This document shows positions 1 through 64,000 of a stretch of DNA of 64,000 nt, piece after piece; position 1 is the first letter of the stretch, and each line of letters starts with the position of its first letter. The position numbers were made by a program, and so were the translations under genes. Under the pieces are notes generated by a model, which was given only the letters and a program-made list of their open reading frames with translations, ran no database searches and was not told where the DNA came from. This DNA comes from Aurelia coerulea (taxonomy: Eukaryota > Cnidaria > Scyphozoa > Semaeostomeae > Ulmaridae): NCBI GenBank assembly GCA_039566865.1, contig CM076947.1:3107501-3171500 (forward strand). The letters run 5' to 3'.

Positions 1-61
1 CAAATGAGGCCAATGGCTTCAAGCTACAGCTTGAGGAAATTTGTACGACATGCTGCTGAAA

Positions 62-358
62 CCAACATATGACCTGACTTAGTCAGTTGAGCTCATTGGC
101 ACATTGAAAGAAGAGATAGCTGACTGCGTCTTGAGAGAAAAGTGTCAAGAATTTTGGGATACGGCTGAAGATGTAGCAGACAGACTGAGCCTGCCGAAAA
201 TAGCAAGAGAAGGCAGAAAGAAACGAAAAGCAACTGCCCTACATGATTATGTTGTACAGGCTCCATTGAACGAAACATCAATAGGTGGCTTGGATGGATA
301 TGTCCAAGATATCTACGAAATTTTAGACAAGGCAAGTGCTGAGCTTTGCAAGAGATGA
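62..358 (+). pseudogene. hAT-like transposase fragment
   Basis: An open stretch at 104-358 encodes 84 residues ending in LCKR and a stop. Its composition and the central KIAREGRKKRK stretch resemble the middle of DUF4371/zinc-finger-MYM-type hAT transposases. Short coding-like blocks continue in other frames to about 770 with many stops. I see no RNase-H catalytic motif, so the assignment rests on general resemblance and could be wrong. It is a remnant, not a functional gene. Confidence 0.3.
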
Positions 359-890
359 CAGATGAGCGCTTGGATAGCCTTTGACGCAACCGGTAGTTAG
401 CCTCCCCCCCTCCCCCGGATGGAAGCACCAGCTCCCCTGTCCTTTGGATAAGAAGCTCCATTGGATAAGAAGGGCATTTACAATCAGAATTTACTGATTT
501 AAAGGGAGAAAAATCCCTGCTCCAACATCTCTGACTTTTCGTTGATAGCATATAGGGGAAAAACCATAAGTTGGAGGAAAATCTCTGAGGCTATTTTCGA
601 ACGGCACTGCTACAAAGCGTGGGAAACTGCCTTAGAAGAAGAGCATTTCTCCACAGTGTAATGTTTGCACTTTCAATATGTTGAAGCTTTGATCCAGCCC
701 ATCATCGACAAATTTCGTTTGGGGGCCTCTGAAGCCAAATTCATTCCTTTCCACTGCAATCGTGGAATGCCTAAGAAATAAACAAAATGACAATTCCTAA
801 CCATTTACTGAAGAATAGCATGCATCCTTCTTTTTTCCTCCTTACAGTTAGCAGTTATATCAAAATTAGAGTATCGTTGAGTAAACCTCA
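359..890. other. No intact gene
   Basis: Only frame-broken coding-like scraps follow the hAT-like fragment, plus a C-rich run near 402-417. I see no RNA gene or clear repeat here. Confidence 0.5.
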
Positions 891-1186
891 TGTCTCGTTC
901 AATTCCTACCCTGACCATCCCCCCGGGACATTTGCACGAAAAATATTCCTGGCCCCCGGGCATTTGACCGTAGATTTTTCCGCGGCCCCCGGGCATTTGA
1001 ATAGCATTTGACTAGAACAGGAGCTTTTGCGTATACAGTAACTGCGAATATGGCATTTTCTTATTGCCCGGCCATTTGACCACCGATTTTTCCCCGGCCC
1101 CCAGGCATTTAAGCGGGGAATTTTTGTTGACCCCCGGGCTTCCCGGGGGGGGGGGGGGATGGTCAGGGTTGGAATTGAATGAGACA
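891..1186. mobile_element. Small inverted-repeat element with CCCGGGCATTTGA core
   Basis: Left end TGTCTCGTTCAATTCC and right end (reverse complement) TGTCTCATTCAATTCC are inverted repeats that continue through CCCTGACCATCCCCCC. The interior is several degenerate copies of GGCCCCCGGGCATTTGACC followed by a T-rich stretch. A G run of about 14 lies at 1145-1158. I could not settle a target duplication. It fits a non-autonomous DNA transposon (MITE) with internal tandem repeats. Confidence 0.6.
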
Positions 1187-1374
1187 TTAGGTAACAATTT
1201 TTGACCAAAAGCTTGCCCAAGGGCAGCTTCTTCTGATTAGTGTTGCAAAAGACGTCCGGCCATTACAGCGGCAGCGCAGCTGAAGTCAAGAAAGCAGCTA
1301 GGTGAAGTTTGGTTGACAGAGTCAAAAAAAAAGTTAGGAGTCGGAGCTCAAAAATCTCAGAGAGTTTGAGAAGT

Positions 1375-1399
1375 TTAACCCTAACCAGACTGGGGGGGG
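1375..1399. mobile_element. Orphan piggyBac-like end (TTAA + CCCTAACCAGACTGGGG)
   Basis: TTAA followed by CCCTAACCAGACTGGGG and a G run matches the left end of three complete TTAA-flanked elements in this window (3479, 11678, 20113). I found no matching right end nearby, so it is a solo end or a deleted copy. Confidence 0.5.
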
Positions 1400-1464
1400 C
1401 TCATTCAGCTGATTATCATGTGATTATCTTAAAAAATCAAAACTTATTCTTTTAATGATGCAAG

Positions 1465-1820
1465 GTAACAGACACTGAGCAGAGTTTGGATGCGAGGCAA
1501 GCAACTATCTATTCTGTTGAACTAAAAAGGCTTCATGCGATTGTTCCACTGAATGAGAGATATACACAATATGTTATTCCAGATTTTGATGAAGAATTAA
1601 AAACCATTAAGGTACAGTATACCTAATATAGTAAACTACAGTATGAGTATTTTTCAACATTACTACGTATTCTACACATCTGAAACAATTATCAACTTCA
1701 TGTTTTCAGTCATCTGCGCTGTTTGAGTGGCTTCTGCAGAGCAGCCATAAATCCAATGTTTCTGTTCTTAAGATTCTTGACAGGAGAGACTTCAAATTAA
1801 AGGTTGACACTGAATTTTAA
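1465..1820 (+). CDS. Two candidate exons of an unrecognised gene
   Basis: Coding-like block 1465-1611 (49 codons, after an AG acceptor) ends at AAG with a GT donor. A second block, 1710-1820, follows TGTTTTCAG and runs 36 codons to TAA. Both junctions are phase 0, so they could be joined. I do not recognise the peptide (segments VELKRLHAIVPLNERYTQYV and SALFEWLLQSSHKSN). No promoter or upstream exon was identified. The second block ends 68 bp before the repeat-armed element at 1889. Confidence 0.3.
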
Positions 1821-1888
1821 GCAAATCTATCACTAGTTGCTGATTTATGGAGCAAGAAAGCCAAAATTATTGGCTGCCTCAAAACCAG

Positions 1889-2275
1889 GGCCTGGTGTAC
1901 AACCACTTACCACCGACCACACCGACCACATACCACCGACCACACTTACCACCGTCCACTTACCACACTTACCACCGACCATGATAGCCACCGACCACCG
2001 ACCACCGACCGAGAAAACCACTTACCACCGACCAATAAACCACTTACCACCGACCAACAAACCACTTACCACCGACCAAAAAGGCCACCGACCACCGACC
2101 AAGAAAACCACTTACCACTTACCACCGACCAAGAAAACCACTTACCACTTACCACTTACCACCGACCAAGAAAACCACTTACCACTTACCACCGACCAAG
2201 AAAACCACTTACCACCGACCACCGACCAAGAAAACCACTTACGACTTACCACCGACCACCGACCAAGAAAACCAC
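1889..2275. repeat. Left arm tandem array (CCACTTA/CCACCGA heptamers)
   Basis: The array is built of CCACTTA and CCACCGA heptamers interspersed with CCAAGAAAA blocks, giving a higher-order unit of about 23-30 bp. Open frames across it encode only Thr/Pro/His-rich low-complexity peptide and are not genes. Confidence 0.9.
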
Positions 2276-3293
2276 TTTATAGAGTAAAATTTTAAAAATA
2301 ATTTTAATGAGTTTCTTCTTACAAAGTTGTAGGCTGCCCTGGAAATCCTGTATACCCTATCCAATATCTAATATTTGTCTGTTCTAGTTGATATCAATAC
2401 TAAAATAATTGATTTTCTGATTAAATAGATTTTCATTTTCTGAAGTGATGCGTTTGGAGTATATAGACTAGGAAGAGTTCATCTTCGTTTGACGTGAAGT
2501 AAATATGATTTTCTGTTCATCCGTTGGTTACAATTTAAATTGGAGATTGATAATTAAAATTGGGGCAGATATTTTGTGTTTTATCTACCGGGTGTCTCAA
2601 AAAAATACCCGCTTAAATTGGGTATAGTAACAAAACGATAAGATATCGGAACTTTCCGAAGACAAAGCTACATTTGTTTATCTTCAACTTGAATGCACAT
2701 ACCTTGCATTTTAGAATCGTCTACCAAAGCTCGCAAAGTCGAAATTTAGAGTACACCTAAAAACGGCCTAACCATATTTGAGAAACGGCCTAGCCATATG
2801 ATCAGATATCACCGGCAATGTGCAAAAGAATTTGAAATTGTGTTCATATTTCGATTTTTAGGTTTTACTTTTGAAAAGAATTATACTTTATGCTTCAATT
2901 GTTTATGATATTGTTTTTTTTTTGAGGAATCGATCCTTGCGTTGCATTCCATTGAACACGCTATTCTTATCAAAGAAAAATAAAAGGGGTACATGCACGC
3001 TTATTTTGGAGATGTGGCACGAGTTTATCATTCATATCACATTTTTATTCTATTCGCTTAGTTAGAGTCGTGGTCATGCGTCCATAATTTTTTTCAAAAT
3101 AAAGACTGAAAAAATAAAGTTTGCAGGTGCTTTGTAAAATGCCCATGATATCAAATCATGGCTAGGCCCTTTTTTGAAACTTCACGCAGTCATACGGCTG
3201 GTTTTTTATGTGTCTGTTTTGTGTCTCAATGCTTACATTTGATTTTTAAACATATGATTTGCATCACATTTTATCATTGGCGGAAACCATGGA
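2276..3293. other. A+T-rich interior of the repeat-armed element
   Basis: No coding region is convincing. TACCGGGTGTCTCAAAAAAA near 2586 resembles one end of Tc1/mariner-type MITEs, but I found no partner end with the same interior. Confidence 0.5.
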
Positions 3294-3300
3294 ATGTTCA

Positions 3301-4255
3301 CTACACGTATTTTTTATAAGAAACTGCTTATAAGAAACTCAACTCTCAGATCGCCAAAAGATTAAGAAACTCCAGTACTGGGAGAATATAAGTTAAGAAT
3401 CTATTTACTTTGATGAAGGAAATCCTTGACCCTTTTCACTTTACTTTCATTTGTTTCCAGTATCATATTACTCGTTAACCCTATCTCACCTGGGCGTTTT
3501 GAAGCGGTCAATACCTGAGGGGGGGTGGATTCCACCCCCCCTCTTTTTCTTCGCTGTCGTAGTAGCTACAATCTTTAGAATAGGTAAATATATATACTTT
3601 GATGCAAACAATCAAAATCACATGATTAATTCAAATTATCTCTATTGTTCTCGTTGCTATGACAATAAGAAGATTTTAAGTTATGATTATCATGATTGTT
3701 ACCAACATGATTGAAACAATGAAATGAGGCACTAAATTGAAATCTTTTGTTTCAAATTGAGTTGGATATCATCAAATACATGTGTAAGTATAATTTTGCA
3801 TATATTTGGGATTAAAATTTGCAACAATTAAAAAAAAAGTATACAAATTTTGTTGACTACACAGTAAAACATTGGTTGCCATGGTTACAAGGCTATATTT
3901 AGCATCTTGAAATTTTCATCATTCGATACAGTATAGATATAAAGTCAAAGTAGCGGAGTCTTGGCATCCTGCATTGCATATTCTAGCATAGGCGAATAAA
4001 AGTTTGGTTGGGGGGGTGGAATCCACCCCCCCCAGGTGAGATAGGGTTAAGGTACTTCAGTAATGTCTAAACATTGGAAAGGCTCAAACAATATTGTTTT
4101 GAAGTGTTCACGAGGGCACGGGTAGTGAACATGAAGATTGTTATGGTACCTCTAAGAAACTCGTAAGAAACTCTGAGTACTCAAAATCTGATAATTTTAA
4201 GAAATTTTCAGTGCTGGTCCAAATTCTTAGTTTCTTATGAAAGAAATACGTGCAC
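3301..4255. mobile_element. Inverted-repeat element A, copy 1 (interrupted)
   Basis: Ends CTACACGTATTTTTTATAAG and (reverse complement) GTGCACGTATTTCTTTCAT are flanked by ATGTTCA on both sides (3294-3300 and 4256-4262), a candidate 7-bp duplication. Several AAGAAACTC motifs lie near each end. A second copy lies reversed at about 56393-56975 and aligns across both halves. The piggyBac-like MITE at 3479-4046 interrupts this copy. Confidence 0.7.
3479..4046. mobile_element. piggyBac-like MITE (TTAA TSD) with G/C-tract hairpins
   Basis: TTAA at 3475-3478 and 4047-4050 flanks inverted ends CCCTATCTCACCTGGG and CCCAGGTGAGATAGGG. TTAA plus CCCT ends is the piggyBac signature. Just inside each end is a hairpin made of a G run, TGGAWTCCA and a C run. 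The interior is A+T-rich and non-coding. Copy 2 of element A lacks this insertion and shows the empty site. Confidence 0.85.
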
Positions 4256-4262
4256 ATGTTCA

Positions 4263-5069
4263 GTTATGCGCGCTTTGTCAACGTTCGTTCACCGAGCCCA
4301 TTTTAAGGATTTGCAGCTGCAATGCAACGTAAATGAACAAAACTTCATCCAGGAGTTCTGCATTTAGAAGGCTACATGTAGCTCCAAGCAGCTCCCAGCG
4401 CAAAGCTTCCTGCGCCTATGCCTGTGTCAGAACACACAAATCTGTGCCATTTTATTCCTTTATCGGAGAGTCTATACGTCCCGGTTTGGGTAAAATTATG
4501 TTGTTGTTGTTGTTGTTGTTGTTGTTATTGTTGCTGTTGTGATGCAATAACTGGGACTATCATAGAGTCTATTAAAACGGAGTAATGCGATGATGGTGCG
4601 GCAGATAAAAGCAAATTCTTAGGGGAACAGTGAAAAATAACAAAAAATTGTATGAAGATCACCCAAATTTAGATGCAGGTATTACCATATGACTTCCCGT
4701 GAAGTACGTAGTTAATACAACAGATGTGGATTAAGTGAATTGAAAGGGGGAAACAGATTGGTTTATCATTTCATTACAGGATCAGAGCCTTGCCACAAAC
4801 CACCACCGGAAAAAGATCATTGAAGACGGGAGAAACCAAAATGCAGATTATGCGTTATTTTTATTAGACTGGTAGGCAGTTTCTTAAATTTTTGGGCCAT
4901 TAGTTTCAGAGTTAATTTGAAACTATAATTCAGCTTTAACAAAAACAAAAATTTTGCTTTTTAAATTCAGCTTTCGAAATATTGAGCCTACTATTTCTTA
5001 TAAGCGGTTTCTTATGCAACTGGAAAATTTTTTAAAAAAAGGTCACAATGTCCACAAGATAATCGGTTA
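4263..5069. other. Non-coding interior with a TTG microsatellite
   Basis: Apart from (TTG)n at about 4499-4541 I see no feature between element A and the right arm of the repeat-armed element. Confidence 0.5.
4499..4541 (+). repeat. TTG microsatellite
   Basis: About 14 near-perfect TTG triplets, with TTA and CTG interruptions towards the 3' end. Confidence 0.85.
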
Positions 5070-5484
5070 TTTGCTGGTCGGTGGTAAGTGGTTTCCTTGG
5101 TCGGTGGTCGGTGGTCGGTGGTAAGTGGTTTTCTTGGTCGGTGGTAAGTGGTAAGTGGTTTTCTTGGTCGGTGGTAAGTGGTAAGTGGTTTTCTTGGTCG
5201 GTGGTAAGTGGTAAGTGGTAAGTGGTTTTCTTGGTCGGTGGTAAGTGGTAAGTGGTAAGTGGTTTTCTTGGTCGGTGGTAAGTGGTAAGTGGATTGTTGG
5301 TCGGTGATAAGTATGGTCGGTGGTAAGTGGTTTGTTGGTCGGTGGTCGGTGGTTTTCGTGGTCGGTGGTCGGTGGTGTTGGTCGGTGGTCGGTGGTGCTG
5401 GTCGGTGGTCGGTCTGGTCGGTGGTCGGTGCGGTCGGTGGTATGTGGTCGGTGTGGTCGGTGGTAAGTGGTTGTACACCACGCC
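5070..5484. repeat. Right arm tandem array (TCGGTGG/TAAGTGG)
   Basis: Reverse complement of the left arm, with the same heptamers and TTTTCTTGG spacers but a different number and order of units. The outermost 50 or so bases are nearly identical to the left end; the inner part differs, as expected from independent repeat expansion. Confidence 0.9.
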
Positions 5485-5493
5485 CAAAACCAG

Positions 5494-6750
5494 AGGATTC
5501 GTTATTCTCCATTGCATTAAAATCAATGAAATTGATTGAAAACAATGTACCTAGCCCTGTTTGTTTATGTCTATAAGTAAGACAGATAGTCATACATTGA
5601 ATTTTGTGACAGACAACCAATAATATTGGACGTATCTAGGGTTGCTAGATGGTAATGTCCAACACAAGTGCTGCAGGCCATGGCATACGTCCATCTAATA
5701 TTTTGCTTCTCAAAAGTGATGAAGTCATTTTAAATCAACAATATTGCGTTCAGCAGGCTGCTTTGTCAATATTCTTGAGCTATATGGTCATTAATTACTC
5801 CCAAATGCGTTTTCTGGCATAACTGTGAAGTTTAAGTTAATTTAATGTTAAAATTCAAGTTATAAGGTTAAGTACGGAGATAAAATCATCTGGTTTTGAA
5901 GGAACCAGTGATTGGGACTTTCTTTCTTGATAAATCAGCAACCACTTGTCAGATTTACAGAGACTCGGTGCCAAACTCCAAGTTGAAATCTCTTCTATTC
6001 ACAAATCTGAAAAACAGGAAAGTTAGATTTTATGGCTCCTCCATATTCAAATGGCGCACATGTGATCTGGGACACCCTGTAGAATGCATCAATTCCCAGT
6101 AATATCGACATACTGTAAAATTGCTCCAAGTTTCAAAAATCAAGCAAAAGAATCTACACATACTGCTTTCAATGTCATCATAAACATAAGTGCAAATCCA
6201 TTGCAGAAATAAAGTTTAACCATAGTGAAACACTTGCAGGACAAAAATATTTTTTGTGACTCCAAACGAATTTAGTCAAAAATGTTATGCTGCACTATTT
6301 AAACTTAACTGAAGAAGGATTATTTGTGATATTCATATTGTGTAAAATCTTCAATGATTGCCATTTTCTCCCACAAAACAGTCAAATAAACACTTTTTGG
6401 TGGAAAGAAGAGCTGTTGAATTACCTGTGTACCACAAGTGACCGCTCTTCCTTGTGTACCACAAGGACTGTGCACAATATTCCATTTGCCCAGGTTGCTG
6501 CAAGACCAACAGAAAATACATTTGACCGGATCTTTGGTCTGCAAAGCCTATGTTAAGTGCCCAGTCAGACAATATGAAAAGACCCGGGATAGTTGAATGT
6601 CACACAATATAAAGAAACACTTCGCAGTCTGATATATTAGCAAAACTCAGAAAAAGGCATCCATCCTGGTTGTATCCAGAAGCTAGGTGCCAATGATTTC
6701 AAAATCACCTTCTCCACGCTAGCAGGAAATCAAAAATTTTTCCGAAGACA
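5494..6750. other. No supported gene
   Basis: A+T-rich sequence with only short chance open frames. GGGACACCCTGTA near 6070 resembles a Tc1/mariner-type MITE end but has no clear partner. Confidence 0.45.
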
Positions 6751-6769
6751 CAGAATTAATAAATTACAA

Positions 6770-7214
6770 TTGGGGAGAGGACTTTTCCCTCCAAGACCAT
6801 ACCTACAAAAGAAAAAAACAACTTTCGTGTCTATATTCCTGGCTCCGTTAGATATGAAGCTGACAGTAATCAATAGCACCTGCGCTAGCTACTGGAGAGT
6901 AATAGAGTTCATAAGGAAAAACATTGCCTGTACGGACTTAAATGAAATCATCACTGTCATTATGGATCTAGCAAGGGCAACCCCTAATGTTATTAGGTTG
7001 GGAGCATACAACCTTTTGTACTTCACAACAAACAGCCACCAACATGTTGCAAGTGCGATTCCCAAGATCACAAAGCAGCAGAATGAAACATCGAACATAT
7101 TACAATTGCAGTGAATGTGGTCATATCCACAATGAATGTAACAAAGAGCTAAAATGCCCCACATGTCTTGAAACGGGTCATTCCCTGAGGTGTTGTCCTG
7201 ACGACAACACTTAG
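6770..7214 (+). pseudogene. Zinc-knuckle (CCHC) retrotransposon ORF1/gag-like remnant
   Basis: At 7090-7200 one frame encodes a Cys/His array: CSECGHIHNEC, then CPTCLETGHSLRCC (CX2CX4HX4C). A further knuckle, CKCDSQDHKAAE, lies just upstream in a different frame and ends at a stop where the last Cys should be, so at least one frameshift has occurred. CCHC arrays of this kind occur in gag or ORF1 proteins of LTR and Tx1/L1-like non-LTR retrotransposons. No reverse transcriptase follows; a MITE starts at 7300. The retroelement class is undecided. Confidence 0.5.
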
Positions 7215-7299
7215 AGCAAGAATAAGACATCCAAAGCCACACCAAGTAAACCAGTCTCTAATGAAACTTAAAGTGTCCATGAACCTGTTCTATAAAAAG

Positions 7300-8081
7300 G
7301 GGCAAGGTGAATTCAGTGGAAGCCGCATAAACTATTGTTTTCACAAGAACAATAGCTTCCGCGGAATCAATTTACATAGTGAATTACGTGGAAAATTGAT
7401 CCCGCAGAAAAAAATTTGCTATCCACTCGAGCAAAATAGAATAAATCGAGGAACAAACAGGAATAAACTGATCACTTTCTGTGACCTTACGGCCGAAGGG
7501 CATTTCACTCCACATAAAGTCTCGAACTCCTATTGCAAAAATTCTTTTGTTTTCAAGAAAAATCCATCAAATATCCATAAAGATCTTTAAGTTCTGACAA
7601 AAGCTCGCACAATCTGTCAACTAAATGCCCCCCCCCCACTTACAGTGAAACTGCGTAAACAAATATGTATAGAATTTCTTTAGCTTCCTTCTTTACTGGT
7701 TTCTTCATTTCATATTAGCCAATGAAAACCATGCCTCAGCAAATTCTTTATCTTCGAGAAGATGCAGGTGAATACGGACAAATTTCCGCAATATCGGTTT
7801 TCCGTGGAGTTCACTTCCGCCGTAGACCCAAAGGGAAGTATGCGGAAAATATTTAGTTTTTCCATAAAACTAAATGATCATTTATTCAAGAAGTAAGGCC
7901 GTTCAGGAAGAAGCAATTTGATACAGATATGTTTCACGCAGTTTCGCTTTAAGTTACCAGTTTATTCCTGTTTGTTCCTAGGTTTATTCTATTTCGCTCG
8001 AGTGGATGGCAAGTTTTTTCCACGGAATAAATTTTCCGCAGACTTCACTATGGTAAACAATTCCGCGGAATTCACCTGGCC
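7300..8081. mobile_element. 782-bp inverted-repeat MITE, 8-bp TSD
   Basis: ATAAAAAG lies at 7292-7299 and 8082-8089. Ends are GGGCAAGGTGAATTC and (reverse complement) GGCCAGGTGAATTCC. Homology between the arms extends about 180 bp inward through CATCCACTCGAGC and GGAACAAACAGGAATAAAC. An 8-bp duplication fits hAT or Mutator-like elements. The open frame at 7261-7590 is this arm read through and is not a gene. Confidence 0.8.
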
Positions 8082-8201
8082 ATAAAAAGATCTTAAAACG
8101 AAGCCCACACGCTACTGATGGCGACTATCAGTGTTTTTTTTTACAAAAGGAGACCATTAACCACCTGAAATTAACCATCAGAATCCCATTTTTACCAATG
8201 T

Positions 8202-8597
8202 TTACAATTTATGGAATCCAAAAATGACATCCATTTGGTTCAAAAGAAAGGAAGTCAACATGATCACGAGGTCCAGGATTAAATAAGACTGCTGCAAAGC
8301 AAGTACATTGTTGCTGAAGCATTTGCTGCCATCCTCACCAATGAAAAGATCTGAAGTAGACACTTCTTTATGTAGTAGGGCGAACAACTCATTCCAAGGC
8401 CCACCCTCATCAACTGCTGGTTCACCAACAAACTGGATTTTTAAATTCTTCTCTACATCGTTCTTGGTGCATTTAGCAAATTTAAAAGCTGTGTCATCCC
8501 ACACATGACTTCTTCTGACCTTAAGCCTGAGATAGCCTTGATCTTCTAGTTTCTCTTTTGCTAGATCCTTGATCATTGAAAAATGGTCATTGGCCAA
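8202..8597 (-). pseudogene. HECT-domain N-lobe fragment
   Basis: The minus strand encodes LKIQFVGEPAVDEGGPWNEL followed by FALLHKEV, the conserved start of a HECT E3 ubiquitin ligase domain (compare IRVVFVGEAGVDTGG in the gene at 45584). Downstream of residue 103 the frame no longer resembles HECT, and neither the C-lobe nor the catalytic Cys is found nearby. No zinc-finger exons were seen. It is probably a relic of the same multicopy HECT family and lies 55 bp from the opposite-strand recombinase gene. Confidence 0.65.
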
Positions 8598-8652
8598 GAT
8601 TATTTTTCAATCAGTTTGATTCACATTCAAGGTAATTTTAAATTAAATTTCA

Positions 8653-10929
8653 GGCCTTCGACAGATGGCTTAAAAATAAAAATGAAGAGAGGAAAAAAAC
8701 TTCAAAGAAAAACAAAGTTGCTTGCCCAGAGAAGGACTGCACAAAATCTGTGGTGGACTTGATTAGACATTTAATTCAAGTTCACAAATGGGATGAGCCT
8801 GACGCAAGAGCAGCACGGGGGATGTTTGGGCTGAGAAAATTGCGTCCACTAAAGCCTGGAAAGGTTCAAAAGAACTATACTGCGAAGACATGCCCCATCA
8901 TAACTTACGGAAAAGTTGTTTTGAGGCTTCAAACTCATCTGTGTCAGACGCATAAGCTGTAAGACATTAAGTACATACAAATGATGATGGATTCTGGTTC
9001 TCCAGTTAGAGTGTCACATAAAGAAAGTTTGAAAGAGAGCGAACATGTTAAAACACCACAAAATTCCAATAACAAACAGCGAATATTCAAACACAAGGAT
9101 TGATCAACGAAGCTTATGAAAAAGATGAAAACGTAGAAATCGTAGCAGATGATGCTGATGACTGTGATGATAGTATCGTGAGTGAAAACGAAGAAGATAT
9201 TGCCCATGACATTACTCCAACGCCATCTTAAAAGATGTTCTTTAATGCCTTCAAAAGGTGGTTAATGTCCTTGGACGGTGGCCACAAAAAGGAGAAGGAT
9301 GCTCAGCAGCATGTCTCACAGCTGCTGGTCATTTGCAGATATTTGGAAGATACAGCTGCTGGTGGTATTTCCAATGTATTGCGGCTGTTCGATACCAAGT
9401 TACTGTGTGAGAATTGGTTGACAAAATTCCAAACAGAAAGGAGGCCAGGGACAGTTAAAGGCTACTTGCATTCTTTGCTGCCCCTGTGCGATTTTGTGAA
9501 AATGTGCCCAAAAATATTACAAACGAATGAAGAGCAGCCCATCGTCTTGGCAGTGAAAGTGAAATATTGGTTGAAAACCTTAAGAAAAAGTCTTACAGTT
9601 AGGAAATGGGAAAAGAGAGAAGATGATTTAGAAAATATTGCAGGGTAGGATGATTTTGAGGCTTTTGAAAAGTCAGAGCCAGTTAGGAGAGCGATAAAGA
9701 TCCTGTCTGAATATATGGGTGCCTCCCCTGCAATAACGACAAAAGATTTCACCTGTGCCATGGACTACCTTATTAGCACGTTGCTAATTGCAAATGCTCC
9801 TAGATCCGGTGCAATAGACCATTTCGCAATTTGGAGAAAGAGACTGAGGAGAGCGCGGCACATTCTGACAGCCTTGGCAACAAGGAAGTCTAGGGAATCC
9901 CTTCTTCTGCGGTGCAAAGTCTACGGTTAGCGGCTTGCTCGCCATCTCTCTCCAAAACTCTAGTTATTTTCGTTTTATTTGCAACTTCCAAGAGTTATGC
10001 GATGCTTATTTAGTATGGTAAGTGTTTTCTTTGGATTATTTAGCTGTTTTGCCATCTTTTCGCTCATTTGTGAATGTATTTTGAGCCATTTTATTTCAGT
10101 TGTTTCCCTCGAATTTGAAACGGCTCAGTTTATGCCCAGCTGACCTACGACACAGTTTTGCTTGTTTACTAGATAATTGAACGCATTTACGGCAATGCAA
10201 GCAAATTAAAAGTATTGTTTGGAATCCTCCAAATAATCACAATGAGATCGTGTACTGTTTTGATAAATTTAACAAGCAATTGCGAAATGGTCTATTGCAA
10301 ATATGACCGTTGAATCTGTGGAGAAGGCAGTGGCAGATGGCGACACAATGGTTGTCACGTTTCGCGACCATGAGACGCTGCAAAATTCTAGTCCAGCCAT
10401 GATCTGCATGCCAAAGGTCACTTTCACCTACCTAAACATATATCTAATGAAGACAAGAGCGAGGATTATAGATATCAATGATAGCGGCCATCAGGACAAA
10501 GTTTTTATAACGTATACAGGTATGAATATGACCTCATCAGCAATTTCAGAGCAGATAGGGTCATTTTGGAGAGGAGCTTTTGGCAAGCACAGGAACGCAT
10601 CGCTAATTAGGAAATTGGCCGTATCTTTGATGCACAAAAGCCACCCCAAGTTTAAAGCAGACCTTGCCTTTCACATGAATCATGCCGTGAAAACGGCAGA
10701 AAATTCTTATTTTATCCAAGACAAGCGAGCCAAGTCTGCAATAACAGCAGAGTTCTTCAATGCTGCCCTTCATGTCAAATCTAACAGTAGAGAACACAAA
10801 GATGAAACAGAAGTATGCTATGAGACAATATTCGCCTCCAATATCCAACGGAAAGTTATTTCCATGCAAGAAGTGCGCCATGCAGCAGAACAGTACCCAG
10901 CGATGAAAGGAAAGATCGATCGATCATAA
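8653..10929 (+). pseudogene. Zinc-finger/tyrosine-recombinase (Crypton-like) gene, broken
   Basis: After an AG acceptor at 8651-8652, the peptide has a C2H2-like finger (CPEKDCTKSV...HLIQVH), an acidic linker, then a recombinase N-terminal region at 9235-9645. The catalytic part shows the box I Arg in NAPRSG near 9805 and, after an insertion, RKLAVSLMHKSH and HMNHAVKTAENSYF near 10605-10715 (Arg, His, His, Tyr pattern). That pattern fits Crypton-type tyrosine recombinases, which cut and paste through a circular intermediate. In-frame stops occur near 8960, 9229 and 9646, with a frame change near 9100. A 482-bp MITE separates box I from box II. Flanking ends were not identified. Confidence 0.65.
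9814..10295. mobile_element. 482-bp MITE splitting the recombinase gene
   Basis: Perfect inverted ends ATAGACCATTTCGCAATT are flanked by TGCA on both sides (9810-9813 and 10296-10299). Removing it rejoins the recombinase frame. Because the flank is palindromic, TGCA (4 bp) and a 2-bp AT duplication are both possible. No coding capacity. Confidence 0.75.
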
Positions 10930-11278
10930 AGTTTGATATATCATAAGCAAGCTTGAGTCTCCAGATGAACTTTTCAACCTGCAATCTCAGTATTTATGGG
11001 GATACAAACTTGCTAAACTGTGAGCCTAAATCTCCCAAAAGGTCTCTACATCGCATGCAGTAACAATTCACTTCACTTGTGTAATTGAATCATTTACACG
11101 TGCATAAATGTATTTTAACAACAAGGTGATGCATGGGTTCCTTAATCTAGCTCCCAGTCCCCCTGCAAAATTAGGCCATGCCCAGCGTTGTTATAACCTC
11201 TGCTGAATCAATGCAAGTCACTTTTTCCTGTTGCTTCGTACAGAGTAGTCAAAAGTTACTCCATTAACATTTCGAAAT
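10930..11278. other. No feature seen
   Basis: Non-coding by eye, between the recombinase pseudogene and a small broken ORF. Confidence 0.4.
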
Positions 11279-11536
11279 ATGTTGTCAGCCAAGAAAAAAG
11301 ATAAAGACGAGGGAAAGGTGCTTGACGAAATGCGACTGGTTTTGCAACACGAAGCAGACATTACATATGTACTGCACGGCATACGGCTTGTCAACGGTAG
11401 TCAAGAAAGCGGAGCTGATTGACCAATTATTTTCAATCATCTCAATCCGACTACTGTATTGGATCCAGGAACACCAGGCATAGAAGACAAAGATTCCGAA
11501 CGTGACAACAAAGATATGGAGACAACGGTTGCATTG
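11279..11536 (+). pseudogene. Small broken ORF, unrecognised
   Basis: ATG at 11279 opens a 47-codon Lys/Asp/Glu-rich frame (LSAKKKDKDEGKVLDEMRL) ending in TGA at 11420. A coding-like stretch, NPTTVLDPGTPGIEDKDSE, follows in another frame and ends in TAG near 11540. This could be one short acidic protein with a frameshift, perhaps cargo of the recombinase element upstream. I do not recognise it. Confidence 0.3.
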
Positions 11537-11677
11537 AGTTAGACTGACAATGTTTTTCTTTGTCGCTGTTCAGCTTTTTCAATTTGATGTTTATACAGTA
11601 AGTACCAGCAAATAAGAAACCCCCTTGTATATGATGTATATAAAAAATTGACCCTGATCATGAAAAGGTCTCTTTAA

Positions 11678-12237
11678 CCCTATCTGACCTGGGGGGGGGC
11701 CGATTCCGCCCCCCCCCCCTAGTACATTTTTGTTTACACCGTTTTCCACACATGCAGCAGGCCTCTGATACTTCGTAAGTTTAACTTTGTATCATAGAGC
11801 AATAAAATTGCAACAATTTGGACATTCTATTTTTAGCCTTGTTTCCATGGTTACCAATTTTTCATACTGCACTCTGTGAAAAATATACTTTGTATCTCTT
11901 TTAATCATGTTTAATTGGTCCAATTAAGTCTAAATTAAGAATTTATATATATTTTGATCTATATCTTTCGTTTCTTTATGAAAAATAAAGTTTCATGACC
12001 TTTTAGCAACCTTTCATTTATATGACGTCATATGACATCATAATGATCATCATGCTCTAGCAACAACAACAACATCGCTAATTGGATTATGATTTCAAAT
12101 TTTCATTGTTTACATAATGAACTACCTTTGTGCCAAGTTTGGCTGCCATATCTCTTATGACAACAGAGATAAACAGGGGGGGCGGAATCCGCCCCCCCCA
12201 GGCATTGAGTGTTTCAAATCACCCAGGTCAGATAGGG
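11678..12237. mobile_element. piggyBac-like MITE (TTAA TSD)
   Basis: TTAA at 11674-11677 and 12238-12241; ends CCCTATCTGACCTGGG and CCCAGGTCAGATAGGG. Subterminal hairpins have G and C runs around CGGAATCCG, where the copy at 3479 has TGGAATCCA. Interior non-coding. Confidence 0.85.
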
Positions 12238-12289
12238 TTAAGGTTACTGTATCCCTTCATTGAGTGTTTTCTCTCTTGATTATTACATA

Positions 12290-12898
12290 CAGGATTACTC
12301 TGTTTACTCTTGTGGCCAGATTGAAGTTAATCATGTTACGAGAACACATATAAACTATAAATCATTCGATTCATCATTAAATAGGGAGTATTTATAAGCC
12401 AAAAAGATTACAAATATCCGAAAATTGGGCGTTATACATCCGAAAACGTGAAAATTGGACCTTCCCCCTTCTAGAACCTCCCTGTCCCGCCAGATATGTT
12501 TCATTTAAATCTCAATGAGATTTTTGCGTTCTCATCACATTAATCTATCAAAGAGTGTCTCAAATTTCTTTTGCATGCCTTAGCTTCAGGATAATTAATA
12601 AAACAATTTTGCCCCTCGCTCCCTGACCTCATTTTGAGATTCATTCAAATGTTAAATTTGGAACATGCAATTTTTCTCAAAAGTGAGACACACTTTGGTC
12701 CCCCTATGCCTTTTCTCTCTGTCTGCCAAATTTCAGCCAATTATATCAAGCCGCTGGGTACAGGTAGCTGTATGAATACCCATTGGTTGTTGAAAAATTG
12801 ATTTTGAGAAAAGCGCTGAAACAGTTTCTTAGTGTACAGTTCCACTGTTGAAAATGATTAACTTCAATCTGGCCACAAGAGTAAACAGAGTAATCCTG
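12290..12898. mobile_element. 609-bp TA-flanked MITE
   Basis: TA on both sides (12288-12289 and 12899-12900). The terminal repeat begins CAGGATTACTCTGTTTACTC and continues identically for about 45 bp at both ends, so the insertion is young. Tc1/mariner-type non-autonomous element. Confidence 0.85.
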
Positions 12899-13267
12899 TA
12901 TGTATTTAGTGCAGAGTTTACAATGACATAATTGGTATTATAACCGCAAAATCCATTCAACAGGAAATCAAAGGCACTTTAAACCTTTAACCTTTAGTTC
13001 TCAAATAATCCCCGTCATGTAAACAGCATTTTCCTAGCAGAAAATACCTTGCTTTAAATTGCTTAGAATTTGCTGAAAAATAAAGTAAAATTCCTTGACA
13101 TTGTTAGAAATTGTAGGTAGATGTGTGTGCTATCCAATGATCTAAAAATCCAAAAATTTATCGGAAAAAACTTTTTATCGTCCTGAAGGGATACAGTAAC
13201 CTTAAATAAGGAACTCTCTGAGGACTCAATTTAAAAAGTGGTTTCTTATTTGTGGATACCCGCTGTA

Positions 13268-13580
13268 TCAACCTCTGTGAAAAATGGGGTGGATATGTCC
13301 ACCAAAGAGCACCCTGTTGCTACGCTACTTAATGGCCCAAAAATTGAAGAAACTTTAGTTGAAGTCTAAGGACAATAATTTCTTTTTAGCAATTATGTGT
13401 TGACCCTTTTTGGGTGAAGTTTTCCTGATTTATCTGCCTTTGGAAAAAATAGTTATATCATCAAGACAAATTGGCTAGATGTTTCGATAAATGTCAGAAT
13501 GTACTCATAAAAGGTAACAAAGAATTGTGATTTAAAAGTGGGTACTTATTAGGAGTTTCTTCAAAAAATGAAAACTTGTT
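13268..13580. other. No feature seen
   Basis: A+T-rich and non-coding by eye. Confidence 0.4.
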
Positions 13581-13581
13581 G

Positions 13582-14990
13582 CTAGATAACTGTTTTTGCC
13601 TTCCTATATTCCTCTGCTTGAGTAGAAACCCAGGTATTGTTGCGGTAATTAAACCCTGCATTGTCTGTAAAATAACTCATTCTCCCAGTTATGCTCCCAT
13701 CATGCCTCGTTTCCCTCTCTGCTTCAAATTCACAAATGTTGCAGCCTTTATTTGCCTTATGCGACAGGAACTGCATAACTTTGCGAAGTGCTGGCAGATC
13801 GCAGGACACACCAAATAGCATAGCTTCTACATTTATTTTATTGTTTGATGCAATTTCTATTTCATTGCCATTCCAAAGATGCAGCAAATCGTCCACTAGT
13901 GCTTTCAAATATGTGTTCATGTGAATCTTGGGCTCTTTAGGTTCAGGAATTATACCGACAACGTTCATCAACCTCTTTGTCAAACAGACCTTTGTTGGGA
14001 GATTTAATACTGACACAAAGATTGCGCCATATGAATAGTTCCCTCTCTTGAATGTAGCCATCCAATCAACAAAGAGCATGAAAGCAATGTTGTAAGGCGC
14101 AGAGAGAAGATCGGATCTATCATTGGGATCATGTAAGAATTGTTTGCAAACAGATCCATCTCATGTATCCTCGCCTGGGCTGTGTTTGAATCTAGCATTA
14201 AGCATTTGCCTGAATTCTGATAACTGAAACATTTCAATGAGCCATTGGCTAGGTGGTTTGAAGAGAAAATCCTTGAATGGAACGAGCATTGTCTTCTTGT
14301 TGGAAAGTGTCTTCTTGAATAAGAGAGGTCCATTGCATTTCCTATTAAATAGTCTATCAGAGCATAAATTGGGGGTCACTTTACCATTTCTCGTGTAAAA
14401 GCTGTCAGCAAATTCATAGGTAGCATTGCAAGTGATAGAAGGGCAACCTACCCTCGCATAAGACCTCGTACTTTTGTTTGTCAAGCACAGTTTGTGAGGC
14501 TATACATGGTGGAGGGAAACAAGGCGTGAAAGGGCTGGGCTATTACTGAGAGAAAACCCCATATTACCATGAGCAGGTATGACACTGCTTTGTTTGGTAG
14601 GTGGCATTTTGCTCTCATCAGTGCAAACCACTTGATGATTGAGATAGATCCTCGCGCTGCTCAACGCATTGGTCCATTTCATCAGCGTTCATTTCATCAT
14701 CATCAATTGGAAGTGCATAATCTGCTGTATCTCTCTCATCTGCAAAAGACAGTTTACAGAGCTGACCATGATTCTGATGAGTTCCCGCTCGTCTGGGGTG
14801 CAGTTTCTTTCAGAATCATTTTTGATTTTTGCAGTTTTTCAAGTGACAGTAGTGTGACTGCCATATTGCATAGTACTCACAGTGAAGGCATGGGTCACAG
14901 ATATCTGATGTTCTGATTGTGAGATCATTTGGTAAAAAGATGGTGCAATGTGTGGATCTTATATTTTCATAATGAAAAGTGGAAGGCATA
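13582..14990 (-). pseudogene. Transposase_21 (CACTA/EnSpm-like) transposase, broken
   Basis: Minus-strand frame 14079-13582 has MLFVDWMATFKRGNYSYGAI, then LNLPTKVCLTKRLMNVVGII, PEPKEPKIHMNTYLKALVDD and a CNICEFE cysteine pair. That order (hDW.qPFkr...svGaIyl, LNLP, vGiIPGPkEP, lv.eL..LW) is characteristic of the Transposase_21 core found in CACTA/EnSpm transposons. The upstream frame 14484-14161 has CNGPLLFKKTLSNKKTMLVP and SQWLIEMFQLSEFRQML, the region preceding that core. Still further upstream, to about 14990, a cysteine-bearing N-terminal region survives in several frames. Frameshifts separate the parts. CACTA ends were not found. Confidence 0.7.
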
Positions 14991-16680
14991 GTTTCACAGT
15001 ATGCAGCTGGTTTTCCGGTTTTCGTCCTGTAGAGAACCCCTGTTGAATCAGCATAGGTTTCAAATCTTTAACTCAGCGTAAAAAGGTGGGTGTAAAATTC
15101 AATGACCTATTTCTTCTGATTGAATGGCTTAAAAGAAACTTTATATACTTATCTATAATTCTACTGTTGGACTTTGCAGAAATCTTGAGTATTTTTCGAA
15201 ATTACAGCGTATTTTATACTCCAGCTCATTTTAGGATGTGACGTCATCAAATTTCTAAATCATAAACGAGATGAGTGACATACTTTTGCTTGAGGCCATA
15301 TTGTAGGTATTCATAAACTATGGGTTTCTTCGAAATTAATTCATGTTGCGTCGAACAGTTTAGAAATTACGATGGCTTTAAGTTTTTTTGCAAATTTTTC
15401 TTGAATTTTTGAAAAATTAGAAAAACATTCTAATTCTGAAAATATTAGAGAGTTCAGAAAAGTCCAACGGTAGAATTATAGAGAAATTGCTAAAGTTCCT
15501 TTGAAGTAATTCAGTTCAAACAAATAGGTCAATCAATTTTACACCAGCCTTTTTAAAGATTTAGAACCTATGCTTGTTGAATCACATTTGAGGAGGTTAA
15601 ATTTTGACAAAGAAAATCATTGACAGGGTTTGGCAGCATCAAAAAGTCCCTTAAATGCCTAACAGTTCATAAGGTTGTGCTAAATTTCATCCACTTGGGG
15701 TATGATTTTCGAACTCCCCTCTAGCATTACACTCCATCCGCAATCTTTGTTGATGATAACTTCAATGTTGGGGTACATTTGTCTCTCATTCTCAAAATGG
15801 CAAAAGTGTGCCTCATTTTCATGTTCCTCAAAGCAATGCTTCCACTTTTTTATATCGTTAAAGAATTATCTCTTTTCAGAAGATCTGCTGTCAGCTCAAT
15901 ACTTTGCTCCTGGGATGACTAAAATTCTTGCTGCTTGATTGTATCAGACCAAAAATATCCTTGCAGCTCATCGTTTAGCAATTCAGTAGTTTTCTTCAGT
16001 GTCTGGATAAAAATACCACCTTAGACAACCTCCTTGTTTCCCGAATCCCTTTGTAGCATTATTTTGAGCTCTTCACAGGTGATGTATCTAAACAGCAAAT
16101 ATTTTGGAAAAAGGGGATCCAATGGGTTGATATTGTTCATTACTATACCGCCTATATGGTGATGAAGGAACCACTATATTCAGGCCAGTATAGAGTAGAA
16201 GCTTTTCTGGGGACAATGGCATTCAACTCTTGAATATGATAGCAATGCAGTTGTTAGCCTCACTAAAGCTATCAAGCAAAGTGTCTTGACACATTCTGCA
16301 TCTATATGCTCTTTCTGCTCTGTTTCAATTGTCTACTCTGATCAGTAGAAGTCCAACTGAAGCCATCTCCCGTTCACATGATTTGTTCTTCTTTGTTGTT
16401 CTTACATCATTAATTAGATCTTTAAAAATTTGACTGAAATTAATTTTCTTTTTTACTGACTCCAGCAACTTTTTTGGTAAGCGAGGTTGCATGAAAGGTG
16501 CAGATATGAAACAACTTGATGTTTATCAATTTCTTGAATAATTCTTGCCTTTTCCAATTTCTAGCCAATTTAAGAATTTAGTGATTAATTTCTTTGTAAG
16601 TTAGCACATAAAGTCTGCATCAATCTCTCAAGAAAGATACCCTATATCTTTGGTATAAATTGTTATTAAGCAATATTTTG
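14991..16680. other. Degraded coding-like sequence on the minus strand
   Basis: Scattered minus-strand blocks look coding (for example HCFEEHENEAHFCHFENERQ near 15840, and TLKKTTELLNDELQGYF near 15990) but stops and frame changes are frequent. I do not recognise the protein; it may be another transposase or part of the Transposase_21 element. The interval 15070-15560 has weak inverted similarity around AATTCTACTGTTGGACTTT, possibly an old MITE. Confidence 0.35.
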
Positions 16681-16861
16681 AACTCACCAAATTATGCCAG
16701 CCAATGAAGCATGTGAGGAACTTTTTAGCCGGGTTTTGCCAAGGAAAACTTAATCTTTTTAAGCATGCCCCACATTAAATAGCTCCTTTCAGAGATCAGT
16801 AGATTAAAGTCATCTTTGTTTCAAGAGTATATACAGCATATTTTCGTCAAAGAGTTCAAAA

Positions 16862-17134
16862 GCGCAATATTGTGGAAAGCGAAGGATAATGATTGCAGCA
16901 TGTGAGACCACTTGCACAGCAAACACTGGTGCTGCTGCAACTAAATCTTCTATACTGCAAATGCTAGGAATCACTCCAGGAAGAAATACAATTTCTTCAT
17001 TCAGGAAGGAGGACTCTACCAGACTAAAATCAGCTAGCAAGAAAATTTCAATTAGATATCACATGCGTCCTAAACAAATGAAATTCCGGAAAGTCAAGAA
17101 AACAAAAGACAGGTCTCACGAAGCTGGTGCCTGA
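16862..17134 (+). pseudogene. C-terminal fragment of a Mutator-like (PF20700-like) transposase
   Basis: The frame includes LQMLGITPGRNTISSFRKED, then STRLKSASKKISIRYHMRPK and QMKFRKVKKTKDRS. The pattern of LGI-PG, a short gap, D..R, S...KYR.RR and a basic tail resembles the C-terminus of Mutator-like transposase proteins common in cnidarians. It stops at 17134, 49 bp before a MITE, with coding-like sequence (KEELQEKEG) after the MITE at about 17954. The family call is tentative. Confidence 0.35.
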
Positions 17135-17182
17135 GAAAAGAACCAGAATTGTTTGGGAAAAAACAAGCAACTGACTCCCTAA

Positions 17183-17950
17183 AGGCGGCAATACACTATC
17201 ATCTTCAGGTAAAAGTTACTCCACATTTTTTCTGTGACCATACAAAATGATAGTGTAAAGTGCCTTACAAGTTGCTTGAGTTGCTCCATGACGTCTTTAA
17301 TCCACTTATCATAATTGGCCATCACAGATAAAAAATTTGATCTCAGATCAAATTTTTTTTCTGTGATGCAAGTTTTTCAAAGGAGCCGACTAATGACGCA
17401 GCAGGCTTGCCTACACGAAGTACTACATCGTTGGAAGGAATCATTTTGGCTAGCCTGCGTGCAGCCTCTACTGTCACTGAAGAGCAGAGGGGAAGAGGAC
17501 AGCGTAGGCTACATTTTGGTGCACTAGATACTAGATTTTTCGTGTATGAATTATGATGTAGTTTCTGATGAAGACAGTACACAGCGCACTGCGAAGGAAG
17601 GAATCTAGTGCGCCAAAATGTAGCCTGCGCTTTCCTCCTCCCCTCCGCTCCGCAGTGACAGTAGAGGCTGCACGCAGGCTAGCCAAAATGATTCCCCCCA
17701 ACGATGTATTACTTCGTGTAGACAAGATTGCCGTGTCATTTGTCGGCTCCTTTGAAAAGCTTGCATCACAGAAAAGAAATTTGATCTGAGATCAAATTTT
17801 TTTTCTGTGATGGCCAATTATGATAAGTGGATTAAAGACGTTATGGAGCAACTACGAGCAACTTTTAAGACGCTTTACACTATCATATTGTATGGTCACA
17901 GAAAAAATTTGAAGTAACTTTTACCTAAAGATGATAGTGTATTGCCGCCT
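17183..17950. mobile_element. 768-bp palindromic PIF/Harbinger-like MITE (TAA TSD)
   Basis: TAA at 17180-17182 and 17951-17953; ends AGGCGGCAATACACTATCAT. The two halves are reverse complements over most of their length (arms about 350 bp around a spacer near 17540-17590). TAA duplication is typical of PIF/Harbinger. Open frames on both strands inside it are mirror images of each other and are not genes. Confidence 0.85.
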
Positions 17951-17953
17951 TAA

Positions 17954-19860
17954 GGAAGAACTCCAGGAAAAGGAAGGCCCTTATTGCTCCATTCAATGGA
18001 GTTGCACATGAATTATATCAAAACATGGCATGCCTAACATTTGTAGATGAAAGAACAGTAACTGTTCACCAAGAAACCAAGAGGAGAAAGATAAAATACT
18101 CATGACAAGCTTGAACTTTGAAACTATTGAATAATACCGAAAGACTCCTGCGACTATAGAAATTTTTTCATCTCATAAATGTTACTGCAAAGCCAAAATC
18201 CTAAAGCTAATCTTTAAATGCAATTTTCTCAGAACGTGCTTTTGGAGGGATGCAAATCTTTAGGTGTAAATATCTCTGAGTTCTCATACTGAAGAGCCTT
18301 GAAACTTGCTGTAGCAACTAGATAGAAGTAGAGGTTTGGATTAAATAGATAATTTTTTGGTATTTTGAAAATTGGGGTTGTTCCTATGGAAACAGCTGTT
18401 TTTACCAGGACAAAATCTTCTATTTAATTTAAAGACCTTTCAATATGAGATAACTTTACAATACAAGATTTGCTGTAAGTGCTCTTTTTCATGATATTTC
18501 ATGCACCTTTACTTTTAACACCCATTTTGTTACCCTTAGTTTCCATAGCATCCATTCTATTTATAAACCCGAATTTACCCTTTTTTAACTTCAAGGCATT
18601 TCTGTTAAATTATGAAAAAATTAGCTCTCTGCTTTGAAGGGTTGAGCCACAGTGCTCTTTTTAGTAAAATTTGCATCACTTTCCTTGCACTGTATACCAC
18701 CCCCGGACATGTAGTGCCCTCGCTGCCATAAGGTAACCTTTCTGTGTGGAAGCTTGGCCGCCTTCACTAATCTCTCCAATGAAGAGCAACAATATGAGCT
18801 TTGAGGCAGGGCAAGGGGATTGGTTGATGTGCAGGAATGAATGTTTATCGCAAAATTTAATAAAGAGCTTTTGTCTAGACACATCAAACAAAGCCACCTT
18901 TCTACAACTGGACAAATTGAAGCCTCCTTATGCCATGTTTCTTTTCCAAATCATCAACAGGTTGACTGCCATAGAGTTGATGTATCTTTCATTACCTTAA
19001 ATTATTTTTGAACCCATTTCAAAAAGCTCTCAGGAGGCAAGATTTTCAGGCAGGCCAGGCTAAGATCTCAGTTTTTCTTCCGCTGTGATGTAGGGAAAAA
19101 TCCTGTTTGTGACACAGGGAGCAAACATGGCTGCATATCAAACACTGGGGGTAAATACCATCAAAATATTTCTCTGGAGGAGAGATGGGTGTTTTTTTGG
19201 GTGCCAACTTTTGATATTTTATGGTTGTTATTCAAGCTTCAAATATGGAATTGATACTTTACGATTTCCAAAAGAGGGCAAAAAGCAATGGAAAGGACTT
19301 TAAGATTGAGTACGATTGCTGTGTTGAGTTTTTCAGTCACTCAAACCCTTTAAATGGAGAACATCTGCAGAAAGAACCTGAAAAATAGGTACCATCTTTC
19401 AAAGAAGCCCTTAGGCTAATATTTTTGAGAAATTCTTTGAAAAATAAGAAATTTCTGTAAGTTTTAATGCAAAACTAAACAAACTGTTTTGAAAACAGCG
19501 GTTTCTATCCTGCGGGTTCTTACTGTGCTCAAGACTATCTCCTTCAGAATTACACATATTTGATTTTTCCTAAAAAGAAAACAAATGCTACTCAGTGTCA
19601 GTAGAGGAGCTTTTGAATTTTTATTATGATGCTCATGCTTCCAAAATAACAACTACAAATGTTAACAAAGCTGACATTATAAATTTTATGAAAAATCTCT
19701 CTATCACATCAAGCTGAGCCCTTCAGCCCCGTAAGAAACATCTTGATCCATGTAAAACTTGAATTCTGCAATGATTTATGGCAGACTGGTAAGCACAGTT
19801 ATTTGAGGCAAACAGCAGCATCTGGATATAATTGCACTTGCACCCGACAGCCTTTGTCAG
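17954..19860. other. No intact gene
   Basis: A coding-like tail, probably of the transposase fragment upstream, runs to about 18030. Beyond it both strands hold only short open frames that I cannot support. Confidence 0.4.
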
Positions 19861-20058
19861 ATTTTCTCCCGATTATCTGATGTTCACAATCGGGTGTTAT
19901 GCAACACTAAGTTGGATCTAGCCATACCTCGAATGAGAACAGCTTATGGCCAAAAGTCTTTTGCTTTCCGCGGAGCTGATACATGGAAAAAACTCCATTC
20001 TGATATTAAATTAGCCCCTTCCATCCAGTCATCTAAAACCAAGCTCAAAAGCTCATAA
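19861..20058 (+). pseudogene. LINE reverse-transcriptase C-terminal fragment
   Basis: Open frame includes FSRLSDVHNRVLCNTKLDL, PRMRTAYGQKSFAFRGADTW and KKLHSDIKLAPSIQSSKTKL, then TAA at 20056-20058. The pattern (asymmetric DLPRMRT.yGqkSFayRGA..WN.LP..i....sl..FK.kLK) is the standard tail of CR1/Jockey/RTE-type non-LTR reverse transcriptases. Everything upstream is missing, as expected for a 5'-truncated insertion. A piggyBac-like element begins 54 bp downstream. Confidence 0.7.
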
Positions 20059-20112
20059 TTGATTAGATTCAAGGAAACTGGTTTTACATTTTTATTTTTA
20101 TTTTCCATTTAA

Positions 20113-21604
20113 CCCTAATCCATATGGGCTTTTGTTGAGCTACCATTTATGGGGGGGGGGTGCTTTCCACCCCCCCCTCTGAAAACTGCCTTAGACGCAT
20201 CAAAATTCAATAAAACTTGGCACAGTTATACCAGGTGACCCAGAAAAAAGTGACCCAACGCAATCTGTTATAGAAAAAATGTAAGTGGCAGATTGAAATA
20301 TTTCAAACGTTGTTCTGTCGCTAAAAGACCAGTCTACATTATGAGTATTTTTCGCAATTTTTTTGGGCATGAGAAAATTCCCGAATTAAGGATTTTGAAG
20401 AAAAGGGCAGGCTTGAAATTCTCAAAAAGTCGTCAAAAACAGGGGATCGATTTGAACCCATTTCAGATCTTCAAAACAAGAAGGAGCGTGCTTCATTCTG
20501 CCTGAGAATATTTTCAAGTACCTATGGACTATAAACTTGCTCTGAAGACTTCCGACTGGGCTACCTATTCCCGGGATGAAATGAAACACACTCCTCGTTG
20601 TTTTGAAGATTTGAAATGGCTGTAAATCGATCCCCTGTTTTTGACGACTTTTGGAGGATTTTAGGCATGCCCTTTTCCTCGAAATCCTTAATTTGGGAAC
20701 TTTACCGTGCCAAAAAAATTGCGAAAAATACTCATAATATAGGCTAGCCTTATAGCGACAGAACAACGTTTGAAGCATTTCAATCGGCCACTTACTTAAT
20801 TTTCTGTAACAGATTGAGTTGGGTCACTTTTTTCTGGGTCACCCGGTAGAACAGGTAATTTGCAGCTTGTAGCGTAATTTGGGGGTGGCTGCCACACCTT
20901 GTGACGTCACAGTGACGTCACAAAGCTGAAAATCTGTGAAAATCAGGCTTCCAAGTTGAATTCAAGTTTAATGAAGATTTTGCATGAACTTTATGCAGTT
21001 TTTGGTTCAGTTTGTCAACAAAAATGGTGATAAAATATTGTTTTATTGAAAATAATGATTTTGGAGTGATATTTTGGCAGAAATTAGCCGATTCTTATTA
21101 CGTCATTTGTGCGATTAATTTATTCTATGTAAAAAGAGACCAAAAGAGCCTGCAAATTGATGATTATCCATGACAAATGTATCATTAGAGTGTTTTTCAT
21201 TGAAAAAGTTAAAAAAAAAAACTTGAAAAAAATGCTAATTAGTCCAAAATGGCGGCCAAAATGACGTCATTATCAAAAAATGCTGACATCATCAAATTCT
21301 AGAAATTCCGATATCAAATTGAAGCCCTTTGTTTGCTGATTCATTTGATGTATAATACTTCATAATTCAATCAAATAATTCCATTTAAATAATTGAAAAC
21401 AATGATTTTGCTGCTACATCCTTCCAAATATGGGCATGTCACGTGACCTGTGAGTCCTATTGTTCAAAAATTTTACCACCAAAATGTGGCTAATAGATAA
21501 TTAATAAAAGTCAGGGAGGCTGGGGGACATAGCAAATGTCGTTTAAAAACGCGGCAAATAAAACCTTGAGGGGGGGTGGAATCCACCCCCCATGTGGATT
21601 AGGG
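20113..21604. mobile_element. piggyBac-like element (TTAA TSD) with nested palindrome
   Basis: TTAA at 20109-20112 and 21605-21608; ends CCCTAATCCATATGGG and CCCATGTGGATTAGGG in inverted orientation. Subterminal G/C-run hairpins are at 20150-20178 and 21569-21591. A TA-flanked palindrome (20231-20846) sits inside. No transposase. The larger size comes partly from that insert. Confidence 0.8.
20231..20846. mobile_element. 616-bp long-palindrome MITE (TA TSD)
   Basis: TA at 20229-20230 and 20847-20848; ends CCAGGTGACCCAGAAAAAAG and CCGGGTGACCCAGAAAAAAG. The arms are reverse complements for about 270 bp with a spacer near 20505-20585. The transcript would fold into a near-complete hairpin. Tc1/mariner-type TA target; no genes. 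Confidence 0.85.
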
Positions 21605-21608
21605 TTAA

Positions 21609-22118
21609 GTTTTTGAGGAATATATATATTGTGCATCTGTATTGTACATCATTCATTGCTCGCAGACTGCTTGGGCATCATAAATCCTCTTTCACTTTTA
21701 TGGTAACTCAGCGGTGAACTCTTTCTTCTTCCACAATGCCAATAAAGCATCCACTAATTTGTTTAGGTATCAACCATGACTTTGATTGACAGCTGTGATA
21801 ACAATAGAATTCCAAAAATAGAATTTTTGACAGTTTTCATTAAGACCAATCAATATGTATCATATTTATAACTTTAAAGTTATTTATTGACTATTTTTGG
21901 TTGAAAATATTACGTTTTTAGGAGGAGAGTCAAAATCAGCAAATTTACATTGTTTTTGCGTTGCCTAGCAACGGATCATGTGACCAATTACCATATGATG
22001 CTATTTTTGAGAATCATAATTGCTTGGTAATCATGTGTACCAAGTTTTGTTGCCATCGGCACTACGGTTGCTTATAAAATCTGGGGAGGCCTCTTTATGA
22101 GAAAGTGGTGCTTGATTT
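21609..22118. other. Sequence between two piggyBac-like right ends
   Basis: Non-coding. TTGCCTAGCAAC with a nearby CATGTGACCAATTACC recurs near 44283 as TTGCCTAGCAAC and CACGTGACTAATTGG, each just upstream of an orphan piggyBac-like right end. This interval is therefore probably the right part of a second, truncated copy. Confidence 0.5.
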
Positions 22119-22139
22119 ACCCATGTAGAATAGGGTTAA
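22119..22139. mobile_element. Second piggyBac-like right end (orphan)
   Basis: CCCATGTAGAATAGGG then TTAA at 22136-22139. Only one left end (20113) lies upstream, so this copy has lost its left end or shares it with the element ending at 21604. Confidence 0.6.
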
Positions 22140-22900
22140 AAGAGTGCACATCATGCGCAGCTCAGAGTTGGAGAACCTTCCAAAAGCCCGTATGTCTGCC
22201 GTTTCTTCAGCAGATGGCTTCTTGAGCATTTGAATGCCAACTGCATCAGCTGCTTGCTCCATCAATCTTGGGTTTTGTCCTTTGGGTTTTGCCATGTTGT
22301 TAGGATTGGGAGCAAGTTGTTATTTCCATGCTCCGATTCCCTTGCTGCCACAAACTTTAAAATGTCCATTCCTTGATTGGCTCGTTTTACATTTTTTGAT
22401 CACACGGCATCCTTGGTTTGTACCTGCCTAATTGATATCCCGCTAACATAGCATTTCGAACTCATTTTCTTTGTCATCAAATCATCGTTCCCATAGAAAG
22501 CGTTCCCTATGTCAACAAACGTTGATGATGTGGCTGACTGTATCTTAATCAATGGCTTGTTTATGTCATTGATCCAATTTATGCCAATTTGATCAAGCTC
22601 CAATTTGCGGATCAGATCTTTTTGTCCAAAAACACTTGAGAGATCTCAATTCTCTGGCTAATCTTAAACTTAGGGTCCTTATCGTTACAACGCAAGTAAC
22701 AGATAGTGCTTTACTAACCACGTATCTATAGAACTTGCAGGTTCGTATCGATGATGGCGAAAGGAGCTTGGTCCTCATTTATGAGTTGGACTTCTTTAGT
22801 TTCCTCTATCAAACAAAAAACTGTGCTTCTTCCAGGACCATATCGCGACACAAATACCCAGGTTGATGGTGACGATCCATCTTGCAGGGCATGTTGCTAG
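22140..22900 (-). pseudogene. Degraded coding region, unrecognised
   Basis: Minus-strand blocks in different frames look coding: WVFVSRYGPGRSTVFCLIEE near 22830, a DKDPKFKISQRIEISQVFLD block near 22650, DQIGINWINDINKPLIKIQS near 22570 and KPKGQNPRLMEQAADAVGIQ near 22270. The constant strand and order suggest one broken gene whose 3' part ends at the piggyBac-like end. I do not recognise the product; other multicopy cnidarian genes could be the source. Confidence 0.35.
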
Positions 22901-23334
22901 GGGGGAGAGAAAATTGATGAGAATGCTTTTTCGGGCCTTTTCATAAGAATAAGCTCACGCAAGTGGACAAACGCTCGCGTGATTTCTCTTGCACGAGCGA
23001 TCACTTAGGTAAATATATTTATATAGATACACAATCATGTTGAATTCAGAAGTAACATAAGAACGGCTTGGCCACAGGCTTGGCATATGATAAAAAAACA
23101 AGAGAAAACAACCATATAGAGCTAAAAGCTTTATGAAAACAGCATAATCCTGTTAAAAAGCACTTGGACGTAACGTAACATCATCATTGCAAACGACCAT
23201 TATTATAATCCTAAAAGTACTCGAGCAATGGATAAATGGCTGTGAAACAAGAGGGTCATATAGTTTGAGTCATAACAGGATTATGCTGTATCAAGGTCAA
23301 ATTACAGTACTAGCTTTACATGTCAAATTACACA
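22901..23334. other. No supported feature
   Basis: Non-coding by eye, between the degraded coding region and the hAT-like gene. Confidence 0.4.
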
Positions 23335-23902
23335 TTAAAAAGTGTTGCGAAACGTTTCTTTTATTCGTTCACTCGCTTTCACTGTCTGAAAATTCTGACT
23401 CATTCAAAAACCCGCTATCAGATTTGTCGTTCATCAAACTCATGTTATGTTGCTCTTGCACAGTTGAATCTAGATGTAGCCTTTTACTTGGTGGCCCACT
23501 CACTGTCTTTTTCTGTCGTTTTTCCATATACATATCCACTGCCCTTTCAAGGATGTCACCACTCTCCTTTTGCGACCCATTCTAATCGTTCTCTGAAATC
23601 ATCAGCACTGACTCCATCCTTCTATGTTTCATGGACAGCCGTATGTCTGATAAAACGTACGTCAGCATGCTAAATCCTCTTTCAACTGTGGAATTCGACC
23701 CGCTCATAGAAATGAAAATTTCTTGAAAATGAGATACAAAATGAATGAGGTCCTCATTTCCGTGATCTTTCTCATTGCTCCAACTATTTGGGTCAGAAAT
23801 GACCATCTGGTCATAAACTCCTACCGTGAAATCATTGAAGCGGTTACTGAGCAGGCTTGAAAGGTTCTCTATCAGCTGGGCTTTTGATTTGCTTGCCTTC
23901 AC
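23335..23902 (-). pseudogene. hAT transposase C-terminal (dimerisation) fragment
   Basis: Minus-strand sequence has SGSNSTVERGFSMLTYVLSD followed by IRLSMKHRRMESVLM, matching the hATC dimerisation motif (S...vERaFS.l..i....R..m....lE.ll.i). A TAG at 23582-23584 interrupts the frame after SEND, but the same frame continues as NGSQKESGDILERAVDMYME and an acidic Ser-rich tail to TAA at 23335. Upstream catalytic parts (DDE core, zinc finger) are absent or unrecognisable. A related hAT-like fragment is at 62-358. Confidence 0.65.
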
Positions 23903-24629
23903 TCTACTTTTGCTGCTTAAGTGTCACATACCTTCAGAGTTGTATGTGATGAAAACTCTTTTTTCAGCTGTTCTCTTTGATGCTTCTCCATCTTTTAAAT
24001 ACTCCGCTGAGAGAGAAAAACTGCCTTCAGTGTTTTCTCGAAGCTTAAAGCGAGCAAGATGGCTATGGGTCATTCCATCTGAAGTCAACACACCATGAGA
24101 AGGTATTTTCCCTCAAGTCCTTAGATTTGAATGAGATTTGGTACACATGGTTCTACTATTGAGACGAGACCATGTGCAATTTTTCAGCTTTATAGATGCC
24201 CCCCTTTCCAAAATACAGGGGTTCCAACTTTTGAGCTTTCACGCCCAAACGGAACCCCCGGATTTATTGAAATACTTGTAACTTGTTTATTTTACATGCT
24301 ACAGAGGTGGGGAATGGCTCATTTTAAAGGGTTTTGTGTGTAGGATCTGAAAAATGCATTTGTAACATCAAATCCTAAGCAGAACAGCAGCTGTAGAACA
24401 AATATATGTTACTTTCCTTTGGACCCCCTGGAGCCCAATTAGTTCAACCCCCTAAAAAAATAATTTCATTTTTGAAATCCTTAGTTACCATAGTATTGAT
24501 GTGCCAAAGATTATCCTGGTGTTTGCATTTGTTCTAGAGCTAGAGATGTTTTAATGCTAAGTACTTTCACTGCAATGCTTATTTGCAAAATTCTAAAGGA
24601 GGACAAAATATTCGTCATAATTATACTAA
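23903..24629. other. No supported gene
   Basis: Weak minus-strand coding traces near 23903-24080 may be more of the hAT gene. The rest is non-coding by eye. Confidence 0.4.
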
Positions 24630-25311
24630 GAGGCCCTTTACATGAGAAAAGTCAACCCGGGTGGAGTTTCACCCCGGGTTGAGTTTCAACTCGGCCGCTG
24701 GCAAAACCTTTGTTATTTGTAAAATCGTTTACATGAGAAAATTTCAAACCGGGGCGAGTTCAACTCGCTTTCTCAACCCGGGTGGAATTTTCGCCCCGGG
24801 GTGAAAATCGCATGTAAACGCAAATTGTTCTCAACCCGGGGCGAGTTGATGAATTCGAAGAGAACTTTAATATTGAAAATCAAGGTTTTGCGTGTTTTAG
24901 CGCCAAAGAAACCTTTAGTTACTCAAAACTTGGCGGTGGAAGAACTCTTCTGCTCAAGAATAGAATCTGTGAAGTTGGTTATATCTTTTTAACGCACCAT
25001 TCCTTTCCTCTATGACACGTGAAATCTCCTGCTTCAAAGCTTGATGCTTGTTGAGTCATGATTTGAAGCAACATCATGAAATTCATTTGCAATGCAACGC
25101 TGAGAGTTCGTTGTGGGCATAAACTTTAAAATAAACGTTAGAACGATGGTGTGTTGAGTTGGCACCATAGCATTAACAACAACAATGAAAGTTGAAAGTC
25201 GCCCCGGGTTGAAAAATCTCATGTAAACGCATGCCAAATTTGCAACATTCAGCAAAACTCAACCCGGGGTGAAACTCCACCCGGGTTGACTTTTCTCATG
25301 TAAAGGGCCTC
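24630..25311. mobile_element. 682-bp PIF/Harbinger-like MITE (TAA TSD)
   Basis: TAA at 24627-24629 and 25312-25314. Ends GAGGCCCTTTACATGAGAAA are identical and continue into AAGTCAACCCGGGTGGAG. Several CAACCCGGG/CCCGGGTTG motifs recur within the first 200 bp. It lies 23 bp downstream of the stop of the minus-strand gene 25335-26555. Confidence 0.85.
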
Positions 25312-25334
25312 TAAAACAGTACGCTACAGCTTTT

Positions 25335-26555
25335 TCAAATATTCTCTAATATATCAAGAGCCTCAGTTTGTTCTTTCTCTGTTAAAGTATATGTTCTGCC
25401 AGTTGCAGTTGTTGGCTCTACTTTTGTCAAGAGTGCATATCTTGGAACGACCAACTTGTCTACTCTTCTGGGGTATGTGAAAGATGGTGATGGCCCAGCT
25501 GGATGGAGAAATGAGATCTCTACACTTTCTGTGTCCTCCTTTTTTTCTAAGATGTAAGCAAGCCACCACTGGTCATCATACTTGCATGTTACATAGCCAT
25601 TCAGATCTTCCCACTGTAGGGGCTCTCTTGTAAACAATCTGCTGACATTGACTTTCTTTACATTTGGTGATGCCGAATATTCTCTGACTGCCACCTGAGT
25701 AGTTGAACCACGAACTGGTAAAACTGCATGCAACTTTTGTGTTCCATGGATGGTAATGCTGTTTTCAAATCGAGTAGATAACAGGCATGCTTCATCTTCA
25801 ATTTCTTCCTTGCCAACAAATGAAAATGTGACATGGGGAATACTTCCTTTTGCCCAACTGAACAATTGTAGGGGTGTTTGCAGTTGGCCGGCATATGGTC
25901 GTTGCAGGCTTGCTCCTGCTGCAAGATGCTTCACTGTCCCACCAATACCATCACAGGATCCCTTTCCATGAGATGTTGCAAAGAAATGCCACTCTGCTGG
26001 AATTCCAAAATCGTGTTGATGCCAAACCAAATTTTAAAAGTTCTTCCTGTTCTTGTACTGTGATGCTGCTCCATCGGAAAAGTAAATAGCCATCTCAATT
26101 GGAAAAATGTCTTTTACATAAACGAAAAGCTTTCGTTGGAATCTATGGACAGCTATTGTGTCATGTGTCAGGCAATCTGAGACAATAACAAAGCTCAGAT
26201 TTTTAAGGCTTGTTGTCAAATCACTAGCCACTGGGAAACGATGGTAGATGAAGAATGGGTGTATTGTGGCCTGGCTGTTATTCCAATGGAATCCTTGTGC
26301 TGCATCTTGAAGTACAAAGGAATAATTTTCAGCAAAATCCCCAACAATTAGCACTTTTCCTTCCATCGCCCCATCCTTAATTGCCTTCATGTATGCTGCT
26401 TGTGACCTTGCAATAAATGCATGCCTTTGTAGTTGTGGAAGTGCTTCACATAGGGTTGCAGTAAAATCATCAACAGATTTACATATTGTTTCAAGGCTTG
26501 TACTGTCAACAGTTACCCATGACTTGTATGTGACCTCATCCATGTTAAAGTGCTC
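25335..26555 (-). pseudogene. DDE-like multicopy gene, one in-frame stop
   Basis: From an AG acceptor (exon start 26555) the minus strand reads about 405 codons, interrupted once by TAA at 26034-26036 and open again in the same frame. Conserved-looking blocks in order: KVLIVGDFAENYSFVLQDAA, NLSFVIVSDCLTHDTIAVH, YFSDGAASQYKNRKNF (stop) and EWHFFATSHGKGSCDGIGGT. These blocks occur in a family of multicopy proteins in invertebrates and fish; the spaced acidic residues (GDFAEN, VSDC, FSDG) suggest an RNase-H-like transposase fold, which is inference. The C-terminal 160 residues look like a small binding domain (QWWLAYILEKKEDTESV). At least one upstream exon is expected and not identified. Confidence 0.45.
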
Positions 26556-26739
26556 CTGACATAAAATATGTTTTTAGCTATACTGGTCATTTAAGGTGTT
26601 GTGAAAACGAATAAGGCAAAATAAAAGTTTGAAAATGCACAGAAAAGTAGTAATTCGCCAAAGAAATATCTGTACTTCATGATGTTTTGCGGCTCCAGAG
26701 CAAACGCGGCCAATTGCCTCGTTTCCATGTTGTGATGTA

Positions 26740-26849
26740 AAGCGCAGGAGAAGGAAAGTTAGTTGGGAAGTAATACTACCGAGATGATGGAGGGAAGCGC
26801 AGGAGAAGGAAAGTTAGTTGGGCAGTAATACTACCGAGATGATGGAGGG
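26740..26849 (+). repeat. Two-copy 55-bp tandem duplication
   Basis: AAGCGCAGGAGAAGGAAAGT begins both copies (26740 and 26795). The copies differ at a single A/C position, so the duplication is recent. Confidence 0.9.
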
Positions 26850-26911
26850 AAGTGGTACAAAAAGCCAAAAGGCGGTAATGTTCATTGCGTTGCTGGCACA
26901 CCGAACAAAAG

Positions 26912-27169
26912 TCATGCACTAATATCAGCAAGAATGAAAGTATAAAATTTCATCTCTTCTTTTGTAATATCGTGTTGTGGTACCCGTGTTGGGGTAGGTA
27001 CGAAAGATAGGCCTTTTTGAAGGAGTTTAGATTCCCCCTCAGTTAATATAATTGTGCTTAAGTTGACTATATTGTCTATTGGTTTGTATTTCAAAATCGC
27101 TCTGTGCTGTTTCTTTTTAATCGCATTCTTGCCAATTGTGCCATGTTCCCTTTTACGATTTTGGTTCAA
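26912..27169 (-). pseudogene. Retroelement N-terminal fragment (Penelope/LINE-like)
   Basis: The frame contains NIVNLSTIILTEGESKLLQK followed by GLSFVPTPTRV. The motif NLS...L...E..LL.KGL.F.PTP precedes the reverse transcriptase in Penelope-like and related retroelements. The polymerase itself is absent here. Family assignment is from the motif only. Confidence 0.5.
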
Positions 27170-28373
27170 ATTTTCCTTAATAAAGTTTTTCTCCGATTCT
27201 TTTTCTCATTAATGTCCGAACCATCCCTCATACCTGTAGTTCAAATAGAGGATAAAAGAGAAGACACTATTATAGGCTCAAACTGAAAATTAAAATAATA
27301 AATATCATAACATTTACTGAATATAAAATGTCCTTGAATAAATAACAATTATTGTTTATTTCCTCTTTGTTAGTTCTTTGCGTTCGCTGTTCTCTTTGCG
27401 TTCTCAGTTATAATCCGGACAAGGTCCGGTTCATATAGTTCATTCAGATTATTGGTTATGGATGTGATTCTGATGTGCTCCTCTTGTTGGAGGGCACAGT
27501 GATGATTTCTCATAATGAGGCATATACTCTGTCGAAGTGTTGCTACTGCCTTATTGTACTGGACCGTGAGGTTATGGCTTAATCCCTTAGTAAGATCCGA
27601 GTTAAAGCGAGGATTGGTGAAGGGTGAAAAGTAACTAGATTCTATACTGCGATTGAAGAAAGATTCTTTGGTTTTATGATAGATCAGAGAGCACTAGTGT
27701 CGAGATAGGTCAGACACCAATGTCTGGGGAAGAGGCAGTGGAAGTCGTTCTATAAGAGCAGGAGCAGGGGCAGATGAAGTAGGAAGGCTGATAGGGCGGG
27801 AGGGCCTAGGTACAGATGGCGTAGAGAATAGCAAAGGAGAAGGAAGGAGGGATGAAGCGGTAGTGATTGCGGAGGAGGAGGCAGTTTGGTTGTGGACAAA
27901 AGACACCAAAGAAGGTGTGTCAGGGGCGTAAATACGCGAAAATGTAGGAGAGGAAAGACAAGGGTGGTGTGTCGTTAGGCCCGAGGGGCCTGGGAGAGAG
28001 GGGATAGAGGAGGAGTAAGAGGGTATATGAAGGTGATTAGAAAGAGGATTAGATGGAGTCGAAGTAGGCCAGTGTTAGAAGGTGGATTAAACTTATAGGA
28101 GTTACCTCTGAGACCTAGTTTCTTATTATTTCTTATTGTATTTCAAGAATTGAGTGAACAACATTGATTTGTTTGGATGAAAACTTAGTGCCATGAATTA
28201 CAATTGAGGACGAGGGAGCTTTGGTACCAAGCTTATGGATGGTGCTGAAGTTAAACTTTGTGTGCACACCTTTAACTGCCTTGCCTCTAACTTAAGAACT
28301 GTCCAGCACCTGCCTGATCGTAGATAATTTACATGTGAAAACAAGACTGCAATTTTGTCTACACAATTCACTT
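27170..28373. other. No gene; purine-rich stretch
   Basis: 27700-28060 is strongly G+A-rich on the plus strand (GGAGGAGGAAGAGG-like). Open frames there give low-complexity Pro/Ser peptides and are not credible genes. Confidence 0.45.
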
Positions 28374-28531
28374 TTATGGAATATTGCAGATCTCATTTAC
28401 TTTGAGAGATATATGTGGCTGGAAGTCAGGCAGAACAACTTGAAACAAATACTCTAAAGTTACAGTACGTTTTGATGGTATATTGTACCTTGATCTGAGC
28501 TTGTTACCAAAATTAAATGCACTAGATGATC

Positions 28532-29134
28532 TTAGAAGATGGCATCTCGCATATGCTTTTCTGTGTGCTCTGCGCCAATGAAGACCAATCGTTCTTCTTC
28601 GTTCCACTTTACAGCACCCTTCACTGAAAATAGGCTTTCTTGTTCCATTTCTAAGATTTCATTAATATCCAGTGGTTCAATAGGAACCATCTCAAAGGGC
28701 AAATGTTCTTGCAATTCGTCTACCCGACTTCCCATATTAGCATTAAAAAACGCAATGCTTCCACCCTTCGACTGACTCAGGCTTTTCATCTTTATCGGCG
28801 ACTTGTTTTCCATCTTCTCAAGGAACAGATTCCGACTAACTGTCTTGCTCTCCATTATCCTTATTTTCTTGCATGCTGATTGTCCCTTGTATACCTGGAC
28901 ATCAAAATATTTGTTCCTCTGCTTTGACAACTTGCTAGGATAGGTATCGTTTACATACCCCACGGTGTCTATTCTCTCTGAACTGTTCTCCATAACAACC
29001 TTCTGCTGACAAACGTCCTTCCTCCAGATTCCCACTCTAACTGATCTATTTCTGTCTGTGGACGAACAAAATACCAAGTTGATGTCACTGGACCACCCCT
29101 GAGTAACCTCCCTATTGGTCAGTAAAAATGACAT
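28532..29134 (-). CDS. Putative OB-fold-like protein, transposon-associated
   Basis: ATG at 29134 (MSFLLTNREVTQGWSSDINL) opens 200 codons to a stop at 28532. The arrangement of a TQGW start, an RVGIWRKD strand followed by a lysine- and serine-rich body, then LFSVKGAVKWNEEERLVFIG, recalls single-stranded-DNA-binding OB-fold proteins found with animal transposons. An overlapping frame continues to 28374 (LEYLFQVVLPDFQPHIS), so the natural C-terminus may lie there after a frameshift or splice. Start chosen as the first ATG. No partner transposase is adjacent. Function is a guess. Confidence 0.35.
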   Translation of the reverse strand: MSFLLTNREVTQGWSSDINLVFCSSTDRNRSVRVGIWRKDVCQQKVVMENSSERIDTVGYVNDTYPSKLSKQRNKYFDVQVYKGQSACKKIRIMESKTVSRNLFLEKMENKSPIKMKSLSQSKGGSIAFFNANMGSRVDELQEHLPFEMVPIEPLDINEILEMEQESLFSVKGAVKWNEEERLVFIGAEHTEKHMRDAIF

Positions 29135-32004
29135 TGTAATTAAACGCCCTAATTAAAGGTAATTAAACTTTTGAATGAAACTATGCTAAATGACCTTGGT
29201 AGAAGTATATTCCCATGGCTGGAATAAAAGATCTGATTGGTATTATTCCTAAATTTAGACTGGACATAAAACAACTCTTATTAACAAAATTAAATTACAT
29301 TAGAAGCATTATTCTACTAAATATTTGGCCTAATGAAGGGAAATTTGAACTTCAAGAAAATTATGGAAAATATGTAAATGTTTCTAGGAGGTTCCTACCC
29401 CATTGTCTAGGCTCCACCTGCAATACAAATTATATTTTAGTTTTATTATTCGCTGTTTATTTGCTGTTTATTGTATTTAATCCAAGTATAAAATAACGTG
29501 CATGTAGATTTGAGTTAGATTGAGATTGATAGATTGCCGGTTGTAGATGAGATTTGAGATTGAGATTCTGCATGCACAACAAGATGGAGTTTTGTGTGTG
29601 ATTCTTTGCTTCAACCAGCGCAAGCATTGTAAGCTTTGTAACAAATAATACTTTACGTATTCATGTTGATGCAAAAACTGGGTAAGGAGGTAGACTTGCC
29701 CCAAATCTGTTTTGTCAACTGTAATAAGCCTACCGGAAAGTATATTACAAAGCAGACTTGTTGAACTGCGGCCCTCATGAATAATTAATGAGTAATTTGA
29801 TCCGAAGCGTCCCATATTTGGGACGCTGTCAGTACTTTTGATGTGGACTTCAGCCAATTATAGAGCTCTTAGAAACAAAAGAATACAGTGTTGCACGTTG
29901 CGCACTTCTGCTCACTGACTGAGCAACAAACAAAATGGCAGAAAGTAGGTTTGCAGCAGAAGTTTGAATTTTCCAACGGAGAGCAATCAAGGCTTCGAAG
30001 ACAGTTTTAAACATCAAAGAACTGTGATCCTATCAAATGGATGCTCTATTAGAATAAATGCAAGGTCGCAATATGCTTGTAGCACGGTGGCATGGCAGCA
30101 TTTGGGCCCAAAAATATACACATTCTCTCTTTATTGCCCTTGTTATGACCAGAGCTTGGGAGAGAAGAAGAAAGAGCAGCTTGTGAAAAAGACATGACCA
30201 ATTGCAAGGAAAATACTGTGCAGTTTTTTGGTTATATAACCTGTGATATCTTTTTGATGAAAGATCAAATGCAGTCATTGACTGGAGGCAAAAGGATGTA
30301 TTGGATTGGTCATAGGCCTATGCTAATTGATGATTCCTCAGAGCCAGGGCTGTCATCAGAAGGGGACAAAGATAACATTAATGATACAAATTGACATTAG
30401 AACAGGCATCAGTTGTTTTGTAAATAATTTCAGGCAGGGGGGTTCTTCCATAGTAAAGGTACCTGGGGATGTGCCACAACGAAGAGTATACTTTTTCAGA
30501 CTTCTAGTCTAGCCAAGGTACCTTTTTGCATTTTTGCCAATCAACGGTCTAGCCAAGGGTATCATTTTTGGCAATATTGGTCTTGCGAACGGTCATGATA
30601 TCATATTTGGTACAAATTTGACAATATTGGTCCAGAGAATGGTCAACATTATTGGTCTAGCCAAGGGTACCATTTTCGTAAAAAATTAGTCTAGCCAAGG
30701 GTACGATATTGAATATGCTAAAGGCCGACCCCTGCCCAAAATTTAGCCAAGAGCCCCCCCCCCCAAGTTTTCAGGCCACCACACCATTTTTGACCCATAC
30801 AGTTTACGAAGTGCAGTTGATGGGATGATATATGTAAAATGTTGGGTCTTATCTCATTGTTGCTGCTAGGAAACGCAGGAAGCAGTAGGAAACACCTTCT
30901 TTACAGCTAGAAAACACCCTTCAAGCACCCATCAGCATTAAGAAGCGAATGCTACTGAAAAATATCAGGAATTTTCAATAGAAATTGATAGGAAATCCTG
31001 CAAAACAAAAATTGGGAAAGGCCGAGGCTCTACTCTTTAAACATTTTAACATCACATGTTTTTAGTGATTCAGCCTGCTCCCAAGTTACAAGTAGTTTTC
31101 CATAAGAACAAGAGATAAAAGTACCGAAAGTACTTCAGTAAAATATCACCCCTTCCTCAACATTTTCTCCTGGGATTTAAATGAATTACAAATTCATCCT
31201 GGGAAGAAAAACAGGCAATCATCAACCAAATCATTATTCGCTTTATACTTCCCAACAAAGATTCGAAAGGACTCAATCGTTTTAACCTTCAATCGTCAAT
31301 CGTTCAATCAACGGCAGTGAAACTTATGGAAATCGCAGTTACAAATAACTTATTACAACAATTTAAAAATGTTTATCTTAACCTGTTTTCATTATACGGT
31401 ATAACTTTGATTTATGTATGTAACTTTGATCTATAGCACTAAATCTACTGCCAAAATGTTGATAACATTGAAAAAGTTAATCTGAAAATCCACCATATAG
31501 AAAAGGTTATGACATTTTACGATATTCTTGCAACCTTTGCTTCAATATGCACACATCTGGTTGCAAAATTTACATAAATGCTTGGAATTTCAGCATTTGC
31601 ATTGCGTTTTTATAATCCATAGACACAGGCCAGATTTGGAAATGTTCCATAAACCAGCTAAAGTGTCGTCTTTTGTGTTCCGTCACAGCAGGAAAACGCT
31701 AATTTTGCATAGATTATGCTGAGCTTTGACGAGGAGTGTAATCACAACTCCTACCTGATGAATGACAACACAAGATGAGTTAAAGTTGCTATGTTTCGTT
31801 TTTTGTAGAATTACATATTAAACCAGTCAAATTCGAATATAGATTTTCAAGACAGCAATCTATTAGTACTAGAGATATGGGGAAAAGTTGTAGGAGTTTG
31901 TACGGGGAACATATGAACATCAGATTTCCGTCATCAATTTCAATCCTTTTTTTTCAGCTTGTCATATAAATTCAAATTCTGTTAGAATCCACTGCCAAAA
32001 GTTG
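29135..32004. other. Gene-poor stretch
   Basis: Apart from the degenerate tandem repeat at 30509-30710 and a C run near 30757-30765, I see only short chance open frames. ATTTGAGATTGAGATTGATAG-like repeats near 29510-29570 are low complexity. Confidence 0.45.
30509..30710 (+). repeat. Degenerate tandem repeat (GTCTAGCCAAGGGTACCATT)
   Basis: GTCTAGCCAAGG recurs at about 30509, 30549, 30656 and 30691, each followed by GTAY and an A+T-rich tail that often contains GGCAATATTGGTC. Unit length is irregular, about 35-55 bp. Confidence 0.6.
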
Positions 32005-32757
32005 TCAAGGAGAGGGACAGGAACAGTTGTGATGGCTAAATTTTCTGAAGATGTTACCAATGCCAGCGATACTGGCTGTGATGATGGTTGTTGCAACTAG
32101 CTGTATTCTTCCAGTTGACGAATCAGTGGTCGATCTAGACTTCACAATGTACTCCCAAAAACGATCCATAGCCGATCCTTTTTGGACATCTTTTTTCGGG
32201 AGCAGGAATTGATCAATATACCTCACGTGCTTCGGCTCGTTTGAAGGCGCGAGCGGGAAATATGTCATGCCATGGAACTTTCCAAAACCAACCTTCACCT
32301 CGCCAGGATCTCCGCTTGAAACTGCCTTGGCTTCTGCAGTTATATGCGCTACCAGCATTTGGTGCACCTTTACAAATGTCAGATGCTGCAAATTCGTTCT
32401 CCAATAGGCTTCTTCGCTTAAATCTAATATAGGCTCAGAAGAACCATGAATAAGATAAGAAGCATAGGCAGCATCATTCTCTAACAACCATTTGAAAGTT
32501 TTCCCACGGTACTGGTAGCGTTGCAACTCAAATCTGCCAAGAACAGCTTTCATATCAGTGGTATCAGCATCAGGAAATTCAGCCAACAACGTTCTCTTTG
32601 CCTTCCCAAGAACCCGAGCAGGAGGCAGTACAGGTCGGGTAAATTTTTTCCCTTCCCTCTGAAAAGCCGATTTAACAGCAACAGCTGCAGTTGACGCACG
32701 CTCAATCACATCACCGGCCTTGTTTAATCGAAACGTGACTTGTCTCAGTGTCACCAT
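32005..32757 (-). CDS. Intact single-exon ORF, 250 aa, unrecognised
   Basis: ATG at 32757 follows CTTTCTAG (possible acceptor) and reads 250 codons without interruption, rare in this window. Visible features: basic N-terminus, FELQRYQYRGKTFKWLLEND (a yrGktf..ll..D pattern that weakly recalls small nuclease-associated domains), FGKFHGMTYFPLAP, and a C-terminal hydrophobic stretch VATTIITASIAGIGNIF that could be a membrane segment or a buried helix. No signal peptide. It lies about 450 bp outside the probable left end of the Academ-like element at 33205. Role unknown; a multicopy transposon-linked gene is likely. Confidence 0.45.
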   Translation of the reverse strand: MVTLRQVTFRLNKAGDVIERASTAAVAVKSAFQREGKKFTRPVLPPARVLGKAKRTLLAEFPDADTTDMKAVLGRFELQRYQYRGKTFKWLLENDAAYASYLIHGSSEPILDLSEEAYWRTNLQHLTFVKVHQMLVAHITAEAKAVSSGDPGEVKVGFGKFHGMTYFPLAPSNEPKHVRYIDQFLLPKKDVQKGSAMDRFWEYIVKSRSTTDSSTGRIQLVATTIITASIAGIGNIFRKFSHHNCSCPSP

Positions 32758-33204
32758 TATGTATCTAGAAAGAAATGATGAGATTCATTAGTCAAAGCTA
32801 GTATTTAGAACTTGAAAGCTCAATTTGACTCCATGTCCCAACCAGAGCTTTGGCCTTTTGGCATAAGCAAATTATTTTAGCAAAGCAAATAACTCAACAA
32901 TGTACTTTATAAGATTGTGCTGTTTCTTTTTAATTTTTACAATTTTAAATGTCGATGTGTACTTCCGGACTTTACCAAAGCTCTGGTTTGTACGTCGAGG
33001 CAAGTAGAACTTTGACCATTAATACTTCATCTTTAAAAAAATCAATACCTTAAAATGGGGGTATTTATGTTCAAGTCAACCATCGAAGAACACATTGAAA
33101 TTCCTTAGCAATTGATTGAAGATAAATCTTCATTGCTTGACCAAACCAAGATTGCAGACGTTTGTCAGGAATACCCAGTATAAACTCAGAAGCAGATCAA
33201 CATT

Positions 33205-33265
33205 AGCCTGCGTGCAGACTATACCCCCTGACGGAAAAGGTATAGTCTGCGCAGCGCAGCCCGAT
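33205..33265 (+). mobile_element. Candidate left end of the outer Academ-like element, with hairpin
   Basis: TAGCCTGCGTGCAGACTATA begins with the same TAGCCTG as the ends of the nested 4.5-kb element. It forms a subterminal hairpin (GCAGACTATACC pairing with GGTATAGTCTGC). The transposase-like gene starts 227 bp inside. I did not find a matching right end, so this is inferred. Confidence 0.4.
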
Positions 33266-33886
33266 TTCGCGTAGTGCGTGCGTCAGCATTTTTTGAAATT
33301 GCGTCATTCAGACTATCAAGATTGCGCAATCCCATGATCAGAATATTTCTGGATATTTCCGGCAAAGCAGCGACAACAACAATGATACGAACTCGTAATG
33401 GCGTCTGTGAAGAAACGTAATCGGAAATGAAATGTCTTTGTTCGCTTGTGTTGTTTGTTCCAAACTTATCGAAAAAGGTTACGATAAAAACTTAGTCGAC
33501 GGGAGCGGCCTTTTCAATCCAAAAGTTGAAATACTCTCGCTGGAATTCGTGATAAATATCGATAACGACGGGAAATACGTGTGTAGGCCATGCTGTAATC
33601 TTTTGAAGAAAAGGAAGAAGTTGAAAGAGGAGCTTCGAAGCACAAACGAGATACTAAAATCAAATTACAAAGTAGCCTGTGGACAGGCCAAAATGAAAAA
33701 TAAAAAAGGAGAAAAAGAAAAGAGCCTGTAGGATTGGGCTGCAATTTCGAATTCCCAAGAATTAATTTATGCGCTGCTGCTCGTAAATTATTCGCTTTTC
33801 AGTGCAACAGCAACAACTTTTCTTGCATAATTACCGAGCTGCTATTTAAAAGTGGCCTAGCCAGAATGGCGTAACATGGCGTCTAA

Positions 33887-34627
33887 ATGCGATCAGTCAT
33901 TGAAAAAGGCAATAAGTTTATGTGGGTTTTGTCGGAAGCAAATGAAAACCAACAGGAAGATACACAAAGCCAGGAAGATTTCATGAGAAACTATCATATT
34001 GCCCGTCTGCGATTCGGCCTTGTGGATCTAGATCTGAGAGATGCAATCAAAGAAGGAGATGGGACTCGATTGTTGGTGACATTGCCATACTTGCTGATGT
34101 TATTTCACCTGTACAAAAGAACAAAGTATGCATATGTGACTCTCTTGCATTTGGTGAAAGCTTTTGCTTTGCTTCCGGAAAGTTTGGCAAATGAGCTGGT
34201 TCATGACAGGTTTTGGAACACCAAGGGTGGGGCAGGCAACAATATTTCTCTTCTTGATTTACGAATGGAGCACATGGTGAGACTGTTCAAGCTTTCATTG
34301 AAGCAGCTGGGAGCAACTATAGATTCTAAAGGTGCACAGAGGATAGCCCAGTCATTAGGTCATGTGGAAGAATTAATAAACGACATTGATAATGATGTGC
34401 AAATTACTAGAAGGTCTGGTTATCACAGTAGTAAACATCTCAGAGAGACTGTACAATCAATAACTAGAGATATTACCGAAGTAGGAGCTTTTGAAAACCA
34501 GCCGGGAAGGGAGTACCCAAGCTTCAAAGGATTTCAAAGGAACATAACTTCAAAGTTGGACTTCTATGAGTATTATGGATGGATGGACAGACTTTTAAAA
34601 ATTTGGACTGCTGTGTATGAAAGCTAG
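33887..34627 (+). pseudogene. DUF6589 C-terminal region of the nested element
   Basis: 246 codons including FGLVDLDLRDAIKEGDGTRL, TKYAYVTLLHLVKAFALLPE, FWNTKGGAGNNISLLDLRME and HMVRLFKLS, then PGREYPSFKGFQRNI. This is the diagnostic C-terminal block of DUF6589 proteins (GDG, KYA, NtkGg.GnNI.lDL.mEH). Only this C-terminal third is present, 214 bp inside the left end, so the transposase is 5'-deleted, or translation starts in the overlapping frame at 33877 (ATGGCGTCTAAATGC), which carries a CGFC pair. It probably cannot act alone. Confidence 0.65.
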
Positions 34628-35227
34628 GTGTTTCTCAATGAGATATTTGGTTTACATGATTATGTTGGATTGCTTTCTCATTGTTGACATTACATTTTAA
34701 TCCAAAGGGCTAAATCTATGTCTGATCCTTGCCCTATGCATTAAACCTGATATACAGATGCTTATTTTAACAGGAAGTTAAAGTCAGTTAGTGGGTTGCT
34801 ATTGCTGTGAGAAAAATAAGCAGATTGGATTTATACTGTGCAAAATTATACAGCTACTACCCCTTGATATGACAAGGGATCTTAAATCAAATTTCAGGGT
34901 TCTTCAAATTATGATTAGCATTCTACAGTCATATGAAAGACTGTCACTTTAAAAACAAGAATTCTTAGGAAACTAAAAACATTCTTTAGTATTTTTAGGC
35001 TGGAAAACCATGTCAATATGTGCAAGGCCTGAACTGTAGTATGATGTGCTGTCGCATTATTAATAAAGGTCAGCAATCATGTCCAACAGCCCAGAACTGT
35101 TCACAATTAAGGAAATCCTTACAGTAGAGCTTTCTAATCTATGAAATTATGATGCGGATGTGAGAAAATTTACAAACAGGCTGTTGGGCACAACTGCTGA
35201 CAATTATTGTTATATTGGGACAGCAAA
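34628..35227. other. Spacer between convergent genes of the Academ-like element
   Basis: A+T-rich; no coding region or repeat recognised. Confidence 0.5.
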
Positions 35228-37813
35228 TCAGGGGCAGTAGTTGTATTCTGCACAATAGAACTCCCATCTGCTTACACAGTATCTTGTTTTTGCATACAAA
35301 GAAAGACCAAGTTCTTCAAGTAATGCAGACTCAACACATAAATCGTCCAGTTCATCATCGACACTTTTTAGATCACTGAATTCCTGCAATTCTTCATCAT
35401 TTTCATAAAATTCTTGCATTAATGTGAATAATTCTCTTGTTTCCTCTGTACATTCTTCAGCATCACATAGCTCCTCAATTTCATTTTCAAAGTTCTCTAT
35501 ATCCTCAAAAAATTCCTGGATCAATTCAAGGATGATTCTGGCATGGCTGACAGAAAAAATAGGCAACATATGTACTATATCTTTTGATGTCCCAAGATAT
35601 TGCAATTTTGATATAACTTGCTCTATTAGTAAGCTAGAAAACCCATGCAGCTGGTCTTCCCCACTTACACTACTTCCACCTTCAAGAATGGTTAGTCTGT
35701 TTCTCTCAACTTCAAGAGCAGCTTTCATTTCTTTTCTATCAACATCTGTGACAGTACGTTTTACAGGATGCTCCTCAACCTTGGGACAGGCATCTTTCAT
35801 CTTCTCAAATTTTGGCACGTCATAAGAGCATTTCTTTGATGTTGTACCATCACATTCACATGATTTAGAACACTGAGAGCAACATAGGTGTTTTATTAGA
35901 AGAGGGGATACATCTGTATCAAAATGCTTAAAAAGGTTCAATCTATAACATGATTCATCTTTAAACAGTTTACGCACATCAGACTCACAATTTGACAGGC
36001 CTACTCCTGTACAAATTACGAGATCATGGGATTGTTTACCATCCCTGCCACCCCTGCCAAGCTCTTGAATGTGTCCCTCTAATGTACGACTTGGAGATCC
36101 AAAGTGAACAATGTTCCTTACATCTGGATAGTCAACTCCCATGCTTAATGCTGAAGTAGCAATAATAACACGAACCTTAGCATCTAAGATCTGAAAATCT
36201 TCGGATATTGTAGCCTTTGTTGATTCCCATGTCTTTGCATGATACACCTAGAGCAGCCAATGCTTAGTACCATCATTTTCCATGTAAGCATCGTTCCCTA
36301 ACTTCATCAGTAGATAGCTCAAAACATGTGCAATGTCCGTTATTACATTGCAGAAAAGCAGTGTTTTTGGGGCTGCTCCCCTTTTCTCCCTCAACTCTTC
36401 AATTAACCAGTCCAGACTTTTCAATGCCTCTTCTCTTGATTTTACTTTATTAACTGACATGCGAACATTGTCTTTGTTAGGACTAGCATTAATTTTGAAA
36501 GGGTCCTTTAGATGGAGCACTTCTTGAAGGGTCTTGCATAATGACATCCTCAGTGAGGCTGTCAAGGCAACCAATGGACATTCTGGAAGAAGAGCCTTTA
36601 AATCGCCAACTTTTCCAAATTCTTTTCTGAATGGTTCCATTTTCTTGGCATGTTTTCCTTTCACAGATTTGAAGCCCCTAACAATAAGAAAAACATTTAT
36701 GATAATGAATGCATTTGATAAAATACTTAGCCTTCGGCACTGCTAAGGGGATAACCAAAAGTGGTTTTTGTGTGACAAAACTGCCAAAGTGTTTCCACCA
36801 GACTCCTACATACTGTATACATCTTATCTACTCTCATATCACTAAAAACTTGAGAAGTTTGAATGCCAGGGCAAAATTGCAGAGAAAGTTTTTATCTTAG
36901 CTGAGGAATCCCATAACACACTTTCAGAAGTGGGTCAAATTCTTAGTTTCTTATGAAAAAGGCCAGAAGGTTTTGGGAAATTAAAAACCATCCTTGGCAA
37001 CTAAGCTAGAAAAAAATTATTGTTATAGGGTAAAAAGTCTAGAAACTCGTTTAACAAATTGAAAAGCCAGGACAAAATTTGACAAACCATTAAGCTGATG
37101 GCAAATGTTTTGAAAACTAAGCCACAGGGAAAATTATCCTTTACAAATTGCTATTTTTGATCATTCCTACTTACATCTTCTATCTGGCTTTTGGGGTGGC
37201 AGTGAGTGGGGTAGGCCTTTTGCTTTTCCCTTTCAACACATTTCATTATTTGTAACTAAAACTTAACTTACCACTGAAGAACAGTGTGAGCCTCATCAAT
37301 GGCAATTTCGGAAACGAGTTTGGAAAGATTGCCAGTCTTTAATTCGGCTTTCCACTTTGGAGACAACCACTTCTCGGCACTTGCAAACACGATGTCAACA
37401 TCACCCTTCTCTACGTTGAATTCCTGGCCTAAACTTGACTCGTCTGCTTTTCGTTTATCCACCCCTTCTTTGTTGTTTTTATCAACTGGTTGTTCTTCCA
37501 AAATTGCAGCTCTTACACCATTCTTGTTAAGATATTGCGTCTGTTCCTTCATTATAGCAGTCAACGGACTGACGACGATCACTATACGCCTTTGATCACC
37601 TCTTATTTTGTGCACTTCAGGAAGCAACTGATAAATTAGGCTCTTCCCGTAACCTGTTGGAAGAAGGACCATCGTATCTCGCTTGTCGTCAACAAGTGCT
37701 TTGATCGGAGAACGTTGCTCTTTCCGCAATGACTTAACGTTCTGAAACTTATCCATTAATCTCTTGATGCTGTCTTCATTCTCTGAATTTGCTTGTGCAA
37801 GCGCGGCCTCCAT
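35228..37813 (-). pseudogene. RecQ-like DNA helicase, one in-frame stop
   Basis: Exon 37813-37270 starts MEAALAQANSENEDSIKRLM and carries Walker A (LLPTGYGKSLIYQ), VVSPLTAIMKEQ and the DEAH box (AIDEAHTVLQW), ending in a GTAAGT donor inside the Trp codon. Exon 2 starts at 36677 (GFKSVKGKHAKK) and continues through LVALTASL, KTLLFCN. TAG at 36248-36250 interrupts it just before VYHAKTWEST, and the frame stays open after it. Downstream: RVIIATSALSMGVDYPDVRN, HIQELGRGGRDG (motif VI) and a Cys cluster CCSQCSKSCEC like the RecQ zinc site. An SF2 3'-5' helicase fold is clear. The role in transposition is inferred. C-terminal 150 residues are acidic and specific to this element. Confidence 0.8.
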
Positions 37814-39226
37814 TTTCTCTCCTGGCTTTCTTCAGGTCCTCCAACTCCAAGGCCAACCATATGCCAATTCAATTCAATGAAGACCATATCATAAAACACA
37901 GACTAAGGATCGAGGAACTAGAGCAGATGGTACACTAAAAGACCGCAGCTCCAGTGTGAGCGTCCGCCATTTTGAATTTTTGCAAGAGTTCCTTTTGCGT
38001 GGAATAATTAACTACTTCATTGTAATAGTCATCAAAACAACCAATAGGAGCCATATACCTCAAATCGGGTATATAGAATTTATATTTTGCATCCATTCCT
38101 ACAGGCCTTCCTTTCCTTCCTTTCATTTCCTTTCCTTTTTTTTTTATTTTTTGGCCTGTCCACAGGCTAATTACAAAGATAAACGCAAAGAAACGAGCAC
38201 AGACGTCGGTGTCAAAAATCGCACAGAAGAAGCTGAATGCTCAACTCCCAAAAAGTTATCGTTCTTGGACAGACCAATGAATTAACAATTGTTCACTCGA
38301 CACCAATATCTACCAAAGCGAAGATCCCAAGAGGCAAGGAGCGTTTGCCTTGCCCTTGGAGTGCTATCAGACCTGGAAAGCCAGATCATACTTTAAAAGA
38401 CAAAGGAATAACTATTTCTTCAGACAGTAGTGGTGTACCAAAAAGAACTAGCATCGTTGTCACCACCAATAAAACACAGTCTAAATTTACACAGACATGT
38501 AGAAGATTTTTAGCACGTGCAAGTGCAGCTGATGTATCAAGGAATGATCAAAACAATGAAGGTAAAGATAGCGTAAAGGTACAAAAGGAGGCATCTGTCA
38601 CAGTTTCTGTGGACTGGCCAAGTCAATCATTTCAGAGAAAACTACCTGAAGATTTATCATCCCTCGGGAAAATGCTTTTACGAGGAACTTACAAACAAAT
38701 AATTGGTGCAGTATGGAAACATCCTGAGTTGAGGGCTGCAATGGTAAAGAAAATATTATCAGAAGTCAATAATGAATGTACCAAACTGTGTTCAACAAAG
38801 GACCCCAGTTGTCTAAGAGAGACTGGGAAGGAGAAGATACAAAAATTTTCCCTTCTTTCATTTGGTAAAGAATTGGAAAGGAAGGCACCAGTGTTCAGAG
38901 CTGTACTTGAAGCTGCATGTCTTAGAAAAAGTAAAAAGGCAAGTGAAGATCAATATCATGTTCCAGCAGTTTGTATGACAGCCGCTGTCTGTTTGAAGAA
39001 TCGTTCTCCCTATATGACTGCACTACAGCTCCTTATAACAACCATAATTCAACATTCAGGATTAATGGTAAGTATGAAGAGGCTTTTTTTCTTATTTCTC
39101 ATTTTCATTGGCAAGATCATGTACAGAAAGTTGTGCAAAGCAATCCCATGAGGTTAAATTCAGATTATTGGCACAAACAAAATTCAGATTAGGATTATAA
39201 TACCCAAGAATAGAATGATTCATCTA

Positions 39227-39544
39227 CAGGGTATGGCAAAAAATTTGCCAAAGTTTGATTAAATATTGAAAAATAGTGATAACATGAAGAGGCCCATGGG
39301 AAGATAACTGTGTCCCTACAAGTTTCATGTAATTTAAAACCAGAATCTCGTAAATCCATAGAGCACTCGGAACTGAGTTAATGAGCTCTAAAATATTAAA
39401 TCTAATATATGCGACAACTGAAACCAGAGACCTCAATATGACGTGATATACAAGAAATCTCATCAGTACTGTAAAGAGCCTCTTCGTTATATCTTTAATT
39501 TTTATCTTTAATGAAATGTCTAACTATTTTTTTCGGACTCCTTG
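39227..39544. mobile_element. TA-flanked MITE in an intron of the DUF6589-type gene
   Basis: TA at 39225-39226 and 39545-39546; ends CAGGGTATGGCAAAAAATTT and (reverse complement) CAAGGAGTCCGAAAAAAATA are imperfect inverted repeats, with GATAACATGAAGAGGCCC mirrored inside. Lies within the intron 39068-39795. Confidence 0.5.
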
Positions 39545-40601
39545 TAAAGTATCAGGCAAAATTTCATTGTGCTTCCCTTCTTTGGTATTGAAATTCTGTA
39601 ACACGATAAATTTTTTAAGAATAGTTTAATGTTTTGAAGTGGCTTTAATCTTTTTCCTACATTCAGTAAACACTGAGTGTAGCAAAAGGTGCTTTTTGGC
39701 ACAATGTGTGAGTTTTCTAAGACAAAAAAACCACAGCTTTACTTCAGGCAGCTCATAGTGGTTATACCTCTCATAAGCCTTTATACTTTTTTCAGGCCAC
39801 ATTATTGAGGTTGCGGGCATTACGATTCACCACATCTCATACCTTCATGTACAAGAAAATGGACGAATATGGTGCTGACCATGAAGCACATATTACGAAG
39901 GCAGTAAAAATGGAAAGTCAGCGAATTTCACAGGAGATTCTAATCAACGTCATCACAGACGCATCAGGAAATCAATGCACATACAAAGCAGTTAATGAAA
40001 AAACAAAACATGCCAAAGCAGAGATGAGACAAAGACAACTACAACCAGCAGAGCTCCCAGATCCTGAGATGGATAAATTTGTAATGAAAATAAATAAGCA
40101 GTTGCAAGAAAAGGCCACAAAAAATCTGCTACTTTCCAAGTTACCAATGAGGACATAGTGAACTTCAGCAGAGAACAAGAATCATTGACTGATACAGAGA
40201 CACTTGCTACGCCACATCCATTCATTCCAAAAGATATGGGGAGAAAAATAACATTTGATAACATTGACTTTTACGTGCAACCACATGAAATGACAGAGAG
40301 TAAGCAGAATTTGGATGTGCATTGGGTAGCAGTTATGTCGACTGAAAATCGAATTTCTAGCAAGCACCTGTCAGATGATAAGCCTGATCTAGACAAAATG
40401 GCTAAGTTTGATAATGGGATGTGCTTTCCAAGTGATTCCGATCACCGTCTTCAAAAACAAAATTATGTAGCACTCATTGCTAGAATTGCAGTAACGCATG
40501 TGGACTGCCTGAAACCATTGGAGGATGTAGTGTCAAAACACATCAAACATAAATACAGTTCAAGCAGCTGCAAACCTACAAATACTGTAAGCAATTTATA
40601 G

Positions 40602-41280
40602 ATATTTCTTATTTAGACATAATACTGTCATCATCATCATAGATATTCATGAAACTTTACAAGAATTAACAAATGTTGATACATCAGGCTAAATTAACTA
40701 CAAAATAGCGCTTATTTAGGCATGCAAAAAGCATTTACAATTTTACTCATGAAAAGGATAATTATGATAAATAAAAAGGATAAATATTCTTACTAAATGC
40801 TTTGAGAAGACTGACCCTAAACTGGCATTGTTTGGAATCCTATGGTTGAACTCCAATGGGTGTGTAATATCTCATATACGATCCTGTCAAAGACTTGTGA
40901 GAAACACAGGCTGCTGCGTGTGACCCCATCCAAAGCATAACTGGCACTGCAAATCCCATGGGCATGATCTTGCAAAATGGCCAACTTGGTTGCAATTGTA
41001 GCAGCGCTGATTCAATTGGTTTCAATGACGGGCATTGTTCAACTGGTCTGCAGAATATCAGTATCCACCACCACCACCTCGTCTACTCGGGCCTGGAGCT
41101 GTGACTGCAGCACACAAATCTTTCTGACGGCAGTGATTAATTGGGCGATTGAGGTTTGGAGAGGGGCATCATCAGCTTGAGGGGGGCTGTGTGCTGGCTG
41201 GGCTGTCGCAGTGGCATAGGTAACAGAGGGGTTTCGGTCATTGGAGATATCACTGGGATGTTCCTGTCTTTCTCTAGCGC
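40602..41280. other. No gene; scraps of a LINE-like ORF
   Basis: Minus-strand traces below 41281 probably continue the coiled-coil ORF1 in broken frames. The rest is A+T-rich and non-coding. Confidence 0.4.
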
Positions 41281-41958
41281 TTACAGAGGGAGAATTTTTG
41301 ATGTCCTTTTGGATCCAATATCGGAGCCGATCATATATTTTTTCTCATTTCCTTTCATTGCACGATGGATGTCTGCAGCTTCATGCACTTCACATAGCTT
41401 TGTTTGACCTTGGGCAAGGTTTCTTGCAAATATAGTCCTTAACTCTTTGTCATGTATATCTGGCTTATCGACCTGTTGCCTTGACTTGCCATTATTATCC
41501 GTTGATTTAGGGCCAATGCGATGAGCGCGGTTGATGACCGCATCAGGTACATCAACTTCCAATTCATCAAAGATGTCATTGACCTTTCCCAGAACTGTTT
41601 CACCAGTTTCGTTTGTACCTTTTGGCGGGAGGTCAATTCCATCTATTCTCAAGCAAAGACGACGGGAATACTGCTCCTGATTTTCATACGACTTGCCTAA
41701 GTGAGAAACGTGGCTCTCTAAAATAACATTATTTGCTTCCAGCTCATTAATTCGTTGTTCTAATGACGATATTTTCTTCTCTTGTTCTTGAAGTTTCTCT
41801 GTTACCAGCAATGTGACCTCTTCTTTTAAGCTTGTAATATCTTCTTTTGTGGCAAGGCGTTGTAACAGTGTGTCAAACTGTTTATCGAGGTATGCCTTAA
41901 CTTGAGCAGTGAGCTCCATTATTTGCGTAGTTGAGGCACCAGTGCGAGTTTTTACCAT
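41281..41958 (-). CDS. L1-type ORF1p-like coiled-coil protein, C-terminus lost
   Basis: ATG at 41958 (MVKTRTGASTTQIMELTAQV) opens 225 codons. Residues 10-85 are a heptad-rich coiled coil (DITSLKEEVTLLVTEKLQEQ, KKISSLEQRINELEANN). It is followed by YENQEQYSRRLCLRIDGIDL and VINRAHRIGPKS, the RRM-like start of non-LTR retrotransposon ORF1 proteins (Transposase_22 type), which bind element RNA and act as chaperones. The C-terminal domain is cut at LCEVHEAADIHRAMKGNEKK, after which the peptide is not conserved. No ORF2 follows on this strand, so the copy is truncated or rearranged. Confidence 0.6.
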   Translation of the reverse strand: MVKTRTGASTTQIMELTAQVKAYLDKQFDTLLQRLATKEDITSLKEEVTLLVTEKLQEQEKKISSLEQRINELEANNVILESHVSHLGKSYENQEQYSRRLCLRIDGIDLPPKGTNETGETVLGKVNDIFDELEVDVPDAVINRAHRIGPKSTDNNGKSRQQVDKPDIHDKELRTIFARNLAQGQTKLCEVHEAADIHRAMKGNEKKYMIGSDIGSKRTSKILPL

Positions 41959-43056
41959 TCCACAGTGATTTTAACTACAAAAACTCAATCACTGAAGACC
42001 ATTGACTCAAAGCTCATCTTGCAAACTTCATTACATCTACCTAACACTCAATTTTTCTATTTTATCGCGACACGTTAAAAAACATGACCGCCCGTCACAA
42101 CAGCAACGGCAACTCCCCAAATTTTAATCATGACGTAAACCGAGACACAATGCAGATGTGTCATTGTACACCACTGGCTGGTAATACACAGCTTGAGGCA
42201 ATTTTTTGAAATCGCATGCGGACCTATGACCAAAAGTAGGGCCATCGCAAAGCATTTGACTGCATTGAGTTGATTTGGACAGAAAACCATAAAAGGTTGT
42301 TTGTTGTTGCCGGTTAAATTGAAAAGTCTTTCTAATGGTAACATTAACAGGAACATTCAGGTTTTCGTTGCTGCGAAGTGGCCATTATTGAACCATTATA
42401 CATGAAGATGACAACCACGTGGGGATACCAGCCAAGCTATGTAGGATGCCTAACCCGCCATAAAGATTTGGCACCAAATCGGTCAGTCTTCCTACAAATT
42501 TTGCAAGAAATACAAGATACGGTGCAGTGAATATAGACGCCAGTTCTCTGGGTAAGTTGTTATTTTATCTGGGACTGGATATCAGTCCTATTTTTTATCT
42601 GGAATATGGATGGTTGTGGTTTGTTGTGTGAAAAATTTAGAATAATTTTGAGAAATGCAGCATTTGACGGGTTTGCCAATCGTGTGCAAAGCTTCTTGTC
42701 TAGAATAGTAGAACTGTCCAAGATTCAGCAACCCTGGAAGTAGGGAACTCACAATAAAACAATCTTTCACTTTTTATTCCATAAGGATTTTCCTGCGTTA
42801 GCGCTATACCAAAGGCATCAAGTAAGATTAACACCCTGTCAACGAAATTAGGGCTCATATTACTGCCACGCAATATTTTGCAGAAAAGCAGGTCGCTGAT
42901 TGGCTTAGGCAGTAAAAACTGTTTTTTTACCATGGTTTGTGATTAAACACGTTCGATCGTGTTTACACTGTTTTTCGTTTCTCTTTAACGGGTGGATTTT
43001 CTCACTATGATATGGATTGCGTTCATGGTAAATTTATTATATTATTTTTATTGCAG
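41959..43056. other. No supported gene
   Basis: Only short open frames on both strands; no repeat or RNA gene recognised. Confidence 0.4.
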
Positions 43057-43944
43057 GGTAATACTGATGATCTTCGTCTCTGGATACTGTATGAAATAAA
43101 GGAGGACAGGAGCTATGAGAGCTGCAACGATGATAAACAGTTCCCATAACATTTCATTGGCAGTTTAAGTTCAGTAACAATTTTTTAATGCATCTGTATT
43201 GGGTATTATATTTGATTTGCTTTGGTGTGTGCGTGCTGAAATCAAACTGTCGCTGTGAATTTCTTTGCAATTCTGATGAGATTACAGGGCCTGGTCAACC
43301 TTTCCGTGGCATTCTTCAGTCAAGGTTGATTACAGTACCTTGCTCTGTTGTTTGATTAAACTTTTGTCATATTCAAATAACAAATGTACGCACAATTGCA
43401 AGCACTGTGTGACCTTATGAAGTATTTGAACAATACTACATTACAAAGAGAGTTTCATAATTGAAGTAGTTTTTGGAATGACATATAGAATATTACTGTT
43501 TTGTTAAAATATAGTTATGTCGTGCTTCAAGCTAAATTGTGCACTGGTTTGTTGCTCACACGATCATGAGCATTTTGCCATTTCATGGAGGATTTTACCC
43601 CATTTTTCTATTTCTTGTGTGATGGTACATGTACACATATTATTTTTTACAACAAACTGCATACAAGAAACTGTACCCTTGGCTCGATTTTTCAAAAGTT
43701 AAGAAACAACCCTTCCTGAATTTAGGAAAGCCAAGAAACTTTTGTAATTTCTCTGATTCTGTTCAGGTTGCGTCATGAAATAAGACATTTGCTTGACGAT
43801 GGTATTGAGCCTCTCCATGTAGCTGCAGGAAATGAAGCCTTGTATCTCTCGATGTGTCTTTTTGGAAAACCAAACTTTTGGGCACATTTAAAGCTCGGAA
43901 CTTTGATGTATGGTATTGCTAACGAACCTAAAATGGTGGAGAAG
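43057..43944 (+). CDS. Candidate exons of an unrecognised gene
   Basis: 43057-43149 after TTATTGCAG reads GNTDDLRLWILYEIKEDRSY and ends in TAA. 43767-43944 after TCTGTTCAG reads LRHEIRHLLDDGIEPLHVAA, then FGKPNFWAHLKLGTLMYGIA, ending at GAAG with a GT donor. The second weakly resembles the middle of OTU-type cysteine protease domains (a W-H-L-L pattern), but no catalytic triad is visible. They may not belong to one gene, since the first carries a stop. Confidence 0.25.
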
Positions 43945-45111
43945 GTATTACACAATTTATGTGTTGTGTTGTAACATATCGGAAGAATCTACATCCTTCT
44001 CCTGGTATAAAGAGTGCGATATTTTACAAATTGACCTTGTTCTCTTTTTTTCTCAGTGAACTTTCTTTGACAGCTTAGATAAGAGCCACAGGATTTTGAA
44101 GCACAAATTGATCAAATTATTCCCTGAAATCTATATTGTATTTGTATTTTGTGTTTTGTGAGAAAACATATTGCTATACTAGAAGATAAATCATTTATTA
44201 GGATAAACTTTGCTTTCTTAGAAATATTGGATAATATATTAGTTCCCATACATAAGCTTATTGCAGACTGGTCTCAATATAAATAGTTGCCTAGCAACAG
44301 GTCACGTGACTAATTGGAATCTAATTACTTAATTAGATGCACAGTAGGGTGGAGATACTATCTACCAAGTTACAACTTCATAACTCTATTGGTTTTGCAT
44401 ATAATTAGGGGGGGGGGGGCCATAACGTGAGGAGTGAATGCAAAGACCCCACGTGGAATAGGGTTAAAGCCACTGTATTTTCTGAAGTCTGTGTCACAGT
44501 AGATGCTAAGCAAAAAATTTCGATTAACAACAATATAAAGGATTTCTGTAAACAATCCTGCTTAACTGTTGATCAGAGCTGACATCTACAACGAGAACAA
44601 CTGAGATCCACTGTTCCTCAGGGTTTTTGTGGGCATGCCACAATGTCAGACTATCTGAAAATAAAATTTGCTTCAAATGGAAACTATAGATCCATAGGTG
44701 AAAGAACATCTATTTCAGTTACACACTGCGGTAATATTTTTTTGCAATTCCATCTGTTGACCAAACATTCAAGGACAAGTGCTTGTTTGATGCAGTAGGA
44801 TTTACACTGACCATCATTGTGTCCCGGTTACATTTCTCGTGCAGTATTGATGCCTACAATTAAAAAAAGACCCAATAAGTTTCCTAGCATACAGGGTGTG
44901 TCAGAAAGTAGCTCCAAACGTCAAAGTTGTGTTTTCAAAACCTACACAAGAATGAAAATAGTCGACTTCATAGAGCCAGGAAAATATATCCTAATTAAAT
45001 ACAAAATCTTCCAAAAGACGGGTTTTGGATTCATGATGGCAAAATGAGAATCTCTCCAAGTCTGCCAGGCCTTCTGCCTTATGAAGCAGAAGGTTCAGAA
45101 GGCCTTCAAAG
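43945..45111. other. Non-coding, with an orphan piggyBac-like right end
   Basis: CCCCACGTGGAATAGGG followed by TTAA at 44464-44467 matches the piggyBac-like right ends elsewhere, and a G run (about 44408-44420) precedes it. No left end seen. TACAGGGTGTGTCAG near 44892 resembles a TA-type MITE end. No gene is supported. Confidence 0.5.
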
Positions 45112-45113
45112 CA

Positions 45114-45519
45114 TACACTCGCCGCTAGGGACAGCACCCCTCCCAAGCAAAAAATATTAGAAAGAGGTATGACGCGGTATTGGGTTCAAAAATGATTGAT
45201 CGTGATTTTAGGTGTCCGTGGTGTCACATACAAGTCATGATGGTTAGTTCTCGTGATGGTGAATTGTACAGGTCGTGGTAACACTTGTTGATTGGCGTAA
45301 ATGTTGTTTGTCGTGGTTACTCCCAGTGATCATTGTCGGTAGTTCATGTGCCATTAACTGCGACGAGTCATGGTGATCCTTGTTGACCGTAATCGTAATC
45401 ACCTTTGTCTCGTTGGGGTAACTTCAGCATGTCGTGGTTGCTTAACCTTGTCGTGGTAGCTTTAGCCTGTCGTGGGAACTTCACCTGGTCGTGGTAACAT
45501 GCGCAGTTGGAATGCGCAG
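45114..45519. repeat. Left terminal inverted repeat of the HECT/integrase element
   Basis: 406 bp, from TACACTCGCC to GGAATGCGCAG. The motif GTCGTGGT (or TCATGGT) followed by two or three bases and C recurs at least six times between about 45273 and 45498, like clustered transposase-binding sites. It is uninterrupted here. Confidence 0.9.
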
Positions 45520-45583
45520 ATGCGCAGAAGCCACGTGGCACGTGCTGTCTTCTTGGTGGAAACCATCCAACTATGCTGCAAAC

Positions 45584-48500
45584 ATGGACGATAACAACGA
45601 TAAAGTAAAGTCTGTGTACGAGCTAGCTCGGCAATTCGTGCTAGCTGCACGTGAAAAGATCGAAGAAGAAGTAGGGCAAACAACATCACAATCGTCCTCA
45701 CAATCTGCAAATTCTGTTAATGGCAGAAACGCGGGGTTTAGCTGCAGGCCTATCAGCGTCAGCATTGCAAACACCATGCCATCTTCGTTTGGCCAAAGGG
45801 TGGCCGCGAATTTCAGGTAAGGTGTTGTCGCTTACTTCACTGCAGCACAAATAAAACAGGAAGTGTAGTGTGTCTTTGTTAACATTTTCATCAAATTTGT
45901 AGGAAAAGTTTGTTGTGGGCAGGGATTATAATAACAACACATTTTACAACAACTTAATGACTTGCCCCCCCCCCCCCCAACAAAGGAGATTCCAGTTTAT
46001 CACAAGAGTCCAGAGTCAAATACATAAATTCAGCACACTTTCAATCACGAACCATGTAAAGGCTTTAATTACCAATGCTACAAACAGTTAGGAGAGAAAG
46101 GAGATGGACAGTAGATAATAATAATAATACTTTACGAATATTTCAACAGGATAACTTATCAATATTTACAATATTGTTATCATTAGGGTCCTGCAAAAGT
46201 CAAGATGGCTACTGACTGAGTTATGAATATTGATCAGAAGGGTTTCTTCCACTCCCAGGCTAGGGGGCAGGGGGGTACTTCATTAGACCTGCTTCTGGAC
46301 TTTGGAGAAAGGACCCATATATATGTATGACAGAATATTGAAGAATTGTTAACCCATTTGTATGAATATGAGGAAATTTCTAACACATGTGTTCAAATTT
46401 GGTTGATTTGAAGATGCAAGGTCTATCTATTCCATATTTCTTCAGTTTTGACTAGCTAGACGCTGTTGTTGTCATTGTTGCTGCGCAAAATGTTGTCTTT
46501 TCTGGAATTCATCATTTTTCAAGCAAAATACGAGGACATTTTCAGTTGTTTGGTGTGGATAATCATTATGGGGCCCATTGAGAAGAAATTCTGGCAAAAA
46601 ATCACCCATCTACCAGAATTAAGGTTACAAATACATATACCCATTTTTAGGGAATTTCATGTGAAAAACTCACCTACTGTATATGAACGGCATGACCACT
46701 TAACAATGAAGTACCCCCTGGGAATTCACTGTCATCGATCAGCTAAAAGGAAACTATTGACAACTTCTTTGCTGATGAAAAAGTATTAGGCTTTTCAGTA
46801 AGAAGTGACTGAACTCTAGGGTAATGCTCCTGTTTGCTGTTTTGTAGATCATCATTTCCTGGGTTATCTTCGACTTCCGTGAAGCACAAAGAGCTCAGAA
46901 CATCTATCACCAAAAATCCTCATCAGAAGAAAGCATTTTTTCCATATGAAGTAAAAGAAAGCTGGACACACGAATTTTGTTGCATACCATACACATTTTC
47001 ACGTGAAACACCAAGCTCAAATGTGATGAGCCTTCTCAAAGCTTCAGGTCTTGGCAAAACCAAAGTTTGTTTCCCAAATAAAAAAGCAAAGCATGTAGAA
47101 TTTTGTCAGAAAATTGAAGAAGTCTTCCCTGCGTTGTCAACATGTGGAGGCTACACACTGCTCAAAGGAAGGGGTGGTGGAACATGCAGGCCTTTGGAGA
47201 AATTGGAAGTTAATTGGTTCAATATTGAGGATATCAAAAAGTGCATTGTGGGAACAGCATGTATTTACATTAGGCCAATTCAAAGAAATCTGGACCTGGA
47301 AATGAGGAAACAGGTAATGATTAAAGATGATGTACTGTAACTATATCAATAACCCCCTTAGTTTTTAAACTTTCATAGTCTACGTAATAAAACTCCAATA
47401 AAAAAGCCACCTATGCCACATTAGTAATGGAAGGGTCAATTCTTTTATTATAGGTGCCTGTACAAAAATACAAGGCTAAACTTGGCCTTGTGGAGGCCAA
47501 GTTTTAGCCTTGTAGAGGGGATTATGACCTTGTTATTACCTTGTACTAACCTTGGAAGAAAATTACAAGGCTATCAGTAAGATTCCAAGCTGCAACCAGT
47601 CTAACACAAGGTTTCCACAAGGCTTCTACAAGGCTAATTAGCATTTTTCAAGCCATTTACAAGGTTACAGCAAGGCTATTCCAGGCTATTACAAGGTTAC
47701 AAGGCCATAACTACAAGGCCTGTACATGGCTATTACATGGCCTTGTATTTTCGTACAGGTGGCATGCAAAAAAGACAAAAGAATCATTTGGACTTGCCCC
47801 CAGGAAATTTTCATGACCGCACTCCCTTTAGATCGCTGGAAACACCCCATTTCTAGAGAATACAATTGATCAGGTCTTCTTGGAAAATTGTAAAAAGATT
47901 TTTTTGAATTTCACAAGTACGTAGATTATTTTTGAATGACAAAGCTGGGGGGCGCGTGCCCAGACGAACGTTTGGGAGCGATTGATCGCGCACCCGGTTA
48001 TAAAATATTTCCCTCAAAAAGAGCAATGTCAGATTCGAGAATTCACACTGGAAAACTTTATGGGCAAATTATTTTTTGGTTTCAACCATACCTTGTACCT
48101 CCCTGATGGTGATTTTAATGGATGGATGCAGTTGAAATACAGGACTTTATTTGCTCTTTATTTGCTCTATTACAGGAATCTATGTATGTTAGTATGCATG
48201 TAACATTTAATGAAGAAATTAAAAGTTAGGTGTAGCATAAATTGGGGAAAGCATAGATCTAATTACAGGGTGTACAATATAATATAAGATACAAAAGTTA
48301 AAACTATATAATCTAAAAACATACCCAGTTAAAAATGTCTCACTTGAAGGAAGGAAATGTTCACAACAGAAAGAAAACAATATTTCATGTCTCAATATTT
48401 GAGAGTAATGCTGCATTTTCAAGGTCTGTTTACTGCACCCAATATTTGGGGTTTCCTTGTAATGCAGCCTAACTCCTACATTTTAGATCACAAAGAGTGT

Positions 48501-51186
48501 TCCAGGCCCAGACCTTACATGTTTGGAGTGCCTCAAGAGCGTTCCAAGTGCAGAAATGGAAATGCACATGAAGAAGTGCAAAGACATGAAGGTATCTATT
48601 TTTTCATAAGAAACAGTAACTGCATTTACCATTGGGAGTCTGCTGGGCCATGCGCCATGCAAAAGTGGGGTGGAGAAGGGATCCCCTTGCACCCTCCTTG
48701 CCCCTAAAATGTTTAGGCAACTATAACAAAAATGGTGAATGTCAGTTCTCATTTGTTGTATATCCTTATGAAGATGCCAGGCCTTACCAGGAGGAAAAAA
48801 GCCAGAGCTGCATAAAGCTCTTAAAACATTGCTTTCTTTTTGAAATTTGTAGAAATCTTCAACATGGAGACTAACTGATCTTCAACAAAGACCAAATCGT
48901 ACATCAAAATCTAAAAATTAAAAACATCTCTGCACAACAGTTTATTTTTAAGAAGCTCGTAACCGTAAGTTTAAAAATGTTAGGCTTTTTCTAATCGCTG
49001 AAACAAACTACTGCGAAATAGAGCAAAATGAAATATGAAGAAATGCAGCCAAATTGCAAAATATGGTCAAATAAGCACAATGTTATTTTTTATTCTGAAT
49101 TTGGTGACCAAAGCTTGATTTTAATTTGATTTTAGGCCTATTAAAAGTGATAATCAGCGAAATGTTGTGATAATCTTGCCATTATGTTATCAAGTTCCTG
49201 TCTTATTTCCAAAGCAGTATTCCCTTGATGATTGTTTCAAATTATAGACGCTTTTTGCCAATGTTAACTTTCCAGAGACAAGAGTTAGCCTAAACTGTTG
49301 AAATATCTGCTGCAATCTCATGGTTATCTGAAAGGAAGGAAACAGTGAAGCCAAATGCTCTTCCTGATCTATAAATCAATCTTAGATAAAATAAACTGAA
49401 AGGGAATAGACATAGCTATAACTCGTAGCCACTATAAATAGGCTGAAGAAACACCCACAAACCCATTTGTTTCCTCAGTTACAGATATGGCAAAAAAATT
49501 TCATGAAATGTAATTCCAGTTTTAGTTATTTAGAATTTATAGTATGCATTGTTATGTTCTAGGGCAAGGTTGAAGACCAGAATGATGCAGAGGGCTGTGC
49601 TATTTGCCTTCATAGTTTGGGCTATGGGGAGCTATTGGCAGCAACTGACAGTTGCAACTGTCTTTTCCATCAGGTGTGTCTCAGTCAATGGCAAAGAGTG
49701 CATCATGGGGAAAAAGATTGTCCAAAGTGTCATGCAAAATTTCTTGATGTGATCTTCCTTACAGATCTTACTGGTGCTAGCTGTGAGACCCAAGTGACAG
49801 GAGAAAAGTCAAACTTGGCAACAAGACCCAATATTGACACTCAAGAAACTGCTGTGCGTCCAGATGAGTTTAATGATTGTTCTTCCTCTGTTTCAAGTAA
49901 AGACAAGCCCTCAACGCTGGCTGAAGCCCTTCAAAGGAAGTTGGTGGATGAATGCCAAAAACGTCAAACCGACATCAAGAGAGAAGGTGAGATTGATGAT
50001 GAATACAATGAGCATGTGTGCATTAATATGCATGTAAGAAGAACACAGTTCTGGCCAGACCTTTGTGCCCAAATTGAAGATATGGATGAGGAGGACTGGA
50101 AGCCAAAAATCAGAGTGGTATTTGTAGGCGAAGCTGGTGTGGACACTGGGGGGTTAATGCGTGAATTTTACTCACTGCTGTATAAAAGTGTACAAGGCCC
50201 ACTCATGAGAGGTCAGTCTCCATATTTGACCTTTACACATGACCAAACGGCCCTTAATAAGAGAATGTACGAGCTGTTTGGCAAATTGGTTGCCATCGGA
50301 ATCCTAAATGGTTTGCCGGGCCCTAATTACTTAGCTGAAGTGCTGGCACGACACATCTTAGAGCATGAGTTACTGGAAGATTGTGATGCTATTAGCAAAG
50401 AATTGCCTGGAGATACTGAACAAGCAGTAGCATTGAAAGAAAAGCTTGAGGCATTGAGTAAGAGCAAGGATCAATCTGCATGCAATAAAATGTTTGATGA
50501 TCTTGAAGAAAGATTTGATTTTGGGTATACAGCAATGAGTCTTGACAAGGTAGCATTGTTTCAAGCAGCAGGAAAACACTTCATTGTAAGCTCCTGTTTT
50601 GAGGAAATTGAAAGTTTCAAGGCTGGTTTGATGACCTTTGATGTTCTCCCTATTCTAAAAGCATACAAGAAGGAAGCACTTCTAGTTTTCACTGAGCAAG
50701 AATTGTCTGTCAAGGACATGGAAGAAATGTTCAGTGCAAAACTAGGACTCCCTGGTTGCAATGAACGAGCAAAGGAGGAGACAGTGCTTTTCAATTGGTT
50801 CTCTTTTCTTAAGAGTTGCAAAAAGGGTAAAATTTCCAGAAATGTTATTTCTCTGCAAAGCATTGAGAGCCGAGTAGAAGTTGATGACCAGGAAATCATA
50901 GCAACCGTTGGATCAAACACAACTCCAGGAGATACAAGGGTTCTTTTCCTCAATGATGTCTTACAGTTCATTACAGGATCTTATCACAAACCAGCTGTTG
51001 GTACCCGAGGTTATATTGAATTTGACACACAGTGCTGATGAATCTTCAGGGGCCAGGATAGTTGCAAATACATGTGCAGCTACCCTAACTGTTCCCACTA
51101 CCAAAAGATACACTGGATCACCAAAATAATTTATTGCACATTTTTCTGATTATATCTTTGAAGGTCTAGACTTTGGAAGATACTAA
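45584..51186 (+). pseudogene. UBZ/RING/HECT E3 ubiquitin ligase (G2E3-like), C-lobe broken
   Basis: Four exons join in phase: 45584-45816, 46848-47313, 48487-48591 and 49563 onward. The first ATG (MDDNNDKVKSVYELARQF) gives a Ser-rich N-terminus, then a domain with SWTHEFCCIPYTF and GYTLLKGRGGG. Exon 3 encodes a UBZ-type finger (C245, C248, H260, C264). Exon 4 starts with a RING-like finger (CAICLHSL...CLFHQVCLSQW...CPKC), then HECT from about residue 445 (IRVVFVGEAGVDTGG, LFGKLVAIGILNG). The C-lobe runs to GTRGYIEFDTQC and TGA at 51036. The catalytic-Cys segment GARIVANTCAATLTVPTTKR is in another frame, then TAA at 51127 and an in-frame tail FIAHFSDYIFEGLDFGRY to 51186. An active ligase would transfer ubiquitin from E2 via that Cys; this copy probably cannot. 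Confidence 0.85.
47457..47759. mobile_element. MITE built of ACAAGGC repeats, in intron 2 of the HECT gene
   Basis: Ends CCTGTACAAAAATACAAGGC and (reverse complement) CCTGTACGAAAATACAAGGC. The interior repeats ACAAGGCTA/ACAAGGTT on one strand and GCCTTGT on the other. Target duplication unclear. It does not touch exons. Confidence 0.65.
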
Positions 51187-51419
51187 ATGCAATTGACTGA
51201 ATTAATTGTCTTCAATTTAAACACAGCATTCGTTTTGTTTGTAATAGAGTTTTGTTCAGTAGCACCATATTTCCTCAGTTAAGTGCACATACCACTTATC
51301 ACACCAATATTTTTAGATGGCTTGGAGTCATAAATTCACTCACAGATGACAATATATCCAACAAATCTATGATTCTAAGACTACCTTAAAAATCTAGGAT
51401 TCTAAGACTACTTATATGA

Positions 51420-52212
51420 CGAAACTCAGACCGGTCTGAGTTTCAGATCGGTTCAAAACTCATTTTTGCAATCGAAGCCCTTGGAGTTCTCACATGACAC
51501 TGGCAAAATGAAGATCAGGTCAACCTGAAACTCATTTCGGTTTCTCGGGTTGGTTTGAGTTTTCAGGTCGACCTTTTCAGGGCGCAATGAATTTTCAAAA
51601 CAAATAGGAGTGAGAGTCCTTGTGTTCCTTTGGCAATCAAAACAATCAAGATTCCATTCAAAGTCAGCCAGCCTGATCTAACTGTTTTAAAGTGAAAAAA
51701 TGATAAAATCTATTTCATTCAAAGTCAGCTAGCTGGATCTAAGACGACCCTCACATGAGAAACTCAGACCGACTTGAGTTTCAGATCGGTTCGAAGTTTG
51801 GCTGTGTATGCTAATTTGCCTCCCCCTCACATGAACATTCTCAGATCGGTTTGAGTTTAGCTCACTTGCTCTGCACATGCGCATTTCACAAAAATTTTCC
51901 TAAATACAAACAATGCGTGCGTTCCCAGTCAATCAGAACAATTATGATTGGATTGTTGAAGATATATCTTGGTTTCTTTGATTGCCAAAGGAACACAAGA
52001 AATGTTACTCACACCTTGTTTCTGCTCACATAAAAATTTCAGGTCGACCTGAAAACTCAGACCCACCTGAGAAACCAAATGAATATCAAGTTTATATACG
52101 AGTTCCATTTCGCCTGCGTCATGTGAGCACTCCAAAGGCTTTGACCGCAAACCGAGACAAGTTTCAAACCGATCTGAAACTCAGATCAGTCTGAGTTTTT
52201 TAATGTGAGGGT
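51420..52212. mobile_element. Palindromic MITE (CTCAGACCG/GATCTGAAACTC)
   Basis: Left arm near 51427 (GAAACTCAGACCGGTCTGAG) and right arm near 52165-52200 (CTGAAACTCAGATCAGTCTG) are inverted. CCTTTGGCAATCAAA at 51628 is mirrored by TTTGATTGCCAAAGG near 51977. A second end-like block, CCCTCACATGAGAAACTCAG at 51747, suggests a nested or rearranged copy. It lies between the convergent HECT and integrase genes. Confidence 0.6.
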
Positions 52213-52781
52213 ATTAATCTAAGAATCCAAAAATATCTCTTGGTCGTGGATTGCAAGTCTAAATAATATTACTGTTCAGCTTTAATTTGTTACCGCGCTT
52301 GACTGCACATTGTAGAATTAGAAATAATTACTTTTGTTGCTAACATTGTTCTGTTTTACATTTGAAGAATGAAAATAATATGGAAGGGCAAGGGGAGGTA
52401 TTCCACTGTCTGGTCATGTCTGGGATGAATGTTCCGTTAGCTTTTGGCAAACAATTCTGGAAATGGGGGTACTTTTGTTGGGAATTTCCTGGGATTAGGG
52501 TCTAGTTTTTACTAAAATTGCTGGTAATGTCCTTTTTAGGTGAATTTTAATGTTAGGTAATGCAAAAGTCGTGGTAATACTTTGTTTACGGTTGCACAAA
52601 AATAATACAGTTGTTTCATTTGTAGAAACCTCATTTGTATTCTAGGCCTAAATTCTGAGAGTACGTCATAACAGAGATCCTTTTGGCGCATCCCCATGTA
52701 TCGCGCAATTGTGAAGTGCCTCCCCTTGGGTGGAATGGGTCTTGATAAAATCGTATGTATGAGAAAAAAGATTGCATTATA
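52213..52781. other. Non-coding spacer between convergent genes
   Basis: A+T-rich, no feature recognised before the integrase stop codon. Confidence 0.45.
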
Positions 52782-55700
52782 TTAAGTGCTGAAAAGTTGA
52801 TGTACTGCTTCTAGTGTCTGTAAATAGATGTCAATTCCGAAGCTATCACTCTTCTGACAAGGATTCACCAAAGACTGTAATGCTTGGGCATTACTGGGGC
52901 TCAGCGTAAAATTGTTCGTGGGTACAATTATACCATAATCCTGTTCGTTGCAAGCAGGTCCTTCGTAGTCAATTCCATACATTTGAGCATCTTCCTGAAA
53001 TAGCAAGTACAATTTACACTGAGGGGATGGAATATCTACGTACTATTTTTTATAAAGATCGCAACCCTCGTATCGCAAAAAATATGAAACTCTCGCACTG
53101 GAAAGACTGTACTCAAGCAACTATCTATTTTAGCCATTGAAATCCGTTGCATTTTGTTATCTTTGGTGATTACGCTGTGCATTTGATTTGCGTAAGGTGT
53201 ATGATATACTGTCGTCTGTAAATGTGTCTTTGAAACTCTGAAAGTTGTGACATTACATAACGACTGAATTCCCTGAATTCGTTTCAGCTCCACTACAGTT
53301 TTAACCTCGAGCTACCACGGGGGGGGGGGGGGGGGGACATTGTCATTTAAAAATAGATAAGGATGTCCCGAAAAAAGTGTTTCCTTGTTAGAAGATCATT
53401 GCTGCTAAAGTACTTGTGCTCCAGGTTGGAAAACTTGCTTTCACTCGCAGCTATGAAACTCTGTCAAACTCGCTGCTCGCAGCTACAATAATGGGTTCTC
53501 ACAAGCCAGAACGAAAGATCTATTGCTAATTTTGCTTCTCTCGCAGCTTTTTAAACTCTTCTTAAAGTCCACTCGCAGCTCGCACCTTCAAATTTATTTC
53601 ACTCGCTACTACGCGTAGGCCAAATCACGCATGTTTTCCAACCTGGCTTGTGCTATAATCGTATGCAGTGCATTTTCTAATAGGGAAAAAATTGAAGGAG
53701 TTTTTCATGCATTTTTGGTACTTTTCAAAATAATCTTCATAGTGTATTCGCATGTTTCGAAAATAGTTCTTCCTACTGGGTGTCCCAAAAAATTACTCCT
53801 GTTTAAAAAAGTCACCAAAAATTGATTATCAAACCTTTGATAAAATGTCCTTTTTGAGTTGTTTTGTCAAAGGCCCAAAAATATTCATAGATGATAAAAT
53901 GTTTGCTTTTGATACAGCAAGGTAGAACAATTACAAGTTGAAAAACCTTATTTTGAGCCATAGTTTTTAAGCAAAATACTCAATCTTGCCTAAACGAGTC
54001 AAAATTTTCAGATTTTCTATCATCATTGAGGTCTGCCATTTGTGATTATGACCAAACTGGAAGCTTTGCATGCATAAAAAAATTGATCTGGCAATCATCA
54101 GTGCTTTTTTGCAGTATGATTCAAAACATATAGCCCTAAAAGAGTTAAATTTGCTACTTTTTAAGCCAATTGCAAGATCAGCTATACAGTGGAAAATAAT
54201 TTGGTCCTGGATATACTTCTTGACAAAGAAGACGAAGAAAATTGAAGATCGGTCGTGAAATCAAATTTTGGCGATTTTTCAAATAGGACTACTTTTGTTG
54301 GGACACCCGGTTTAGAGCTGGGAAACGGACCCCAAATGCATGATCAAGAAGAAAAATCTATTCTGATTAAGCAAGCAAGAGGGAAATTTTGTTTGAGTCA
54401 CTGTAGTTGTTTGGAAACTTACGTCAGATGATGGCTCCCATATTTCTTGCGATATGTTTGAGCTAGAAGCCACTATGTTGTGCAGACCCATGATCCACAA
54501 TTGATTTGGGGTCATATTTCCAGCACTGCTTATCTTGTGTGAGTCCCAGCCGGTAGCAAACATGTTTAAATGATTGTTTATTCTAGGAACGAATACAAAT
54601 TGCAAGCAAAAGTGATGCATTTCATTATCAATGTCAAATAATTCTTCTGACTCCAAATGACTGAATACGCAGTAGTATATATATAGTACACCCGTGTAAA
54701 CATCCACCCAAAGCCTTTCAATCCTTTGGTTGTGGACACTTTTGCCAGCGATAAAACTGCCTCTATCTGGTCCACGCATGGGATTGCTAAACATAAATGC
54801 TGCAACATCGACATTTTCAATACCTTGATCGCCTCTGACTCGGGATGGCAGTCCATGTTCTTCAACAGCTTCAAGAAACGCCGATAGAACGGTTAGAGCA
54901 GTATTGTTTGAACTACATCTTAGGAACATAATTTTTCGGGAATATCCATCGATACAGCCGTGGACCACAAGACGCCATCTGAAATCGGATATACAAAGGA
55001 CGCATCAAATATATAAATGTGACAAAGAAATAAACATGAACGGGAACCGGGATAAAAGAAACTGTTATCAGGCTAGAAATTCCAAAGGTAAATGTTTTAG
55101 GACAGGCTACTAAAGATGGAAAGGACAAATTTACTGTGAAATTGTTCTTTTGTTGTCAATATATTTGATGAGTTTGGGCACCCCTTGGAAATAGCTGAAA
55201 TGTTTCGTATTGCTTGTTTAGTGCTACAGCTGAATACCCACAACAAGCTTTTTGACATCGCAACATGTGACAAAATTATAAAGTATGATACAGGCCTTTT
55301 TGTTGTCAAATTTGTTACAGTAGCTCTGACGGAGACCGACCAACCGGACCTACAGTACATATTTTACAATATGAAGTGTACCTGATTAACTTATGGTTGC
55401 CGTCTAAGTGCCACAGTGAGAGTGGACCAGCAACACTATACTTTCTGCGATAGATGAGTTTTACTTGCATTGATCGAAGTAGGACTCCTTCAGGGTCAAC
55501 ATTTCTCATGGAGGAGCGGACTCGTGATTCCTGCACTCTTACTTTCCTGCTTTCCAAAATGCCACTCATTCGTCTGTATCCGCAATTTGGGAAGTCCTTG
55601 AGAATGTCTTCAACTAGTTTATCCAACTCTGTATCGCTTAGGTCACAGTATTGCTGGGAGATGGAAAATCCGTAGTGTTTCATTCTCCTCTTTATAGTGC

Positions 55701-57201
55701 TCTTGCTAACGTGAATCATTCTTGATATCTTAGAAACTGAGAAACCGTACGCGATATAAAGTTCTAGCTGTTCCTTAGTGATGTTAAATGCAGGCCTGCC
55801 TTTGTAATCACGTTTTTCCTTTTCGGGGACATACCCATACCATGCGTCTTTGTTTGCACGTGCAAAAATTTCTGCAGCTTTGCCCATGAAATCTAAAACT
55901 TCCAATGGGATTGTGTACACTTCTGCGTAACGCTTTACTATGTGAAAAATATTGTCAATACGGAAAGCCAGGCCATCAATTGATGTATCGTCAAACTGTG
56001 CTTGTTCAATTTGATTTGCAATGCTTGTTAGAATTTCTTTGACATGGTGCAAGATTGTAATTGGTGGAGGAGTTATACACTAGAAAAAGAAAAAAACGAG
56101 GGATTTGCTGACATGACGCCTTTTTTCAGAACGAAGGCCGCTAGGAAGTGGGGGGGGGGGTGGCTAAGTAGTTGTGAAACAATTATGCTAGGTTACAACA
56201 TGCATAAACAAAATATATAGGGTCTCTATTGTTCATGAACAAAGCCCAAATCAACAACTTCATGCGGCCCTACCATATGTGAGAAATTTATCCTTTTCGT
56301 TAATTTCAAATATGAATTTAATGAATCAACAGTACACTTTTCACAATGAGTTTCAAAACTGCTGTGAATTTAAATGGTGAGTCCTAGAATGGATGCACGT
56401 ATTTTTATAGAACTAAGAATTTCGGCCAGTACTGAAAGTATCTTAAAATTATCAGATTTTGAGTTCTTGGAGTTTCAATATGAGTTTCTTAAAAGTTCCA
56501 TAACAATCTTCATGTTCACTACCTGCCCCCTTCAGAACATTTCAACACAAAGTTTTTCAAGCCTTTCCTATACTTCGACTTTACTCATATACCTTCCCAG
56601 TAATATGAAACGGGAAACGGGTGAAAATGAAGTAAAAATATATTAAGGATTCTCTTTGTCAAAATAAATAGATGGTTTCTTAAAAGCAATCTGTCCCCTA
56701 TTGTTCTGATCTTGGTTACTGCTTTATTTACCTTATTTACGCTGCAGCTAAATTCATGCATCACTGAGTCTCTATAGTCTATGACCCTGATTTCTTTGGA
56801 TAAAGCGAATTAACACCAACTTCTGGAATACACAATATAAATCTTTATCGATTTTATTTTCATTCATCGAAGGGGGCAGATTGCCGTTAAGTACAGGTTT
56901 CCCAGTGCTGGAGTTTCTTATTTTTTGGCGATCTAAGAGTCGAGTTTCTTGTAAACATTTCTTTCGTAACGTAACCCTGACGTACTACGATCTAGGCCCA
57001 ACTTTAAACGCCAATACTGAGCATCGCTTACGCATTTTGCTCAAATAACAGTCAGATCTTCCTTACTTTGCCCCCATGAGTCCCCCATGTTGGCCCAGCA
57101 GTCGGATTTAATATCTAATCCCCAAATGCGACTTTGCAATTGGAAAATAACTCTAGTATCGATGTCTACAAATCAAATTGTTTAGCAACACTTACCGCCA
57201 T
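52782..57201 (-). CDS. IS3-like DDE integrase/transposase, rva_4 type, 490 aa
   Basis: Four minus-strand exons: 57201-57196 (ATGGCG, GTAAGT donor), 56079-55382, 54978-54423, 52994-52782. They total 1473 nt, exactly 490 codons plus stop, and every junction keeps frame. An HTH ([38 protein letters not shown]) lies at about residues 101-142. An IS3-type second HTH ([19 protein letters not shown]) lies at about 155-200. The catalytic core has D228 ([11 protein letters not shown]), D285 ([12 protein letters not shown]) and E322 ([11 protein letters not shown]), the last pair 36 residues apart as in IS3 and retroviral integrases. The C-terminus has [10 protein letters not shown] and [16 protein letters not shown]. 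All motifs are intact, so it is potentially active. It probably cuts and joins the element ends. The 2-codon first exon is the least certain part. Confidence 0.85.
53324..53337 (+). repeat. Poly-G run
   Basis: About 14-15 consecutive G in the last intron of the integrase gene. Length may be an assembly uncertainty. Confidence 0.8.
53776..54310. mobile_element. Tc1/mariner-type MITE in the integrase last intron
   Basis: Ends CTGGGTGTCCCAAAAAATTA and (reverse complement) CCGGGTGTCCCAACAAAAGT; both continue to a TTT-AAAAA block. TA precedes the left end; the right flank reads TTTA, so the duplication is imperfect. Entirely inside the intron 54422-52995. Confidence 0.65.
56393..56975. mobile_element. 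Inverted-repeat element A, copy 2 (no piggyBac insert)
   Basis: Reverse complement aligns with 3301-4255 across both halves: CACGTATTT end, TAAAATTATCAGATTTTGAG, CATAACAATCTTCATGTTCA, and at the far end TTTTTGGCGATCTAAGAG with GTTTCTT. At the position where copy 1 has its TTAA-flanked insert this copy reads straight through (TTCATATTACTGGGAAGG on the minus strand). Lies in the first intron of the integrase gene. Right boundary approximate. Confidence 0.75.
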
Positions 57202-57723
57202 TTTCTTGTAGTGAAGCCACTTATTAGGCCCTTCGGACAGCAGCTGCTGTTTGCGCATGTTAGAAGACACAAGAAATTGTACAAAAAAGTTCCATGACGA
57301 GGCAAGCACGGGTTTTACCACGATCAGCTGATGTTCTTCCCATCACCGGCTAATGATACATATATTTTAAACTGCGCATTCCAACTGCGCATGTTACCAC
57401 GACCAGGTGAAGTTCCCACGACAGGCTAAAGCTACCACGACAAGGTTAAGCAACCACGACATGCTGAAGTTACCCCAACGAGACAAAGGTGATTACGATT
57501 ACGGTCAACAAGGATCACCATGACTCGTCGCAGTTAATGGCACATGAACTACCGACAATGATCACTGGGAGTAACCACGACAAACAACAATTACGCCAAT
57601 CAACGAGTGTTACCACGACCTGTACAATTCACCATCACGAGAACTAACCATCATGACTTGTATGTGACACCACGGACACCTAAAATCACGATCAATCATT
57701 TTTGAACCCAATACCGCGTCATA

Positions 57724-58927
57724 AAAGAGGCCAATGTGAACTTCATTATGAGGCTAATGTTGATCGCAATGGTGATCGCGATCTTGATTGCAACCCTTGA
57801 TTCAAAGAGTGATTGCTGTGTCCATCAGAGATAATGGCAGACACTTCGCAGTTGGATGGTTCTTTTTGAAACATTTCTCAATAAATGTAATCGAAAGTAT
57901 TTGAATTTCCTTATTTCTGGTAAACTGTGAAATTAATTTTTGGGAGTTTTATCACAGGTTCATTTCGCTGTTGATTTATCTCTCTTTGAAAAACAGCGTA
58001 TTTTCTTATTGAGAATGCAGCAAAACAACAATCATCTCGTATTTTGCAGAACTTATGTTCCGTTTTGACTTTAAACAACTTTTCTGCGCTTCCCTGTGGT
58101 CTCTGCGTTTTCTCCTGGCATTTTCTCATTTTCTTTGCATTCCATTTTGGTCTTCGTTCAAATCTCTTCATAATAAATGGTATTGTTTATTTGAACGAGA
58201 CAAAATAGTGTGTTACATCAATTTGGCTTCATTCTTTGTTTTATATTCATATACTTTCAATGACAACTTCCGCACGTCATGTAGGATTCTTATTGACGTC
58301 ACATCTGTCAGAATTTCTTCCAGGCAGACTTTGCTGGTTTTTCCTAGAGTTATTTTTGTTGTAGCCTGCGCACAGACTTTACTATTTTGCGGTAAAGTCT
58401 GTGCGCAGGCTATTTTTGTTGTATTGAATGTGCACAGGGAAACTCCAAAATGTGTTGTGCAGAGCACAAAAGTAGTGAGACAATATAGGCGTCTTTGTGA
58501 TATTGCATCTAGGATTTTACGCAGCAAACAGGATTGTATTCTGGAGACAAAGCTTTGAAAATTAATCTGCAAGTTCAATGGGCCTAAACTGAGGTGAATT
58601 TTACTTAATGCACAAAATCTCGTACACCTTTGGCAACATCCTTTTGTTTTCAAGAAAAATCCATCATAACTTTATAGTCACATTTGAAATGAAAGATGTC
58701 CAAAAAACCGTTACCTGATACCAAAAGTGGGAATAACAGTATACGCAGAAAACATAATATCCAAATGCTAAGCTAAGTAATTGGTAATCTTGTTTCCCCA
58801 GCTCCACTGCTATGTGTCTGCCATTGTTTCTGATGCACATGGCAATCACTCTTTGAATCAAGAGTGGCAATCAAGATAAAGATCACTATTGCGATCAACA
58901 TTAGCCTCATATTGAAGTTCACCTTGG
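57724..58927. mobile_element. 1.2-kb inverted-repeat element B in the right terminal repeat
   Basis: Ends AAAGAGGCCAATGTGAACTT and (reverse complement, including 7 flanking bases) AAAGAGGCCAAGGTGAACTT continue for about 90 bp (GAGGCTAATGTTGATCGCAA). Absent from the left terminal repeat, which shows the empty site. No credible gene inside; it holds the 51-bp hairpin at 58362. Confidence 0.75.
58362..58412. mobile_element. 51-bp minimal hairpin element with 9-bp TSD
   Basis: TAGCCTGCGCACAGACTTTAC, nine loop bases, then its exact reverse complement, flanked by TTTTTGTTG on both sides (58353-58361 and 58413-58421). The TAGCCTG ends and the 9-bp duplication match the Academ-like element at 33673. 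It appears to be little more than two fused terminal repeats. Confidence 0.8.
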
Positions 58928-58988
58928 CCTCTTTCTAATATTTTTTGCTTGGGAGGGGTGATGTCCCTAGCGGCGAGTGTACACAAAG

Positions 58989-59580
58989 GAGCCCATCCCC
59001 CCACTTCATCAGTTGAACTACTTCCTTCGCAACCTAGATGCTATTGGGGGAATTAGGGCAAGAACAGAAAAATTTAAATATAGATTCTATCATGACTGCA
59101 TATCTGAATGGAATAAACTCGATCCTGAAATCAGGCTTGCCCCATCCGTTGCTGTTTTTAAGACAAAGCTTCTTTCAATAATTTGCCCCCCTACAACATC
59201 TGTCTTTGGTATTCATAACCCAATAGGCCTATCGTATCTTTCCCAAATAAGGGTCAGTCTCAGCAAACTAAATTTCCACAAATTTAAGCACAACTTCAGG
59301 GACACCGTAAACCCGATGTGCCCAACGAATGACGGTATTGAGGACATGGAGCACTTTCTGTTGCTTTGCCCTTCATTTGATAGTCAACGACGAGATCTTC
59401 TCGCTGGAGTTTCAGATGCATTACGACCATTTGTTGAAAGCAAAAGCCTTTCTAACAACGTTATTGTACAATTTTTTTTATATGGTGATAAAGACCTTTC
59501 AAGTGACGCTAATAAAAGTATACTCGAGCTGACTTTAGATTTCATCCACAAAACAGGTTGGTTTGTTGAGTATTCTATAT
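58989..59580 (+). pseudogene. Non-LTR reverse-transcriptase C-terminal region
   Basis: Open frame with PPLHQLNYFLRNLDAIGGIR, FYHDCISEWNKLDPEIRLAP, SVAVFKTKLLSIICPPTTSV, GLSYLSQIRVSLSKLNFHKF, and the terminal cysteine motif CPTNDGIEDMEHFLLLCPSF. This is the typical thumb and C-terminal region of cnidarian CR1/Jockey-like LINE reverse transcriptases. It begins directly at the right edge of the 13.9-kb element. The polymerase domain proper is not found on the other side of that element, so the LINE was probably already truncated. Its end runs into the GAGCCTC foldback element. Confidence 0.75.
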
Positions 59581-60292
59581 GTCGAGCCTCGAGCCTTAGA
59601 GCCTTGTGTTTCGAGCCTCGAGCCTTCGAGCCTTGTGTTTCGAGCCTCTAGTCTGGAGCCTCCTTTTTCGAGCCTCGAGCCTTGTATTGCAGGCTACATA
59701 TTGCCTGACTGCATTAAACATAATAACAAATGAGGCGAAATGTTTTAATGAAGGTATATATCAACTAAGAACACAGAAATCTAACAATACCCTAGAAAAC
59801 TATATTTTGAACATGAGATTGAAAGCAACAACGACATAAGAACTTAAGACATAAGAGCCTTTTTCACCCTTGAGAAACCTGTCTTCTCACAATTGTGCTC
59901 ACAGATTTTGCAGCGATTCTTGCTGTTGCCGTGATTCAAATCCTAGCAATTTTAAGTGAGATTTCTGTTGAAATTTGTCATAGGGCTTTAATGGGTCCTT
60001 TTGAAGTCCTTTCAACAAAATTAAATTATCTTTGCCAAAAAATTAGAGCATTAACAATTTATTCAAGCATTGGAGCATTATTATTAACAATTTAAGAAAG
60101 AGACATCTGGTATCAAAAATGGCCTAAAATTTAAGAAACTGGCTGCCAACGCTGGGCCTAAGTTTCTCACAGAAAATAAAGATAAAGTTAAATGATTGAG
60201 GTCTGTTGGCTCATGATATACAACAGGAAGGCTCGAGGCTCGAAACATAAGGCTCGAGGCTCAAAACACAAGGCTCGAAGGCTCAAAGTTTA
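59579..60292. mobile_element. Foldback element with GAGCCTCGAGCC-repeat arms
   Basis: 59579-59693 is tandem TCGAGCCTCGAGCCTTGTGT-like repeats; 60229-60292 is the reverse complement (AAGGCTCGAGGCTCGAAACA). Between them is 535 bp of unique sequence without a supported gene. The left arm interrupts the LINE tail. Target duplication not determined. Confidence 0.65.
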
Positions 60293-60753
60293 GAAACACT
60301 CTGGTTTGTTTAAGATAGATCAAACCATTGTTTCACACCATACATCCACAAAGCAGCCACATAGTCCTTTCATTTTTGTTTCCATTTTTTCGTTTTGTCT
60401 GTATTTTTAAGTAAACATTTGACTTATTACATTTTGTCCCTAGTTTTCGCTAGCAATTTTATCTATTCAGTAGAGTTATTTCACCAAATTATTGAATGTA
60501 ACTGCTCGCTCAAAGAGCGAAAGGTTAAAGTCCAAATGAAAACAAGCGAAATTTACCACAAAATGTAGTCAGTCTAAGTATCGTTTATATGTAGCTTTTC
60601 GTAATTGTATATTTAGGTGTAATTTAGTTTAGTGTTTTATGTCATGACCCTGGGATAGTCATGGGTTCTTGTTTCCCAGGTTATTATGTTAGTTATGTAG
60701 TTAAGTAATTTGTAAGTATAGTCTTAAGTACCTCGTTCTTGTAAATTTTTATA
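60293..60753. other. No feature seen
   Basis: A+T-rich and non-coding by eye. Confidence 0.4.
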
Positions 60754-62337
60754 TTGAATATTGCAAAAAAACAACCATCCCCATCATTGCCTGCACCATC
60801 ATCCACCTCCCTATCCATTCTCATATCCACCACCAAAATATATTGCATCTCCTGCACCATATACACCCAGTCCACGATATCCACGATGTCCACCCACCAA
60901 CATACCATCCATGCAACTCCCTCAACATTCCCTGAACATAGAAATTCCATCATGCTCACATGGCACACAATTTTCGAAGCATCCCCATGCGTTCATTCAA
61001 TCCAAGTACACCATCTCCCCATGCAACGCAGCCATCACCACCAACCAGTACCAACCCACTGAAACCTCAATCACCTCCCCCTCAAGCAGACGCACTTCCT
61101 ACCACAAAAGCAAAGAAGAAGAAGGAGAAGCCACAACCTAACCAATTATCCACGCCAGCACCACCAATTACGCTTCCGGAACCATAGAAAGAAGACGTGT
61201 TTTAGTTTCCTCTGAATTTTATCAAAATTGATATGTTTTAACACAAGTTATATTTACCGTGGATATTTAGTAGTACTATTTGTCCAAGCTCTTTTACATT
61301 TTTTGCTGGTTATTCACGTAATGGATTCAAATGCACACTAGAAATGAGTAAATATACTTTGAATGAAAGAAGAACGTACATCACGATAGTGTCGCCTGTG
61401 GATGAAGTCCCCTCGTGGATTTTGCTCTTTGACAATCATTATGGAAATCACCTAAATCGATTTGATGGCTTTGCAGTGGAAAAAAAGATGATAATGGTAA
61501 GAAGACCTCTTTCTCTATCATTAATCATTCGGCAAAAAAACCAAAGAAGCCAGTTGTCACTTTGACTCTTTATTCAACGGGAACTATCATGGCACAGGGC
61601 CAAGAAACATCATTGTCAATCTGGAAAGAACTTGAAATGGAGAATGTTTTCAAAGTTAAGGAAGGTAGATAAAACCAGAAGATTCTCTTGAAAATTTCAT
61701 TGAAAGACCGCAGATTGTTAGCCCTATTAATCCTCTGCCAGAAAACATTCCACTGCCTAAAGATGACTCTGATTCCGAATCCGAATTAAATATCGATACC
61801 AATCACATCATCAAAATGAAAGCAAACCCATCAGATAAGTACTCCCAAGCTCACACTTTAGATAAAATACTTGATCGCTTGGTTAATCTAGAAAATGATA
61901 ATATAAATCTTAAAATCACAATTACGCAGTTGACATCAGACTGATCCGAAAATGTCGTTGAAATCTTGACTTTAAAAAATGACAACAAAGCACTGTGCGA
62001 TTCAATCAGTGAACTGAAATCAGCCAAAGTTAAAATCTCCCAACCTACTTGCTGTGAAACGGATACAAATAATCTTCAAAACAAAATTAAATCACTGGAG
62101 AAAAGGTTTGGTGATCTAAAATCAACGGTGACCGACCTAAATAAAGATCATAGTGAATTGCATCAACAGTATTTAAATTTTTTGGAAAATTATAATGATG
62201 GAATTTGTTGCGACAAAACTGGTGAACACCTTTTCCAGAAACGCCTTTCTGCACAATGCAACAGGATGTGCTCGTTGCGCAAGATGATGTGCAAAAACTT
62301 CAAACAAATTTTGATGCCCTTAAAACAAGATGAATGA
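60754..62337 (+). pseudogene. Pro-rich/coiled-coil ORF1- or gag-like gene, broken
   Basis: 60761-61187 encodes His/Pro/Tyr-rich sequence that switches frame near 60960 and ends in a basic Pro-rich tail (TTKAKKKKEKPQPNQLS). 61344-61565 reads YTLNERRTYITIVSPVDEVP and WILLFDNHYGN. 61680-62337 has an acidic linker (PKDDSDSESELNIDTN), then long coiled-coil segments (KILDRLVNLENDNINLKITI, NLQNKIKSLEKRFGDLKST) and cysteines near the end. A stop near 61942 and at least two frame changes break it. The architecture suggests a retrotransposon ORF1/gag, but no motif is diagnostic and a multi-exon host gene cannot be excluded. Confidence 0.35.
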
Positions 62338-64000
62338 TAAGCTCAACCATTTTACCCTGTAGTCTTGAAATGGAAGAGTCAGTTGGCAAAGATCTACTTG
62401 TAAACCTACTAACTTTGTATGTTAAAGTACGATCATTCTCTTATGCTAAAGATGTTATAAATCCATTATAGACAAAGGAAAAAAAAGCAAAATCACGCTC
62501 ATTATGAAATGAGTTACATAAGGCAAGTGATAAGCCAACAGTTGCAGAATGAGGTCAAAGACTGCTCCAGATTTACATTTATTATCACTCATTATTTGTG
62601 TGATTCTACATGGTGTGGATCTAGTTTTTGGATGATTGATTGTCAAATTAAATAGAGCCAGCACAGATTCAAGTTTTTGACGAGTTAGTTGCAGGGTTTG
62701 ACAACAAGAACAGAACTTTGCATAGTGATGGCACATCAAAGAAAGGTCACTCTTTTATTACCTTTGCTATTGTTAATGATGCAGGTAAAAGTTTTGTTGC
62801 TGGATTGCATAAAGATCGCAACTAATCCGCAATTTGCATGCGCCTTGGTTCGTATAGTTGAATGAATCCTGTTGCATCGTGGGAAGGTCTGCTTATCCTC
62901 CTTGGATGTTTGCACCCAAAAAAGTTTGATTCCTATATTCCATAGTTGCGTTACGATGAGCTCACAGTGAATACTTAACAAATCAAAGTGCATACTTAAC
63001 AAATTAAAACATCTCACTGCCCTATTTCTTTCTTGCCGTTTCTTCAACGTGACCTAAAAATCAATAGGTAGATTTTAAACATCAGAGACCCAATTTTGCT
63101 CATTTTACTATATATACCTTCCAAGCGTTGTTAAAATATGATTCATATAGCTTTCTCAGGACACTCTGCCATCATCATCATTATCATTATAAGTACCATC
63201 AACCTTCATCTTTATCTTAATCATCGACACCAAGCCAAGCAGAAGTATAAAAAAGGATAGAAGACTTGAGAAGACCCTAACCATGACGATAGCCCTAACC
63301 CTAGCAAATATATGAATTCAAAAACAAATGTGAAATTACCTGCTTAAACATGTTCGAATTTGCTTGTAGCTGTTCTACTGTTCTTTTTTTTTTGCGGCTA
63401 CATCTTGCGTCTCCGATTCTTCAACTGCATTTGGCTCTTTATAATGTGTAAGACTGTCAAGGTACCAAGACAAACTTCCTGCAACTGCCAACTCCTCAGC
63501 TGTCATGCTCTCCCACATCTCCCGTTTGTTTATCTCCTCCTCTTCAAATTTCTCCCATCACTCTCTTTCCTTTATTGTAAATCCCTGGCTACAACTTCTT
63601 ACCCCGCTTGCAATTACATGAAGACTATTCTGCTGCTGACTCATGCCTCGCGACAATGATGGTTTGCCTGAAGGCAATCCTTCCAGGATGAAGAATGGCT
63701 TTCCTGCGTCATCTCCTTTCCAATCACCTTCAGACGACCAATGGTGATACATCATTCCTACGTTACCATTTTCCTCCAGTTCAAATTCAAAAGAATGTGG
63801 TCGACTATGCTACTTGATCTGTGCAATATGTGGAACCAAGCCAATCCTTTATGGCAAAACATGTCGAATCATTTCTAAGTTATGTGGAAGGCTGTAAGCT
63901 TGTTGGATAAGAGTTGCGAGGCTTGTCAAAGTAACAGTTGTTCTTTTTCGACTTTGAGGCAATGTGACTGAAGAGCTGGAAAATTCAGATGGTTTACATG
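62338..64000. other. No supported gene
   Basis: Short open frames only. Minor ATCATCATC and CCCTAACCCTAGC low-complexity patches occur near 63170 and 63280. Confidence 0.4.

Follow-up and report, generated by a model that had tools for sequence, protein, structure and literature searches.

A two-gene transposon inserted into an unrelated element

The window analyzed here is a 64,000-nucleotide stretch of the Aurelia coerulea genome, and at 45168-57723 (12,556 bp, unstranded) it contains a complete two-gene, IS3EU-like transposon, the family A element. Self-comparison of the window showed terminal inverted repeats of 352 bp that match at 99% and run TATGACGCGG...CCGCGTCATA, enclosing two spliced genes that face each other, one for a DDE integrase and the other for a HECT-type ubiquitin ligase. 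The features of the locus are as follows.

45112..45167, unstranded: outer host element, left piece, outside the transposon (inverted-repeat pairing and genome copies)
45161..45167, unstranded: target duplication AAAGAGG, left, 7 bp in the window copy (sequence)
45168..45519, plus strand: left terminal inverted repeat, starts TATGACGCGG (window; ends fixed by comparing copies)
45584..45816, plus strand: HECT gene exon 1 (splice model)
46848..47313, plus strand: HECT gene exon 2 (splice model)
48487..48591, plus strand: HECT gene exon 3, C2HC (UBZ-like) finger by eye (splice model)
49563..51185, plus strand: HECT gene exon 4, RING-like and HECT domains, broken frame, open to 51038 (ORF, Pfam, splice model)
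52782..52994, minus strand: integrase gene exon 4, C-terminal (start set by tblastn with two related integrases)
54423..54978, minus strand: integrase gene exon 3, rva_4 core, second D and E (Pfam, splice model)
55382..56079, minus strand: integrase gene exon 2, helix-turn-helix matches below cut-off and first catalytic D (Pfam, splice model)
57196..57258, minus strand: integrase gene exon 1 (splice model)
57372..57723, minus strand: right terminal inverted repeat, ends CCGCGTCATA (window; ends fixed by comparing copies)
57724..57730, unstranded: target duplication AAAGAGG, right (sequence; unoccupied form near 58925-58945)
57724..58983, unstranded: outer host element, right piece, CAAAG-flanked, outside the transposon (inverted-repeat pairing and genome copies)

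The initial annotation had proposed inverted repeats of about 400 bp lying 12 kb apart, with CAAAG flanking both ends of the gene-bearing element. Long repeats about 12 kb apart are indeed present, but their ends had been misplaced and their true length is 352 bp. The ends at 45112 and 58983 with CAAAG were rejected, since the outer 54 bp and the CAAAG are those of an abundant outer element. Two further pairings lie outside the 352-bp repeats: 45114-45167 (54 bp) with 58928-58981, and 57724-57852 with 58806-58934. These flanking pieces are arms of a second element that was invaded by the gene-bearing one. This outer element, which CAAAG flanks, is unrelated to family A, is about 1.3 kb long and forms an independent abundant family, with at least 149 matches when the best 40 of 1,348 first-look candidates were scored. 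The real duplication at the ends of the gene-bearing element is AAAGAGG; a single copy of it stands in the outer element's opposite arm, i.e., in the unoccupied form.

The integrase and HECT genes

As first described, the window carries two convergent, spliced genes inside the repeats, each starting within 175 bp of its repeat: the start codon of HECT is some 65 bp, and the start of the integrase some 115 bp, inward of the respective repeat. The integrase matches rva_4 (PF24764) at 227 bits, above the Pfam cut-off, and across families A, R3 and R4 this match reaches 227-266 bits. Its catalytic triad is D247, D304 and E341 in our splice model, which agrees in spacing with the D228, D285 and E322 reported earlier, the numbering being shifted by a constant 19. 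No break was seen in any of the four integrase core exons, while the HECT gene is broken (window) or carries a stop (copy at C9:6.35 Mb). A sequence search of the PDB with the R3 integrase gave no match at E 0.01. Among the 120 matches listed, named relatives of the integrase are mostly cnidarian.

In the window copy the HECT frame is disrupted upstream of the active-site cysteine, which is thereby out of frame, and a further stop follows; the frame is open in both complete copies found elsewhere (C5:16.1 Mb and C2:31.4 Mb). The gene had been described as a UBZ/RING/HECT ligase. In the window exon the HECT (22.6 bits) and RING (22.8 bits) matches both fall below their Pfam cut-offs. The HECT assignment holds in the open copy at C2:31.4 Mb (27.6 bits; cut-off 23.9), but the RING match is below cut-off there as well (22.6 bits; cut-off 27.3), and the UBZ is a C2HC pattern recognized by eye in exon 3, no Pfam zinc-finger model matching the window HECT gene at cut-off.

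Other copies and assignment to IS3EU

Comparison of copies, suggested earlier as a way of fixing the ends and the target duplication, gave ends of 352 bp and duplications of 6 bp elsewhere and 7 bp in the window. Two more complete family A copies, at C5:16.1 Mb and C2:31.4 Mb, contain both genes and are bordered by perfect 6-bp target duplications (GCCAAG and GAAGAG); another copy has both genes, with one end read, and family A copies are 96-99.6% identical across both genes. Judging from their sequences, near-identical copies with duplications of their own show recent movement, the source of the transposing proteins being a separate matter. Duplications of 6 bp are typical, the exceptions being the window copy and the R3 element at C22:1.3 Mb, which has no duplication and no matching flanks.

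The initial annotation had also raised the possibility that the inverted repeats recur as independent solo elements. Repeats of this kind that lack the genes proved to be short elements with similar inverted repeats and 6-bp duplications at 12 of 12 two-ended loci (by eye), as expected of putative non-autonomous derivatives. TA..TA termini were present in the family A copies and at the R1 and R3 ends; the stretches read showed no element ends for R2, R4 or R5. Given the TA..TA ends, the 6-bp duplications and the rva_4 integrase, we classed the family A element as IS3EU.

Genome-wide pairing of HECT and integrase loci

Among the matches listed for this genome, 67 of 152 HECT-like loci lie within 15 kb of an rva_4 integrase locus (171 loci), and these pairs are convergent in 64 cases, tandem in 2 and divergent in 1. 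The 64 convergent pairs compare with a mean of 3.7 and a maximum of 23 in 5,000 shuffles. A diverged element at C9:3995058-4004345 likewise has an integrase and HECT pair within 264-bp ends, with TGACGT on both sides. The proposal that ligase and integrase are the two genes of one mobile element is supported by two further complete copies, a diverged family and the 64 convergent pairs. Its extension, that the pairing explains the expansion of both gene families, is supported in this genome, but among the matches listed no partner appears for 85 of the 152 HECT loci and 103 of the 171 integrase loci. Integrase copies lacking any HECT gene had been named as evidence that would speak against the pairing; where the stretch around an integrase without a listed partner was inspected, a convergent HECT gene above the Pfam cut-off of 23.9 bits was present in 4 of 4 cases (25.3, 26.8, 44.1 and 31.5 bits at L043, L044, L046 and L047).

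Together, these data show that shared mobile ends enclose both genes, that complete copies have moved, and that diverged families show the pairing again in the same orientation. Since this convergent pair turns up in many remotely related elements of one genome, the ligase seems to be a regular second gene of this group of transposons.

Constraint on the HECT protein

The HECT domain scored 54.2 bits in R3 and 35.4 bits in R4, above the cut-off of 23.9, and 17.9 bits in R1, below it; the R2 ORF gave no HECT match up to E 0.05. The catalytic cysteine near the C-terminus is kept in 9 of 10 families (register by eye for four), and R4 has a serine in its place. In comparisons of HECT between families (4 family pairs), fourfold sites were 29-33% identical, with 26% expected, and second codon positions 56-65%, a pattern of codon change that shows purifying selection between families. 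Copies within families show little sign of constraint: amino-acid and silent changes number 12 and 2 in R1 HECT and 2 and 0 in R3 HECT, and the pooled HECT dN/dS is 0.55 (P 0.04), from few changes and with several copies sharing one reference. The pooled integrase value was set aside, the R3 integrase having entered it in a wrong frame. Given these few changes and shared references, we relied instead on the between-family codon test.

A protein search with family A HECT returned one near-identical protein (best 7,993 word-sharing candidates scored), and one with R3 HECT returned 44 relatives. A structure model from six families was weak (pLDDT 53; TM-score by query at most 0.39) and was taken as support only; all 50 matches listed for it are HECT ligases. 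A fold of the HECT exon alone was discarded (pLDDT 36).

A probable role for the ligase

We consider it probable that the window holds a two-gene IS3EU cut-and-paste transposon with a long-associated HECT ligase that is accessory and likely acts on host factors. The spliced DDE integrase would be the transposase, working on the long terminal repeats, and the facing ligase would belong to the element as a companion of long standing. These ligases are predicted to transfer ubiquitin. The ligase may serve as an accessory enzyme acting in trans, and it would most likely ubiquitinate nuclear proteins of the host that restrain transposition or repair after integration. A host nuclear target is preferred because the HECT protein evolves more rapidly than its integrase partner and because the front-end domains vary among families. 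Weighing against this reading are the HECT and integrase loci for which no partner is listed, the slight constraint within families, the damaged HECT genes beside intact integrase cores, the serine of R4, the C22:1.3 Mb element without matching flanks and the weak structure model.

Less probably, the ligase tags its own integrase for turnover, either as a limit on copy number or as a way of clearing a stable integration complex for gap repair. The constant co-occurrence of the two genes would suit a matched enzyme and substrate, and A-R5 and R1-R2, the closest integrase pairs that also have similar HECT, agree in both proteins. However, HECT is less conserved than the integrase (35-39% against 64% for A-R5), and R4 joins an A-like integrase (62%) to a very different HECT (25%), so that the faster change of HECT and the R4 mismatch fit tight co-adaptation poorly. 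We regard as unlikely a passenger role for the ligase, in which a host gene, picked up on one or more occasions, rides along with no part in transposition. HECT genes are common without a listed integrase, as counted above, and other transposons of the kind carry varied second genes in the available part of one account (PMC12730594); against this stand the constraint between families, the retained cysteine, the fixed convergent orientation of 64 of 67 pairs and the HECT gene found beside all four inspected integrases. A chance arrangement, in which the two genes come from different elements and were caught between nested inverted repeats, is already refuted, for although the nesting is real, the outer 54 bp and CAAAG being another element, the 352-bp ends move with both genes, a diverged family has ends of its own around such a pair, and convergent pairs far exceed the 3.7 expected.

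Returning to the accessory ligase acting on host factors, we give about even chances to a broader rule: animal IS3EU elements would consist of a DDE integrase and a facing HECT ligase needed for efficient spread, and the annotated 'G2/M phase-specific E3 ligase-like' families of cnidarians, fish and others would then mostly be transposon genes, each adapted to host defence or repair proteins. Two puzzling gene expansions would be plainly explained, multiplying because HECT and integrase jump together, and many annotated animal HECT 'genes' may, as a warning, belong to transposons. A ligase retained as the regular partner of a transposase in many diverged families would give mobile DNA protein tagging as one more means of acting against, or together with, its host. 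With such pairs in hand, the target of the ligase and the need for it in transposition become testable.

Comparison with known systems

Our literature search, to which Repbase Reports were outside the scope, found none joining IS3EU, or a TIR DNA transposon or integrase, with a HECT ligase. The IS3EU superfamily, in the description available, has the same TA..TA termini, usually 6-bp target duplications and an IS3-like DDE transposase; that description mentions no ubiquitin ligase, whereas the 12.6-kb family A element adds a facing HECT gene. R3 HECT is 26-33% identical to proteins of fish, a hemichordate and a nemertean annotated as 'G2/M phase-specific E3 ubiquitin-protein ligase-like'; these are annotated as host genes, whereas the family A HECT lies inside a transposon. 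Transposon-encoded enzymes of the ubiquitin system are described, in the portion available, for Helitrons with VTD and OTU deubiquitinase domains (PMC9741609); those, however, are deubiquitinases of rolling-circle elements, placed inside the element's own large protein, whereas the ligase described here is encoded by a separate gene. The arrangement found here resembles that of fungal IS3EU families, which, as far as the accessible text describes them, carry the transposase and a second enzyme gene in opposite orientations (PMC12730594); there the partner encodes an alpha-kinase, in some cases with a TET/JBP dioxygenase gene lying between, whereas here it encodes a HECT ligase.

Ends and Mobility of the Two-Gene Element

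The initial annotation described an inverted-repeat element with two convergent genes at 45112-58983, flanked by CAAAG. The element and its convergent genes held up; its ends are now corrected to 45168 and 57723, the limits of a 12,556-bp IS3EU-like transposon (family A) whose inverted repeats start TATGACGCGG and finish CCGCGTCATA. CAAAG was rejected as the flank of the gene-bearing element and borders an outer element.

Ends of family A and of the outer element (window coordinates)
45168-45519: left terminal inverted repeat of family A, 352 bp, 99% alike with the right repeat
57372-57723: right terminal inverted repeat of family A, 352 bp, 99% alike with the left repeat
45114-45167 with 58928-58981: outer element arms, first pair
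57724-57852 with 58806-58934: outer element arms, second pair

The outer element (45112-45167 plus 57724-58983) is about 1.3 kb long, abundant and independent of the HECT element, with inverted repeats of about 175 bp and without a long gene; it belongs to a separate high-copy family with at least 149 matches in the genome (40 of 1,348 first-look candidates scored). Its left arm is the insertion site of the family A copy, where AAAGAGG is duplicated, and the unoccupied AAAGAGG is visible in its right arm. Directly outside both elements, short GAGCCT-rich repeats of either orientation cluster at 59591-60284.

The family A ends were searched for across the animal's own genome (574 Mb, 294 contigs) and were found at further places, two of which hold complete copies.

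Elements elsewhere in the genome (contig handle and position)
C5:16,108,042-16,121,260: complete family A copy, both ends, both genes, perfect 6-bp duplication (GCCAAG)
C2:31,423,627-31,436,256: complete family A copy, both ends, both genes, perfect 6-bp duplication (GAAGAG)
C9:3,995,058-4,004,345: element of the diverged family R1, 9,288 bp, 264-bp repeats (98%) around a convergent pair
C22:1,299,624-1,308,396: element of the diverged family R3, 495-bp repeats (89%)

Both genes are also present in a copy at C9:6.35 Mb of which one end was read, and C9:6.74 Mb and C2:17.06 Mb each have one family A end and partial sequence. Across the four loci that carry both genes, identity was 99-100% in the HECT exon and 100% in the integrase core exon. 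Family A is a mobile element with two genes that moves as a unit. Shorter two-ended relatives (repeats about 81-86% similar) showed 6-bp duplications by eye at all 12 loci fetched, which fits the expectation for non-autonomous derivatives.

The R1 element ends in TATGGCGCGCC..GGCGCGCCATA with TGACGT on both sides; relative to family A, R1 (sister copy at C1:29.3 Mb) is 45% identical in the integrase core and 27% in HECT. The R3 element has the ends TATGGGGTGCC..GGCACCCCATA and flanks that do not match. Ends of families R2, R4 and R5 were looked for in the stretches read around them and were not found. The R3 terminal regions in two stretches read from the genome (L031 1-158 and 7953-8312; L037 1692-2110) hold a minisatellite of ACATGGTGCC.. 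units whose number varies from copy to copy.

Genes of the Window Copy

Exon structures of both genes follow a predicted splicing model.

Genes of the window copy
45584-45816, 46848-47313, 48487-48591, 49563-51185, + strand: HECT gene, four exons
57258-57196, 56079-55382, 54978-54423, 52994-52782, - strand: integrase gene, four exons

The internal exon borders of the HECT gene carry AG and GT; its frame is broken ahead of the active-site region, and a later stop codon follows. The frame is open at C5:16.1 Mb and C2:31.4 Mb, and at C9:6.35 Mb it contains an internal stop. The integrase scores 227 bits for the rva_4 core, has D247, D304 and E341, and gives helix-turn-helix matches that all lie under Pfam's cut-offs. 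One of its introns holds a 226-bp element (53421-53646; ends CCAGGTTGG...CCAACCTGG, 8-bp direct repeat CTTGTGCT on either side), missing from the three other copies compared, which we take to be hAT-like from its ends and duplication length. Between the convergent genes lies a stretch (51411-52209) of complex repeats, inverted as well as direct, with AAACTCAGACCG units.

HECT-Integrase Pairing Across the Genome

Three families supplied HECT queries (85, 88 and 53 matches) and two supplied integrase queries (150 and 136 matches), and the results merged into at least 152 HECT and at least 171 integrase loci; these are lower bounds, since 87 of 215, 88 of 310 and 91 of 91 HECT candidates and 150 of 373 and 136 of 378 integrase candidates were scored. 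An integrase lay within 15 kb of 67 of the 152 HECT loci, in convergent orientation at 64, tandem at 2 and divergent at 1; the median gap of convergent pairs was 2.4 kb, and 56 of the 64 lay within 5 kb. When integrases were shifted within contigs 5,000 times, chance gave a mean of 3.7 and a maximum of 23 convergent pairs, and a mean of 9.2 and a maximum of 32 in any orientation. The pairing and its orientation recur in the genome.

Among the listed loci, 85 HECT and 103 integrase loci were without a partner. As a check for HECT-less integrases, the downstream side was read for four integrases then lacking a listed HECT partner (C5:5133844, C22:4818937, C9:4378349 and C3:20447511, picked non-randomly for having related copies, the first unpartnered only before the third HECT query), and each of them faced a convergent ORF that passed Pfam's cut-off for HECT; at C3:20447511 it lay just past the first 4.5 kb, which showed none. 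The proposal that ligase and integrase are the two genes of one mobile element is supported, and applies beyond this single element to many families in the genome. Four similar HECT loci (C22:13382760, C3:13401316, C2:16522457 and C9:17934876) have no integrase among the listed loci within 15 kb; they may be paired with a different transposon, or with an integrase so diverged that the queries missed it.

Constraint on the Ligase and Its Possible Role

Sequence comparison indicates that the ligase is under constraint between families. In four family pairs, fourfold-degenerate sites of HECT matched at 29-33% (34-69 sites a pair), near the 26% expected, whereas the match at second codon positions was 56-65% (336-470 codons compared). 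The families retain open frames of 404-719 aa, and the catalytic-position cysteine is present in 9 of 10 families, R4 having serine (register set by eye for four families outside the alignment). Near-identical copies gave a weaker picture than between families: pooled HECT dN/dS was 0.55 (P 0.04, reference copies shared), and R1 copies had 12 amino-acid against 2 silent changes. The structural model of HECT was weak (pLDDT 53); its 50 listed matches to solved structures were all HECT ligases, at low TM-scores, and alignment of the HECT tail to the HUWE1 tail was weak.

The integrase would cut and join the element ends, and the ligase would act in trans. HECT is less conserved than its own integrase (35-39% against 64% identity for A-R5; 25% against 62% for A-R4), and a RING-like stretch is present in A and R5 only among six aligned families. 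Because the ligase changes faster and its front-end domains vary, host proteins would be its favoured target; control or clearance of the element's own integrase would rank next.

Relation to Known Systems

By the initial annotation, HECT ligases and integrases of these kinds exist as multicopy genes in cnidarians and fish. Relatives of the two proteins agree with this, counted as relatives and not as copies: at least 2,731 of 7,991 scored protein candidates pass as R4 integrase relatives, the 120 listed including names from cnidarians, sponges, a hemichordate and fish, and R3 HECT has 44, among them named proteins of a sea anemone, a hemichordate, a nemertean and fish.

IS3EU elements are characterised by TA..TA termini and by duplications that usually measure 6 bp (PMC10045372). 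Both features are present here, with the exception of the R3 element at C22 (unmatched flanks) and the window copy (AAAGAGG). Helitrons carry deubiquitinase domains (PMC9741609), and no report of a HECT ligase within IS3EU was found in the literature searched. A second facing enzyme is already known for IS3EU, since the fungal TET-bearing elements have an alpha-kinase gene in opposite orientation (PMC12730594); here the facing enzyme is a HECT ligase, which, within the literature searched, would be an addition to the known enzyme partners of IS3EU.
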